DNA from: Lineolata rhizophorae
Lineage: Eukaryota; Ascomycota; Dothideomycetes; Lineolatales; Lineolataceae
Length of the DNA stretch: 64,000 nucleotides
Reading direction: 5' to 3'
Assembly (NCBI GenBank): GCA_010093515.1
Contig: MU001675.1
Location: forward strand, 250,275 to 314,274
Under the pieces are notes generated by a model, which saw only the letters and a program-made list of their open reading frames with translations, was not told the DNA's origin and searched no databases. Each line of letters starts with the position of its first letter. The first letter of the stretch is position 1. The position numbers and the translations under genes are program-made. This document shows, piece after piece, positions 1-64,000 of the stretch.

Positions 1-238
1 AGGGAGGAAAAGCTCGTGCGTCCTCTTCAAGTATCCATTGTACAAGGAAGTCCTCTTGCTCTGGTGTCAATCGTTGTTGGTATACGTGGCTGGTTTGGCT
101 GTTCTGTGTGCCTCGTACACGGGCAGAGAAGGTAGCTTGAGGGATGTTGTACGCCTTTGCAGCAGCTCTTTGACTAGTAAAAACACCAGCATTAAGATCG
201 CGGATAGCTGCTTGAATAGATTCTTCACGGTTGTCCAT
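1..238 (-). mobile_element. pogo/Fot-type DDE transposase, N-terminal part (cut by window edge)
   Basis: Read on the minus strand from the ATG at 238, an uninterrupted frame of 79 codons runs off the left edge. It begins MDNREESIQAAIRDL, continues through a psq-type helix-turn-helix (SQRAAAKAYNIPQATFSARV, about residues 27-46) and enters a CENP-B/Tc5-type DNA-binding segment (RLTPEQEDFLVQWILEEDAR, about residues 58-77). This order is the classic start of fungal Tc1/mariner-pogo (Fot, Tigger-like) transposases that have a DDE_1 catalytic domain. The DDE core lies outside the window. No frame break is seen in the visible part, so the copy could be fairly young. A host gene derived from such a transposase cannot be excluded. 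The domain assignment is from recognised sequence pattern, not from a search. Confidence 0.8.
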
Positions 239-1400
239 TTTGGCAGTGTGGGTGGTGAGAAAACACGTGTTTTGTTGAGGGTGTTGAGTTCTGGGCAGTG
301 AGTTGGAACCCCGGGTGACTCGGAACCCGGTCAGCTAGCTTATTCATTCTTTTGCCCAGGACTATTTCTCGCAAAGCCGACGAGTGGGTCCCTAAAATGT
401 GGGGGCCAGGGGTTTGCCATCCCTGGGTTTGCTAGTCAGGGGCCCCGCCCTGAAACCATGATGCGACAGGCGGTCGCTTTGCAACACGATTCGTCCGCTC
501 CGGCGCCTGGCCCAGTCAGCGCAGCAGCTTTCGGACCCACTCGCCTGTCAGGGCGCCAGCCCGCCGTAAGCCGCCCGGCAAGCATCGTCTCAGAGAGGTT
601 TCAAGCCGAAGGCCCAGGCAATAGGGTCCGCCGCTGCGAAGCCACTGGGCCAGCTGCCTGTGCGCGCGCGCGATACGCCCGGCTTGGGGGGCGGGGGGGT
701 TGTTCGACGTCTTGGCGGAACCTGATTCCTTTCTGTCGCAGCGGAGGCTCTGGTCGCGGCGAAGTGGTGTGATCTTGCTAGCATTGGGTGTCGACTGCTA
801 GGTCCGCTACGGCTCGTGGCGGGCAAAGGGTGCCCTTTTGTAACTCGTGGTGGAGCTTTTCTCTTGTTGGCGGAAAGGGTCCCTGGCCCGCGACTAAGCC
901 CATCACCCCAGCAATTATAACCTATTCTTTTTTGTTTCCACATCTCCTGTCCTGCTTGCTCGACGCTTTTACGTCGGTTTCTTCCTTTCCTTCTTGGCTC
1001 GGGTTGTGAATGCGTTGCGTCGTGCTTTGCTCTCCCTTTACCCGGACGGCAGGTCGACCTTTTCCGCACTTCGCTCCTGGAGTTTGACCTTGGTCTTCCA
1101 GTGCTGGCACTCTTTGTGTAGGTGAGCTCAACCACGACCATCAATACTCTCGTTCATAATTTGAAAATCCCCTCAACTAACAATCGCCATGACGAACGGT
1201 TAGATACTTGTTCGCTTCATTGTCGCTCCTTTACCTGTTCAATTCTCCTCTTTCCGCCAGGGGCCCATCCAGCTGGCTCTGGGGCCGCGAGCGTCTCTTC
1301 ATTTAATCCTTTTTGTGGGAGCGCTCGCAGCAAAACGGCTTAGAAAAAAGCCTTCCGAATCATTTCTAGACTGACCGGCCGCGCAAAAGTTCCAGCACAA
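239..1400. other. Intergenic: transposon 5' flank and noxB upstream region
   Basis: No convincing gene. The part up to about 440 probably still belongs to the pogo-type element. It contains a short imperfect palindrome near 408-428 (CCAGGGGTTTGCCATCCCTGG), which could lie in a terminal inverted repeat, but the other end is outside the window so this cannot be tested. The rest is the likely promoter and leader of noxB and is pyrimidine-rich towards the start codon. Short open frames here overlap on both strands and look like chance. Confidence 0.5.
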
Positions 1401-3458
1401 ATGTCCGTTGTCAACAGTTTAACCGGCAAGGAGCGCTCGCGATGGCCGCCTCTTACGCGCATGTTGATGGCGGGGGAGATGTCGGGCGAACCGCCGCGGG
1501 CGCTGACGTGGAGGGAAAAGGTCGACCGGTGGTACGTACAGCTTTATATGAGGAGGACGACAATATGGAAGGGAGAATACATGCTTACGACGGCTTTGTA
1601 GGATGGTGAACGAAGGGTATAGACGGGTGTTCGTCGGCGTGTTCATGTTGTTGCATGCAATGGTGTTTGCGTTTGGCTTCATGAATTACCAAGTAAAGGT
1701 TAGTAATATCAGTATTGGAAGCAGCAGCAAGAAGACGAGAAGGCGGAGCTGAGCCGACCGCGGCCGGAACGAACGGGAATGTTGACCCCCTCAATAGGAT
1801 AACCTCAATGGCGCCCGCGATACATTCGGCCTCACATACCCGATAGCACGTTCCGCTGCGCTAGTCCTCCACGTCGATGTTGCCCTGGTCCTATTCCCCG
1901 TCTGCCGTACTCTCATTTCGCTTGCGCGTCAGACGCCGCTCAACGGCGTGATCCAATTCGACAAAAACATCACCTTCCACAAGTTGACGGCATGGTCTAT
2001 TGTTTTCTTCAGCTGGGTGCACACCGTCGCACATTGGAACAACTTGGCCCAATTCAGCGCGAAGAATGGGCTCGGTTTTATGGGCTTCATTTTGGGCAAC
2101 CTGTCAACGGGCCCCGGATGGACTGGCTATGTGATGCTGATTGCGCTTATGGCCATGGTTTTCACCTCGATCGAGAAGCCGCGCCGCGCCAACTACGAGC
2201 GATTCTGGTACACACATCACTTCTTCATCGTGTTCTTCATCTTCTGGTCATTCCACGGCGCGTTTTGCATGATCAAGACGGATTTCGCGCCCTTTTGCGC
2301 CGGCATCGGCGTCTTCTGGCAATACTGGATGTGGGGCGGCTTCATCTACCTGGCGGAGCGTGTCGCGCGCGAGTGGCGCGGCAGGCACAAGACGTTCGTG
2401 TCCAAGGTCATTCAGCATCCGAGCAACGTGTGCGAGATCCAGATCAAGAAGGAGAACACAAAGACTCGCGCTGGACAGGTGAGTTCGCAGACCCCTTTCC
2501 ACACCCTCTAGAGTACTCTTCGAATTAAGCGTATGGGACAACTCGTAGCTAATACGCACCGTAGTATATCTTCCTCTGCTGCCCGGAGGTGTCCGTCTGG
2601 CAATACCACCCCTTCACGCTCACGTCCGCTCCCGAAGAGGACTATATCTCCGTGCACGTCCGCTGCGTAGGCAACTTCACCAAAGCGCTCGCCAAATCCC
2701 TCGGGTGCGAATTCGAGAAGCGTGGTTCCGGCGCCAAGGGTGCTGGCGGTGCCGCTCCAGGCGTTCCGCAAGTAAAAGGCGTGGCCGAGGACGCGGCGGG
2801 TGCGGACCCGGCTCTGCGGCGCGTGTTGCCCCGTGTGTATATCGACGGCCCCTTTGGCAGCGCCTCTGAGGACGTGTTCAAGTTCGAGATCGCGGTCCTG
2901 GTCGGCGCGGGTATCGGCGTGACACCGTTCGCGAGTATCCTGAAGAGCATTTGGTACCGGATCAACTATCCGCAGGGCAAGACGCGGCTGCGCAAGGTGT
3001 ACTTCTTCTGGATCTGCAGGGACTTTGGCAGCTTTGAATGGTTCAGGAGTTTGCTGCTGGCGATCGAGGCGCAGGATTTGGACGACAGAATCGAAATCCA
3101 CACTGTGAGTTGAGCCGGTGCTCTCATGCGCATTATTCTACCACGAAGGAAGATACCATTTACTAATGAAACCTTCAAATAGTACCTCACCGCCAAGATC
3201 AAGGCCGACGACGCGACCAATATCATGATCAACGACGCCAACGCCGAGCAGGACGCCATCACGGGTCTACGCGCCCCGACAAACTTCGGCCGCCCCAATT
3301 GGGACATGATCTTCAAGTCGATCCGCAAGATCCACGCCCCGGCCGAGGCCGGCGTCTTCTTCTGTGGGCCCAAAGTCCTGGGTTCCGTGCTCCACGTGAA
3401 GTGCAATATGTACTCGCAACCAGGGTTCAACTTCGTGTGGGGGAAGGAGAACTTTTAA
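1401..3458 (+). CDS. noxB: NADPH oxidase, NoxB/Nox2 type (superoxide-generating)
   Basis: Membrane flavocytochrome that passes electrons from NADPH through FAD and two hemes to oxygen, giving superoxide. In filamentous fungi NoxB acts with a tetraspanin and NoxR in spore germination and penetration structures. Model: exons 1401-1531, 1602-1698, 1798-2478, 2565-3104 and 3183-3458, 574 aa. The N-terminus (EKVDRWMVNEGYRRVF) leads into the first membrane helix. The ferric-reductase-like membrane domain has paired histidines in WVHTVAHWNN and RFWYTHHFF. It is followed by the FAD-binding WQYHPFTLTSAP, the NADPH pyrophosphate loop GAGIGVTPFASIL, a CGPKVLG segment and the C-terminal aromatic FNFVWGKENF. 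The long N-terminal extension and lack of EF hands match NoxB rather than NoxA or NoxC. The first start codon in this frame was taken; the first 25 or so residues are poorly conserved, so the start is less certain than the rest. Confidence 0.93.
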
Positions 3459-5228
3459 AGGCATGGAACCGTTTGGTTGGAGAGATGTTTTGTTGGTATA
3501 TTGTTGACTGTGTACTGCGTTGTTCGGTGAGTGGTTTTGTCGGATAGCCTGGGTTGTTGGTTAAACGGTGGACGAAACTTATTGACTCGACTGTCTTGAT
3601 TCCCTTTTCTGATTTCTATTTTTCTCTTTCTTTCACTTGTCTTTGATTCCAAAGTTTTTGCAGTAGATTGTATTGGGCTCGGAGTACCGCGCAGCATAGC
3701 TAGTCGAATATACCTGACGGGATAGCTCCCACATACAACTGGAAAAATGAGAAAAGCGGTCTTAATACAATACTACTGGGCTTTACATAAGAATATCAAT
3801 TCGGGATGTGAAGTTAAAATTACAAGTTTCATTGCCCTGTGCTGAGAAGTGCTTATTTCAACACCAGGGTCCATTAACTTTCCCCAAGCAGCAGGTATGC
3901 CGAAGCATTTCACTTGCCATTCTGTCAGCTTGCTCTATAGTGATGACTGCAGGAAATGGAAAGCTGCTTTCCCCGCACTCCAGCGATTACTGAGCTTTAC
4001 ACCAACACCAACATGTAAGCCGCCCTCCCGGCATATCATTGTGCTAGGGACTAGTGATTAACCTTCGTCTTTAGATAGCTAGGTGATTGACAGGTACAAC
4101 TTTTGCTGTCAAATGAGTGGACTGATCAATCCACTGATAGTGTCACTTATTCCATCAAGTAAATCTACCCAATAGAGGCGGCCCAGTATCTCGCAATCAA
4201 TCGTAGGGCTCGAGATTAAGTATCTAGAAACCCACCTTTGGCAATAAAATCTTATTCGTCCCAAATTATCCCGAGAATTTGGCCGTCAGCCCCAAGACAC
4301 ATGCACACCAGCCCTCTGTGCATCAAGTAGGTAGCTTATAAACGCCCATCCTCCACCTTTCGAGGGAGGTAGGGATAGGTAGCTCCGTCCTCCCACTCTT
4401 GCGTACAACCCCCTGTCACCGCTTTCGAAGCTCCAGAACACACGAACCTCTCCGCCCGTTATCACGCCAAGGTGGGGCTTATCTCCGCCATTGGCCCGCC
4501 CGCCCAGCCCCGCGCGTCATGCCAAGAGGCCGGACGTTTATCCCAGCGGAGCGAAAGCCGTCCCACTGCACACTCGAAGCTACAGGCCGTTTTTCCCTTT
4601 GGCGCAACGCGCGCGCTCGCGGTCGATCATGGATCAGGCGGGAAAGCGCTATTGTCAATCTCACCTTGCGCATATGTGCGAGCGGGCGGCGAGCCTGGGG
4701 ATAGGAGCGTGGCTCCCTTGCCAGGCATGAGGATGGGGGGACAGGGCAGGGTAGAGGTTGGATGATCCCACGATGAGGTGTGGTTCCATGGGGAGACACA
4801 GACCCTTGTTGACGTCGTACTTGCCGCAATGATGGACCGTCGCGCATGGGGGATTGACAAACACGCTCGACATGGATGGGGTCGGGCGATTTATATCGAC
4901 TTGTGTGCGCGCGCGCAGACCCTGTGCCACACCTTTGCCATCCCTTCCTCTTTCTCAACTCGCACCGCGACGTTGCTCCGACTATTTTATTTCTTCTCGG
5001 CCTCCATCTTTACTGTTGTTGGAACAGAAGGGCCGTGTTTTAGGAACGTCACCGGCTACAGGTCCACTCTGACGTTAACTACAATTCAGTTGGAACCGAT
5101 CTATAAAAGGGCCGACTTGCCCGCCGAACAATTGGCGCCTTGTAAGACTGGCGTTTATGTGAGCTGGCACACGCTCCACGAAAGATTTGGAAGGGTTTTA
5201 GACGGTGAAGGTGTGAGCAGCGAAGGCG
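3459..5228. other. Intergenic region, noxB 3' side and carrier promoter
   Basis: About 1.8 kb with no supported gene. The first 300 bp are T-rich and probably the noxB 3' UTR. Between about 3.7 and 4.3 kb the sequence is AT-richer, without recognisable coding or repeats. From 4.4 kb it becomes GC-richer. Short overlapping frames there show no family signature. Confidence 0.6.
5102..5108 (+). promoter_or_regulatory. Probable TATA box of the Dal5-like carrier
   Basis: TATAAAA lies 127 bp before the start codon at 5229. Position and match to consensus fit a core promoter with a leader of roughly 80-100 nt. Confidence 0.5.
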
Positions 5229-7017
5229 ATGATGAGCGACGAGGAGAAGGGAAGCGGCAAGATCCCGCTCGACGACCAGAACGGCAGTGTCCAGGAGCCG
5301 GACATCCCTCCGATTGATCATGAGGCGGAGCGAAAGCTGGTTCGGAAGCTTGATCTGTGCATTATTCCCATGGTGATGGTGTTGTACCTGTTCAGTTTTC
5401 TTGACCGGTGAGTACTGATTCCCGCTCAGTTCATGTTCTTCATTGCCCTCCCAATTCGGATACCTCTCAGCATCTTCCCATCGCGCAAATCGTTCGTATG
5501 AACCTGCACTAACTCTACACAAGAGTCAACATTGGCAATGCTAGACTCTACGGCCTTGAAGAAGACCTCAACCTCAACAGCTCTCAATTTCAAACTGCCG
5601 TCTCCCTCCTCTTCGTCACGTACATTCTGTCAGAGCTACCCTCGAACCTTGTCCTCAAGAAGATCCGCCCTTCGCGCTGGATCTCCTTCATCACAACGGG
5701 TTGGGGCATCGTGGCGACGCTAACGGGCGTGTGCCAGAACTATGGCGGGCTCATCGCGTGTCGGCTGATCCTGGGCGCGCTCGAAGGTGGCCTGTTCCCC
5801 GGCATGACCATCTATCTGACCTTCTTCTACACTAAGAGCGAGCTGGCGCTGCGCGTAGGGTACCTGTTCGTCAGTGCGGCGCTAGCGGGGGCGTGTGGCG
5901 GCTTGTTGGCATATGGGATTGGGCACATGGATGGCGTGCAGGGCATGAGCGGTTGGAGGTGGATCATGATAATCGAGGGGCTTCCGACGTGCGTTTCCTT
6001 CCTCACTTGCCAATTCCTACTGTTCATTGGACAACCAAGTGCGTGTGGTCCACAAAATTTAACAAATCTTTCAGCTTCGTCCTCGGCATCGCTAGCTGGT
6101 GGCTCCTAGCCGACAACTATGAGACGGCGTTCTACCTGACGCACGAGGAAAAGCACCTGATGCAGATCCGGCGCGAGCGCCAAATCGGGCACACCACATC
6201 TGCGCAGAAGTTCCACCGCTCTGACGTCAAGAAAGGCCTGTTCGACTGGAAGATCTGGGCCTTTTGCTTCGGCCAGTTCGGCGTCGACACCATGCTCTAC
6301 GGCTACTCAACGTTCTTGCCCACAATCATCCGCGGCATCGACTCGAGCTACTCCTCCGCCATCGTTCAGGTCCTCACCATCCCGTGCTATGCCCTTGGCG
6401 CTATCGCCTACCTAATTATCGCGCACTTCTCCGACAAGCAGCAGATGCGCGGCGTGTATGCCGTAGCGTTTGGCATCATTAGTATTGTCGGATATGGCAT
6501 GTTAATGAGCGATTCAGGGTCTGGAGTGCACTATGGCGGTTGTTTCTTGGTGGCCCTGGGTCTATACGTGTGCGTGGGTTTGCCATTGGCGTGGCTACCG
6601 ACCAACAATCCACGATACGGGAAGCGTACGACGGCGACTGGTCTGCAGCTCAGCATCGGGAATTGCGCAGGAATTATGTCGAGTTTTGTAAGTACCCTAA
6701 CCAGCCGATTCAGCGGGCTCTATACAGTCAACTTCTTTATTATGACCCGCTTTCGTGAACCTGTCGTAGTGGATGCCATACTGACTTGTGCCAAGCTCTA
6801 TCCCTCTGAGGAAGGCCCGCGCTATATTCGGGGCCACGCGGTCACACTCGGCATGGTTGGCTTCGCCATCTTGGTCTACGCCTTTATGGTGTGGTACTTT
6901 TCGCATGTGAACCGCCGGCGGCTGCGAGGTGGCGAGGACGCCAAGGTGGCAGGCATGACCGAGGAAGAAATCGCCGAGATGGGTGATAGTAGTCCAAGGT
7001 TCATTTATACTATCTAA
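5229..7017 (+). CDS. MFS carrier of the Dal5/allantoate permease (anion:cation symporter) family
   Basis: Plasma-membrane proton symporter of organic anions; relatives carry allantoate, nicotinate, pantothenate or similar vitamins and nitrogen sources. Model: exons 5229-5407, 5524-5988, 6075-6687 and 6796-7017, 492 aa, the family's usual length. Landmarks: KLDLCIIPMVMVLYLFSFLDR followed by VNIGNARLYGLEEDL across the first intron; SELPSNLVLKKIRPSRW; the GLIACRLILGALEGGLFPG helix; a central loop with HRSDVKKGLFDWKIWAF; PTNNPRYGKRTTATG; and GPRYIRGHAVTLG near the end. Two ATGs are adjacent (5229 and 5232); either may be used. The substrate cannot be told from the sequence. The last intron is 108 bp and stays open in frame, so splicing there rests on family conservation (SF then LYPSEEGPRY). 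A paralogue of the same family lies at 18.9 kb. Confidence 0.88.
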
Positions 7018-7943
7018 GACAAGAGGGCGTAGAATCAATGCTGGTGCGTATTTGTCGTTGGACGAGCAGGGCGTCAAGATAGCGAATGTCATAGACGATA
7101 AAGTTGGATGCGAGCAGGATTGCCCAGGTAACTCAGTATGCAAAACGATTGTTCTTATTTCATCCATAAAATTCTCCATTTTTCTCTGTTCATCTTGATC
7201 CTGCCCCTTGTTTTCTGGAGCTCTTGTTGGATCTCGCAATCGCCTAACAGTATAAGCCATAATGTTCTTTTAACGCTGACAAATGAGACCAAACCCGGCA
7301 CTACGTAGGCCGGTATGGAGAAGAAAACGAGGTAAGGAATGGAGAAATGCGGATGGAATAACAGGTCGTCCTTAGAGAATGTAGGAAAAAGTTGGCACAA
7401 CGGGACTGAGCCGCCTAACAGCTGAAAGTACCCAGATTCTATCAGATTGAAACGAAACGGTAAAATGCAGGACTGACACCAAAACCAACATTGACGCATA
7501 ACTTGTACAAGAAAGCCGGTAGGTGACATGAGAGTGACAAGGAAAGTCGCAGAGACATCTCAAGTAAACAGCGATGGCCAAGAGCGACGACTTCATCTCG
7601 GCGGGCTGGATACCCGCCGACAAGGCCAAGGCTAAACAGCAACAGTATCGTTATTGCGAGGCAAGAGGAAGGCATTCACTCTCTAGCCCGAAAGGCATGA
7701 CGCAGTGCTGCGCACATTTCCGCGACGCAGACGCGTGTGCAGAGTCATGCGTTTTCCCGAGATTGTCATTTCTTTGCAATCAAGTAGCAAAGGGGATGAA
7801 ATCCAAAGAGTCAACTGATTTTGGGATAGGGGTCGGGAAGCAGTAAGACAAGTCGAGGGTCTTCAGCAATCACCAGCCTCGTCTTTCCGTCGATTGATGA
7901 CGCAAAAACAGTGCATCCGATTGAAGGGGCCACCACAGAGGCT
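7018..7943. other. Intergenic between two convergent carrier genes
   Basis: The 3' flanks of two converging genes. Frames on both strands are short and show no family features. An 85-codon stretch on the plus strand at about 7.57-7.85 kb was judged chance. No repeat or RNA gene seen. Confidence 0.6.
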
Positions 7944-10120
7944 TCAAGCTCCACCTCGTCGGTCCCCCATCCGCACTTCCTCGATATCGTCGTCGCCAGA
8001 CACCACTACAGTCGGCGGTACGCGCGGCGATGCGACACTCTCCGGGGGTGACATGGGCGTGCACATCCCAGGCGTCAGGGTCGCCTTGCTCACGTCCCTA
8101 GATGGGTCCATGAGTGTGGAGCCACCACTTATGTTGCCCTTTTCCGGGTCGCGTCCCTCGCTCGTCGCAGTCTGCCTTCGGAGGCAGACCCAGCTCGCAA
8201 ACATGCACGCCGCGCTCGCGCCGAGGCAGATGCCGCTCCAGATCTGCACGGTGCGGTAGCTGTTGAACGAAGTGACGAGCTGGCCCGCGATGAGAGGGCC
8301 CAATAGCGCCGGGATCGCAGCGATGGTGTACATCATGCCGACCCACTGGCCCAGCTTGGACTGCTGCTTCCTACACTTGCCGAGGATGTTGGCAACGGAG
8401 GCCGGGGGCAGGCCGATGACGACGCCGGAAAAGATGCCGAAGAGGATGACGAAGGCGACGGTCATGCCAACCGAGGACACGGTCATCCAGAGGGCAAGCA
8501 CGAGGACGGATGCGATAGCCGTGCAGACGGAATGCACGAGGACGGCGCCAAATCTGGAGCGGCATGTTAGCGAGTGCGGTTCTGCAAAATGGCGGGTACG
8601 TAACTTCATTCTGCAAGCGCATGAAAGAGTAACAATACTCACTTCTCCGACGCGAAAGCGGACCCGACGCGGCCGATGGAGCTGCTGATGTTCATGATGG
8701 CTAGTAGCCAAAACGTGCGGATAGCGTCGTCCTTGACCTCGCCTTGCATTTCGACGTGGCTGACGGTTCCAGGCACGCTATCCTTCTTCCCGAAGCCATG
8801 AACGGCCGCCCACTACGAGAACAAAATTCAATCAGCATCCAGAAAAGTCGCGAGTCAAAAATACAACGGCGCAATGCTTACCTCCTCGAGATTGAAGAAC
8901 ACAGCGTAGAAACCGAAGAACATAAATGCAATAGCAGCAACCATAAAGGCGTACGCCTTATTCTGAAAAGCGTGCAGATCCACCCACACGGTCAACTTTC
9001 TGTCAAACCACTTCTCCGGCTTCCTCGTGATGTGGGCCGGGCTCGGGACCGCCAACAACCAGGCGCACAGCGCCGTGAACCCGACGACGGCCGCGACACA
9101 ATACACAGCCTTGTTGAAGCCAATCTGGCCCAGCAGGAACTTAGTCATCATCGGATAGATGAATCCAGCTGTTGGTTTGGTGGTTAGCCGTCCCAGCCAA
9201 TCATGTGAAAAGGGGTCATGACTCAGACAGATATAAAACACCCAAACTCACCAACGCTGGCGCCAGACGCGACGACGCCGATAGCGAATGCTTTTTTGTG
9301 GTGGAACCATGTGGCCACAACTGTGAGACATCAAAATTTTCACATGTCAGCTTTGATTCCGATAATTGAACCAACCCGACCCCCTTTTCGTTTCTTGATG
9401 GCTCTTGCGCTGTCCCTGACTCACAAAATTGCCGAAGCCATCAAGCCACAGCAAAAAGCAAAACCCAGACCAAAACGCCACATTCCGCACCGACTGAACG
9501 GAAACGAGCGGGAAAGTGCACGTACCTTGTGAACTAGCGACAAATAGGCAAGCCATGCCCAAGCCCAACAAGAGACCCTGGAAGCCGACGACGCCGGCAA
9601 AACGCTCTCCACCAGACCAACTTTCCTGTACGACGCCAAGCAGGAACATACCGAGCGTAACGAGGGCACCACCAACGCCGATGAGCAAGCGTGCGTAGCC
9701 GGCATCAAGCAGGCGGCCCATCACGGCCGACAAGGCCAGCACTTCAAAGCATTCGAGCGCCCCGATCAGGTTGAGCCGCAAATCCGACTGGCCGGACAAG
9801 AAGTGCTGCTTGTAGAAGGACATGAAGGTACCAAAGGCGTTGACGAGACCCCAGCTGTTGAACATGAGGAAAAAGCAACCGATTAAGCAACCCCAGGCGC
9901 GCCACTCGTGCGGCCATTCGGGTTCGTCGTGATGGTCCTGGTTCGTCGTCGCGGCCTTTTCTCCTGAGGTCGGGGCCGTGTTCGTCGTATCGTCGACTGC
10001 GAGCGTGGTCGAATCAACAGCTTCCATGGGAAACGCTGGAGTAGAAGAAATTGATGTCCTTCTGCTGCTGCTCGTGTAGAACGACTTGGATTTCCTCGGA
10101 GCCATCTTGAGAGTCGGCAT
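7944..10120 (-). CDS. MFS carrier, monocarboxylate transporter-like (MCT/SLC16-type)
   Basis: Twelve-helix membrane carrier of the fungal monocarboxylate porter-like group (Mch/Esbp6 relatives); the real substrate is unknown and many members do not carry monocarboxylates. Minus-strand exons: 10120-9526, 9320-9252, 9168-8882, 8812-8643 and 8553-7944, 576 aa. A Ser/Thr-rich cytosolic N-terminus of about 80 residues precedes WPHEWRAWGCLIGCFFLMFN, equivalent to the family's conserved 'DGGWRAW' entry into helix 1. Further landmarks are NAFGTFMSFYKQHFLSG, FHHKKAFAIGVVASGASV, a long central loop (KPEKWFDRKLTVW) and GRVGSAFASEKFGA. The C-terminal tail is about 100 residues, hydrophilic and Ser/Pro-rich. 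All four introns have GT..AG ends and keep the frame. The second and fourth fall in conserved transmembrane segments, so those junctions are fairly safe. Transcribed towards the upstream Dal5-like carrier; no evidence of shared regulation. Confidence 0.85.
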
Positions 10121-13100
10121 GGTTGCTAAAATCTGGCATCGCGTCAGTATCGATTCCTGGATGCCGGGCTAGAACCAACATCATCGCTCTTAGCTCATCA
10201 GGGAGGTTGGAATCATAACTCGGTGTCATCGTTGATCAAAGAACGAATGGGAGACTGTACCTAGGAAGGTTCAGGAGTTGAGAGTCACTGATAAGGAATA
10301 GCAGGAAATCTGGTAACGAATTCTCGACTACCGAACTCGTTTCCTTTCCCCACAGCAATGCCAGACAAGGTAGGAAATACCACGAAGGAGTGCTCAGTGA
10401 AAAGGGACAGTGCAGTAGGTGAGAACAACTTGTTCGTCTGTTTCCTATCATGGACCACACGGAGGAGGGAGCTCGCCTCTTATGAATGTCCTCCACCACG
10501 GCCCTCGGTAGGCCTCCCCCGTTGGGTCGCCGCCCAGACATGCCTCAATTGCGCGTCAGCCTTCCGACGGATGGACTCCACCACGGGTAACCGCGTACAA
10601 CGGTGGATCCGCCGGGGGCAGCGCAAGCCACCACGACCCCCAAGCCCACGCCAAGAGCATGTGATTCCAGCAGAGTAATTCCGTCTTGATTGGTCCCGCC
10701 AGTCGGGCGGCAGCAGCCACCGGCAGGCAGGAAAGGGTAATTAGGATCCATGATCGACGGCCAGAAACAATCTGGGAAGAGGAAAATAGATTCTAGGGGT
10801 GGTGGACGCAAAAAAAAGCCCAGCGCCAAGGAGGGAGGAAGCTAGGGGGATCCAGCTCGCCGGGGCCTGCGGCCGGCTAGGTCGTTCAACACCTGCTAAG
10901 ACCGCTAACGTTCGCTCGTGAGGGTGGACGTGTAAAACATTGCGTATCAGCCAAGATGGACGGCGGAGCTTGCCAAGCCAAGTTACATGCAAAGGGAGAG
11001 GGCAGGCGATAAGCTTTGCAAGGTACTCCAGACCTGTTCAATGGGCCGCTTCCATAGCGTACATCTACGATTGGCACGCGCGTGCTTACGCGGCTCAGAT
11101 CTAAGATTGTGTTGTTTTGTCCCGTTCCAGAGCACCTAAGATTCTTTTTTTTCTTTCTTCGCCGACGATACCCAACCTGATACCCCCACCGGCGGAGACC
11201 TTGAGCGGCCACCAAAGAATGCTCTGAGTTGCCAGTCAATATTTGAAATAGGAACTCGAGAGGGCCTCTGTTTTATTTTCAGGATCGAAGAGGCGGCCTA
11301 AGGTGGGATATTTCCCCATTCAGAAATTGTGATCTTCGCGAGCGTCTTTGGTGTAGTCGATGGGCAGAAACACCAAAACGAGAGGCGAACTTCTAGAAGC
11401 AAATTGGGCACGCCAGGCGGAAACCGCAGCCGGCGTTTCTTGAAACAGAAGAGGTCGGACGGGACGCTATGCCGCAAGTGGTCCCTTGTCCTCAGCCCAA
11501 GGAGGCTGTGTATCAATGTGCTTTTTGTGCTGCCGGCGCACGGGGGGCAATGGGACAGCCGCGGCGGAACTGTCAGTGGTGATCTGCGCCGGCATGTCCC
11601 ATGTCCCCTCTTCCCATAGATTCCTCTTTCCGCGCCAAGCCGCCCGCCAAGGCCTCAACGGGGCGCCCGCGGGCGGAAGCGCACGCTCACTTCCTAGGTT
11701 GACACTGCTGTACGATCAATATTGTACCCGCCGGCATGTACCCCGTACGCGGGTCACAGCCAAATTCGACGCTCCACCATGGTACCCAGCCAAGGCGGAG
11801 GAACTCAACAGGTATGGACGATGGCGGCGGCAACCCAGACAGCTCGTCAGCCTGTACCCCTTGAGAACGCGAACTTTGAATCAAACTGAAGAAAGACGGC
11901 ACCTTGGTCCTGGGGGAAGGGAGAAGCCACTGGCGCGGTGGGAAATGTGACGAGCAAAGAAGCAAAGCAAGGGTCCGGGCGACGCGGCGGCGGCGGCGGC
12001 GATGGGCGGAGACCGCCCGGTCTCCGTTTGGGCGCCCATTGGACCTCCTCTTGGCGGGCACCCGCCGCGCGCCGGAGCGGGCGGCCGCCACGGTGCTATT
12101 GCGGGAGCGTGCTGCTACAAACGCGGCGGGCCTTGCGGATCCCACCTTCTCTCGCCTCGCCCATCTGGCATATCAAATCTAGCGGTGGATCTAGCCAAGG
12201 CCCGCAGCCGCACCGCCAAGCCCCGGCAAGGAGCGCGGGCGCGGGCGCCGTCGCAAGGGCCGCCGCCGCAACTCCGCCAAGTTCGCCGTGTCGCCCTCCC
12301 GTCAACACTCTCCTTCTTTCGCTTTCGGTGGTCATGGATGGTTACCGGCCCGTGGCTTGCACACGCGCCCAACTCCGCGTCCGTTGATTCGTCCAGAAGC
12401 GTCCGGGTGACGGGCTTCGGTCAACGAGCCGGCCGGGCTGCTGCATGCCCGCCATTTCCGTTGCTTGTTGCACCTTGACTGTGCGCCCCGCCGCCGCTCG
12501 CGCTTCCTGACTCCGTTCCCGCCTTCCGCGACTGCGTTTCTTGGCCGTTTCTTGGGCCTCCACCTGGTCCGCCGCTCGGAGCCCATTCTTCGTTGCACTG
12601 CCCGCGCTCAGCCTCGCGGCGGACCCGTGACGCGCGGAGTCCACGTCTGTTGCACCGTCGCACAAAACGTCTTCTCCTTGTTACAGCCTCTTCTCGACCG
12701 CGGTTAGACTCCCGGGACGAGGCTATTAAGAAAGACGCCGATAGGTGATCGGTCGATGGGACTCTGATAAGAAGGAACCTTCGGACACCTAGGTGGGTAC
12801 GGAACGGAAGTACACGTTTCGCCAAGCTTTGGGTTCCAGACGTCGTGACTGGGACTGGCTTGTGCAATGGTGCTCTTCTTCGTAATTGAGCGTCGTTGAG
12901 ATAGATGTGATCTCATCGTCTGCGAATTGCCGTTCCTGTACTCAACGTACCTGCCTACCTATCCACCCCATGGTTTCGGTACGGCAATTCCACCAGTGCC
13001 GGGGGTTAGGAGACAGCATTATTGCCGGGATGTAATTGAGATCTAGCTCGCTAATGGCAGCGGCAATCTGGTGGGAATCTCCGGCCCAGGGTGGGATCTT

Positions 13101-16100
13101 GCATATTCGAACCAGCCCCCTCGCCATAAGTAAAAAGGTTTGTGCTTGTATATTTCTTGAATACCATTTCCGTCTTGGATTTTCTTGGAGTCTGTCACCT
13201 TGAGCTGGAAAAGAAAGGGCTTTATGTCCCACCAGGCCGAAAGACGGCTTTTCAATTACACTAATGGATCCAGGGCGTCGGTTACAAATTCATATTTCCA
13301 AGAATCCCGCGTAATCTCTGAGATGGAGCAAGTCAGCGCTAAGGGACGTTTGCAGAAAGGTGTCGTAGGGCACGATCTTTGACAGCCAAACGACAGCGTT
13401 CACTCTGTGTCGCCCTGTATACAACTTGCCCAGACGTCAACCTCCTTGTTTGGATGCGCGCAGAATGTCTGAAAAAACCTTCTCATCCCCAGATTCTTCG
13501 TCAGGGCATGCCCTCAACGACTGTTCCATCGTAATGGCCTTGGCATAGTAACACCAATATTTGTCCTGTCTTTGAAGCATGGAATTCGTCATCAAACCGC
13601 CAAGTGCGCGCCGCATCCGTGTTCCGTCTTGGCCCGTCTTTTTTTTCTTTGAGCTTCTCACTAGACATTATTTGTCGTCAGGTAGGAATGCATTTGTTCA
13701 TCGGGTTTCGTTCTATTAGAACGTATTGAATGCCAAGTAAGCTTGCGATCACGGCAACACTTCGCGTGACTATTGAGTACTCTGTACTCATCTTGGCTTA
13801 CCAGTTAAGATCGCCGCGACCCGAGGCATTAACCCTACCTTCGATTTCTTTCAGGATATTCCCTACTTTGACAGGTGGACAATTTCAATAGGGAACACTT
13901 TAGCGTTGGTGTTGGGCTCTCGGCATCTCGGTTTTCTTGAGGGTACCACTTAGCGGAAGGATCTTTAGTTGATCCACGTTTTTCTTTCTTGATAGGCTGT
14001 GCGAGATTTTAACTCGTTATCCTTACATTGTCGGTCCAGAACGCTGGATTGGGGGTTCACGCTGAGCCATCGCCAGCGATTTTCCGCACATTTTCCTCAA
14101 GATGTGTTTCCGTCGACTCTTCCGTCTCACTCACGAAAGTTTTGCACAGGGCGCTCCTCGAGTATGCTGTTTGCGGAGGACCTGTTTGCAGGATTGTTGA
14201 ATGCAGCTGACGTTTATCTTTCTGGGGGCGTTTGGACTATGCAAGCCGAGAACTTATTATTTCCCTAATATGATCACGAGAGAATGCGCGAGTTCCATAA
14301 CACAGTAGGTGCTCCATGCAACTATCTCTGATCGGTTCGTCGAAGTCGCAGCTGCGAGCCATGGAACGGACCAATCCCTTTTCAACTGACATTCTGCACG
14401 AAGGTCAGATGGCGCAGGCCGCTGTGTACCCCTTTCGTCCGAAAGTCAAGTTGTCCATGGTTCCTGTGGACCTGCCAAGCCCAACAACCGTCTACGGAGT
14501 GGATATCGTCAACTTTCCCATTCAGGCGCGGACATCCCCATGGGTAGCCGTACCAACCGGCGGTGCGCCTTCCCCGGAACGCGCTTAAAATCAGGCCACA
14601 AATGAGCAATTCCTGGAAGCCCAGTTCGTGCATGCCTAGCTGCAGGTGCGGACCGCAGAGCAACAGCTGAGAGGCGCACCTCGAGCACAACGACCACGAA
14701 AAGCAGGCTTGAATTTGCCCGTCACCCAGCGCCAAACCTGCAATTCTAGGATACGTTGCAGCTTCTTCTTTCACTCCGGCTTGGTATTGTTGCGAAAAGA
14801 TGCGTCGAGCATGCATCTTACGCGTTGCCAAGGGCGGAGAGTGGCAGACAAGAGCTTGGCGGAGGAAAGAAACTGCTGGCGCCCGGCCATGGCATACAAG
14901 GCGCTTTTCCTTCGTTCCTTGGAAGCCAAGACGGCTATGAGGGAAGAGTTTCCGAGACGTGGAGCCGCAACACCAGAGATTTCTCGTCGTCGACCAAAAA
15001 TTTCAGGAAAGGCGCAATTAAGCCGCGAAGATGACTGAGATCCGCGCGTGCTAAGACGGAAGCGCAAGATGAGATTTTCCGCCGGCATAGAAACGTGGAT
15101 CCGTCTGCAACAAAGCAAAAAAACAAAAGAAACATTGGGTGGACTGAACTTGTTAAATTAAAAAGCAAGCTGTAATGTGGTTGCAGTAAGCAAAAAGTCC
15201 CACGGGGAAGATGCCGGTAGTTGAGATCTACCGGTTCGAACGAAAGACTCCCCGAAATATCTCGCGGTTATCATGCACACTTATGATTCCTGAGCAGATT
15301 CGACACACCCCTCGGCATTTCCTACATGGTACAATTTTGTCAACAAGCGCTCTTTCTGCTTCCCTGCTACCAACCCGTTTGTTGTGATGCGGTGGTTTGG
15401 CTGGTTTGATCAATGACCCACGAGAAACAACAGAGCGCATCCTGAGGTCGGCTTGGGTTCCGCAGTATTGAGTAGATCTGCACCAATCACGCCCCATTTA
15501 TTCCTATTGTTCTTTGACTCATTCTTTTATTGGATCTGTGCCAACATAATGTGTGGCTCAAGCTTCTCCTTAGTTGTTTCATTGTCGGTATGATGGCCCA
15601 GTCTTGCTTAGACATAGACGCAAAGACTCGTTCTTGATCTGTTCGAACCTTCGAAGCCCTTTTTTAGTCTCCCATTGATTATGGTGGAGACAGCGTTTTC
15701 CTCTGCTCCACGAGCAGTAATAGCGACATTTCTTTTACAACACTAATTTACGTCAGCGCCACAACTATACTTTTCAAGAAGCTAGTCCAGCAGGGCCTTT
15801 GTGTCCCCGCCGGCAGGAAACAGACAATCGGCGAACGAATGCTCAGCCTTAAGTTCTATTATAGCGTCTTTAGCCTGCAGTACGCTTGAGGGAAGATGAA
15901 CGTGACCGCGCAAAAGGTCAAGAGTTCAAAACGCGATACATACCGGTGGGTACGTGGGTAGAGACTCGGAGAGAAGGTGGTAAAAAGATGGCTGGGCTGG
16001 CTACCGACGCGTTCTCGCGTTCCGCGTTTTCGCCACCCAAGCACTTCCATCCAGCCGGATCAGTGGAAACAGTGACGTAGAATCTAGCAATGGGAAGGCA

Positions 16101-18939
16101 CGATCCCGCGACCTAGGGGCGAGTCTTGCACGTGACAACCCGCCCTAGTTCTAGCAAATGTACTCGCCACGTTCTTTCGACTCGCATCTCTGCGAACAAG
16201 CCCAAGAACCTAGCATTCTCACCAAAGAGAGGTTTTCCCTAATAAGTCCCCAGCAACTCTCGTCCTAGGCATTACACAAAGTCATGAAGTCCACCCCGCT
16301 ACGCAAACTCAGGGAGGTAATCCCTCAGCTACGTCGACAAAGGAATCCAAATCAGCCCCGCAGACGCCAGCGTAAGCGACCTGCCGCCCAGTGCCGCGCT
16401 GAGGAACGAAGGCCGAGGTTAAGTTAAAGTCAGAGCCGGCGATGAACAAGTACAGCATTATCTAGCCCTCGTATCATTCATTGCAGTGTATGCGTGGAAG
16501 CCTTACTCTGACCCATCTTCTTAGCACGCCTACGAACACCGCAGGCCAGTACTCTCAAGGTGCCTATAATCTGCTCAACCACGCCGCGGCCGCGGAGGGT
16601 TGCTTTAGGTGGCGTCCCGGACAATGATGTGAAGAGCGCTGTGGATGACGGGCGCCGGTTACCTATAAAGCAGGAGGCGGGTGGCACGAATCCTACGCGT
16701 GAGAGTGGTGTCAAAGCAGTTGTGGCGGCTAGTATGCCGGAGCCCAAATAAGACGCATGCCGCTTGTGCAAAGCCTAGGGCGGGTAAAGCGTAAAGCTGA
16801 CGACGTATTCCATATGCCAGTTAAGAAACAGCAAACGGACTCCGAGGGCACAAACATTTTCCAGAGCCGCAAGCAATCTGCTAAGAGGCAGTGTGTGGGC
16901 AATAAGGGTCAGCGTCAACAGCTAATGGCGAAGCTAACTGACGCAGTGAGTGCCGTGAGAATGCACGAGGCGGAAGAAGCCTTCAGGTCTTTTTTTTTTG
17001 GGGGGGGGGGAGGATTTTAAAATGTAGGTCAACGTGGAGAGACAGTCTTAGACTACTACGTAGGCTGTCTTCTTGCACACAGGTAGATTGTGATCAGTCA
17101 GGAAGGTCGTAGCGGCTGATTTACAAGACATCTTACGAAGGACGCTAGGTTGGCGCCTTTCTGACGCAAATATGGGACTAGTAGGATCAAATTGGGACGA
17201 ACTGAGACTGGAATGTAGTACTCGCACAACTAATGATCGGTGTGATCTTTCGGACTCTGTTCGCTTGTTTCTCGAACTTGATATAGTAAGTTCTAGACGG
17301 TTGCTTCGAGCCTTTGTCACTAGCACGGTACGAAGGCCCAGTCGGACACAGTGGAAATGAGACACCCCCCTAAGACAGTCATTCGGTTTTACTATGCAGT
17401 ATCAAACTACGTTGTTCGACATTTTGGCATGCTATTACTTCCAGCGAGGCGCTCAGAGGTCCAGAAAGAGCTACTTATGGCGTTACATTCGATCAGAACT
17501 TCGAAAGCCAGACAAAATACAGGATCGACTGGAATGGCAAAGATTCATTCGCTGGAAGACTGTCCCGTACGTCGAAACGACGAGAAAAACACCTCGTGTC
17601 TCCCATCCGAGGTCCAGACTTGCGCTTGATAAATCATTTGAATCAACCAACTTCTATTCCCCCAAAACATCGAGTAAGTTAAGGAGAACTGCCAAGCTAC
17701 CTAGGCCTGCCACCTAGGAATTCATTCCGCGCCCTAGAACAAGTTAGGAAATTTCTAAATATGTATTTCGATCTAGTAGAACGGAATTACGGTCAGCGAC
17801 ACTATTCACGTGGGCTGACTGGTTCGCTGGTCGGCGACGTACTCCCTAGCTTGAAGCGAGCGCGATGAAGCTCGTCTTTCGTCGCCGAGGAGCTCCAAAG
17901 TTTCCGTATCTCTCGTTGTTTGTCACTTGATGGATAATTGGAATCGGGGTCTTCGCTGCTCCCCTTGGAATGTGAGAGTCATCATTTGCGAATAGAGATT
18001 ATCTATTCTCCACTACTTTTTGAACCGTCCCGAACACTCCTCCTTTTTAGCCTGAGCACTTAAACGATGCAGAGAAGGCTCGAAACTCAGCATGGAGCAA
18101 CAGAGTCCGCCTTTCATACATTGAAGAAAGAGGCCTTTTTCTCTCACGAGTGTCCAATTATACTTCTCACGTGCGCCCCTACCAGTGCCCCGTGCCACTA
18201 CAGCGAGCCGTTCCTCCCACGGTCCAACCTTGCGCGGAACACATCCTCTACCGCCCGCATCTCCCGTGCCTTGCACCCGCCACGAACGTGGAATTAACTC
18301 CGCGATTTAGACTCCGCGCGTGGCTTCCCTACGCTCGGCCGCTAAACGCATTATCTCGGCGCCCATTGGCCCGCGCCAGCGTCGGAAGAAGCTTAGTGCG
18401 AGTCCTGCGGGCGTAGCGCGAATGCGGGGCCCCACACCTATTGGCCGAGGGCAGGCTTAGGGACGGGGACGCCGGGGGAGAAGGAGCTCGCTCGCTCTGC
18501 GCAACGACGGCGATGATGCGGGGAAAGCTTGTTCGCGGACGAGGGATCGTCGCGTCTCGGGTGCGAAGGTAGGCACTTGTGGGTACTTGCAGCGCGTCGA
18601 CTTTCATTGGTGCTGCGCCGTAAAAATGGGGACAATTCCGCGAAAAGATACTTTTGAGGAAGAGGGGGAACAGGGACGGCTCTGCCCCTCGGCTGTGCGT
18701 TCATGGCGATAACGGCGAAGTCACGGGAAAGGAGCCCAGGATGGAACCCGGCCGACTGGAGGACTCGGTCAAGGGCGTATATCCTGGCTTTAAATATCAC
18801 AAGGGATCTGCCTCGGCCGACCTACCCACTTCTTGATTTCTCGGTCAGAGAGAAAAGAGAACGTACCAGTACCCCACCTCACTTCGTCCGTGGTCATCTC
18901 GATTGCGTTGAAACAGGACAAAATTGAACGGCAATCAGA
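10121..18939. other. Long gene-poor region (8.8 kb)
   Basis: No intact gene could be supported. The part from 10.2 to 10.7 kb is the upstream region of the monocarboxylate-type carrier. About 11.6-12.7 kb is GC-rich with overlapping open frames in most registers on both strands, the pattern expected of high-GC non-coding DNA. From 13 to 16 kb the sequence is neutral in base content, with only short frames. A decayed coding relic is listed separately at 16.5-17.7 kb. The last 900 bp are presumably the promoter of the second Dal5-like carrier. Confidence 0.55.
16560..17717 (+). pseudogene. Decayed coding sequence of unknown family
   Basis: Several consecutive plus-strand segments read like real protein but do not form one open frame. 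They include a basic, Lys/Gln-rich stretch with helix-forming content (AKLTDAVSAVRMHEAEEAF, about 16.93-16.98 kb), a polar stretch near 17.17-17.29 kb (RTTNDRCDLSDSVRLFLELD) and a tract near 17.4-17.6 kb (VSNYVVRHFGMLLL, then DRLEWQRFIRWKTVP). A run of ten T followed by eleven G at 16990-17010 interrupts it. No family was recognised. It could be a dead host gene or part of an element; the lack of any known domain leaves this open. Confidence 0.4.
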
Positions 18940-21129
18940 ATGACGCTCCAGCCGACAGATATCAAGCGCGAGATCCAGCACCTGGAGCAGGTGACAGGCG
19001 GAGATGCTGAGAAGAACTTTGAAGTCGCTGCCCACCAGTTCGACGCAAAGGCGGAGAAGAAGCTGCTCTACAAAACGGACCTGCACGTCGTCCCGGTGCT
19101 CTTTGTCCTGTTTATCCTAGCCTTCCTGGACAGGATCAATATTGGTATGCCTAATCCTACGCCCCTACGCAGAAAGGCTAGTCGTCAGAAATCTACTCGA
19201 TCAATCAACCCACCGTTCATTTACTGTGCAAGACCGTTGAGCGTATGAGACGAGATCGAGGCTCTGACGAGGCCATACTGCTGCAGGAAATGCCCGCATC
19301 CAAGGCATGGAAGAAGAGCTCAACATGTCCGGCAACGACTACAACGTCGTCCTCTTCATCTTCTTCATCCCCTACATCCTCTTCGAAGTTCCCTCCAACA
19401 TCGTCATTAAGCGCGTCGCGCCCTCGACCTGGCTCGCGCTCATCATGACCCTCTGGGGCATCGTGACGATTGGCGAGGGCCTCGTCAACACCGTTGGTGG
19501 GCTCATCGCCATGCGCTTCTTGCTCGGCCTGTTCGAGGCTGGTCTCTTTCCCGGTGAGTCCGTCCGCGTCGTCGATCTTGCAGCTCGTCCGATTCGCTTT
19601 AGACTTCTGTTTTGCTAAGCTAGTCCGATCAGGCTGCATCTACCTTATCAGCATGTACTACAAGCGCTACGAACTCCAATGGCGCCTGACACTGTTCTTC
19701 TCTGCAAGCATCCTGGCCGGCGCTTTCGGTGGTGTAAGTTAACGTCTCTTCCTACCACTTGTATTCTCGCCTTCCGGCTGCACCCACACATACCTCATCG
19801 TTACTAACCTTTCATTGCTGGCCAGCTCCTCGCGTACGCCCTCGCCAAGATGGAAGGCATCCAAGGCTACCGTGGCTGGCGCTGGTACGTCTGTTCATCA
19901 GGTCCCTTGCAAACCTCCTTCTAACCCTCACCCCAACAGGATCTTCATCATCGAAGGCGTCGCAACCGTAAGTTCATCCTCCTCCCCTTCGCCTCTTCTT
20001 CCTACCCCTCTCCACAGGTCCCCCTAATAATAACCCGCCAACAGGCCGTCATCGGTATCGTCTCCAAATTCTTCATCCCGGACTGGCCGCACACGGCCAA
20101 GTTCCTGTCCGACGACGAGCGTACCTTGCTCCTGGCGCGCCTCGCCTCGGACCAGGGCGATTCGGCCATGGACCGGCTCGACAAGGGCGCGCAGCGCCGC
20201 ATCATCAGGGACTGGAAGATCTACGCCGGCATGTTCGCCTACTTCGGCGTCGTGAACACCGGGTATGCGAGTTCGGTGAGTCCGGGTCTCCAAACCAAAC
20301 CCCCCCCCCCCTGTCCCCTCCCCAATTCCAGAGTCGCGACAGCAAGTCGAAATCGAGCCCGAAGAGAAGACGGTAGCTAACAGCCGGTTCCCCTCCGCCA
20401 CCGAACCAACCGCCACAGTTCTTCATCCCCACCATCGTCAAAGAGCTCGGCTACACGTCCGAAGCGGCCCAAGTGCGCAGCATCCCCATCTTCATCGTGG
20501 CGACGGTGTGCGCGCTCACGACGGCGGTGCTGACGGACCGGCTGCGGCACCGCTACGCCTTCACCATAGCCGGCGTCCTCGTCGCCACCGTCGGCTACGT
20601 CGTCCTGCTCTGCCAGGCCTACGTCTCCGCCGGCGTCAAGTACTTCGCCGTCTTCCTCATCACGAGCGGCGGGTACATCACCCAGCCGGTGACGCTCGCC
20701 TGGATGGCGAATTGCGTCAGCGGGCATTACAAGAGGGCCGTCGCGACGGCGTTTCAGATCGGCCTCGGGAACTCCGGTGCGTTCTTGCCGTCTCCTAACA
20801 ACCCCCCTCTTCCCCGGTTTCCATTTCCTCCCGGCTTGTTTCCCTACGTGCGAGCTTTGCCCCACGTTGGACATGTGCTGAGATAAGCGGCAACAGGCGG
20901 CATCGTGGCCTCGAACGTCTTCCTCGACAGCGAGGCCCCGCGCTACCCGACCGGCTACGGCGTCAGCCTGGGCATGATGTGGATCTGCGCGGTGGCGTGC
21001 ACGGTGCTGTTCTTCGGCGTGCGGCGGGAGAACAAGAAGAGAGATCGAGGGGAGAGGGACTATCGGCTCGAGTATGAGGATGTGGATAATTTGGGCGATG
21101 ATCATCCGAGTTATCGGTTCGCTACGTGA
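18940..21129 (+). CDS. Second MFS carrier of the Dal5/allantoate permease family
   Basis: Predicted plasma-membrane symporter of organic anions, same family as the gene at 5.2 kb but only distantly similar. Eight exons: 18940-19144, 19287-19553, 19633-19733, 19826-19884, 19940-19967, 20045-20275, 20419-20776 and 20897-21129, giving 493 aa. Landmarks: LYKTDLHVVPVLFVLFILAF then LDRINIGNARIQGMEEEL; PYILFEVPSNIVIKRV; AMRFLLGLFEAGLFPGC; MYYKRYELQWRLTLFFS; YRGWRWIFIIEG; a central loop with DWKIYAGMFAYF; PVTLAWMANCVSGHYKRAV; and PRYPTGYGVSLGMM. The C-terminus is charged (RGERDYRLEYEDVDNLGDDH), as is usual in the family. Three introns lie within 250 bp, isolating a 28-bp exon (19940-19967) that encodes the conserved IFIIEG turn. 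A TTTAAATA motif near 18.79 kb may be a TATA element. Substrate unknown. Confidence 0.88.
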
Positions 21130-24100
21130 AGGAGAGGTGGGCGGGTGAGTGGGTTTTTGGTAGGCGGAAGCGGAGGAGAGAGAAAGATAAGGGGCTAAAG
21201 ACAGAGTGGGCTTGGATAGATGTTTGGTCGTTGGTGTTGGGAAGGATATGGAACGGAATTAACAGTCCCTTCCGGCTTTTTAGTTTCTTTTCTTTGGATT
21301 AATATTAGGAGCCTGAAGGTCTCGGAGGCATCCGTTGTCTTGATGTTCGGACCTTTCCCAACGGTCCGGCAAGTGGAAGTTTGGGTCTCGTGCAGCCCGC
21401 ACTGGTGGTGTGGTGTTTTCTGGGTCCCAGTTCCTTGGTATTGGATAGGAGGACATCCGCTGCGGTCGCTCCCTTCTCTAGGGATTAGATCCACGGTTCC
21501 CGGATCCCAGCCAGATTGCGGGTACTCGGAGGGGTACGGCTCCGTCCAAGCATCGCGGCTAATAGAAAGCACGTAAAGGAAAAGACAAGGCCGACATTCC
21601 GAGAAGAGGAAATTGCAAAGGCGCTATAGACCCTCTGGAGCAGAACTAGTTTCAATAACAGGCCGGCATATGCCGGACGGAAATACAGTTTCCTACCTTT
21701 GCCTAGGGTAACAATCTTCCCGCGCCGATAGTCGCCATGTAGTCGGTACTATTGGAGGCAGGAAAAACAGAGGGCCTGCCCCGGAGGTTGTTCACGAGTC
21801 ACGTGCATGGCCTGGAACTTATACCGTGCGGCCAGATCGGTGAGCCGGACCGGCCAGACCCCTCGATCGGGGCTTCTCGGCGCCGAGTCGCCGTGCGTGG
21901 CGCATCGCGGCCAATTGGGGCAGATTTTTCAGGACGAGGGCCGGAATTGGGGTCTGCATTGCTGAGTTGGAACGCATGTTGTCTGTTGTGGGGGGCGAGG
22001 GAGACAAATGTCGCGCATTCCGCGCAGCTTCCTGCGGCTTCGTTCAGGCTTCGCGCGTCAGGACGACGCCCCGCCGTCCTCCGCCCCCAGTCGCGAGTTC
22101 TCGAGGACTTTTGCGGCGGCGGCATGCAAGTCGCAATCGCAGCCGCGCGATGCGCGCGATCGCTCACGAAGCTTGCGATCGCTCACGAAGCTTCTCCCCT
22201 CAAACCGACCGCTCGCCCCAGCCACGTGTTCCACCGCATCTGGCCCGTGACCGCGCGGCGAGGCACACTGGTCGGCGGCGTCGGCCTCACACCCGCCTGG
22301 CTAACGCTAGGGGACCGGTAGACCACGTATGTACATAGGCGCAGAGACAGCGGCAACGACGGTTCGTGGGGTTCGCGGTCAGCGCAGTGCAGAATGGGAG
22401 ATGCGAGGCGCAGGCAAGAATGGGCGGGTGGGATATAGATGCGACGTGTCTGGCAGAGAACACGATGGTCGACGAACGGCGCGGGCGTGAGAAAACAGGG
22501 TTAAGTTCCACGGCACTCCGCACTCCAACTCCGCGGACGAGGACAATGGCCCAGCCAGCAAGGTAAGCGGCCGCACCGGTTGCAGCGGGATCGCGGCGTG
22601 CAGCCGCAGCTGGCGGCTCAGCGGCACGGAAGGGCTGTTTTCTCAAATCCGTTCGTGCAGCTAGCCCAATTGGACCCGCTGCAGCGTACGGCGACGCTGG
22701 TTTCGGTTTCTCGGGTGGCCTTTTGGGCTTGCGGGGACCAGCACTTCTCTACGCCGCGTCGGCCGTGGTCGCTGCGACCGGCATAAAGGCCAGACGGGAT
22801 GTATGGGGACTAGAGCTGGGGCTACGTACGGAGAACATACGTCCTCGTATACCCGTTCCCGTACACGCTGTAGGGGCTCGGCGTGCCAGGCCGATGGACG
22901 AGGAGAAGCTTGGACCTAGGGGGAGCTTCCTGCACGCTCCCGCAGGGCTCCCGCAGGGCTCTCGCAGGATGCACGCATAGTGACCGGCTGGGGTTCTGAG
23001 GCTGGGATGAGCTAGGACCCGAGACGCCCGTCAGTTGCCAGCTACGTATGTAGGCCGGACAATTAGTGGTGAATGTGCTCCATACATACCGGTAGATAGG
23101 TAGATATGTAGGAGCTGGCGTCCAAGCGCTGCAGTAGTGGGCGGCGCCTCGGCAGTCTAGCCCGCCGCTGTCGAACGATCACGGCGAAGGGGAAGGCTTA
23201 AGCAAGGAGCAAAAGAGGGTACTACATGGTAGGCAGGCCGGGGGAACCCTCTCCAGGTTGATTGAAGTGTCCGAAGCTGCGCGAAGTGACTTGTGCTTTT
23301 GTCGTGGACCCGTTAGTGGTCGTGTGCGTTGTTCTCCGGCATCATCATCCGCTCAAGAATCGGCGCGCTTTTCCAACCTTGTTCGCCTCCCGTGGATCGT
23401 CCACTAACGATCCCACACGGTGTCCATCTCATCTGGTCTAGCCATTGCGTTGCGAGGCAAAAGCTAAAAAAAAGGGAGAGGTTCTTAAATGTCGCGTGCC
23501 CTCGGCAGACACCCGTGACACCTCATCAGCCACCCTCGCCTCCCCAGTCGTCCGTCCTCGTAACCTAGATACAAAGGCCTTCGCGCACTGCCGTTGTTCA
23601 TTGTCGCCAGAGTGAATACGTTTGCCCATCCGTGAGAATCTTCGGCGTCATCCGCCAGCCCCGGGCCGATCGCGTTACTTTACTTGGCTCGATTATTCAG
23701 GCCTTTGCCATCATCCATTTGCCAATCCCAGCGCCGCGCGCCCCCCGGGCTTCTGCGCGTTTTGCCAGCGGCCTCGGACTCGATCATCTGTCATCAGCCG
23801 CCATTCCCGAGCCCGCTTGTCGCCTCTGCGGCCGCCGCAGCGACAAGCAGCAGGAAACCGCCCTTTTAAACTTTTCGCCTCTGACGCCGCAGCGCAGCCG
23901 GCAACTGCGCCCTCAGCCAACCAATCCAATTGGCGCTTGACGCACAACCCCCCCTACCCCCTCGGAGCCCGGCCGCGCCCCCAAACTCCAAGCCCCCAGA
24001 ATAAAGCCGTCTCTCCGCCTCCGAAACCCTTAGCTGCGAAAGCTGCGAAGCTGCTACGCACCCGCTAGCTAAGACCCTACTACAGCCACCTGCGTGCTAT

Positions 24101-24495
24101 TCGGTTCATTCGCAAGGCCGCCGTCGGCCCTTATCTACCGTCCCTACCGCCACCTGGCCTGCGAAACCCTAATACTTACCGTCAGGGCCTTCTGCTAGTC
24201 TCTCCTCCGCCTTCCAACAACGCCAACTTTTGACGCACGCGCCGGTCCCAGACAAAGGCCGCCGGTTGTCCGTCTTTGGCACGTGGGATCCTCCGCACGC
24301 CTCCTTTCGCCGCTGCGACAAGGCTCCGCCTTTTGAGACAGTCAGCCAGCCAGCAACTCCGCCTCGGTTTAAAGCGACCAGATTCTCCTCGTTCACTGCC
24401 TCGGCCGCGCAGGTCACATCTCACACGAGACCCTCCTTCCACCACCACTTGCACTACTTCACACGAAGACCACAACCCCAAGCTCGGCTCTCAAA
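21130..24495. other. Intergenic region, 3.4 kb
   Basis: No gene supported. The sequence is GC-rich with open frames in many registers and no family signature. Two small direct repeats are visible: an 18-19 bp unit (GATCGCTCACGAAGCTTGC) present twice in tandem at about 22158-22195, and three copies of a CCCGCAGGGCT-like unit at about 22938-22970. The part after about 23.4 kb is CT-rich and probably the promoter and leader of the AN1 zinc-finger gene. Confidence 0.5.
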
Positions 24496-25171
24496 ATGCG
24501 TTCCAACAGCATTTCGTCAATCTCCTCCGCCTCCTCCTCTGCCTCCCCAGAAACCACTGAAGAGACCATGCAGATCTTCGTCAAAAACACATCCGGCGAG
24601 AGTACGTCGCTTCCGATCCCAGTCCTCCCTCAATGCTTTGCCCTCGGAACCCCTTCTTTCCTCTCTTCCAAGCTAACGCGCTCTTAACTGGCACCTAGCA
24701 ATCCCTCTCACCATCCCTCCAACAACCACCATCTCCACCCTCCTCTCCCTCCTCGCCCTCCGCACCAACCGCCCCGCCACGCCCTCCCTCCGCCTCGTCC
24801 ACGCCGGCAAGCACCTCTCCTCGCCCACCTCCTCCCTCGCCTCGTACGCCATCGCGCCCAACAGCACCCTACACCTCGCGCTGCCTCTTCCCGGCGGCGC
24901 CAGCAGTACCAACAGCGCCACCACCACCGCAACCACAACCACAAGTGCCACCCCCGCCAGGAAGAAGATACGCTGCAGCCACAAGGCCTGCCGCGAGCTG
25001 GCGCAGCGCATCGTGGGCGACTGCGGCTTCTGCGACGGCCGCTTCTGCGCCCGCCATCGCCTGCTCGAGGACCACGCGTGCAAGGGCCTCGAGGACTGCA
25101 AGAAGGAGAGCCACGAGCGGAATAAGGAGAGGTTGGAGGCGGAGAGGACGGTGGCGATTAGGGGGGTGTGA
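24496..25171 (+). CDS. Ubiquitin-like / AN1-type zinc-finger protein
   Basis: Small protein of 192 aa from exons 24496-24601 and 24699-25171. After a Ser-rich start, MQIFVKNTSGE then TIPLTIPPTTTI form the beginning of a ubiquitin-like fold (about residues 26-100, with LRLVHAGKHL matching the ubiquitin RLIFAGKQL strand), but there is no terminal Gly-Gly. An AN1 zinc finger follows at about residues 145-180: C-SHKA-C-x9-C-GF-C-x4-C-x2-H-x5-H-x-C. All the zinc ligands are present. AN1 proteins of this plan are linked to the proteasome, Cdc48 and stress responses (for example yeast Cuz1 relatives), but the order ubiquitin-like then AN1 is shared with several fungal proteins of unknown role. The intron is confirmed by the frame and by the continuity of the ubiquitin-like strand. 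Neighbours give no clue. Confidence 0.82.
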
Positions 25172-27839
25172 GGGGGGCGGAGGTTGAGCGGAGGAGGAAG
25201 CGGCCACCGGGAATGGGGGTCGAGGGTTTGTGGTTCCGATGGGTGCGTGGGCGCCGTGGGTCGCGTCGCGTGTGGTGTGGTGTCGTCCGCGGTACGGTGG
25301 TGTCGCCAGTCTGGGATACTTCTACCTAGTGTTGGGCGTTTCTGCTTGTTTTTATCCGCGCGGGTCCTCATCGTCGTTTTAAGTGTTCCGCAAAGCGCTG
25401 TCTTCTTCTTGTCTTGGTTCTACGTCTCGATTCAGCTGAGGCGTGCGTGCGTCTTCTCCGCGGCGTCGCCGCTTTAATTTGAACTATTTGGGACTTGCCA
25501 TCGTGTTGCTTTGATCGGCTCGTGCCGTCGCCTGGGGCATGATGCAATGGTCTGCATTGTTCATACGTGTTTGTCAAAGCGCTTCTCCCATTAGCCGTTG
25601 CCATGAGGCAGCGAGTAGTTCTCTTGATGCGACCGATCCATCTAGGATTTATTTGCGAGCATATTGTAACAAATTGCAAATCATACTCGGATCTTTATAC
25701 CTAACTATCTATCTAGTTTCTTTTTGTTCCTGTCAGCCGGTTCGATGAGGCTCCCGGTGATGTGATTGCTCGTACGTTCGGAAAGAACTGCAACACCGTT
25801 GCCATCTGTCCACGGAAAGTTACGATAGCACGCGGCACTTAATGCCCTTGTCTGTACCAGTTACCGGGCAGGTCCACTTCCAACGGAGCTGCAAGGGGCA
25901 TTCTGGAACCCAAGAAGGCCGGTCGGTATCGTTGATTCGGGTTCCTGGTAGCGTTAAAGCTGTAGATGAGACGCGGAAAGCCCACAGTAATCGCGCCAAA
26001 CGATAATGCACAAGTTTAACAGTAAACGAATCGCCTCCATCAGAAGTGACCAGAGCCTATGTAGGGTCGCCCAGGTCCACCACCGCTAGCTCAACGTTCC
26101 AAGCAACGCTGCGTCTGGAACCGTTCGACGGTGGGAAGTTTTGGCAACGTCTTGCGAACAAAATTCATCCTTCGGTTAGGGGTTTCTGGAGGTCTTATTA
26201 CGTAGGGCCTACCAAATGCACGCGTCAGAGGAGGAATCCCCTTCCCGGTCGCGCCGACGTTGCATCCGACTGGCTAACCCAGATCAGGCCGGCTGGACAA
26301 GGCTTGCCCACTGCTCCGCACCGCTGCAGTCTTAAGAGCTGCGGGCCCATGAAGTCCGGATGGCGTCAACATTCCTTGGCTTGCCCGAGGCGAGTTTGGC
26401 CTCCCCTCTAGCGACCGGAGGTGTCGGAACTGCTGCAAACGGGGGATAGAACGGTAACCTGGTTCAGCCAAGGTTCTGAGCGAGGGTGTTTGGTTGCTAC
26501 TGCGGGAGTGAAACAACCTAGTCTTCAGGTTGGAGGGAAACGCGGATTTTCTCGTGTATAAATTGGTATGCTGCCTTGCAAGTACCATGGTCGGATGCTG
26601 TGTTGGTAGTTTTGGATATTAGGCGTCTACTAGTGTACCTATTGGGGGTCTCAGGAAATATGCTTCTTGGTTGATGGGATTGGTTTTGTTTCAGCGAGGT
26701 TCTTGGTACTCTACGTCGGAGCTATAATAATAATAGTAGAACTCATCGATACTGCTAAATGTGGTAGGCGTGAAATTGAGATATTAGCAGTAGAGCTAAT
26801 ATACGTCAGTCTCTGAAGAGATCAACTTCCGCGCTTTGGGCGTCCCTCAAATCACATGCTTTTTTTCATCAACGTCTTCCCACCAGCCCCACAGAACAGC
26901 CTCAATCGAAGAAAAGTTCACGGGAAAGTTCTGCAGGCTACTGCAAGCACGATCCAGGGCCCCTGCCCTTCCCTTCCACCACCGCGAGCCATCTCGGCCA
27001 CGAACCGCCCTATCAGCGCACAAGTCTTCGTCGATCCCGCTAGTCCCGCGAGTCCCGCGCACCCCTCGCGTCGGAGCAAGCTCCGGCTCCGCGTCCAATT
27101 ACGCAAGCTAGAGGGTATTACGGAACTTAACGCCGAGGCCGCGAAGTTGGAGCCCGCTTTCGGCCAATGGACGGCGGAAAAGCGACGGAATTGGATCCGT
27201 AGCACGGGCGACTTTAAGGATGCTGGTCTTGGGTTGCTTGTTTGGGAAGAGGGGGTGGTCACCGGAAGTCAGGTCGCCATACGGGTTAGGTTGGCTCTCT
27301 CTCGACGATCGAGAAATTACCTATCCTTTATAGCATATCACATTTTGGTATGCATTTAGATCTAAACCAGGTGTTTAAAACTTTGGCTTCTTTTGACTGC
27401 CAATGGTGCCTAGAAACCTGAGAGACTTCGTTGAACAGTCTGAATGGTCAAGCCTTCAAGTTTCCTACTACGTCGTAACATCATTTCTCTCCAGTTGGAC
27501 ATCCCAGCACGTCCGTAACCTATGCTGACCATACTTGAACTTGATGCACTGCCATAGAGATGTGAAATCGACGCAGTTGTCAGCTGATAACCCGTAGTCA
27601 AATGAACCTATATCGATTCTATTGGGTTAGTGGCCTGCGACTTCATTGCCATGTGACGATTGTTGGGTTGAACTTGCCTTCCCCAAAGAAAAAGGAAATA
27701 ATGAAAACACCAATCAGTCCGAACATTCATTAATGCCGAGGGGAACAATAAAATATGTCGCAGTTGATGCTTTGGTAATGACCGTACTCCCGGCTAAAGT
27801 GGTAACTTAGAAAACTCCAACAATGGCCTAAATCCTTCG
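25172..27839. other. Intergenic region, 2.7 kb
   Basis: Mostly featureless. The first 500 bp are probably the 3' UTR of the AN1 gene. AT-rich microsatellite-like sequence (ATAATAATAATAG) occurs near 26725. One weak candidate frame at 26856-27359 is listed separately. The sequence from 27.4 kb leads into the zinc-finger array. Confidence 0.5.
26856..27359 (+). CDS. Doubtful small open reading frame
   Basis: An open frame of 167 codons. Its middle part reads like folded protein (ELNAEAAKLEPAFGQWTAEK, then RSTGDFKDAGLGLLVWEEGV), while the first 60 codons are low-complexity. No family recognised. An intron near GTCAGGTCG (about 27.27 kb) could change the C-terminus. The overlapping antisense frame is also open, so this may be a GC-driven chance frame. 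Listed only because the amino-acid make-up of residues 90-145 is unusually protein-like. Confidence 0.25.
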   Translation: MLFFINVFPPAPQNSLNRRKVHGKVLQATASTIQGPCPSLPPPRAISATNRPISAQVFVDPASPASPAHPSRRSKLRLRVQLRKLEGITELNAEAAKLEPAFGQWTAEKRRNWIRSTGDFKDAGLGLLVWEEGVVTGSQVAIRVRLALSRRSRNYLSFIAYHILVCI

Positions 27840-27974
27840 TCATCCCACCGATCGAGTTGCTAAGGAGACTGTTAGCGGCCGCCGACAGCGGTTGCACTTG
27901 CCGTGCAGGCAGTTGATGCAACGAAAGAGCCAGGCCGAATTTAGAAACCGGCACTTGCAACAATTCCAGGCCAT
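27840..27974 (-). CDS. RanBP2-type zinc-finger micro-ORF, copy 1 (44 aa)
   Basis: A tiny frame whose first residues are already the finger. From the Trp at residue 3: W-N-C-C-K-C, then x3-N-x6 to C-I-N-C, then L-H-G-K-C-N-R-C. This fits the RanBP2 finger consensus W-x-C-x2-C-x3-N-x6-C-x2-C exactly and adds a second metal site, H-x2-C-x2-C. About 14 residues follow to the stop. Known RanBP2 fingers bind RNA, ubiquitin or Ran, but usually sit inside larger proteins. Here the Met lies two residues before the Trp, as in copies 5 and 6. Whether it is translated alone or is an exon of a larger gene cannot be told. Confidence 0.55.
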   Translation of the reverse strand: MAWNCCKCRFLNSAWLFRCINCLHGKCNRCRRPLTVSLATRSVG

Positions 27975-28160
27975 TGTTGTACCGTCTGGAGCAGGTATAA
28001 CTAGCAGCGCAAAGGCCCCCTTAGTAACACGTTTTAGAATAGCAGGTAACAACACCAAAACTGGACAGCCGCCTCTTTCGGTCGCGTTCAGGCATGCAAT
28101 GTTGAGGAAACCTGCCGCGTACCTTACTAATGCAAAGAAGATCAGTGATTGCTTCGACGG

Positions 28161-28262
28161 CTACGCCTTGCAGTTGCTGCACCTGCGGTGCGAGCACTTC
28201 GAGTTGAGGTAGACGTAGCACGAGTCGGCGTTCTTGACCTTGAATTTGCAACAAACCCACAT
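28161..28262 (-). CDS. RanBP2-type zinc-finger micro-ORF, copy 2, diverged (33 aa)
   Basis: Begins M-W-V-C-C-K-F and ends S-H-R-R-C-S-N-C-K-A. The Trp, first Cys, the Asn of the consensus and the distal H-x2-C-x2-C are kept, but the second Cys of the first pair is Phe and the middle pair is shifted, so a canonical RanBP2 site is unlikely. A pyrimidine-rich acceptor-like CTTTCAG at about 28287-28293 and a GTACGT donor-like site at about 28322-28327 precede it, so a 41-bp leader intron is possible. Same strand and order as the other copies. Confidence 0.4.
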   Translation of the reverse strand: MWVCCKFKVKNADSCYVYLNSKCSHRRCSNCKA

Positions 28263-28529
28263 GATGTTGGATTGGAGGATGCTTTGCTGAAAGAAAAGGA
28301 GTAAAAGAGAACTAGACCACCACGTACAGCACTTGTTAGTCGTTTGTTTTGTTTGGAAAGCTCTCTAGCGCAACACCGGTAATAACAGTACTAGAGAATG
28401 CAGTAAAATGAGATTTGATAGCAACGTTCTCAGTCTCCTGCAGTTCGTCTGTACGATTGCACGAGCGTCGAGGTGGTGCCTTACAGTCGTTAAATGAAAT
28501 GTGACTTCTAGGCTCCAAATTAGCTACAG

Positions 28530-28691
28530 CTACTTGGTAGTCTCGGCTTTTTTCGAATAAACTTTGCAATTTTTGCAACAATGATGGCCGCACTCCCAAT
28601 TGAAGCATTTGGATTCCTTGGGTACATTTACGCCAAGGCATTGACAGCAATGCCAGGCGGTTTTGACCGCGAACCAAGACCAAAAAGGCAT
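28530..28691 (-). CDS. RanBP2-type zinc-finger micro-ORF, copy 3 (53 aa)
   Basis: Differs from its neighbours in having a short leader (MPFWSWFAVKTA) before the finger W-H-C-C-Q-C, x3-N-x6, C-F-N-W-E-C-G-H-H-C-C-K-N-C. The middle pair is C-x3-C instead of C-x2-C; all other ligands are present. A basic tail (VYSKKAETTK) follows. A donor-like GTAAGC lies 13 nt upstream of the ATG (28705-28710), as in other copies. Confidence 0.5.
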   Translation of the reverse strand: MPFWSWFAVKTAWHCCQCLGVNVPKESKCFNWECGHHCCKNCKVYSKKAETTK

Positions 28692-28935
28692 ATTCGTTGT
28701 CTACGCTTACCTGCCAAGAAGTTTCCGTAACAAGTCAGTGGTTGTTAGGGATGGAAGACATAATATTTGAAATTTGAGAAACTTTAAAGCAAAAGTGAGG
28801 TTGGTTATCTTTTTGGCAGGATGTACCAGAATGTTAGCAATCTACAGACTCTGAGATAGCACTCAATCTGCAGCAGCAAAATAAGCATGCCACTGCCCAT
28901 CGCAAGTCTGCGCTTGCCTTGATTGCAGCGAGTTT

Positions 28936-28980
28936 ACTTGCATGCGAGAAATCTCCAGTACCCGCAGACATAGCAATAAC
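28936..28980 (-). pseudogene. Possible decayed zinc-finger copy
   Basis: On the minus strand a short stretch reads Y-C-Y-V-C-G-Y-W-R-F-L-A-C-K before a stop. This resembles the first half of the neighbouring fingers with the Trp changed to Tyr and several residues missing. The GTAAGT donor-like hexamer found before other copies is present upstream at 29041-29046. The match is weak. Confidence 0.3.
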
Positions 28981-29192
28981 TCGCGTGTAGAAGAACAGAA
29001 CGGCAAAAGGGGCAATAGCAGGTGATTTTGCAGCACTCACACTTACTGGGTTGGCGTGATATAGCCTTTGGCCCTCTATCGGAAGTCTGTCGTCAGTGGA
29101 AGACCTTCCCCGTGGTCTCGATCGCTAAGAATTTCAAAAAAGCGCAACCACTTTTGTTTCCTATGACCACCGGAAACGAAGTAATTAAAGCG

Positions 29193-29273
29193 CTATTTCG
29201 GGATCCAGCCACAGCCGGTGCATGCGAAGGCTTCGTCCCAGTTCCAACTTCGGCAATAGGGACAGTACCACAT
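29193..29273 (-). CDS. RanBP2-type zinc-finger micro-ORF, copy 4 (26 aa)
   Basis: The shortest copy: M-W-Y-C-P-Y-C-R-S-W-N, then x6-C-T-G-C-G-W-I-P-K and stop. It is a perfect match to the RanBP2 consensus (W-x-C-x2-C-x3-N-x6-C-x2-C) but lacks the distal H-x2-C-x2-C. It may be truncated or may be read further by splicing. A GTAAGT hexamer lies 11 nt upstream of the ATG (29285-29290). Confidence 0.45.
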   Translation of the reverse strand: MWYCPYCRSWNWDEAFACTGCGWIPK

Positions 29274-29377
29274 CCCTGCGGAGGACTTACGTCTTGAGTC
29301 AAGATCAGAATCTGCGCGCAGAGCAATAGTCAGTGTCTAGATCTAGAATTGTGTTTATAAACGACGGAGTGCTAACT

Positions 29378-29479
29378 TTATAAAGCTATGCACTTGCTAC
29401 ACTTTTTGTGACTGCAGCTGTTGCAGCGCTTTTTATCCGCCGCATTCCAAGAATCGCACCGGCAACACTTCCAAGCCAT
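29378..29479 (-). CDS. RanBP2-type zinc-finger micro-ORF, copy 5 (33 aa)
   Basis: Reads M-A-W-K-C-C-R-C, x3-N-x6, C-N-S-C-S-H-K-K-C-S-K-C, then three residues and a stop. All ligands of both the RanBP2 site and the distal H-x2-C-x2-C are present. The frame is also open upstream of the ATG for about 55 codons, overlapping copy 6 in another register. GTAAGT occurs 6 nt before the ATG (29486-29491). Only 74 nt separate it from the stop of copy 6. Confidence 0.55.
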   Translation of the reverse strand: MAWKCCRCDSWNAADKKRCNSCSHKKCSKCIAL

Positions 29480-29553
29480 TGTTTTACTTACGCTTCCTGA
29501 TGTTCGACGTGCTTTTAGCTCAAACGCTGCTGTCCTACGGAGTTTGCGCGCAA

Positions 29554-29655
29554 TTAGGAACCGTTGCATTTGGTGCACTTCAAATGCCCGCAGTTCATGC
29601 AGAGTCTCCGGAGCCGTCTGTTGTTCGCCTGGCACTTGCAACACTTCCAGCCCAT
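29554..29655 (-). CDS. RanBP2-type zinc-finger micro-ORF, copy 6 (33 aa)
   Basis: Reads M-G-W-K-C-C-K-C, x3-N-x6, C-M-N-C-G-H-L-K-C-T-K-C, then N-G-S and stop. Perfect fit to the array consensus and the same length as copy 5, with which it forms the closest pair. GTAAGT lies 8 nt upstream of the ATG (29664-29669). The spacers and third-position changes differ between copies 5 and 6, so this is not a recent duplication. Confidence 0.55.
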   Translation of the reverse strand: MGWKCCKCQANNRRLRRLCMNCGHLKCTKCNGS

Positions 29656-29854
29656 TATGTACTACTTACGTTTAATGGGGTTTGAGGCACTCGATCTCTA
29701 AATTCAGCCACCGAGGAGAAAAGGTCAGCAATTATGGGTCCATATTATATTTACGATGGGACTGCAATAAGCCAAGAAATAAAGTAAGGAAAGCCGGTGG
29801 TAAGAAGGCTGACAGCATCGAGAAATCGAAGCTTGAACAGCATGTTATGCCTTT

Positions 29855-29989
29855 CTGTTTAGGCATGCTTGGTGGATCGCACAACACAACGGCCACAAAA
29901 TTGAGGCCTGCAGCCACTGCAAGACAGATCGGTTTTCCTGTAGTTGCACCAGTTGCACCGGCAGCACATCCAGTTCCACGTAGGAGGCA
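29855..29989 (+). other. Cys-rich stretch on the plus strand inside the zinc-finger array
   Basis: One plus-strand frame contains N-x6-C-S-H-C-K-T-D-R-F-S-C-S-C-T-S-C before a stop. The N-x6-C-x2-C spacing matches the second half of the RanBP2 finger, but no W-x-C-x2-C precedes it (W-W-I-A-Q-H occupies that place). An acceptor-like TTTCTGTTTAG lies just before it at about 29853-29863. It could be an inverted, diverged copy. A different, longer frame covers the same DNA, so coding is unproven. Confidence 0.25.
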
Positions 29990-30254
29990 TTTAAGAACAA
30001 AAGGTCGTGGACAACCTACCAAGTCTAGAATGTTCAAACTTGAGAAGGTTGTTGTTCAGGAAGCTGTTAGTTGGGTCAGTCTAAACAGTCTAAGTAAGTG
30101 GCAGGGCTTAAGCCAATAACATAGTAGAATCAAGGACTCACGTCGGAGGTCTCTGGTACCCTCTATCGGATGACGTACGGAGTTTTTCAAATTCCGGTTG
30201 ATGTTGACTGTCGATACCGACCTAGAAAAGTCATGGTTCAGTCAGGTTAGTTTT

Positions 30255-30315
30255 TCAGTACTGATGGGAGCACTGCTTGCAGGGGGAATCTACAGGACGG
30301 CATGCAGCACTTCCA
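30255..30315 (-). pseudogene. Decayed zinc-finger copy at the upstream end of the array
   Basis: Minus-strand sequence reads W-K-C-C-M-P-S-C in one frame and, a few codons on in another frame, C-K-Q-C-S-H-Q-Y then stop. These are the two halves of the array finger with the middle lost and the frame shifted. The initiating ATG is replaced (ATT before the Trp). GTAAGT is found upstream at 30361-30366. This shows that the array extends to about 30.4 kb and has lost members. Confidence 0.5.
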
Positions 30316-30366
30316 AATGCGTGAATTTGCGGGATACTGCTTCATGTGGCAAGATCTGGGACTTAC

Positions 30367-31606
30367 TTTGGCGTGAGAGGTGTCAAAGGCGTGAGTGCTT
30401 TGATGGTAAAGAAGGGTTTGGAGAATGGTTGCGAAGGATTGTGGGTTATGAGCAGCGAAGAGGATGGGTATTTATACCCTTAGTAGAAGGGGCCCTGGTA
30501 CTTTGAATCAGTCACTGTGAAAGTCATAACATGATTGAGTTAATATCTTGGTAGCACGATATGCTTAGTTAAGTGTGGTCATACCAGTGAGTGAGTATTA
30601 AAACTGTTTGTTCGCCATTGCCACAGCTTTTGAACATTGCAGCTCCCTGTTGGCATGCATTCACACAGCAATAGTTCGATTGGTCAAAATGAAGTAAGAG
30701 ACTCCGGTACCAGCATAGGCTGCTAACAGTTACATTTACTAAGCTAGCGGCCGAGATTGAGAGTGAAGTTCGTTAGTCCGCGACTATTCGCTATGAGCCC
30801 GGTCAGTATTTGCCAGACTAATAGCATCCTACTGTGTTCTCTCTTAGACGCCTACCTTGAACTTGCGCTGAAAACGCCAAAGCACGCAGAATCCTGGTAG
30901 TTCTCTGCGATATATCACGTGACTAGCTCACTTTTGCTACTCAGCCACCCAACCTCATTCACTTAGCACTTGAAAACCAGGGGTCGCCATTTATCAAGGA
31001 ATGAGCCTCACGCAGCATATCAAACCCCAGGAGTTTGCTCTACTGCCAGCAAGATCCGCACTTCGTGGGCGCAACGTGGTCGCGATCGGGAACTCCGGGC
31101 TAGCCACGGTATGCTTGTCGCAACCGATCTCCCGCCCCATACCACCTCCCAGCCACTGCCAACTTCTCCCTTTGCGCGCAATGACGAATGTTAGTCTGGC
31201 CCGCCCCGCGGCCCTCGGGTCCGCCTAAGCCACAACGCCCTGCCCTGTGAAAGTGGTGTTTTGCACACCACGCTATACCCTACGTCATCACTAGGGTGAC
31301 GCGTAGAGCTCGACAGGGCCTATAGGTAGGTAGGGCACTAAGCTGCATGCAGGTAGTTTTGCTGCCCCGATCTGCGACTGCCACCAGTCGGGGAATTCGG
31401 TATATAGGCGCAACGAGGCCGGTTTCTTACGGATCGCCTCGCTTTTGCGCCCTTACATTTTGTTGGCAGTGTTCAACTTCTTAGTCATATTTACCATTTG
31501 ATTGCTTCCCGTTACTTCCTTTTACTTCCTTCGTGTGCCGTTTTACTTTTGCTTATATTCACTTTCTCTCCCCGATCGGTCCCAATTGCGCCACGAGTCG
31601 TCCACG
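30367..31606. other. Intergenic: array flank and DUF1989 promoter
   Basis: About 1.2 kb with no supported gene. A short GGTAGGTAGGGC repeat lies near 31326. The last part holds the TATA element and leader of the next gene. Confidence 0.55.
31401..31406 (+). promoter_or_regulatory. Probable TATA box of the DUF1989 gene
   Basis: TATATA 201 bp before the start codon at 31607, within an otherwise GC-rich stretch, followed by a T/C-rich leader typical of fungal 5' UTRs. Confidence 0.45.
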
Positions 31607-33532
31607 ATGTCCGGCGAAATCCAAACGATCCCGGCGCGCCACGGCACGGCAACGTTCGTACCGCGCGGTGGCAACATCAAGATCCGCAACACATACGGGC
31701 GCCAATGCATCGCCGTTTGGGCATTCGCACTTCACCAGCCGCCGGAGGAAAACCCGCAGCAAGCCGAGGTAGAGCCGCAACAGGATCAACTTGCCCAAGA
31801 GAAGCCGGGGAGAGAGGGAAACGGGGCGCAGAATGAGGATACAAAAACTACGAGCCTTGCTGATGAGAAGAGGGAAGCTGGAGAAGAAGGAGAGGGCGAG
31901 GACGATGCGGCTACTGAGAAAACGGGAGAAGAAGTCGTAGGCGGAAAAGACGCGACTGCCAAGAAAGTTGGAGAAGAAGTAAAAGATGAAGGGCAACGAA
32001 CTGCGGCTAAAGGCGATAAGGAGGATCCCACTTCAGCGGTGAAAGAAGAGTCAGAGAAGCCACCCACATCAAGCGCGGCAGACGCAACCTCTTCTGCACA
32101 ACAACAACGTTGGAGTTCCTATCTCCCTTCCTGGCGCAGTCGAGGTACGCCAGGTCCGCAAGCTGCCAGTGCGCCTCCAACCAGTAAGGGCAAACCCGCG
32201 AAATTGACAGCTGGCGGCCTCTCCTCGTACCTACCGTCGCTACCTAGCACCGGCGGCGGCTCATACCTCTCTCGCGGGACGCTAAGCAAAGAGGAGCAGG
32301 AGGCCGCAGACAAGGCGACGTCGCAGCGGTGGAAGGCGTATCTTCCGTCTGGCAAGGGATTCAGCGGTTACTTGCCGTCGCGGGAGACGCTGTCAGACTT
32401 CATGACGGTGCACAAGAGGGATCCGAGCAAGAGCTATGCGGAGCAGTTGTATGAGTTTTCAAAGACGCCTGTAGGAGCCGCAGGGATTAGCGGTAAGTTA
32501 ACCCCTGGCAGTCATTCAAGTGTTCCAAGAATCCATAGTATGGAAATCCGGTGATCACGTTAAAATTCAAACTGATGATCATGCCTACACATAGCTGCCA
32601 CCGGCTCCGGCACCGCCTCCTCCCTCTACGCCGCCTACAGAGCCTACACCCCACCCTCCCGCTCCAAGCCCCCCATGGAGTACCTTTCCCTCCCGCACAC
32701 CCGCGCCGCCACCAAACACGTCACGCCGCGGCCGCCCGACATCCTCTACTCGAACCTGCGTCTCCCGCTCCTGACCTTAGTGAGCGACACCTCCTGCGGC
32801 GCGCACGACACGCTGACGGGCGCCTGCGACCCGGCGTGGTACCGCGAGCTGGGCGTCGCCGCCTGGGCCCAGCACGGCTCCTGCGCCGAGAACCTCGTGC
32901 ACGCGCTGCGCGAGCTGAACGAGAAGGGCGGCCTGCGCGGCGCCAATAGCGTCGGCGCTGACGTCACGGTCAACTCGGTGCCCGCGCCGCTGAACCTGTT
33001 CATGAGCGCGCCGTGGAGCGCGCCAGCGGCGCCGACGAAGGATGGCGGGCAGAGGATGGAGGGCGGCGAGATCAGGTTCGAGGGCCCGAGGGGCAGGAAG
33101 GGCGAGTATGTGGTGTTGAGGGCGGAGAGGGATGTGGTGGTTGTGATGAGCGCGTGTCCGATGGACGTGTTGGATATTAATGGTGGGAGGAGCATGGTGG
33201 GGCATTTTGTGGTCGAGGATGATGGGGACGAGCCGGACGGGAAAGAGGCGGAAGGCATTATCAAGAAGGCTGAGGAGAGAATCAGGCGGGAGCAGAAGGC
33301 GAAAGCCATTAGGCCGCCGATAAAGGAGAGTCAAAAAGTCGAGAGTCCGAAACGACAGCTTTCTGGAACAGGAAAGCCTGCGTTGACGAAGACTGCTTCG
33401 TCGTCGTCGGCGCCGCTCACGTCGCCGGCAACATCGAGGAGACAGAGCCAGACTGGAGAAATACGGAATTCGCCAAAGCCGGGGAGGAATAAGCCAAAGA
33501 AGCTTGGAAAACCAAGTACGGCATCCCAATGA
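31607..33532 (+). CDS. DUF1989 (urea carboxylase-associated) domain protein with large insert
   Basis: 607 aa from exons 31607-32492 and 32595-33532. The DUF1989 fold is split. Its first strands (QTIPARHGTATFVPRGGNIK, IRNTYGRQCIAVWAFAL) are at residues 5-45. The rest is at about residues 320-490: MEYLSLPHTRAATKHVTPR, TLVSDTSCGAHDTLTGACDP, HGSCAENLVHALRE, VNSVPAPLNLFM and MSACPMDVLDINGG. Between them lies an insert of about 270 residues, acidic and Lys/Glu-rich, then carrying five YLPS/YLS motifs. A basic Ser/Pro/Lys tail ends the protein. DUF1989 proteins accompany urea or guanidine degradation in bacteria; the role of the fungal forms is unknown. Upstream the frame is open for 35 more codons, but the ATG at 31607 opens the conserved part and is preferred. 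Confidence 0.8.
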
Positions 33533-33865
33533 AGCGAGAGCTTGAGGAGGGACGAGACTTAACTGCTAGCCCTCATTATGTTCCGGGGATAATGGAGTCC
33601 TTTCGCCGGCGTTATGGAGGTGAGAATTTAAATATCCTTTTACAAATTCACTTCGCTATTTTAATCATGCACGGCTTCGTTGTTTATGATTCCGGTACGT
33701 TTCACATAATTCTCTAGTTGGTCATACATTCATCGCCGTTCGTATCATTGCAACTATGTGGTATCCCGCTAGTCCCTGAATTCTATTTCCTTAGTCGTTT
33801 TGGTGATGTGACTAAAAGCCATCTCTACCGTCCATTTCCCGGCCGGACTTACTGGAACTTTTCAT

Positions 33866-34294
33866 TTACTTCGAGCCACCAATTTCTCCCGCCGCCTTCG
33901 CCGCCTCGCTGCCCGCCTGGAACGTACCGTCCGGATTGCGGCCCTGCATCATTACGTCCTGCGCGGTCATCTATCAGCAAACTATCTCAACGCCATATCA
34001 CTTCGTCGAACTCACCTCTCCAGACTTGGTCGGGCCGTGGCTGTGTGCACCGCCCTTGGCGGCCGCCTCACGCACTTCTTCGGTTGGCCGGTTCGCAAAA
34101 TTGCCGGGGTTGTAGGTGCCCTTGGGATCCTGGAAATGATGTTAGATGCTGCTGCATTCTGGCATGAAGAGGAAGGTTGAGGTGGGACATACGACGTGGT
34201 TGGCGTAAAGCTTGCTGGCATGACCGCCCTGGGCAGCGATCTCCTCGACCTCCTCGGTCGGGCGGTTGGCGAAGCTTCCGGGGTTGTCAGACAT
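33866..34294 (-). CDS. KGG-repeat stress protein, Con-10-like (102 aa)
   Basis: Small hydrophilic protein of the conidiation-specific Con-10 / general stress KGG group, whose members build up in spores and under stress and are probably intrinsically disordered. Exons on the minus strand: 34294-34193, 34129-34016 and 33958-33866. Exon 1 holds NPGSFANRPTEEVEEIAAQG followed by GHAS; exon 2 holds NPGNFANRPTEEVREAAAKG followed by GAHSHG; exon 3 encodes GRNPDGTFQAGSEAAKAAGE and a Gly-Gly-Ser-Lys end. The KGG (or QGG) signature occurs twice and FANRPTEEV is identical in both. All introns are phase 0, so exons 1 and 2 look like an internal duplication. The start has a good context (CCACCATG). The 3' flank up to 33533 meets the end of the DUF1989 gene tail-to-tail. 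Confidence 0.85.
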
Positions 34295-34422
34295 GGTGGC
34301 GTAGTCGTGCGAAATCTACAGTAAGAGACTCGAGGTTTAGGTGTTTATGAGGAGTTGTTCGGATGTAGAGCGAGATTTGATGTGAAATGGAAAGGGAGGA
34401 CGAAGATTCCGAACCTACCTGT

Positions 34423-34429
34423 CTTTATA
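34423..34429 (-). promoter_or_regulatory. Probable TATA box of the KGG stress protein
   Basis: TATAAAG on the minus strand about 130 bp before the start codon at 34294, consistent with a strongly inducible gene. Confidence 0.5.
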
Positions 34430-35904
34430 GGCGCTGTAGCCTTCCGACCACAACTTGTTGACGGTATGACGTTTGCTAAGCCAAGCACCCGTGGTACCGC
34501 AAACGGGTTTGTATCCACAGGGTTTCGGACATCAGCTTCGCCCCGACCTCCAAAATGCCCATTGCCTAGAAGTTTTCCTGCACCACGCCGGGAATGCCTC
34601 CCTGGACTCGCCTGACAACCCGGAAGGTGCATCGGATTGGACGGTGCGTGTAACCGGGCGTTATGTCATTTGTCTCAAGCCGCAAGGGTCCCACCACCCG
34701 GCGTGTGGCTGATGACCGGCCAGCTGATCGACTTGGCCAGCTGTTGGCGGAAACGGTCGCGCATCGCCGATGGGCGCAGCGCCATTGCGGGCTCATGACG
34801 TTAAGCTTAAAGCGAATGCAGGCAACTGGGAGCAATGATGCACAGTTTAGATTTAAAGGCTCGGGTTGGTTGTAAGTGTGGCTGCACTATGCAGCAGAAC
34901 ACCGGTATACCTATATGCATATCGTCCTTTGGGCAAGAACTGTTTTCCGTTTCCACATTCACATTCCCACCATCAGCTTTGATTTCTATAGTTACTCATA
35001 AACAGACGAAGCAAGACCTCTGGATTTAAAAAAATACATCGGAGTCAAAAGCCACCACGTAGTAGAATTGAATTGGGCAGCTCGTCGAAGGACTTATGAT
35101 GAGCAAGGGTGCACGCTATGACGCAATGCCGCGCCACTCTAGTAGCTGGGCTATGTACAGTACACCCACACAACCGAGCTACTGGCCATTCCAGTATTAG
35201 CTAGTGTAGCTCTCGTTGCAAGTCTCACTCAGATAGAGGAGACAGGAGGAAATTAACAAGACTTAGGGCGGACTTTTAGGGGCTAAGGTGCCACGCACTA
35301 TTCATCCAATCGTTGGTTTTGTTAATGGGAATAGGTGTATAGTTAGAACATGGTGAACGAACCACTCAACTCCAAAGATATCGAAAAGACACCAATATTG
35401 AACTGACACAAACGTGCGAGTGAAAGCAATCTGAAACTTTATCGATAGTTTAGTCGGGAACTTCGCGAACCGCTTTCAATTTCCAATTACATTCCGAACA
35501 CTTGTTTGTGCCAGACCCCCACGCCATGCATCAGCCATAGAATCAGGCGCATCAAAGAAACCATCAAGCCGCAACACGTTTAGCCTACCCAGTTAGGCTT
35601 CAGCTCATATTAGGCAGTACCAGATGTTGCTTGTCATCTCCGCATTAGGGAGTACACGAGAATCTGAATAAAATAGAAAAGCCTCCTCTGAACTGGTACA
35701 GTAGCAATGCACTGTCATTATTCTACGAAACTACCGCGCTAGAATCCCCAACAGACCTCTCACCAGTCCATTTATAGCCCTATGTGCCTCTAAAGCTCCG
35801 GACAGCCTTTCCGTAACAGTGCGCCAAACCCCATCTTACCAGACTCTGCGCTCAACAGTTATAACGCATTAGTCCTACAATTCAGAACGCCACGGGCTTG
35901 ACAA
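34430..35904. other. Intergenic region, 1.5 kb
   Basis: No gene supported. Frames at 34.5-34.85 kb are open on both strands and show no family signature. From 34.9 kb the sequence is AT-richer. The part next to 35905 is the APC2 3' flank. Confidence 0.55.
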
Positions 35905-38900
35905 TCACTTCTTCACAACCCTAAACACATCCCCTTCCTTACTCACTAGCCCATCTTCGATCATCCACTCCAACAAAATCCTCACCTCTTCCTCGCCAAA
36001 TGCGAACCCCACCGTCATCTTTAGCATCATATGTATCCTAGCCGGTGGCATGGCGCCTTGGTTCGTCAGCATGCCGACCACGAAGCTCTCGTACATTTTG
36101 ATGTTGCGCATCAGCGCGTCCTCGTTGGACTTTCTCTCATCGGCCTCAGCTGCCGCGGCGGCTGCCGCTGCGGCTGCCGCAGCTGAGTCGTGGTGACGCT
36201 GACGACGATCTTTTGTACTAGCGGCGTCGGCCTCGCCGGCTGGGAGACGCTCGAGGACAACAAAGGTGTCGTCTGTTCCTTCTACAGGTGCTAGAACGCG
36301 GCGCGCGACCCAGAAGGCAAGGGCCTTGCGCACATCTCTCTCGTCCATAGGTATTTCGTCCGCAAGCTCGTCCACAGTTTTGGATACAGGCCCAGTAGTC
36401 TTCCCTCTTTTCTCTTCCGCACCACCTTCGCTGCCATCGACATCCATCATACTCACGTCCCTTTCCTGCCCTTCTTCTCTCTCCTCCGCCCCATGCCCCC
36501 CCGCAAACGCATTGATCAGCACAGCTTGCCATGATGCGCACTCGACCCTGACTTCCCTATCCTCCAAAGCAAGCCTCACCGTCGCCCTCCCCTGCCCAGG
36601 CAGCCACTTCAACCTCCGCATATCTTTCTGTGCGCGGAAACCCCTTTCGAAAGCGTCCAGAAGCGGCTGCACCACCCTCGGCGGCGCATATTCCTCCTCT
36701 TGCATAGCCGGCCAGAAAAACGACGACACGATCTGCGTGTTCAAAACAGGGCGAGGATTTCCCCTTTCATTGCCCTCGCTGCGAGCGGTAGTATGAACGT
36801 TGTACACGTCCTCATACCTCTCCTCTGCCTCTTTATAAGCCCTGCCGCTCGCAATAACCCCATTCAACCTCCGACTCTCCATAACATCCCTCAACATAAC
36901 CTCGCAAGCCTGCAACTTCTCGTCCCCTAACCGCACCTTAAACAGCTCTAGGAGCCTCGTCTCCTTCTCCCACGCCCCCTGGTGCGCCTGTTCGCCCGCG
37001 CCCATCCGGCCCAGCAACCGCTCGCCTAGCAACTCCTTTAGCTCTCGCACAAAGTCCTCGCGCTCAAACAGCGACAGCAGGAACGCGAGCACGTCCTCGT
37101 TGCGCGCGCGCCGGTAGTCCGGCGACGCGTCCACGGGGTCCGGCATCCAGGCCATGTTGCCCCAGTCGAGGCCCTCGCCGTGATCGGCGCCGCCTTGGTC
37201 CCCTGACCCGCCGCCGCCGCCGCCAGGACCCAGCGGGTTCCGCATCTCGCGCGCGATCTCGGCCGAGATGTCCGGCGCGCCGCCGACTCTCCTACCTCTT
37301 GGCTTCCCTAGCGTCGCGGCTACGGCAGCGCCGTCCTCCGGCTCGGGATCCGCGAGCAGGCTGGAGACGATGACGCGGGCGGTGTCGTCGCGGAGACGGA
37401 GGTAGGCGCGGATGGGGCGGGCAACGCGCTCGAGGAGGACGCCCTTCGGATCGAGCACATTGAAGGCGCGAATGGTGCGGATGTAAACGTCTAGGAGCAT
37501 GGTGGTGGGACAGCCGGCGTGGAGGAGGCGCGATGAGAGCTGCGCCGTGTAGGCCGACGTGATGTGGATTCGGGAAGCGGGGGTGCTGAGATATTCCTGC
37601 AAGGGGGTGATTGGTAAATATCACGTCCCGCTAGAAATTAATCTTCGTTGGTGATACTTGCCTTGACATCGAGAATGGCCCCTAGCGATTTGTCCCAATT
37701 GATAACGTAGTCAAACAAATTGGCAACCCTAGCTCTTCCCAGCCTCGAAATAGCCATCTCCTGCCAAAGTGCAACTTCATCCGGTGGTACGCGTACCATT
37801 TCGTCCATGTCTTCCTCTTCCTCGTCCTCATCACTGTCCTCGCAATCACTGTCGTCCGCCTCCTCGTCATCATCGTACACTTCCTCCCCTTCGAGTCCGT
37901 CCTCCCCCGTCAATACTTCCATGATCTCCGACACCCACGGTGCCAATCCCTCCTTCACCCACGCCCTCAACCTCTTTGTCACGGCTTTCCTTCCTTCCCA
38001 ATCCACCTTCATATAGGGAGACGCAATCATTTCCTCAATGAGCCTATCTGTAGAATCTGCAAACGCCCGTTGGGCGCGTTCCTGGCCCAGCCCAGTGCGC
38101 TGCAGTTGCCGCAGCAAACCTACCATCTTGCCATGCAGGACTCTGATGGCGTGTGCCTTATCGCTGAGCCTTGATGCTTCTGCAGCTTCCCTTCGTTCGG
38201 CATCTCTTGTGCCGCGAATCGAGGCGCGGGCTCGCGCCCGCGTCTTTGGTCCCGCGGAGCCCGTTGCTGGATCGTCCTCGTCGAGCTGCTCGTCCGATTT
38301 CACGTTGGTGTCATCTCCGTCATCATCCCCGTGGAGTCGAAATACCTGACACCCCCATTCAAACAAGATGAAAGCAAGCAGCGAGCCAAAGCGCTTCTGC
38401 GGCAGTGAAAATCGTATTATATCTCTGACCTCTCTAGTAAAGCGTCTAGACAGTTGGCGCGCCGCCCTGAGCAATTGGGGTTGCGGGATATGTGTTTGAA
38501 CCAGGGTTGCGGAGCGCAGCTCTGCGCCCGTGATTGCCGGTACAACGGAGAAATTTAGAGGCGCTAGGTAGAGGGTATAGGCGGCGTCAAGGCGGGAGGC
38601 GGTGGTGCGGAGGATGTCGAGGGCGGAATCAGTAGTAGGTGAGGAGGACCAGAGGGGTCGGATGGAGGGCAGGACAGTCGTATGATAATGGTTGCGAACG
38701 TGGTGGATGTACCAGTCGACCTGTTGCCGTAAAGTATGTTAAGATCATTGCGCTCCGGGCTGAGGAAAGTCACGTACGATACTTGTATCGACTCCTTCTT
38801 TCTCCCCAACAATCAGCCAACGCAATGCTTCCATTGCGTTCTCGTCCACGCGTCTCTTCCCCGACAAAAAGGTCTTTCCCATTTGTCCGCCCTCCAAGCT

Positions 38901-39227
38901 TAAAAATCGCGTCGCGGCACTCCACGCAATGTCCTGCTTGACCGTCGTTTCCGCCAGTCCTCCTCTTCCACTATCACCATATTGGCCGCCCGCACCATTG
39001 TACTGCTGCTGGCTTCTCCTTCCCGCTGTCACGGGCGTAGCCGAACTCCTCGCCGCAACGGCACCGCCACCCCATGAGCGACCTGGTTCCGGCGCCGGCG
39101 GCGCGACGGGTGTTGCGATGGGGGTTGGCGTGGTGAACACATGGCTGGAAGGGGCGGGGAAGACGGAGGAGAAGACCAGGCGCGCGTGAGAATCAAGTGG
39201 TGAGCGGGAATGTTGTACGTCGGCCAT
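35905..39227 (-). CDS. apc2: Anaphase-promoting complex subunit 2 (cullin-like)
   Basis: Cullin subunit of the APC/C ubiquitin ligase that, with the RING subunit Apc11, drives the metaphase-anaphase transition. 1066 aa from exons 39227-38778, 38720-37662 and 37596-35905. The N-terminal half is the helical stalk (VDWYIHHVRNHYHTTVLPSI; FDYVINWDKSLGAILDVK then EYLSTPASRIHITSAY). The cullin homology region contains RPIRAYLRLRDDTARVIVSS and LNTQIVSSFFWPAMQEEEYA. The C-terminal winged-helix APC2 domain ends EEEVRILLEWMIEDGLVSKE. An acidic run precedes the cullin region and a long poly-Ala tract (about 36130-36180) sits before the winged helix. The second intron appears to start with GC (AAG then GCAAGT) and ends in AG; it joins DVK to EYLS, matching the conserved family sequence. 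Confidence 0.9.
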
Positions 39228-40173
39228 TGTCGTGGTTGCGAACGGCGCCGGCGTGGGCTACGATAAGAGATGGGAACGGTTGGCCATGAAATCCAAGATA
39301 TGGCGGAGTCGTACTAGAGACACTAAGGAGCCCAGAAGGGGCGGATGAAGTCATTCGCGAGGACGTGGACACTAAAGATAAGGTCCGTGATGGTGGTCTT
39401 AATGAAGGGCGCTAACAACAACAATCCCCGCGTCTGTGCCTATCGCGTGGTCACGTGCCTCGATCTCGGGGAAACAATTAAATTTAGCTGAAGCGCTGCA
39501 CCTTAATCAGACCTGGCATATACAAAGAAGCGAAGTCAAATTTTGCTTAACTATACTACCATTGCATCCTCGCCCACAAATTTTTGGTATCCTCATCCTC
39601 CATATTCAAGTACCTTTGCGCCGGTATGACAGCATTTCATCGAGAATTCAAACCAGCAATGGCAAAAAAGGGAGACATGATTGCCGCGGAACTAAGTAAG
39701 GCCAGCAATTCTCAGGCCTTAATGTTTTGATATTTGGCATTGGTCATCCAGCCTAGTTTGATGATCAAGCGAATTTATCATGCGGACGATGTAAGGCGTA
39801 TTTGCCAAGCCATAGTGCTAGCTGCAGGTCACACTAGGTTCCAGATGCCGTGGAACGCCGGCGGGACCGGTCAAGCAAAAAGCACGGAGTGCTCAAGAAC
39901 TCTACTTCAACCACGCGGCGGTCCTCCTCACTCCTTTAGCAAGTTCCCCATGCCTGCGAGTCGGCGGATGGCACGCTACTGAGTACGTTACCAATAACCA
40001 ATGAAAACGCCTACAGTCCGCCAGGTGACCAACTCACGGCCTAGGGAAGAAGGCTTAAGCGCCGGGCACAGCAACCTCTGCTTCACGCCCTTCTCCTAAG
40101 GACTTAGACCTTGAAATCGTACGGTTGCATTTAAAGGCCCTTTCGGACCAGAGCTTTCTTCACTACGGCATCT
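39228..40173. other. Divergent promoter region, APC2 and exchanger-like gene
   Basis: About 950 bp between two divergently transcribed genes. No coding signal beyond short overlapping frames. AT-rich around 39.5-39.6 kb. Confidence 0.55.
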
Positions 40174-41766
40174 ATGTCGCGCCATGTTCGCCCTGACGGA
40201 CCCGGTGATGCAGTGGAAGACCAAGATCACAATGCTTTCTCCGATGACGACCCGCGCCAAAGCCTCCTTGGACTCAAGTCGGTCTTCGCACGTCCGCAAC
40301 GACATCGGAGACGAGTTTCGGCACGGCGGCTTGCCCTATACACGCTAACGGCAGTCCTAACCATTGCCGCAGCAGTCGTCGCCTGTCCGGTTTTCAAAGT
40401 GCCACATGAAGCTGTGTTCGTATTGAATTACGTTGCCTCTCTCTCTCTGGCTGCTATTTTGAATGCGACGTCGGACGTGCTTTCAAAAATTTTGGGTCCT
40501 CCTGGGGGGGAATTGATAAATACAATCCTAGCAAATATTGTCCCACTTATTGTAAGTCAAAACTTCAATCTAAGGAGCGTGTCTATAAAGAAGTCCTAAC
40601 CTATATCGCGATAGATCGGTAGCGTAGCGTTGGTGTTGAATGATTTAGAAAGTATACGAACTATTATCATTGGTAGCATCCTAACAAATATGTTGTTGGT
40701 AAGAACATAAATTCGTATCGCAACGTCACCAGATTCGAGAAAATATGGAGCTAATACTCAATATCAGGTTCTGGGACTTCTATTCTTCGTAGGTGGCATC
40801 CGCCAGAATAAAACAATCGTTTCGCCCGACAGCATAACGACCTCCATCCACGTTATTTCTATCGCTATTCTACTCCTCTCCGTCCTCCTCCGTCCTCTCG
40901 CATCACCATCTACAACCGAACCTTCTAGCTCTCCAACTAAGTGTCTGACTCTCTCCCTCACTACCTCCGTATTTCTCCTTGTCCTCTTCGCAACCTACAT
41001 ATTCCTTCGACTCCGCGCCCCAACTTCACCACCCAAATCTCTTGAAGACATCTCCGACCATATCGAGCGCTGCGGACCTCAAGGAGGCTCTCCTACGTCA
41101 CGTCCCCGCATTCCTTCAGCATCAACCTTTACAACCCTCTCACCAACCCCAACGCTCCTACCATCCCAATCTTTCAGTTCTATATCACGACTCCAACCCA
41201 TACTTACTGCCCTCCTCTTCGCTACATCATCCTTTCTCTTCACTCTCTGCGCCTACACCCTCTTCTCCATAGTAACTGACCCAACCTCCTCTCACATCCT
41301 CCCCCACCGCTTCACCACCGCCGTTCTCCTTCCCCTCCTCGCGCAGCCTCTTCGTATCTTCCATGGCCTCTACACAGTTTTGCACGACCACTCCCTTGAA
41401 ATCGCCACTGCCACCGTCGCAACAAGCAACGTCACGCTCGCGTTATTCGACTTGCCTATTCTATCTTTAGCCGGGTGGATTTTCAAGCATAACGATGTCC
41501 TCGTGCCATCTCATGGAAGGAAAGCAGGCTTGGCGGACGATGTGTACGACGGGGCGGTGCTGCTGGTTGCAGTGGTGGTGGCAGGTTTTGTGGTGAAGAA
41601 GGGTTGGTCTAGTTGGTTGGATGGGGCGTTATTTCTAGGGCTGTGAGTATTTTAATCTTTCGTCTCTTTACCGAAATCTTTCACTTCGGATCTGGGCTAA
41701 CTGAGTTTATCTAGGTATGGTATGATTGGCCTGGGATTTTGGGTGCGTGTTAGCGAGTCGCCTTAG
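40174..41766 (+). CDS. Ca2+/H+ exchanger (CAX/Vcx1)-like membrane protein lacking both catalytic motifs
   Basis: 462 aa from exons 40174-40551, 40615-40698, 40768-41642 and 41715-41766. After a hydrophilic, Arg-rich N-terminus, hydrophobic helices align with vacuolar Ca2+/H+ exchangers: FVLNYVASLSLAAILNATSD, GGELINTILANIVPLI, IGSILTNMLLVLGLLFFVGG, then a long hydrophilic central loop (about residues 215-290), and TSNVTLALFDLPILSLAGWI with DGALFLGLYGMIGLGFWV at the end. True exchangers carry G-N-x2-E in each alpha repeat. Here the first reads A-N-I-V-P and the second A-Q-P-L-R, so both acidic ion-binding residues are gone. Either the protein does not transport cations or it works differently. 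Length and topology otherwise fit the family. Family assignment rests on the alignable flanks. Confidence 0.7.
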
Positions 41767-42916
41767 CAGTAGCAGCCGAGTTCTTAGGGCGATTATCTTG
41801 GTGTAATGGAAATTTTTATTCGCACTTTAGTTTCCTGGAACAACATCCCGTAGTGCATGAACATGGGACGCGATGTTCAAAATATCAACTACTTAGTGGA
41901 TGCTAGAGTATTACGAAATATCAGAATATTTGATTAAGTGGGGATCACCGAAATTGACGCTCAAAGAGTACATCTGCTGAGCACATTGCCTACCAATTTC
42001 CCGTCGTACTCATTTCTTTCTTTTCACAAGCGCCGTAGGAGTTGTCACAGCACGCTATTACTTGCTCCCGCTTGTGAACTGTCGTCCACTCTGGACAGTG
42101 CAATCTCTTCTAAGTGAAATGTGAGGCGACCCCACGCCTTGCTCTAGAGAAGCAGGCAAGATTGTATTAGAATTGAGTAGAGAAAGGGTTGTCCGCTACA
42201 AAGGTCCAAATACGTGTCACATAAACCGCTTGACATGTTAGTGTACACGCACGACAACTATTCATTTGCTTCCAATTCTAATCGTGACGAGAACCAGCCA
42301 ATATGATATGGCCTGCCTCCGTCATTCAGTACAAACATCACCTTAACCTTCCATATCTGATTACCATTTGTATCTTTGGCTACCTACGATGGGTCTAACC
42401 CTAATACTACACTACTAACTCCCACCAACACAAAGCTTCGCCTAAAAACCACCGAGTTCCTTGCCCACCCGCCCATCCATCCATCTCTCTCCCGTCCTAG
42501 TTATGCACTTCAAACAAGACAAGTCATCCAGACGGGACCACGCTCACCAAAACGAAAAACAGTATACACTACAGCTCCGCATCGAAAATAAAGACAAAGC
42601 AACTGAGAGAAATGAGTTACCGTGCGACCTTCCTTTCACCCATGCGTCCGCCCACATAAGCAAACGGATGCCGAGTGGAAGCCAAAGAAAGGGAAAAGAA
42701 GCTTGCCAACCTGGATGGAATGCCGCGACCTCTCCGCGACCTCTCCAACCCGACCAAAGAGAAGCATGACTTCGTGCATCGATCCATGGACAGAATACAA
42801 AACACAACCGTCTCTTGAAAAGAGAAGAGCTACCCACCCAGTCGACATTGTCCCCCAAACCCCGTTCCATACCCAACCTGCTACACCACTCCTCTCCTCT
42901 CCTAAATACGCCCTCC
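41767..42916. other. Intergenic region, converging 3' flanks
   Basis: About 1.15 kb between the exchanger-like gene and the end of the F-box gene. Short frames at 42.4-42.9 kb occur on both strands and show no family features. Nothing else seen. Confidence 0.55.
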
Positions 42917-45900
42917 TTACAATCTCCCGTGCCTCGCCTTAAACACCTCCACCTTATCATCGTAGAATAAAATCTCCCTCAGTCTCAGCTTCGGGCCCTG
43001 GCGCCTCCTCCTCCTCACCTCGCCCTGCCAAGCCACCGCCTCGCTATCATCGCTATCCCAATAACTCGCCCCATCATCCTCCTCTCCATCCTCGTCCGCG
43101 CCATCGCCATCACCTCCATATCCATACACATCCTCATCGTCTTCATCCTCCTCCTCCTCGTCCGCCGTGTCGTCCTCGTCCGAAGCGTCGTCTGAAGCGG
43201 TGGCATCGTCTTCATCATCCACGTCCTCCTCGTCGGCTTCCGAATCGTCGAGGTGATTGTGGTGATGATGGTGGTGATGACCTTGTTGAACCACCACTAC
43301 CGCCGGACCAGCACCCGCCACAGCATTGCTCAGGCCAGGTACACCGTCCGCGCCTCCCACGCCATCATCGTCGTCTTCGTCAAAGTCATTTGTCTGGCCG
43401 AGGCCCGCAGGCGGGATAGGCGGCGGTTGCACGGGTGCGTTGCCGCCGAAGAGTTGGAACTGTGTCACGACTGGAGGCGGAGGTGGGGGATTGGCCTGCG
43501 TGTGCGTGTGATGATGGTGATGGCCGTGGCCTTGCCCAAGATGGTGATGATGCCCGCCCCTCGCTGAATCCCAGTCACGCGGCTTGTTCTCCAGCAACTC
43601 AAAACACTTGTTCTGCACGCCCATATAGCACAACTCAATCTCAGGCCGCAGATGGATGATGTCCACAATCTGCAGTGCCAGCTCGCGAGCGTCGATATTG
43701 TTGCCATGCGCGTGATCCGCGATGTGTGGCACGTACAGGCTACGCAGATGCGGCAGGTTGGGGAGGCTTTGGAGGAAGAAGTGCCAGTCGCGATATTCGA
43801 GGCAAGCACCTAGCTCGCGCAGACGGGCCATACGTCCGCTTGTCAGGAACTCGATGTCTGTGCGACGCAGCATCCAGCGGCGCCACCGGGTTGAACCGGT
43901 CGTAAGGCCGCCATCAAGGTCGCGATCTCCTGAGTCGATGAGGAGTTTCGTTAGGGAGCGCGAATGGCGGCGAATGGGTCCGCGGAAAATAGCGTCGGTA
44001 GGAACGGAGGAAGAGTAGAAACGGCCACCTTCTTGCAAGAAGAGCACTTCGAGACTGTTGGGTGCGAGCGTCTCCTTGAGGAAGGAGATCAGCGCGTTCG
44101 AGACGGTGTTGGTATGCACCTTTTTGAGCGCGAGAGGGTATGCCGTCTTCGGGAAGGCATGGCCAGGGCGGGCACCATTTGCGCCACGGAGCTGCGCCCT
44201 GCCAATTGCCTTATCCGCCATACCGAATCCCATTCCTGTTCCCATACCCGCACCCACTCCAACACCACCACCTAACCTCCCGCCCCTCTTCAGGAAGTCA
44301 TCGCTTTCCTTAGGCGTGTAGGTCTTCTTCAGCGCTTTCCAGAGCTGTTCGTGGTTTTGGCAATGAAGAAGCGTCAGGCTCGTCAGCTGCGTCCAGTCGA
44401 TCGCCTTCTGCATCACCGACACAGCCAGCGGGACGCGCTCGAGCTCAAGCGTATGTAGGCGCAGCTTGCCACGCAGCGGAGGTCCAAGCGGCCATGTGTG
44501 TTGGGCGGCGGAAGAACTGCTGCCAGCCGACGCTTCAGGCGAAGAGGACGCATTCGACATGCCAGTGTGTGGCGACATGCTCGTAAACGAATCGGCCAGC
44601 GGCGAGACCGGAGGCGCACCTGAGCCCGCCGAGGCAGTTTTGCTCGTCTCGGAATTCGCCAGTTCTTCACGCGCCAGCCTCGCCTTCTTCGCATCCCATC
44701 GCATATTATACACGCGGCCGACGATAACACCCAAGATACCGCCCAGCCGCTTTTCGCCGGCCCTGCTTCCGACGCCGTAACGCACTCCACCACCAGGCCA
44801 TGCGCCCTTTCCGATCTCCGCCTCATCGGCGCCAGTGAGATCCTCGCCGTAGTCAACCTGAACGGCGTCTCCTTCCCACGGCTGCACCCAGTCTTTGCCC
44901 TGCGTTTGACGTGCGATGCCGATCCGAAGTTCGCGCAGTACGTCCTGGCTGCGGGCCACAAGCACGCTCAGTTCGTCAAGGTTGGGAAGCTCGTCCACGT
45001 CTAATGCTGATATGCTCTCTAGCGCGGGTAACACGCTAAAGTTGGGATGCTCGATACGGTCGAGGGCGGCTTGCGATGCTGCGGTAGCGGCCGCGGTAGC
45101 CTGTGTTGAAGTGACCGCCGCGCCGTTCACATTGGTGGACGAGATGTGAGGCGTGACCGCAGGCGCAGATGTGCCAGGCGGAGGCGGAGGTGGTGGTGGC
45201 ATAGGTGCGAGAGTAGGGATCGGCGGCGGCGGGGAAGGAAGCGAATTCGCGTCGAGGGAAGAATTGTCGTGGAACCGAACCCAGACTTTCTTGAGCTTGC
45301 AGGGCAGAGCGTCGTCGCGGTCGGCGAGGGAACCCAGCGAGAGCCATACGTCGCGAAGGACACCCGTAGGCATGTCCCACACGAAGGATTCCAAATTACG
45401 CATACGGGCAATAGCCAATGCCACGAGCGTGCCCAGCATCTTACCACTCTCCTTACTAATGAGGTATTCCTGAACCCACTCTGTTGGGCCATTGCCCAGG
45501 CTGAACTTCTTTGTATACATTGCGTAGGAATTGCCATAGCGGCGTCGACGTAACGGATAGTAATGTTTGATACCGGCCCTAGAGTATTCGGCAACGCTGC
45601 TTTCAGGCGGAGGTCTCGAGGCTAGAAGCCCAGGGCCTATCGATGTAGTAAGTCCGCTAGATTGCTGGATAGCTCGTTTCTCGGCCGCCCGCCGAGCCGT
45701 CCATTCCCTGGGTATATTCTCACCAAAGAACTCCTCTCCACGCACAAGTGTGGAGAGCCCATACGTCAAAGCATCGACACCAGGGCGTGTATCAGTGTGC
45801 GTACTCTGGTCAGGCCAGACGATGTCGAAGCGAGCGTAGATCGAGGGGACTGTAAGCGAGTGGAGGACGGAATGGCATCGAGCGAGAGATGTAAGATCGT

Positions 45901-46439
45901 TTGAATGTGGGAGCTGTTGGTCGACCTGTTAGAAATCTGACCGCGGCCAAAGGCCATGGATTGAATATGTATCGACCTGATTCTTAAAGCACAAAGCAAC
46001 AGGTAGGTCCGCGTACCTGGTTGATGATCTCCTTCAAAATTTCGACTGGCAGATCGAGCAGCCTCAGTGGGCCTTTCTTCTCCTTCTTGTCCGTGACGGC
46101 GCTCCATTCCTTCTCCTTGCCCTTCAACAGTCGCGACAAGCTTGCATGAGCGCTTTTGCCCACGCCGTTAGTCATCTCCGTGGGCAGGTCTTGCGGCACA
46201 TCCGACTGCTCTTCCGAACCCTCCTCCACGCCGTTTGACGGACTTAAAGCGAAGTCGATCTCTTCTACATCATGGAAGTCCTCGCTCGTCAAGAAGTCGC
46301 CCTCATCCGGCTGCGGATCCTCCACTTCGGATCGTTCCAACTGCTCTTCCGTTTGGTCCAGCGCATCCTGCGTGACTGCACCCGCAGTTCCTTCGCCGCC
46401 GGATGGCAGCGCCGTCCTGGATGCCGCCGACGATGGCAT
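42917..46439 (-). CDS. Large F-box protein with His-rich and acidic tail
   Basis: 1143 aa from exons 46439-46017 and 45925-42917. An acidic N-terminus of about 120 residues is followed by an F-box split by the intron: LRLLDLPVEILKEIINQ, then VDQQLPHSNDLTSLARCHSV and LHSLTVPSIYARFDIVWPD. The central part has scattered LRR-like segments (LPALESISALDVDELPNLDE; LTSLTLLHCQNHEQLW; LPNLPHLRSLYVPHIADHAH), suggesting a leucine-rich substrate-binding arc. The last 200 residues hold several His clusters, Pro runs and a long Asp/Glu tract, then return to ordered sequence (LKLREILFYDDKVEVFKARH). As an F-box protein it probably docks substrates to an SCF ubiquitin ligase; the target is unknown. Confidence 0.8.
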
Positions 46440-47909
46440 CTTGCTTTGTATCGGACGCTGGTCTGCTTGTTTCCTATTCGCGTTCGCCGCGGCTCCCTCT
46501 CCAGCCGCAGGCTCGCCTGCCGCTAGCCCGTCGCGCGCTTCTCCGTTGCGCCAGCGTGCGCGCTATCAGACGGTCGAAAAAAAGCGCAGCGAAGAGGGCA
46601 GACGGTAAGAGGGAACGAAAATCTAAAGCGAGGCAACCAAAGTAGTCGCAATAAGTAGCGTAGCAGGCTAGCTAAGCGCAGGAGATGACGGCTTGACCGG
46701 CCAGCTAGCCTGTGAGCTATCCGTCAGGCTCGACGAAGAATGAAGACATGGAGATCATACCTGGTATGGAGCACTGGCAACGAGGACGAAGCGAGCTCTA
46801 GGGTTCGAAGGTTGAGGAGTATTCCGTAGAGTAGGAAGCTTGGCGAGCGAGATAGAATAAAGTTTGCTGGCGTGGCCCAACTGTGGGTCCGCTATCGCAA
46901 GGCGCCGGTGGTGGCCTGGTTGGTGGCCGGATTTGGGGCAAAAAGCGCAATGCGGTTTGAGCCTGCGATGCGTATGTATGCGCTGGCAGTCAGTTATTCC
47001 AGCGGCGCGCCAGGCGAGCGATAAGAAGTCGGCGCGCGCGCGCTGGCATTCGCAGAGCCTCCAGTCAGCGAGTGCGATGTGGGCGTGTGGGCGAGGTGTG
47101 AGTGGCCTCTTGAGCGATTGGGGAGAGTGCGTCTTGTTGGTGGTTGATTGGCGATTGGGGCTGTGGGGGGTGGTGCAGGCAAATACCGGGGTATTACTAC
47201 ACATTGAGGAGCGGACCCTCGGACGCGGCTGCCTGGGGAAACGGCAGGGAAGTAGGGTTATGTAATCCGGATGCGGAAAAATAACAGTCCCCAAACGCTG
47301 CAGTTTTGCCAAGCTCGGTAAGCGCCTTTTCACTCTTACGCCGCAAGGTTCGACCACAACCTTGCGGGCATTCCTTGCAATTTATTTCAAGAGTTAGTAC
47401 GCACTACGGACCATAAGCTCGCCACTCTGGAAGCCGAAATGCGGCTCCTAGCAAGTTAAAACGAATCTGCTGCGGATAGCGATTGGCCAAGGGGTGGTCC
47501 ATCGGTACCGACGACTAACTCTTTGCGGCTGAAAGCAAGTGTGCCTATACCCTTCCGCTCAAGTAAACGCCTAAGTTCTTTTTGGCTGCCGCTCGCCCGG
47601 GTTTCACCGGCTACTTGCTGAATTCGCAGATAATAAGATATTTGGTACATAGAATCATACACTACTTGAACATCATGAACAGAGCACCGCAAGCAACGAA
47701 CGCAGATATCCTCCCGCTCTCCGCACTAAAATCGCCTTCTAGGACGTCAACACAAGCAATACGCTGACACTGACACTCTGCCGCTCTTTCCATTAACCTC
47801 TCCGGCCTTAAGGTGTCGGCACCGGCTCCCTCCACTCCCATGCCCCCAAACGCCCAGAGCTAGACACCCTCAAAAACAAGGAAGACGTTCAAAAACTCAA
47901 GAGCAAGAG
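46440..47909. other. Intergenic region between F-box and smc6 genes
   Basis: About 1.5 kb. The frames at 46.75-47.36 kb are open on both strands over GC-rich sequence and show no family. The region next to 46440 is the F-box gene promoter; that next to 47910 is the smc6 3' flank. Confidence 0.55.
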
Positions 47910-50900
47910 CTAGGACCCAAACGGCAGCGTTGTCTGTCCCCTCTCTGGATCGCTCATCTTAATGATCTTGACGTCATTGCCAAAACTTTGGTTGCTCATG
48001 GACTGCGGCGTGATGAAGATGTACTGACGCGAAACGGAACGACGCGACGCTTGAATCTGCAAACGGGAATCAGTCAGTCACCAACCGTCCGAAAGCCAGA
48101 GATGGGGCCGGACGGAAGCGGGCACTCACAATCATCTTCATGCTAACGTCCCGATTGACGCTGTCCATGAACACGTCAAACTCATCCAGACATCTAATCG
48201 GGCTGCCCATAGCCTCCCAAAGCGCCAGCAACAGGCAAATGGTCGAGAAGCTCTTCTCCCCACCGCTCAGCGTCTTGGCCTCTCTGCCCCTATCGCTCTC
48301 CCTCGTAATGTCTGGCTCGATCTTCAACCGCAGCTCTTTCAAGCTATGCAGGATTTCGAGCTCGCCGCGGAACGTGCGCTCCGAGAGCAAATACTGAAAG
48401 AGAACCTTGGCGCGATTGGAAATGAAACGGCGAAACTTACGCCACCGGTCTTGCCTATCCTGTAACGACATCTTGTACCGCTGCGCTTGGGACACCGTGG
48501 ACTCGAGGTCGCGCTTCGCCTTGTCAAATACGCCCTTCATTTCAAGGGCGCAGGCGGCAAGCTCCTCGCGTGTACCGCCTAAGTTGGCGTGCGAGTTGCG
48601 CAGTTCGCCCTCCATTGTGATGTACATCTGATGCAGCTCTTCTGCAGACGGGCAATCTTCGGCGATTGGGACTCGGGGGCAAATATTCGACGCCTTCTGC
48701 TCGAAGTCCCTGACCACCTCGGCCTGCTGCTCGCAGATTCCCTGATGCTCGGCCAACTCCGTTTCGGCTGCCCGCAAGTCGTCGATGGCCTTGTTCTTCT
48801 CGCAGACGGCATCGACGCGCTTGCGCTCGAGGCGTTCGAGACGCTGTTCTGCCTTCGCGAGGCGCTGCTGCGCCTCTTCGACCTCGACCCTCGCAGCTTC
48901 GACCTGCTCCTCGAGCTGGCGCTTCGCCTCCCGCAACTCGTCCTTGGCTTGGATCATTTCCTGAAACTGGTTCTCGGCAATCCGCTTCGAATCTTTTGCC
49001 GTGTTGATCTGGTCTTGGAGCGTCTCGAGCATGCCGGCACGGGGTGCCGACGCGTCGAGCTCGTCGACGAGCCGATCAGCTTCCTCGGCCGCGCATTGGT
49101 GGTCTACTTCGACCTTCTTGAACCGGTGGATTTGGCCCTCGCGCTGCTGCACAGCCTGCTTTCTCGCTTCACCAAGCTCCTGCTCGCGAGTCTCCAACTC
49201 AACCATTTCGTGCATCAGCTGCGCCAGCACTTCTTCTTCCGCCTTGATGCGGTCCTGAATGTTGGTCTGCATGCGAGGATTTTTGCGCCAGGCCTCGATC
49301 GGAGACGTCGTCTCTTGGCCTGACGATGTGAAACCGATGCGGATGCCTTCGCTGCTACTACCATCTTGGAAGCAATAACACTGCCGGACATTAACAGGGC
49401 GTTGGCCGCGGGTCATGAAGTCCATGGCGTCAGAACGATTCTCAATGAGGACGGTTTGCTCGATGCCGTTAGCAATAACAAGCTGCTTGCGAACGAGCGG
49501 GTTGTCGATCCTGAGAGCACGGTCCCATGTCAATAAGTCAGCCGCAGGCTCGTTGGCGCTGGTATCAATGGGCCGTGGGTCGCTGATGAAAATAGGAGCC
49601 TCGCAATTTGTGCGGCGCATGAGTTCCGACAGCTTCGTTTGGTCTTCTTTGGACGTGACGAGGAAAGCGTTGAGGGCCGCACCGAACGACTTTTCGAGGA
49701 CAGAAGACCACCGTGGCTTTAATAGCGTAACATGACGGCCAATGGGCCCTACTGGCTTCTTGTAGAAGTGCTGTGCCTCGCGTTCAATGGCTGCCAATAG
49801 ATTTTGCATGTTAGCGAAGTATGCGCTATGCCAGTTATCTCTCCCTTGGCCAAGATTGCGGATCTGAGTCTTCTTCGCGTGGACTTTGTCACGCTGCTCG
49901 CGCACCTGCGGCTTAGACTGCCTCAAAGCCAAGTCGGCTTCGTTCACGGCTCTATCCAGGCGAGCGAAACTACGTTCGATGTCTTTCTTCTGGGCATCGA
50001 GCGCATCCCTGCGTTCTTTCGCTTCCTGTATCACAGCCATCATACGCGCATTCTCCGGGCCATTGGCAGACTCTTGTCGGTTGCGTTCAGCTTCGAATTC
50101 CCACTCGTACCCCTGGATCTCCCTAGTAGAAGCATTGATTTCATCACGAAGCTGTCGCTCATTCTGAAGAAGTTCGCGGCGTTGGACATGATTGTCGTTG
50201 AGGTCGTCCTGCGCTCGCCGAAGCGCAGCGCTCGGCTGAGCCAGTTGCTCTCGCAATTGTTCGACTATCTGGTTCGCCTGATCCGAATTTGTCTCGTTGC
50301 TCTCCAACTGTGTAGTTTTGGCATCGACCGTGTCTCTCAAACGCTCAACATTCGTCTCGTAGCCTGTTGTTTCGTTCTCTAGTTGCGCCAGTCGCGCCGC
50401 CTGCTCGCTGACCTGCTTCCATGCCATGCGATTGCAGACCTCGTTGATCTTGGCCCGGAGTCCCTCATGACGCAGCGCAATGTCTAACTTCCTCTGCGCT
50501 TCTCTAGCATTCTGCTCGTGGACCTTGATGTCCTCGCGCTGCCGGTCCGTCTTCATTTCGAGTGTCTCGAGGCGCTCAACTATAAGCCGGTAATCATTGT
50601 CGAGCTGTTGCAGGTTGGTCCCCTTGATGAAGAATTTGTATTTCTCGGCGGCAGAGGACGAGTGCAAGAACTGGCGCGCCATATCCTGGGTGAGCACGTT
50701 CATGGGATTCTCGAGCTGCAGTACAAAGTGGTCCAATATATCGTCAAGTTCTTGCTTCTTGTTGGAAACAATCTTGCCGGCGGCGTTTTTAACCTTAAAG
50801 CTCGAGGCACCGGACGTGGTGAAGTGGCGCTCAACGATGACGGCACGGCCATACTCGTCTGGTTTGTACGCTGCTGATCCTTCGTTCTTGATTTGAACCG

Positions 50901-51648
50901 ATAAGGTAGCAGAATCCTGTCCCTCCTTAATGAAACTCTTCAAGCTCTGCCCTCTATTTGTACTCGTCGCCTTCCCACCCAAACACAGGGTAAGTGCGGT
51001 TAACACTGCGCTCTTTCCGCTACCATTATGGCCAATGATAAAATTGATCAATGGGCCAAGCTTGACCTGGAGCTTCGCGTGGCACATGAAGTTATAACAC
51101 CGCACTTCCTCGATAATCCCCGCCTCTGCTGGGGTGTTCTGCCGGTCGCGCTCGCGCCGCAATTTCATCTCCAGAAAACGCTGCACCCGCTCTCTGTCCT
51201 CTTGTTCATACTGTAGGTCCTCGAAATTGGCGTCACGCAGTGTTTCGTAGTCTCGGATCAGGGCCTGAGTGCTAGGAACGGGATCTTGAACAGCAACGAC
51301 ATTAGGGGCGGCACCGTTCGTGACCGGGGGGCCAGTGACGGTACTAGTGTCATCGTCCTCGGTAGATTCGGACACAGAAACATCATCATTGGTGTCGTCC
51401 ACGACGGTTTCGGCGTCGCCGTCAGCGGTGGTAGCTCTTGAGAGACGGGCGCGTTTGCGCTAAGGGATAATGTTAGCTGTTCTCTCGTCCTAGACAAAAA
51501 CACGACCGCAACGCGCGACATCTCATCAACATACCGAGTCTCTTCTTGAGTCGTCTGCCACGGATTCATTGTCGTAGTCCTCAGGCACGCCGTACAACTC
51601 CTCATCCGTTGTGACGCGCGCGCGCTTCGACACGCGTGCGGGCGCCAT
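47910..51648 (-). CDS. smc6: SMC6, structural maintenance of chromosomes protein 6
   Basis: ATPase of the SMC5/6 complex, which acts with Nse subunits (including a SUMO ligase) in recombinational repair and replication-fork processing in the nucleus. 1196 aa from exons 51648-51535, 51459-48130 and 48056-47910. A disordered N-terminus with [10 protein letters not shown] and [10 protein letters not shown] (nuclear-localisation-like) precedes the ATPase head: [20 protein letters not shown], then the Walker A GHNGSGKS (about residue 180) and [20 protein letters not shown]. Long coiled coils flank a hinge (about [20 protein letters not shown] to [10 protein letters not shown]). The C-terminal head has the signature [20 protein letters not shown] and the Walker B region [11 protein letters not shown]. 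The final exon supplies [20 protein letters not shown]. Length and domain order are normal for the family. Confidence 0.95.
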
Positions 51649-52920
51649 GGCGAAGTCAGAGCACAAATGTTTCGCAGGAGGTGTTTCGAAATCAGTCGCG
51701 ACTGGTGTCGCAAACACAGACCGGTTTACCCGGGAAAAGCGAAATGTCCGTATAGTCGGCTGGGTGCTGCTAGAGCAAACGAGTCTGCCGACGAAAGAGC
51801 GCACAATGCCAGCAGACGCGCTCCCGGGATACACGCGCTCTCCGGCACTAAGTGGGGCCGGCCCTGCGCCTCGCTTCCATTTTTATCGCGCCCTTCGCCA
51901 GGGCATATCGCCCCAACCGAGCGTCGCGCTATCACATGATTCATGGTCATCAGGAACTGTTCGACATATGTAGTGCTGGGGCTTCAGGATTTATATGACA
52001 AGGGCATTTTATTTAGTATGCTTCGTGACTCGCTAATCACGTCCATATAGCGAGCCAGCCAAGCATTCATTTTGAATACGTTGTTCGTGGATATTTCCTT
52101 ATCCAAGGATCTACTCCCTATGCAAGAGCGGGTTCGAACAGGATCATCATCTTACGCTCTCAAGATTCACGAGGTAGCTTATGCCAGACTACTGTCTTGT
52201 AAACCATGTTGATTTAGGCGGCCTATATCGTAAAGGGCACGCTAATTACACTCCACTTCTTCTCGCCCAAAAAGTATGCTACCCAATTTCCCTTGAACAT
52301 GTCCAATATCTTCGTACACGGTTGTCATTATCATCACTTCCCCAAACTCAATCAAGGTCGGCACAGGAATGCTCCCTCCTCACTCCAGCTATTTCAAATT
52401 CAAAGCATTACTTCGTTTAGACCAAACGCCCACCTCTGAGTCCTGTCGCCACCTAAAGGCGCCACATAGCAAGCCCACCACACGTAGTAGTCCAAACCCT
52501 CCTGAGCCTTAAATCAAGCCAAGAACTTGACCTAACGCCCAGCGTACCATCCAAACGTGGAAGCCAAAGACCGCCTTCCGCCTTATGAGACGCCTCGGCC
52601 CCTATATGAATTGTCCCATTGCATCGTCCCACATGACAGCATGAGGCACACAAAATTGGCATTGAAAGCATCGAAAAGCAGAGATTACAAAAGGTAGAAA
52701 ACAAGGTTGTGAACTCTCCAGCCAGATGCCTGTCCTTCCCAAAATAAAAACAAAAGCGGCAATGAGTCGGCGTCCATAATACAAATTGACTTTCAACAAC
52801 CAGCGCATGATGGGTGTCACAATGGTCCTTAAGGTGTACTTTATACTGGCAAGTAAGGTAACAGTCAAAGGCAACAAGAGTGTCCAAAATCAGTTGTGGT
52901 ATTACGTGCGCAAGTCGGAC
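51649..52920. other. Intergenic: smc6 promoter and F-box 3' flank
   Basis: About 1.3 kb with no supported gene. The first 300 bp contain overlapping frames on both strands in GC-rich promoter sequence. From 52.0 to 52.9 kb the sequence is AT-richer with short frames only. Confidence 0.55.
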
Positions 52921-54424
52921 CTACAGCCATATTAGCCTCATCTCCCAAGATAGAAGCAGCATTACAGATATCATACGCATCCATGCGTAGGAAAGAGACA
53001 TGTCCACGTACGGCTGATATCCCATCATCTCCACCACAAAGTCTTTCACCTCCTCAGTCCCGCACCTCCTCCCCCGTTCCCTCAACACCGTTAGACACGC
53101 CGACTTCCACACGACGGCCAAATGCGGCACAGCCACATTGCCCTTGGCCAATTCCTCCACAACCTGCCTCGAGAACAGGCCCCTCGCATGATCGTCGCCC
53201 TGGCCCTCCAGGGCGTCGCCGTCCCGTCTGCTCTGTTCCTCCCACCCTCCCAAGCCCAGCCGCGCCCAGTTAGCCTCGTAGGCATCCGGCACCTCGGCCG
53301 ACTGCAGCCCGCGATTGAAATCGTAAATCGCGTCCCGCCTCTTCGCAGTGCTCTTCAGGCCCAAGACTTTGCCCAGCTGGCCCAGTCCTCCTAACACCAA
53401 CAGCCCGGCGATATGTTCCGGCGGCGTCTTGGTCAAAGCGCGCGGTCCGTGCAGCAGACGCTCGATCTTATCGTCCAAGGCTCGAGGCAGCAGCCAGGCG
53501 CGCGGGCGGGAGCGCCGCATGCTGAGCCGCTGGCCGAAGGCGCTGATAAGGAAGACGTACATGAGGTGCGCATGGAGCAGCTGGCGGGTGTCATACTGCT
53601 CCATGAGCGTGCACTCAATATCGTACATTGTATTTGCGGCCGTGTGCGGCGTGGCCGAGCGCGGGATCGGATGGCGCCCATCAGCGCCCATGACGCAGCG
53701 GACATAGGCGGTGCGGTACCGCTCGAAGTGTGTTGTGAGGAGGAAGATAAGCGGCACCATCTTAGTCTGCAAGTGGTCAAGCATCGATTGGAAACGCTTG
53801 CGGCTCGAGGGTGTACGCAAGCGGATAATCTTATGGGCGACGAATTCGGCGAGTTGATGGGAGAGTGTGGTGGAGATGACGATACGACGGTTCATGTCAA
53901 GGATGTAGGAGAGGTTCGCGGAGGATGGCATTGGCAAAAGGGCCAGTTGATAGGGCTCATAGGTGTACTTGGCATAGTAACAGGCGAGCGTGTGCCCGTT
54001 GTCCTTTACGAGGGCATTTGTGGCGCACGAGGCTAAGCGGAATTGTAGGAGGTCATGAAGCTCGAGGTGTCGGAGGATTTGGAACTGGAGCTCCGGCGGG
54101 AGCCCGAATATAGTATTTGCGCTCGCTCTGCGACGATTCAATAAGTATCCCATATCTTAGACGACTTCGGTACGCAGCGCATTCGGATAGATATAGGAAT
54201 TCATACTTCGTATCCTTCTTCGTCTTCCCGAATTTGTCCCTCGCCTTGTTAATGATTCGCATGGGAAGACGGGCCATATCCCGTGCCTTCTTCCTATGAG
54301 AACCATCTTTATCCGCAAGACTGTTGTCGTCGTCTTTGACAGAGGCTATCTTGCTAGTGAGGAGCCGCTCAACAAATACCGGCCGCACCGCGGCGGAGCT
54401 GCCCCGCGATGTCAACAGCGACAT
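52921..54424 (-). CDS. F-box protein
   Basis: 474 aa from exons 54424-54207 and 54127-52921. A basic N-terminal exon (KARDMARLPMRIINKARDKF) is joined to an F-box: ASANTIFGLPPELQFQILRH then LELHDLLQFRLASCATNALV. The intron (GTATGA..GCAG) was placed because it makes a continuous F-box entry and removes an ill-conserved stretch; a single-exon reading from 54153 is the alternative and would omit the first 73 residues. The rest, with segments such as LTTHFERYRTAYVRCVMGAD and MEQYDTRQLLHAHLMYVFLI, is helical and typical of fungal F-box proteins with no named C-terminal domain. It probably recruits a substrate to an SCF ligase; target unknown. Confidence 0.75.
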
Positions 54425-55596
54425 ACTCGCCGTCCGTCGCCTAGCAAGACGCTAGATATTGCACGGCTCGACTTATACGATTCCGTTTCTTTGGAATGCG
54501 CGTCTTAGGGGATAGCTAGGCTGGCAGCCTACCAGCGCTATACAATGCTGCGATACAGAGCAGCAATAACAGCGCAGTGCAAGCGAGGGGTTAAGAGGGA
54601 AAGACGTGCAAGAGATCGAAGGGTTAGAGTACGAAGGTATACTTGACACAACCCAGAGGCTGTCGGAAGAAGAGCCTCGTGATGGTCGAGAAGCGAGGGA
54701 CAGAAGAAGTAAAAGCTGAGAGAGCGAGAGTGGGTTAACGCAAAAGACGCAAATGGTTGCCAGGTGACGGGAACCTACCTCGCTGGCAGGGCAGCCCCTC
54801 CATTGCAGTTGCTTAAACAGTCCTAGCCTACTCGGCCCATGGTTCCTCCGCATTTCGCTTGACTGGTACAAATCTGGAATAGCGCGATAACCCGCCCGAA
54901 CCACTAATATGCGCCGAAAGCCCAGCCTCTACTCCGTACCAAAACCAATATACTCCGTACAGCTGTTCAAACTTAGACATCCCCATTAACCAAGGGTGAT
55001 AGTCGAAATATAAAGGTGGATTTGGAATTTACAAACACATCTTCATTGGCAATATAGCTGTAGTTGGTAGGAAGGAGCCTACTCGTGGCGCAATTAGGGA
55101 TGTGAAAAAGTACGTGGCTGCATCCAACAAACTTATTAGAAGATCAAAAATTATAGCCATACAATTAGACGTTACGTATTTTGTAGGGCAAAATTTCGGG
55201 AACAAAATACTATCTGGTATCAACGTTATTGGTAGCTTCATAGCTATGGTCAAGTTGGAAGGATGCTGAAGCGCCAAAGCTTGAGCGTCCGGGCACATAC
55301 CTAGCACACTTGACGCATACCGGAGTACGTTCTAGGTATTTGAGACCTATATTCCTGAAGCCCAAAACATAGCATCACCGCCCCAACAAAGCTAAGCATC
55401 AAACGCCTCTACACATCACAAATAATTTTCGTAAGCGAAGGGTGGCAGCAAGAGGCCCCAGCAGCAAAGGATCTTAACATTCCGTAAACTTGTTTAATCA
55501 TCATATTTACATATCTACGCTGCGAAGGGTATCCATCACCAAGACATCAACCCTAGAATCTCCCGCCCATACACGAAGCATATACAATTAGATCCC
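54425..55596. other. Intergenic region, 1.2 kb
   Basis: No gene supported. The 55.0-55.3 kb part is AT-rich. A minus-strand frame at 54.47-54.90 kb is low-complexity (Ser/Leu-rich) and was judged chance. Confidence 0.55.
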
Positions 55597-58291
55597 TTAC
55601 GTCTCTCTCCCATCCACCTCCTCCGCCTTCTTCACAACCTCCCACATCTCCGTCTCCCTCTTCTCCCTCCTCTCAGCCCACGCCCCATCCCATCTCCTCC
55701 TATCTGCCTCCACTACCTCCCTCCTCCACTCGCACAACCGCTTGTCCAACTCAACCGCCACTTCCTCCCCCTCATACCGCCTCACCCTATCCAGCACCCA
55801 CCTCACTCGCTCCGTACTTACCCTCTTTCCCTCGCCCAGCCGTCGCAACAGCCCCGCATACAGTAGCGCCCTGCTCCCATGGTGCCCCACCCACGTGCCC
55901 GTCATGTGCGCCTCGCGCACCAACCGCCAGACGTTGCGCATCGCCGCGCGGCTGGACGCGTCGGGCTGCTCAGCTAGGAGTCGTAGCGCCATGCGCATGT
56001 ATCGCGCACGGCGCTGCCAGAGCGCGGTGTCTCTAGCCCTGCGTTTCACGGCACGAGGCTCGTGGCTAAGCTGTTCAGGTGCGGGAGCAGAAGCGTTGCG
56101 GTCGAGGTATGGAACATCGAGGACGGGATCCGCGCGCTGGAAAAGACGAATGGCATCTTGGGCGGAGTGAGGCCCCGCGCGGATAAGTTCGAGGGGAAGG
56201 GACGGGACACGGCTGAGTGGGAGAGAGCCAGCAAGAAGAAAAAGGCGATGCGCTTGGTGTGGGTCTGTGTAGACCAGGCGCTGGATAGCGTGCGTGAGGA
56301 GACTCTCGGGATACGGGATGCGGCATCGTTTAAAGAGGACAAGGGCGGGAGCCAGGACCTGCGGGCCACGGAGTTCGAATAGGAGCTCGAGGAAGCGCTT
56401 CGAAAGACTGTAGTAGGCTGGCTTCGGAAGCTCGAGACGGCAAAGGGCGCGAATGACAATAAGGTAGTGGCGCAAGTAAGGGTCATCGTGGTCGATGCGA
56501 TGTTGTCGTGCTGTGTGCCGCAACAGCCACCTAATTTTGGTGATGTTCCGCAGTGCAATGGCATTCAGTTCGCTATAGCCGCCATGCGCCTTCGAAGCCT
56601 CCCGAATAGCCCAAGTGATTAGCATTTCGCGGAATGCGAGCTTCTGGTCCCGATGAAGACTTCCTAGGGCTACATCAGCAGGACTAATGTGTGATGGAAT
56701 ATTCCACACGAGTTCCTGTATACCCCGACGAGGCTCCAGACTTTGAAAATGAATGCTCTGTCGAACACAGCAAAACCAGTCCTTCAGAGCACTCTTATCA
56801 GCATCCTGAAGTCGGCCATAGGTTAACTTCGGCTTCGAAAATATTTCCTTGGTAGCCTTCCTCATCCAATCGAGGGCAAGGACTCGCGGCATTTGGTTAA
56901 TGCTTTCCGTCAAAGTTGTTGCGTCCAAAGTCAGCTCTGAATCATAGCTTCCAGGAACAGACCGTCGAAGTGGCATGTTCCGTGCCCAGAAATACCAAAG
57001 GTCCCATGGTTTACTAGTATGAGCCTGACGGCTATCTTCGCTTAGCAACTCGGCGTACGCCCGTAGTCGTCGAATGAGCCTACCGCCCTCAGGGTTGCCT
57101 TTCCCCAGGTGAGCGCCGCAGGCTAAGTGCTTCATCAAGATCGCGGCGCTGAGACGTGTTGCCGGCGCAGAGCTGACCTCCACATGGTCCAGCATCGTGG
57201 TGTATACCTTCGTTAACGCAGCACGTTGAGGCCCTTCGTCGGGATACGTCCGACGCGCCAAATGTGCCAGCTCCATAAGAGCCTCGCTCAGCTGATCAGG
57301 TGCTAGCGCTCCAGACTTGACCGTGCGCCCGAGCGCTCGCAGGAGCTGATTGAATTCCCCATTGTTAATCCCGGAGGAAATGCAATGTTTCATAAGAGCA
57401 AAATGATTCTCCACCTCGCAGTGTTGTAGGGCTGGTCTCGACAGGAGCTCTATCGCACGCGGAATCGGCGCTTGGCCCTTTGACAGGAGTTGGGTATATG
57501 ACCAGTGACTCGGGACCACCTTAAGGAGCCACTCATGTGCTTGTCGTTGTGAGACTCGGTGGTGTTTCTGGCTCCTCCTCAACATTATAAGCGGTTTGAG
57601 CGGACCATATCGTTCCCCATCCAGCGTCCAATCTACAGGATTAGGAGCCCACTCATTGGAATATGCTTCTTTAGTTGTTTCTTCCCCCGCAACTGTATTC
57701 TTCCTCTTCTGCTTCGTCGTCGACCTCTGAACGTCGTTTGCCGGGAGGTCAGTTGCAGGCCGCGTTTCAGCTTGACCAACCGCAGTCGTCGTTACCACGG
57801 CATCCGTCGTTTTTTCATCTTCCCACAAGTTCTCAAGCTCCTTCATCCCCTTTCTATTCTCGTTCTCGAGCGGCAGTAACAGCCCCGGCCACGCTGGCGG
57901 CGGCGGCCCAACTGCATCGCAATCAACTTCCATCGCCGTGCAAAAATAGCAATACCTGATCTGACTCACCCTCAAATTTCACTTCAGGCGGCATATACAC
58001 CTTCGCCTCATCCGGCTTTTTCACGCTCGGCCCAAACATCACGGCCAGCAGCCCCGGGGACGGCGCTGACGGCGACGGACCGACCGCGTATCGACCCGAA
58101 GCCGATGAGATCGCTCCCATGCGTCTCTTTGCAAGGCGCCGCCGCGCCTCGAATACGTCTGGTACATGGTAGTTGGAGCGCCGATGGATAACGGCTGTGG
58201 TTAGGGCGAGGTGGTTCGGCAACGCGGTCGCGGTCACTGGGCGGATGAGCAGCGAGGTGTAAGGGTGGCGGGCATGGCAGCCGGAAGGCAT
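55597..58291 (-). CDS. Probable mitochondrial helical-repeat protein
   Basis: 878 aa from exons 58291-57970 and 57911-55597, separated by a 58-bp intron that removes an alternative start. The N-terminus is rich in Arg, Ser and Ala with almost no acidic residues in the first 60 positions (ARRRLAKRRMGAISSASGRY), as expected of a mitochondrial presequence. The body is almost all alpha-helical, with repeated leucine/arginine-rich helices (RYMRMALRLLAEQPDASSRA; LLYAGLLRRLGEGKR) in the style of fungal pentatricopeptide-like organelle RNA factors, but no clear 35-residue repeat could be set out by eye. The C-terminus is strongly charged (RRWDGAWAERREKRETEMWE). No family named. Upstream, 58292-58766 is a short intergenic gap with nothing seen. 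Confidence 0.65.
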
Positions 58292-58766
58292 TGAAGCAGG
58301 CGCTGCACCTGCTCGGAGGGTAAAGTTAGGTCCCGAGGCGTTTCATTTATGTCAGGGCGCTCAATCGCTCGTGATGCTATTTGGTGACATACACTCTCTA
58401 CTACGTATGTACCGGGCCAGTCAGAGGTCAGTCGGAGAAATATTGCACCGAAGCACCACCACCGCACGGACTTCAGGCTAGCTCGTCCGAAGGTTGGCTC
58501 GCCTATTACTTAAGCGAGACCAACCTTTTCCCTCTTCGGCTAGCGTTTTGTCTGACTTTCAGTATCACTCAACCGCACTCTTTATTCTCCTATATCATCA
58601 CCACATAGTGCAGTAGAGTTTTGTAGAGAGCATTTGTTTGGTTTCGTACTACTTGAACATCATCTTCCTCTGCTTAACCTGTAACTCTGTAACCCTCGTC
58701 CATCACATCTGTATATGTTCTGAACGGTGACTTATGACCTCCTCTCTGGAGCGGAGAAACTCCAGT

Positions 58767-59392
58767 TCACCTTTTTTCCTTCGCACTTTCAATGTGGGAG
58801 TTGGAACCCGCCATGCTACGACGATGCATGTGGTGGGTGGACTGGCGAGAAGACCCGTGATTCTTTGGCGGGGTGTGCAAGACCGCATCGTCCTCAAAGC
58901 ACGTCGAGCGGCTAGGTGACCCACAGCTCGTGTGGTCTGCGTGGCCGCCGTGCACACTCATATAGCGGTTGTTGGGAGTAGATTGTGGGTCTGCCGAGCG
59001 CGTGGCCTGGTTGGCGGGGCGGAAAGGAGTGATCTCAGGCGGAGGGGACTGAGCAGCAAGGCTAGGCGTCGGCGGCGTGGCCGACAAGAAGGCCGGGCGC
59101 ACCTCCTTCCCCTGCCACAAGTCCGAGAATGCCTGGATAAATTCGTCGTGGTGGACGAGTTCTGGCGACCAAGTATGAAAGTAGCCGCAGAAATAGCAGC
59201 GAATCAAAAGAGGCTCCTCCACAGATGCCCCGAAGGCGTTATTGTCGGTCAGTGGCCTGGAGGTTGCTTGGTTAACTTCCGAGTGTTGAGAAGCGTAGTT
59301 ACGACACGCGTCGTCGCGAGAACCTACTGTGAGCCCGATGATTGGGTGTTCTGAGGTGGAGACCTCAGATTTCCGTTCGACAAAGTATTCAT
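58767..59392 (-). CDS. Small protein of unknown family
   Basis: Proposed 172 aa from exons 59392-59364 and 59256-58767. The core is IRCYFCGYFHTWSPELVHHD then EFIQAFSDLWQGKEVRPAFL, followed by a long Pro/Ser/Thr-rich tail with several His residues (STHHMHRRSM). One C-x2-C pair is present; no complete metal site can be drawn. The intron has a weak donor (GTCTCC) but a good acceptor (CCTCCAG). Without it the frame stays open through the same region, so an unspliced start further upstream is possible. I do not recognise the protein. Confidence 0.45.
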
Positions 59393-60918
59393 CTTATGTT
59401 CTGAGCTCTGCTTGTAATCTGTGTTGCCGGAATAGTAGATCGGAGGAGTGGAGTGGAGGATCTAAGAGGAAGCGGCCGCTCTGCAAGAGTGGGCGAGCTT
59501 ATTCACTCAGCGCGAGAAGCATGGCCGCAAAAACTGGCCTCCGGATTCCCGCGCAATTGAGCTGGATTTCGCTTAAGCGGTCAAGAGCACGAGATTGCCG
59601 TGAGCTTGCGTCCTAATCTTGGGATTTATTTGAAGGCTTGAAGGTATAATTTGTTGTCTAGGGCCTTTTGCCTAGTAGACATTACAATTGAAGGTTGTAA
59701 TCTTCAGATTACATAAGCATAGGATCTCAAGGTCGATGTTTGGTGCATACCTCCTAGCATATGCAAGCGCTCATGATGCGTAACATTAAGGGCGGCATAC
59801 CTGTTGATGTTATACTATGAGCCTTTTACTAAGCTTGGTAGCACTTTAGGCTCTCAAGACTATATTCCCATTACGAATACAAATTCAACTTGCAATTCGC
59901 TTATGTTAATAGCATACGAATATGGGCCTAAGATATAATGTTATTTTGAATATATAGTGGTGAATATAGGATAGCTTTTGTTAGAACTAGCATGCCCCAG
60001 CCTGCAACTAGCCAACTTGGCCAAAAGAGTGGCACAGTATCGCACTTCAGTACGTTACTGCTAGCTAGGAACTACATACATGCTACCAGTTTTATGCGGT
60101 TAGGTCCCTATCCTAAATGTATATACGCCACAGGTTATTATTAACAGAAATAAACAATCGGGCAAGTATATTATCATCAGATACGAAGCTACACGTATGC
60201 CGCTATATGTATAAAAGGGTATCTTCTATTAGTTAAAGTACAGTGTATAGCTTACCACTCGATACTAACTTCAATTAACTCCAGAGAATATAAGACACTT
60301 CTAGCAAGTTAGGCATCTATCTCAGACGTGTATGTGCTACAAAAGTGTCTTGATCACAATATAACACTAATATACGTATATTTTTATCTTAACCTCATCC
60401 GGCGGAACCTACTATACTAATAATATAGCATCTTCTATCAGTTGTAATGCTACTATTTAGTGATAGGCTATCAATAACTATAGAGAGCTTATACTAGAAG
60501 AAGAAGATAGATATAAAATCTTGGTAGTATATTGTATTAGTTAACTATAGATTTGTAACTAAGTGTGTTTACCAATATATAGTGGTAGGTTTCGAACATT
60601 CCTTTCAGTAGTAATGTTATACTACGGATTGTGAGTAATAGTGAAGAAACTTCCGCACAAAAGAGGTGCTATGAATTATCAAGAAAGGCTATGGTAAAGG
60701 TTCTCAATAAACAAAACATTACCCGACAATAAGCACAGTAGAACTACAACAATCCATGCTTTTATCGACCAGTTAGCATAATTACATAGCATGCAAATAG
60801 TAGAGCTTGCTCAATTGTATAGACTAAACAAGGATTCTCAGAGACGTTCCTCTTCTCTCGTCAAAGAGGTTGTAGGATAATAAGACATTGGCGGCAAACT
60901 AACTGATTAGTCCTACAT

Positions 60919-61233
60919 TGTCACGGTCTGGAAGACAAGCAGAAATTCCCGAAGGAAAACCTTGAATTCGAGCTAATTGACAAGAGCTTACACGAAGAAG
61001 AAAAGAAAGGAGAAGAGAAGGAAGAAGAGCAGGCCAGAAGGGGTTTATATACACGAGCCGGGAAAGTTCCCGGTAGCAGTAACACGCATAGATCACGTTC
61101 TAAGAGTAACACGCCAAAGTGAATGCTGCTGATAACACAAATGGTGACGCTAACGCTAGTATTAGTAGCAACGCTGGAGGTAGTAACCGTTAGATCCTGT
61201 GTGAATATAGATTGGTGAGTGGGGCCCGTGACA
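60919..61233. repeat. Solo LTR of an LTR retrotransposon, with target duplication
   Basis: A 315-bp unit that starts TGTCACGG and ends CCGTGACA, so its ends are inverted repeats with the TG..CA termini of LTRs. It is flanked on both sides by TACAT (60914-60918 and 61234-61238), a 5-bp target duplication. Inside are a TATA-like TTTATATA (61044-61051) and a short palindrome CCGGGAAAGTTCCCGG just after it. No internal coding region or second LTR lies nearby, so this is a recombined single LTR. Whether Ty1/copia or Ty3/gypsy cannot be told. The intact duplication suggests moderate age at most. Confidence 0.8.
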
Positions 61234-61262
61234 TACATAGAGAAATGCGTAGCATTTCGTAC

Positions 61263-61667
61263 TTACAAAGCTCCAAGCAATATACAATACAAGAAGCAAA
61301 TAAAAGCACATGCAATATTATTCTTCACTATTATTTTCTCTTCCCACCTTGCAAGCCGATGCTTATAGGGGGCTTCTATCTGGGAAGTATTTACCGGTGA
61401 AACCCTCTGGGGAAGAAAACCTGTCCGAGTTTGTCGGAGGGCCAGGCAGTGCAGCAGTATATGCCAGGGTGTCTGTTTTCCACCTGCGCATTGGCATTGT
61501 CCTGTAGGGTATTGTGGAACCCTCGCTTTTGTGTGGAAGGCGGCGAGCCCTATCCGCCCTGTCCGGGCCTGGATTAAGATTGAGCTTTCCACTTTCCTGA
61601 GCTGCTTATGCCGGTTTAATTGAATACAGTTAAACTTCTTGAGAGTATTACCAAGTAAGGAAACCAT
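61263..61667 (-). mobile_element. Fragment of a Tad-like LINE (3' part of ORF2)
   Basis: The minus-strand frame contains KVESSILIQARTGRIGLAAF, then HTKARVPQYPTGQCQCAGGK and TPWHILLHC. This is the pattern at the very end of fungal Tad-clade non-LTR ORF2 proteins: an ARTGxIGLAAF helix followed by a C-x-C...H-x4-C motif after the RNase H domain. Reverse transcriptase and RNase H parts are not recognisable upstream (61.7-62.5 kb), which is AT-rich and stop-ridden. The element is a dead 5'-truncated or mutated relic. It lies next to, but not inside, the solo LTR. Confidence 0.65.
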
Positions 61668-63058
61668 CTAAGATGCTTCATGAACGCAAGTGATCATGTA
61701 TTTATTATAGGCGCAAAGGCTTGATAAACTAGGAGGCATTAGATGAGCTATTCTGTGGTATTATTGGTTCCTATTTCTTTGAAACTGCGTATCATATAAT
61801 GAGATGTTTTGAGTAGGAAGAAATAAAACACATGCCGAAAACTAGTAGATTTCTATAACGCGAAAGTGTATAAACATGGCGTCTTTGTTGTAAAAAGAAT
61901 ATCAAACCCGTATAACCTTTCCGTAGTACATTATGAAGTTGGAATAGCCTTATAGTAAAAGCCACCGTATCTCTCAAGACTTGTGCCTTTCTAAGTCTTA
62001 CAGTGGGACAGAATGTCATAAGAGTGGGGAGGGCGGACATAAATTATGTGTTCTTATTAAAGTCAGCTTTGGGAAAGGAGTTGATTAGGCAGTGCTGGAA
62101 TTACCCCGACCGGTATACATAGTCATATCCGCAAGCTACACCAAGAAAACTTAGTAAGTACAACAGACCGCGGAGATGTTAAATCACTAAAAAGGTAGCC
62201 GAGAATAACAACTAATATAAATGAATGACTGAGTATTACTATACCTGCCTAATATAGCATGACGAATACAACCATTCAAGTTCTTTCTGGGCCTGCTATC
62301 TTGCTCGAAGAACGATATTCGATACTAGATATATGAAGAGTAGCTAGCAAGGGAAGATATGTCATTATTTGAACTTAATTTCCATCATTGTTTACGTGAA
62401 GGGTATTAGTCAAACACAACTGCCATTAAGGATCTCACAGTAGCGACCAAGCATTATTCCGACCAGTCTCAAGCGAAACATCAAATAGAACCATGCATAA
62501 AGAAAAAAAATTTCCGAGAATTGGAAACCCAAAGATCTCGGAAAGTCAGGCTGGTCGCCGTCCCACTGCTAGCACTGCGGGCGGCTGAAAGAGTCGCGCA
62601 TTAGGTACCGCGAGGTTAATTGCGCGCTGCGAACGCGCTCAAAAGCGCTCAGTTTTTGTCAGAATAAAGGATCCGCAACGGGCGTTCTCCAAGCGCATCT
62701 GGCCAAAATAAAATTTCCTTCTTTTTGTGTCGGTTGACGAAAAAGGGTGCTATTTTTGCCGTCACGGGAGTACCTACCCTAGCTCAGCACGCGCCCGACC
62801 AATCAGCTCGCCAGACGCCCCTTGGCGAACCACCCACCGCGTGTCCAGCCCGCAACGCGTCCCCCAAACACTTCCCTCCTTCGTCGCGCAATCGACCCTC
62901 TTGCTCCCCCCATTTTACGCCCCGTACTCCACCTCCACTCCGATTTATCCTCTCACACCAAACATGCATTACGCGCGCGCATAACAACACCACCTACTTA
63001 TCCCAGCTCCCGACCACGCGACCCAAACAATCTACGCACTTACCTACCTGGCCATACG

Positions 63059-64000
63059 ATGAAAACCTACTCCCGCCGCTCGCTCCTCTCCACGGGCGCC
63101 TCGTTCGCGCCCGACGAGAAACGCCGCCGTCGCGATCGCCTCGCAGACGACAGCAGCGCCCTCGGGTCTGTTTTCCCCTCCGCAACGTGCGCGCCGTCGT
63201 CATCCACCACGCGCACATCATCGTCGTCGCCCACGCAGCTCGCTTCTTCGGACCCGGCTGCACTGTGCGAAGGGGCGAGCACGCCGCCTTCGTCGCCGCC
63301 GCCGCCGGCGCCGGAGCCAACGGAAATGGAGCGGGCAGCGCCGGCGTGGGGGCCGGGGCGCGGGTTGAAGAGGAAGCGAGAGAAGGCTGCGTCATGGCCG
63401 GGGGAGGAGGGAGAGCGCACGGTGGAGAAGCAGGATGACGAGAAGGACGAGAACGGGGACGGAGATGAGCACGGGAACGGCAGGATACATGGCAAGATAC
63501 CGGGCGACCGCAGCGCGTCCCGACGGCGGCGCCGCGCCCCGCTCACGGAAACGCCGGACGACAACGCGCGCCGTGCGCCGTGCTCCTCACGCCGGCACGC
63601 AGCGCCATCCGCTCCGCATCCCTCGCGGAAGCCCGACCCGCCAACCTGTCCGGCACACCTCCCACCGCGCCAACTGAACCTCGACCCCGCCCGCGCTCCC
63701 GCTCCCAAGCCCAAGCCCAAGCCCAAGCCCGCCCCGAAACGCCTCACCCAACTCCGGCTCTCCCTCCACCCCCTCGACGCCCCGCCCCCGTCCCGCAAGA
63801 CCTGCCCCCTCTGCGGCATGTCGTACACGGCCACGAGCGCCGAGGACGCGGCGCTGCACCAGCGCTTCCACGCCCAGCACGAGCGCGGCGTCGACATGAC
63901 GCGGGGCTTCGTCGAGTGGGCGGCGGGCGGCGGTGCCGGCGGCGGTGCCGGCGGCGGTGGACGCATCGTCTGGCGGGCCGCCGGCGGCGGCGCCGTCGTG
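63059..64000 (+). CDS. eco1: Cohesin acetyltransferase Eco1, N-terminal part (cut by window edge)
   Basis: Acetylates Smc3 to lock sister-chromatid cohesion during S phase. The frame is open for 314 codons to the edge. The first 230 residues are disordered, Arg/Ser/Pro-rich, with a KPKPKPKPKP stretch. Then comes the family's conserved entry KRLTQLRLSLHPLD and a C2H2 zinc finger: C-PL-C-GMSYTATSAEDAAL-H-x3-H, ending FHAQHERGVDMTRGF. After it a Gly/Ala-rich stretch (WAAGGGAGGGAGGGG) encoded by GGC/GGT repeats appears, where other fungi have a short linker before the GNAT domain. The acetyltransferase domain itself lies beyond the window. The ATG at 63059 is the first in frame after the leader. 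Confidence 0.85.
   Translation, partial: MKTYSRRSLLSTGASFAPDEKRRRRDRLADDSSALGSVFPSATCAPSSSTTRTSSSSPTQLASSDPAALCEGASTPPSSPPPPAPEPTEMERAAPAWGPGRGLKRKREKAASWPGEEGERTVEKQDDEKDENGDGDEHGNGRIHGKIPGDRSASRRRRRAPLTETPDDNARRAPCSSRRHAAPSAPHPSRKPDPPTCPAHLPPRQLNLDPARAPAPKPKPKPKPAPKRLTQLRLSLHPLDAPPPSRKTCPLCGMSYTATSAEDAALHQRFHAQHERGVDMTRGFVEWAAGGGAGGGAGGGGRIVWRAAGGGAVV

Follow-up and report, generated by a model that had tools for sequence, protein, structure and literature searches.

On the minus strand of Lineolata rhizophorae DNA, from 30.4 to 27.8 kb of the 64-kb window (the whole stretch of 64,000 nucleotides that was analysed), small reading frames that each encode a single zinc finger follow one another in a tandem array. 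The locus raises the question of how such a row could be expressed: as micro-genes in their own right, as exons of one protein, or as alternatives within one transcription unit.

Tandem one-finger reading frames

Of the nine finger copies in the array (F1-F9), F1 and F6 are decayed, and the other seven are intact ORFs, 26-53 aa long from ATG to stop. All six minus-strand ORFs listed in the sequence-only reading of this DNA are real (F9, F8, F7, F5, F4 and F3), but the array is larger, additionally containing the intact F2, the frame-broken F1, and F6, which has neither ATG nor Trp. The introns I1-I9 named below belong to the model set out in the next section.

30345-30247, minus strand: F1, decayed, frame-broken finger ORF within I1
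29859..29990, minus strand: F2, intact finger ORF of 43 aa within I3, His replaced by Pro
29554..29655, minus strand: F3, finger ORF of 33 aa within I4, strict RanBP2 signature plus H-x2-C-x2-C
29378..29479, minus strand: F4, finger ORF of 33 aa within I5, strict signature, AlphaFold pLDDT 93.8
29193..29273, minus strand: F5, finger ORF of 26 aa within I6, strict signature, no H-x2-C-x2-C
29092-28934, minus strand: F6, decayed finger in I7, no ATG or Trp (stop-to-stop frame)
28530..28691, minus strand: F7, finger ORF of 53 aa within I8
28161..28262, minus strand: F8, finger ORF of 33 aa, two of four core Cys replaced (Phe, Tyr)
27840..27974, minus strand: F9, terminal finger ORF of 44 aa, strict signature

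The strict RanBP2 signature, W-x-C-x2-C-x3-N-x6-C-x2-C, occurs four times on the two strands of the window, always within the array (F3, F4, F5 and F9), in agreement with the earlier claim of four exact copies. It did not occur in 200 Markov-1 simulated windows, and for a looser core pattern the expectation is 0.055 matches per window. Departures are the second Cys pair of F7, which is spaced C-x4-C and not C-x3-C as first described, N-x7-C in F2, and the loss of two Cys in F8; F1 and F6 are decayed. Met precedes Trp by one or two residues in five copies (F3, F4, F5, F8 and F9) rather than the four counted before, and five copies carry an extra Cys adjoining the first ligand together with an H-x2-C-x2-C tail. 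Every ligand is kept in F3, F4 and F7, and the frames of F2, F3, F4, F5 and F7 are open, with their own ATG and stop. At least six Cys are present in six of the seven intact copies versus 0.4% of 245 ATG ORFs (26-53 aa) outside the array. Net charge, which is +5 to +8 in six of the seven, was dropped as a sign of nucleic-acid binding, 19% of the same background ORFs having 6 or more.

By predicted fold and signature the fingers likely belong to the RanBP2 type, while failing the Pfam cut-off. Against PF00641, F3 scored 7.9 and F9 (first 35 aa) 7.6 with a gathering cut-off of 27, and the other five of the seven submitted copies gave no match; we therefore call the fingers RanBP2-like. Like PF00641 (RanBP2/NZF) fingers in signature (four of the nine copies) and, by prediction, similar to them in fold (F4 and F9), the copies differ from them in that the finger is nearly the whole protein and in their extra Cys and H-x2-C-x2-C tail. 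AlphaFold models of F4 and F9, two diverged copies, superpose on 24-28 residues of the Nup153, TRABID and TAB2 fingers at 0.4-0.7 Å, with Foldseek E no better than 0.16. Model confidence is weak evidence here because AlphaFold 3 is reported to give confident structures for random zinc-finger-sized sequences as well (PMC12383448). Profile searches matched YAF2, TAB2, RBM5, TRABID and Nup153 with E values from about 0.08 upwards, and RING fingers equally well or better (TRAF6 0.031, PCGF6 0.018). The RING pattern of eight ligands (C-x2-C...C-x-H-x2-C-x2-C...C-x2-C) does not fit: the copies have at most the first six positions and lack the last C-x2-C.

The sequence-only reading had called this family unfamiliar, which holds for the arrangement but not for the finger type: two ordinary ORFs (158 and 109 aa) on contig C26 of the same genome each carry two fingers of the same W-x-CC-x-C ... 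C-x2-C-x-H-x2-C-x2-C kind in one continuous frame, whereas those of the array are single. Own-genome searches with F3, F4, F7, F9 and both C26 finger pairs, not F2, F5 or F8, found beyond the array only the two C26 genes and a place on C12 (E 0.31, internal TGA), judged on reading to be a chance match. An alignment of ten finger stretches, searched against a protein set that includes the Lineolata rhizophorae proteome (identical SMC6), produced a single candidate, with no match at E 1, and residues 70-158 of the 158-aa C26 protein gave no candidate; both searches are weak for short Cys-rich proteins because they require shared 5-residue words. That the finger alignment found no match in the organism's own proteome indicates that loci of this kind can escape gene catalogues. 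A phmmer search of the PDB with a C26 protein reached a best E of 0.071. Genome-wide, the DNA pattern TGG-N3-TGYTGY-N3-TGY had 273 matches versus 114 for its reversed control, many among the matches listed resembling TGC/TGG repeats; more distant fingers may be present in the genome. The sequence GTAAGT with the beginning of the finger pattern behind it had eight matches, equal to the control, two of them in the array (F4 and F3). Scans for bacterial-type promoters and terminators equalled shuffles, two Rfam matches (E 0.27 and 0.81) were far below gathering scores, and our literature search found no paper on fungal RanBP2 microproteins or such an array.

The copies share 20-45% of residues with F4. 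In all 21 copy pairs pN was below pS, a result that the choice of copies by motif favours; since pS ranges from 0.49 to 1.07, synonymous sites are near saturation. The selection first suggested for the copies is borne out to the extent that protein-level constraint is apparent.

Splice signals around the copies

In eight of the nine copies the start coincides with a 5′ splice-site sequence (GTRNGY) or follows it closely, a feature that the earlier reading had overlooked. With these donors, the question is no longer one of micro-genes in a row but of finger ORFs within introns of one possible transcription unit, and their placement suggests a single gene in which each messenger would carry one chosen finger. 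GTAAGY lies at most 35 nt upstream of the ATG in five of the eight ATG-bearing copies versus 4/375 ATG ORFs (20-60 aa) outside the array (Fisher 1e-7), and in 4/7 intact copies taken alone (Fisher 3e-6), P values which, like those that follow, overstate the case because the copies descend from one another yet are treated as independent. The loose GTRNGY precedes the ATG in 7/8 copies versus 60/375 outside ORFs, and an acceptor, a short ATG-free exon and a donor stand upstream of six of the seven intact copies versus 9/375. Under a fixed acceptor-donor rule, nine pairs fall on the minus strand of the 2.56-kb array and 42 elsewhere in the window, that is 3.5 versus 0.34 per kb (Poisson 4e-7); all nine ‘exons’ so defined are free of ATG (P 0.034), two of them being 0 and 4 nt long. 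Both decayed copies, F1 and F6, retain GTAAGT, and the keeping of donors even there, despite near-saturated synonymous sites, argues that the donors are selected.

The resulting model follows, with exons (E) picked by eye; the fixed rule recovers six of the nine pairs unchanged, disagrees on E2 and E8, and yields one more at 28126.

30471..30476, minus strand: TATAAA box, presumed to promote the whole unit; within the 2.8 kb scanned, no other TATAWA precedes the first copy
30367..30450, minus strand: E1, presumed 5′ leader, pyrimidine-rich, no ATG, followed by GTAAGT at 30366; 5′ end assumed
30222..30366, minus strand: I1, 145 nt, GTAAGT...CTAAC/CTGAC...TAG, contains decayed F1
30142..30221, minus strand: E2, 80 nt, no ATG; the fixed rule uses an earlier donor (30178)
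30064..30141, minus strand: I2, 78 nt, GTGAGT...CTAAC..AG, no finger
30020..30063, minus strand: E3, 44 nt, no ATG
29698..30019, minus strand: I3, 322 nt, GTAGGT...CTGAC...TAG
29670..29697, minus strand: E4, 28 nt, no ATG
29535..29669, minus strand: I4, 135 nt, GTAAGT...CTAAT...TAG
29492..29534, minus strand: E5, 43 nt, no ATG
29312..29491, minus strand: I5, 180 nt, GTAAGT...CTGAC...CAG
29291..29311, minus strand: E6, 21 nt, no ATG
29076..29290, minus strand: I6, 215 nt, GTAAGT...CTGAC...TAG
29047..29075, minus strand: E7, 29 nt, no ATG
28711..29046, minus strand: I7, 336 nt, GTAAGT...CTGAC...CAG, contains decayed F6
28287..28710, minus strand: I8, 424 nt, GTAAGC start abuts the CAG of I7 (zero-length exon, recursive-splice-site-like)
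28261..28286, minus strand: E8, 26 nt, ends CATCAT before GTGGGT; the fixed rule uses another acceptor (exon 28311-28261)
28001..28260, minus strand: I9, 260 nt, GTGGGT...TAG
27975..28000, minus strand: E9, leader part directly before F9, GTACAA in place of the other copies' GTAAGT

TATAWA occurs three times on the minus strand from 30600 to 27800, at 30476, 29382 and 29359, the last two between F4 and F5. The modelled leader of 381 nt contains no ATG (P 0.006-0.058, depending on the null model), and the ATG of F9 is the first in the fully spliced model. CTRAY stands 16-38 nt before the acceptor in seven of the nine modelled introns, as in three introns of neighbouring genes (donors GTATGT, GTGAGT and GTAAGT); I8 and I9 show no such branch site close to their acceptors. 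With lengths of 135-424 nt, apart from one of 78, the modelled introns mostly exceed those of neighbouring genes (73-102 nt). The donor of I9, GTGGGT, splits the ATG of F8. Weak points of the unit are F5, without tail ligands, F8, without two core Cys, and the dead F1 and F6.

One finger per messenger as a proposed reading, and the alternatives

Our preferred reading, held tentatively and at somewhat less than an even chance, is that a tandem family of RanBP2-like one-finger microproteins, shaped by birth and death of copies, is expressed from a single transcription unit, and that whichever intron stays unspliced determines the finger to be translated. The ORFs, their finger signature, the splice-signal anatomy and the missing ATGs are read directly from the sequence, and the fold is predicted; that the unit is transcribed and spliced, that a finger is chosen and translated, and that it would bind RNA or protein, is what we infer. 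A single promoter near 30.48 kb would drive a pre-mRNA with about nine introns, its short exons making up an ATG-free leader and eight of the nine finger copies lying where an intron begins, on its 5′ splice site or shortly past it. Use of a donor would remove the finger and continue the leader to the next unit; if the donor were left unused, the first ATG met by the ribosome would be that of the finger. In the modelled RNAs with an unused donor, the first ATG is indeed the finger's own for F2, F3, F4, F5, F7 and F8, while modelled retention of I2 or I7 yields no finger and that of I1 a decayed one. Complete splicing would give F9, whose donor is degenerate. Either intron retention or, with greater probability, cleavage and polyadenylation within the retained intron (a composite terminal exon) could bring the choice about. 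A more specific version appears unlikely to us as a whole: a fungal choice of microproteins from one promoter, by a leader free of ATG whose 5′ splice sites form a ladder, each immediately preceding a complete one-finger ORF, with splicing set against intronic polyadenylation at each rung, and with fingers that could bind the donors and so regulate the ladder that encodes them.

The main rival, which we think somewhat unlikely, is that the same anatomy is a fossil array left by birth and death of copies: a multi-intron gene would make F9 only, the other copies being remnants of tandem duplication that lie in introns and are always spliced out, their GTAAGT kept for this removal. F9 is the first ORF of the fully spliced model, and every other copy needs an unspliced donor for translation; F1 and F6 have decayed, both with GTAAGT retained, and F8 and F5 have lost ligands. 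However, F2, F3, F4, F5 and F7 are still open, and F3, F4 and F7 have all ligands, despite near-saturated synonymous sites; moreover, the ATG of each of these five is the first past the preceding acceptor (19 nt past it in F7). That nothing here functions, the array being a remnant that is not transcribed and whose motif and splice words survive only through recent duplication, is very improbable: two copies are dead and none has a database match, but with 20-45% of residues shared with F4 and synonymous sites near saturation, persistence does not come from recency.

The ATG and stop of each intact copy, and the two TATA-like sites between F4 and F5, would suit independent micro-genes with small promoters of their own, where GTAAGT would be an inherited donor of a 5′ UTR intron or else a regulatory motif unrelated to splicing. 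This appears improbable, since only 74-104 nt separate stop from next ATG for F3-F4 and F4-F5, most copies have no preceding TATAWA in the stretch scanned, and the acceptor-donor pairs are correct in order and number. The sequence-only reading had offered either a family of stand-alone fingers or a gene of repeated finger exons; one-finger ORFs are what is present, and exons of one protein are rejected, since all seven intact copies have stops, as well as ATGs, of their own and no GTRNGY donor was seen just before the stops. A little less probable still than separate micro-genes is an ordinary spliced gene whose exons encode a longer protein ending in F9, its start codon having been missed. 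In the modelled spliced RNA the F9 frame extends upstream for 127 codons with one stop, but some shuffled leaders are as open (P 0.11 in the F9 frame, 0.32 in any frame), and a coding leader was rejected; the leader has no ATG, and the other fingers share no common frame with the exons.

If one finger is indeed chosen per messenger, the locus would be a compact splicing switch between microproteins in a fungus. Fungal splicing is mostly viewed as constitutive. The array would also show how a domain can shrink to a protein in its own right and multiply within introns, and would offer a simple system for the competition between splicing and polyadenylation.

Comparable systems

Drosophila lola and mod(mdg4) join common 5′ exons, which encode a BTB domain, to alternative 3′ exons with different zinc fingers. 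The array, as modelled, would be alike in having one 5′ part and many alternative finger-bearing ends, and differs in that its leader lacks any ATG, each finger being placed downstream of an unspliced donor and not in an exon of its own; common coding 5′ exons of the lola type were not found in the modelled leader. The ‘mini zinc finger’ (MIF) microproteins of plants come from separate genes. They are very small, like those of the array, with little beyond the zinc-finger domain, and are of the plant-specific ZF-HD type, in contrast to the RanBP2-like fingers here (PMC13087070). In recursive splicing and in fungal stwintrons an acceptor is followed directly or shortly by a donor (PMC6224609, PMC8469720). 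At the level of sequence the array shares this junction, with CAG|GTAAGC at 28711/28710 fitting AG|GTRAGY; the accessible parts of those two reports hold no record of an ORF behind each such donor. Finally, a ZRANB2 finger, whose fold resembles the one predicted for F4 and F9, has been described bound to AGGUAA, a 5′ splice-site-like RNA (3g9y; PMC8034646). By analogy, this suggests that the array fingers could read their own donors.

Finger copies and their apparent constraint

A short Cys-rich finger occurs nine times on the minus strand, from 30.4 to 27.8 kb, and seven of the copies (F2, F3, F4, F5, F7, F8 and F9) are complete ORFs from ATG to stop. The sequence-only reading had listed six finger ORFs (F3, F4, F5, F7, F8 and F9); all are present, although the total is nine copies.

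Finger copies, numbered 5′ to 3′, with the motif at the donor position
F1: minus strand, frame lost; donor GTAAGT
F2: minus strand, intact ORF, 43 aa; donor GTAGGT
F3: minus strand, intact ORF, 33 aa; donor GTAAGT
F4: minus strand, intact ORF, 33 aa; donor GTAAGT
F5: minus strand, intact ORF, 26 aa; donor GTAAGT
F6: minus strand, without ATG and Trp; donor GTAAGT
F7: minus strand, intact ORF, 53 aa; donor GTAAGC
F8: minus strand, intact ORF, 33 aa; donor GTGGGT, splitting the ATG
F9: minus strand, intact ORF, 44 aa; GTACAA at the donor position

By signature and predicted fold the fingers look RanBP2-like, a fold family that takes in RNA, ubiquitin and Ran binders. The strict signature (W-x-C-x2-C-x3-N-x6-C-x2-C) gave four matches on the two strands of the window, all inside the array, and none in 200 simulated windows; at least six Cys were found in 6/7 intact copies versus 0.4% of 245 background ORFs. 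Among the seven intact copies, pN (0.35–0.57) was below pS (0.49–1.07, near saturation) in 21/21 pairs, and ligand codons differed mainly by T or C at the third base. This pattern points to protein-level constraint and, since the copies were chosen by motif, is suggestive rather than proof. The finger array is real, apparently constrained and oddly arranged.

Candidate splice sites in front of the fingers

The novelty lies in the placement of finger copies at candidate 5′ splice sites: a GTRNGY donor stands at or just ahead of eight of the nine. In the 35 nt preceding the ATG, GTAAGY was found in 5/8 ATG-bearing copies compared to 4/375 ORFs outside the array, and the looser GTRNGY in 7/8 compared to 60/375; P values for these and the following splice-signal comparisons overstate independence, as the copies share descent. 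The order acceptor, short ATG-free exon, donor, ATG was seen in 6/7 intact copies versus 9/375 ORFs; F9 and F1 do not pass this test. Because synonymous sites are near saturation, yet eight copies, including both dead ones, keep their donors, the donors appear selected.

A fixed-rule scan, run independently of finger positions, returned nine acceptor–donor pairs across the 2.56 kb of the array, a density of 3.5 per kb, versus 42 pairs (0.34 per kb) in the rest of the window. The intervals between paired sites lacked ATG in 9/9 cases in the array versus 64% elsewhere. Six of nine pairs were identical to those of our by-eye model, leader exons E2 and E8 differed at one end, and one pair, at 28126, was additional. 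At 28711/28710, GTAAGC comes immediately after CAG, giving a zero-length exon that resembles a recursive splice site. CTRAY lies 16–38 nt ahead of the acceptor in all modelled introns except the last two (7/9). Eight of nine modelled array introns measure 135–424 nt, versus 73–102 nt for three neighbouring-gene introns, as expected if each houses an ORF.

Neighbours and relatives

The adjoining SMC6 gene matches Lineolata rhizophorae protein P0001 (1196 aa) in three exons with zero mismatches on the window; genes for a DUF1989 protein and for APC2 also lie nearby. The second half of a 950-aa minus-strand ORF (42917–45769) contains long His-rich and acidic tracts. GC falls to 0.394 at 60001–62000, versus about 0.55 over most of the window, which could reflect either a repeat or an extended AT-rich region between genes.

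Two ordinary ORFs on another contig of the genome, C26, carry such fingers:
L004, 1345–1821: 158 aa, two fingers
L036, 1423–1752: 109 aa, two fingers

The former also contains a proline/lysine/glutamine-rich repeat. Beyond these and one chance-like place on contig C12, six protein queries (F3, F4, F7, F9 and both C26 finger pairs) found no further copies in the genome. The loose DNA pattern TGG-N3-TGYTGY-N3-TGY matched 273 times there versus 114 for the reversed control, the excess being partly TGC/TGG repeats. Neither an aligned set of ten finger stretches nor the 158-aa protein found a match in the public protein set, which includes the Lineolata rhizophorae SMC6.

Modelled messengers and competing readings

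Our leading, still tentative, reading is that one promoter would drive the whole unit through a ladder of donors, each messenger carrying a single finger, with the rung set where a donor stays unused, plus retention or internal polyadenylation. In eight modelled retention events an intact finger was the first ORF in five (F2, F3, F4, F5 and F8), decayed F1 in one and no finger in two; the ATG of F7 is the first past the preceding acceptor. With every intron removed, the modelled RNA has a 381-nt leader that lacks ATG (chance 0.006, 0.010 or 0.058 under three null models), and F9 supplies the first one. F9 might be the sole product and the remaining copies intronic fossils, the main rival, which we consider somewhat less likely. 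Independent genes are improbable, and a coding leader more doubtful still, its open frame not being significant (P 0.11).

Under the donor-ladder reading, the fingers might regulate their own locus. Such putative self-regulation is a fair idea by analogy, because the ZRANB2 finger binds AGGUAA, a 5′ splice-site-like RNA (PMC8034646).
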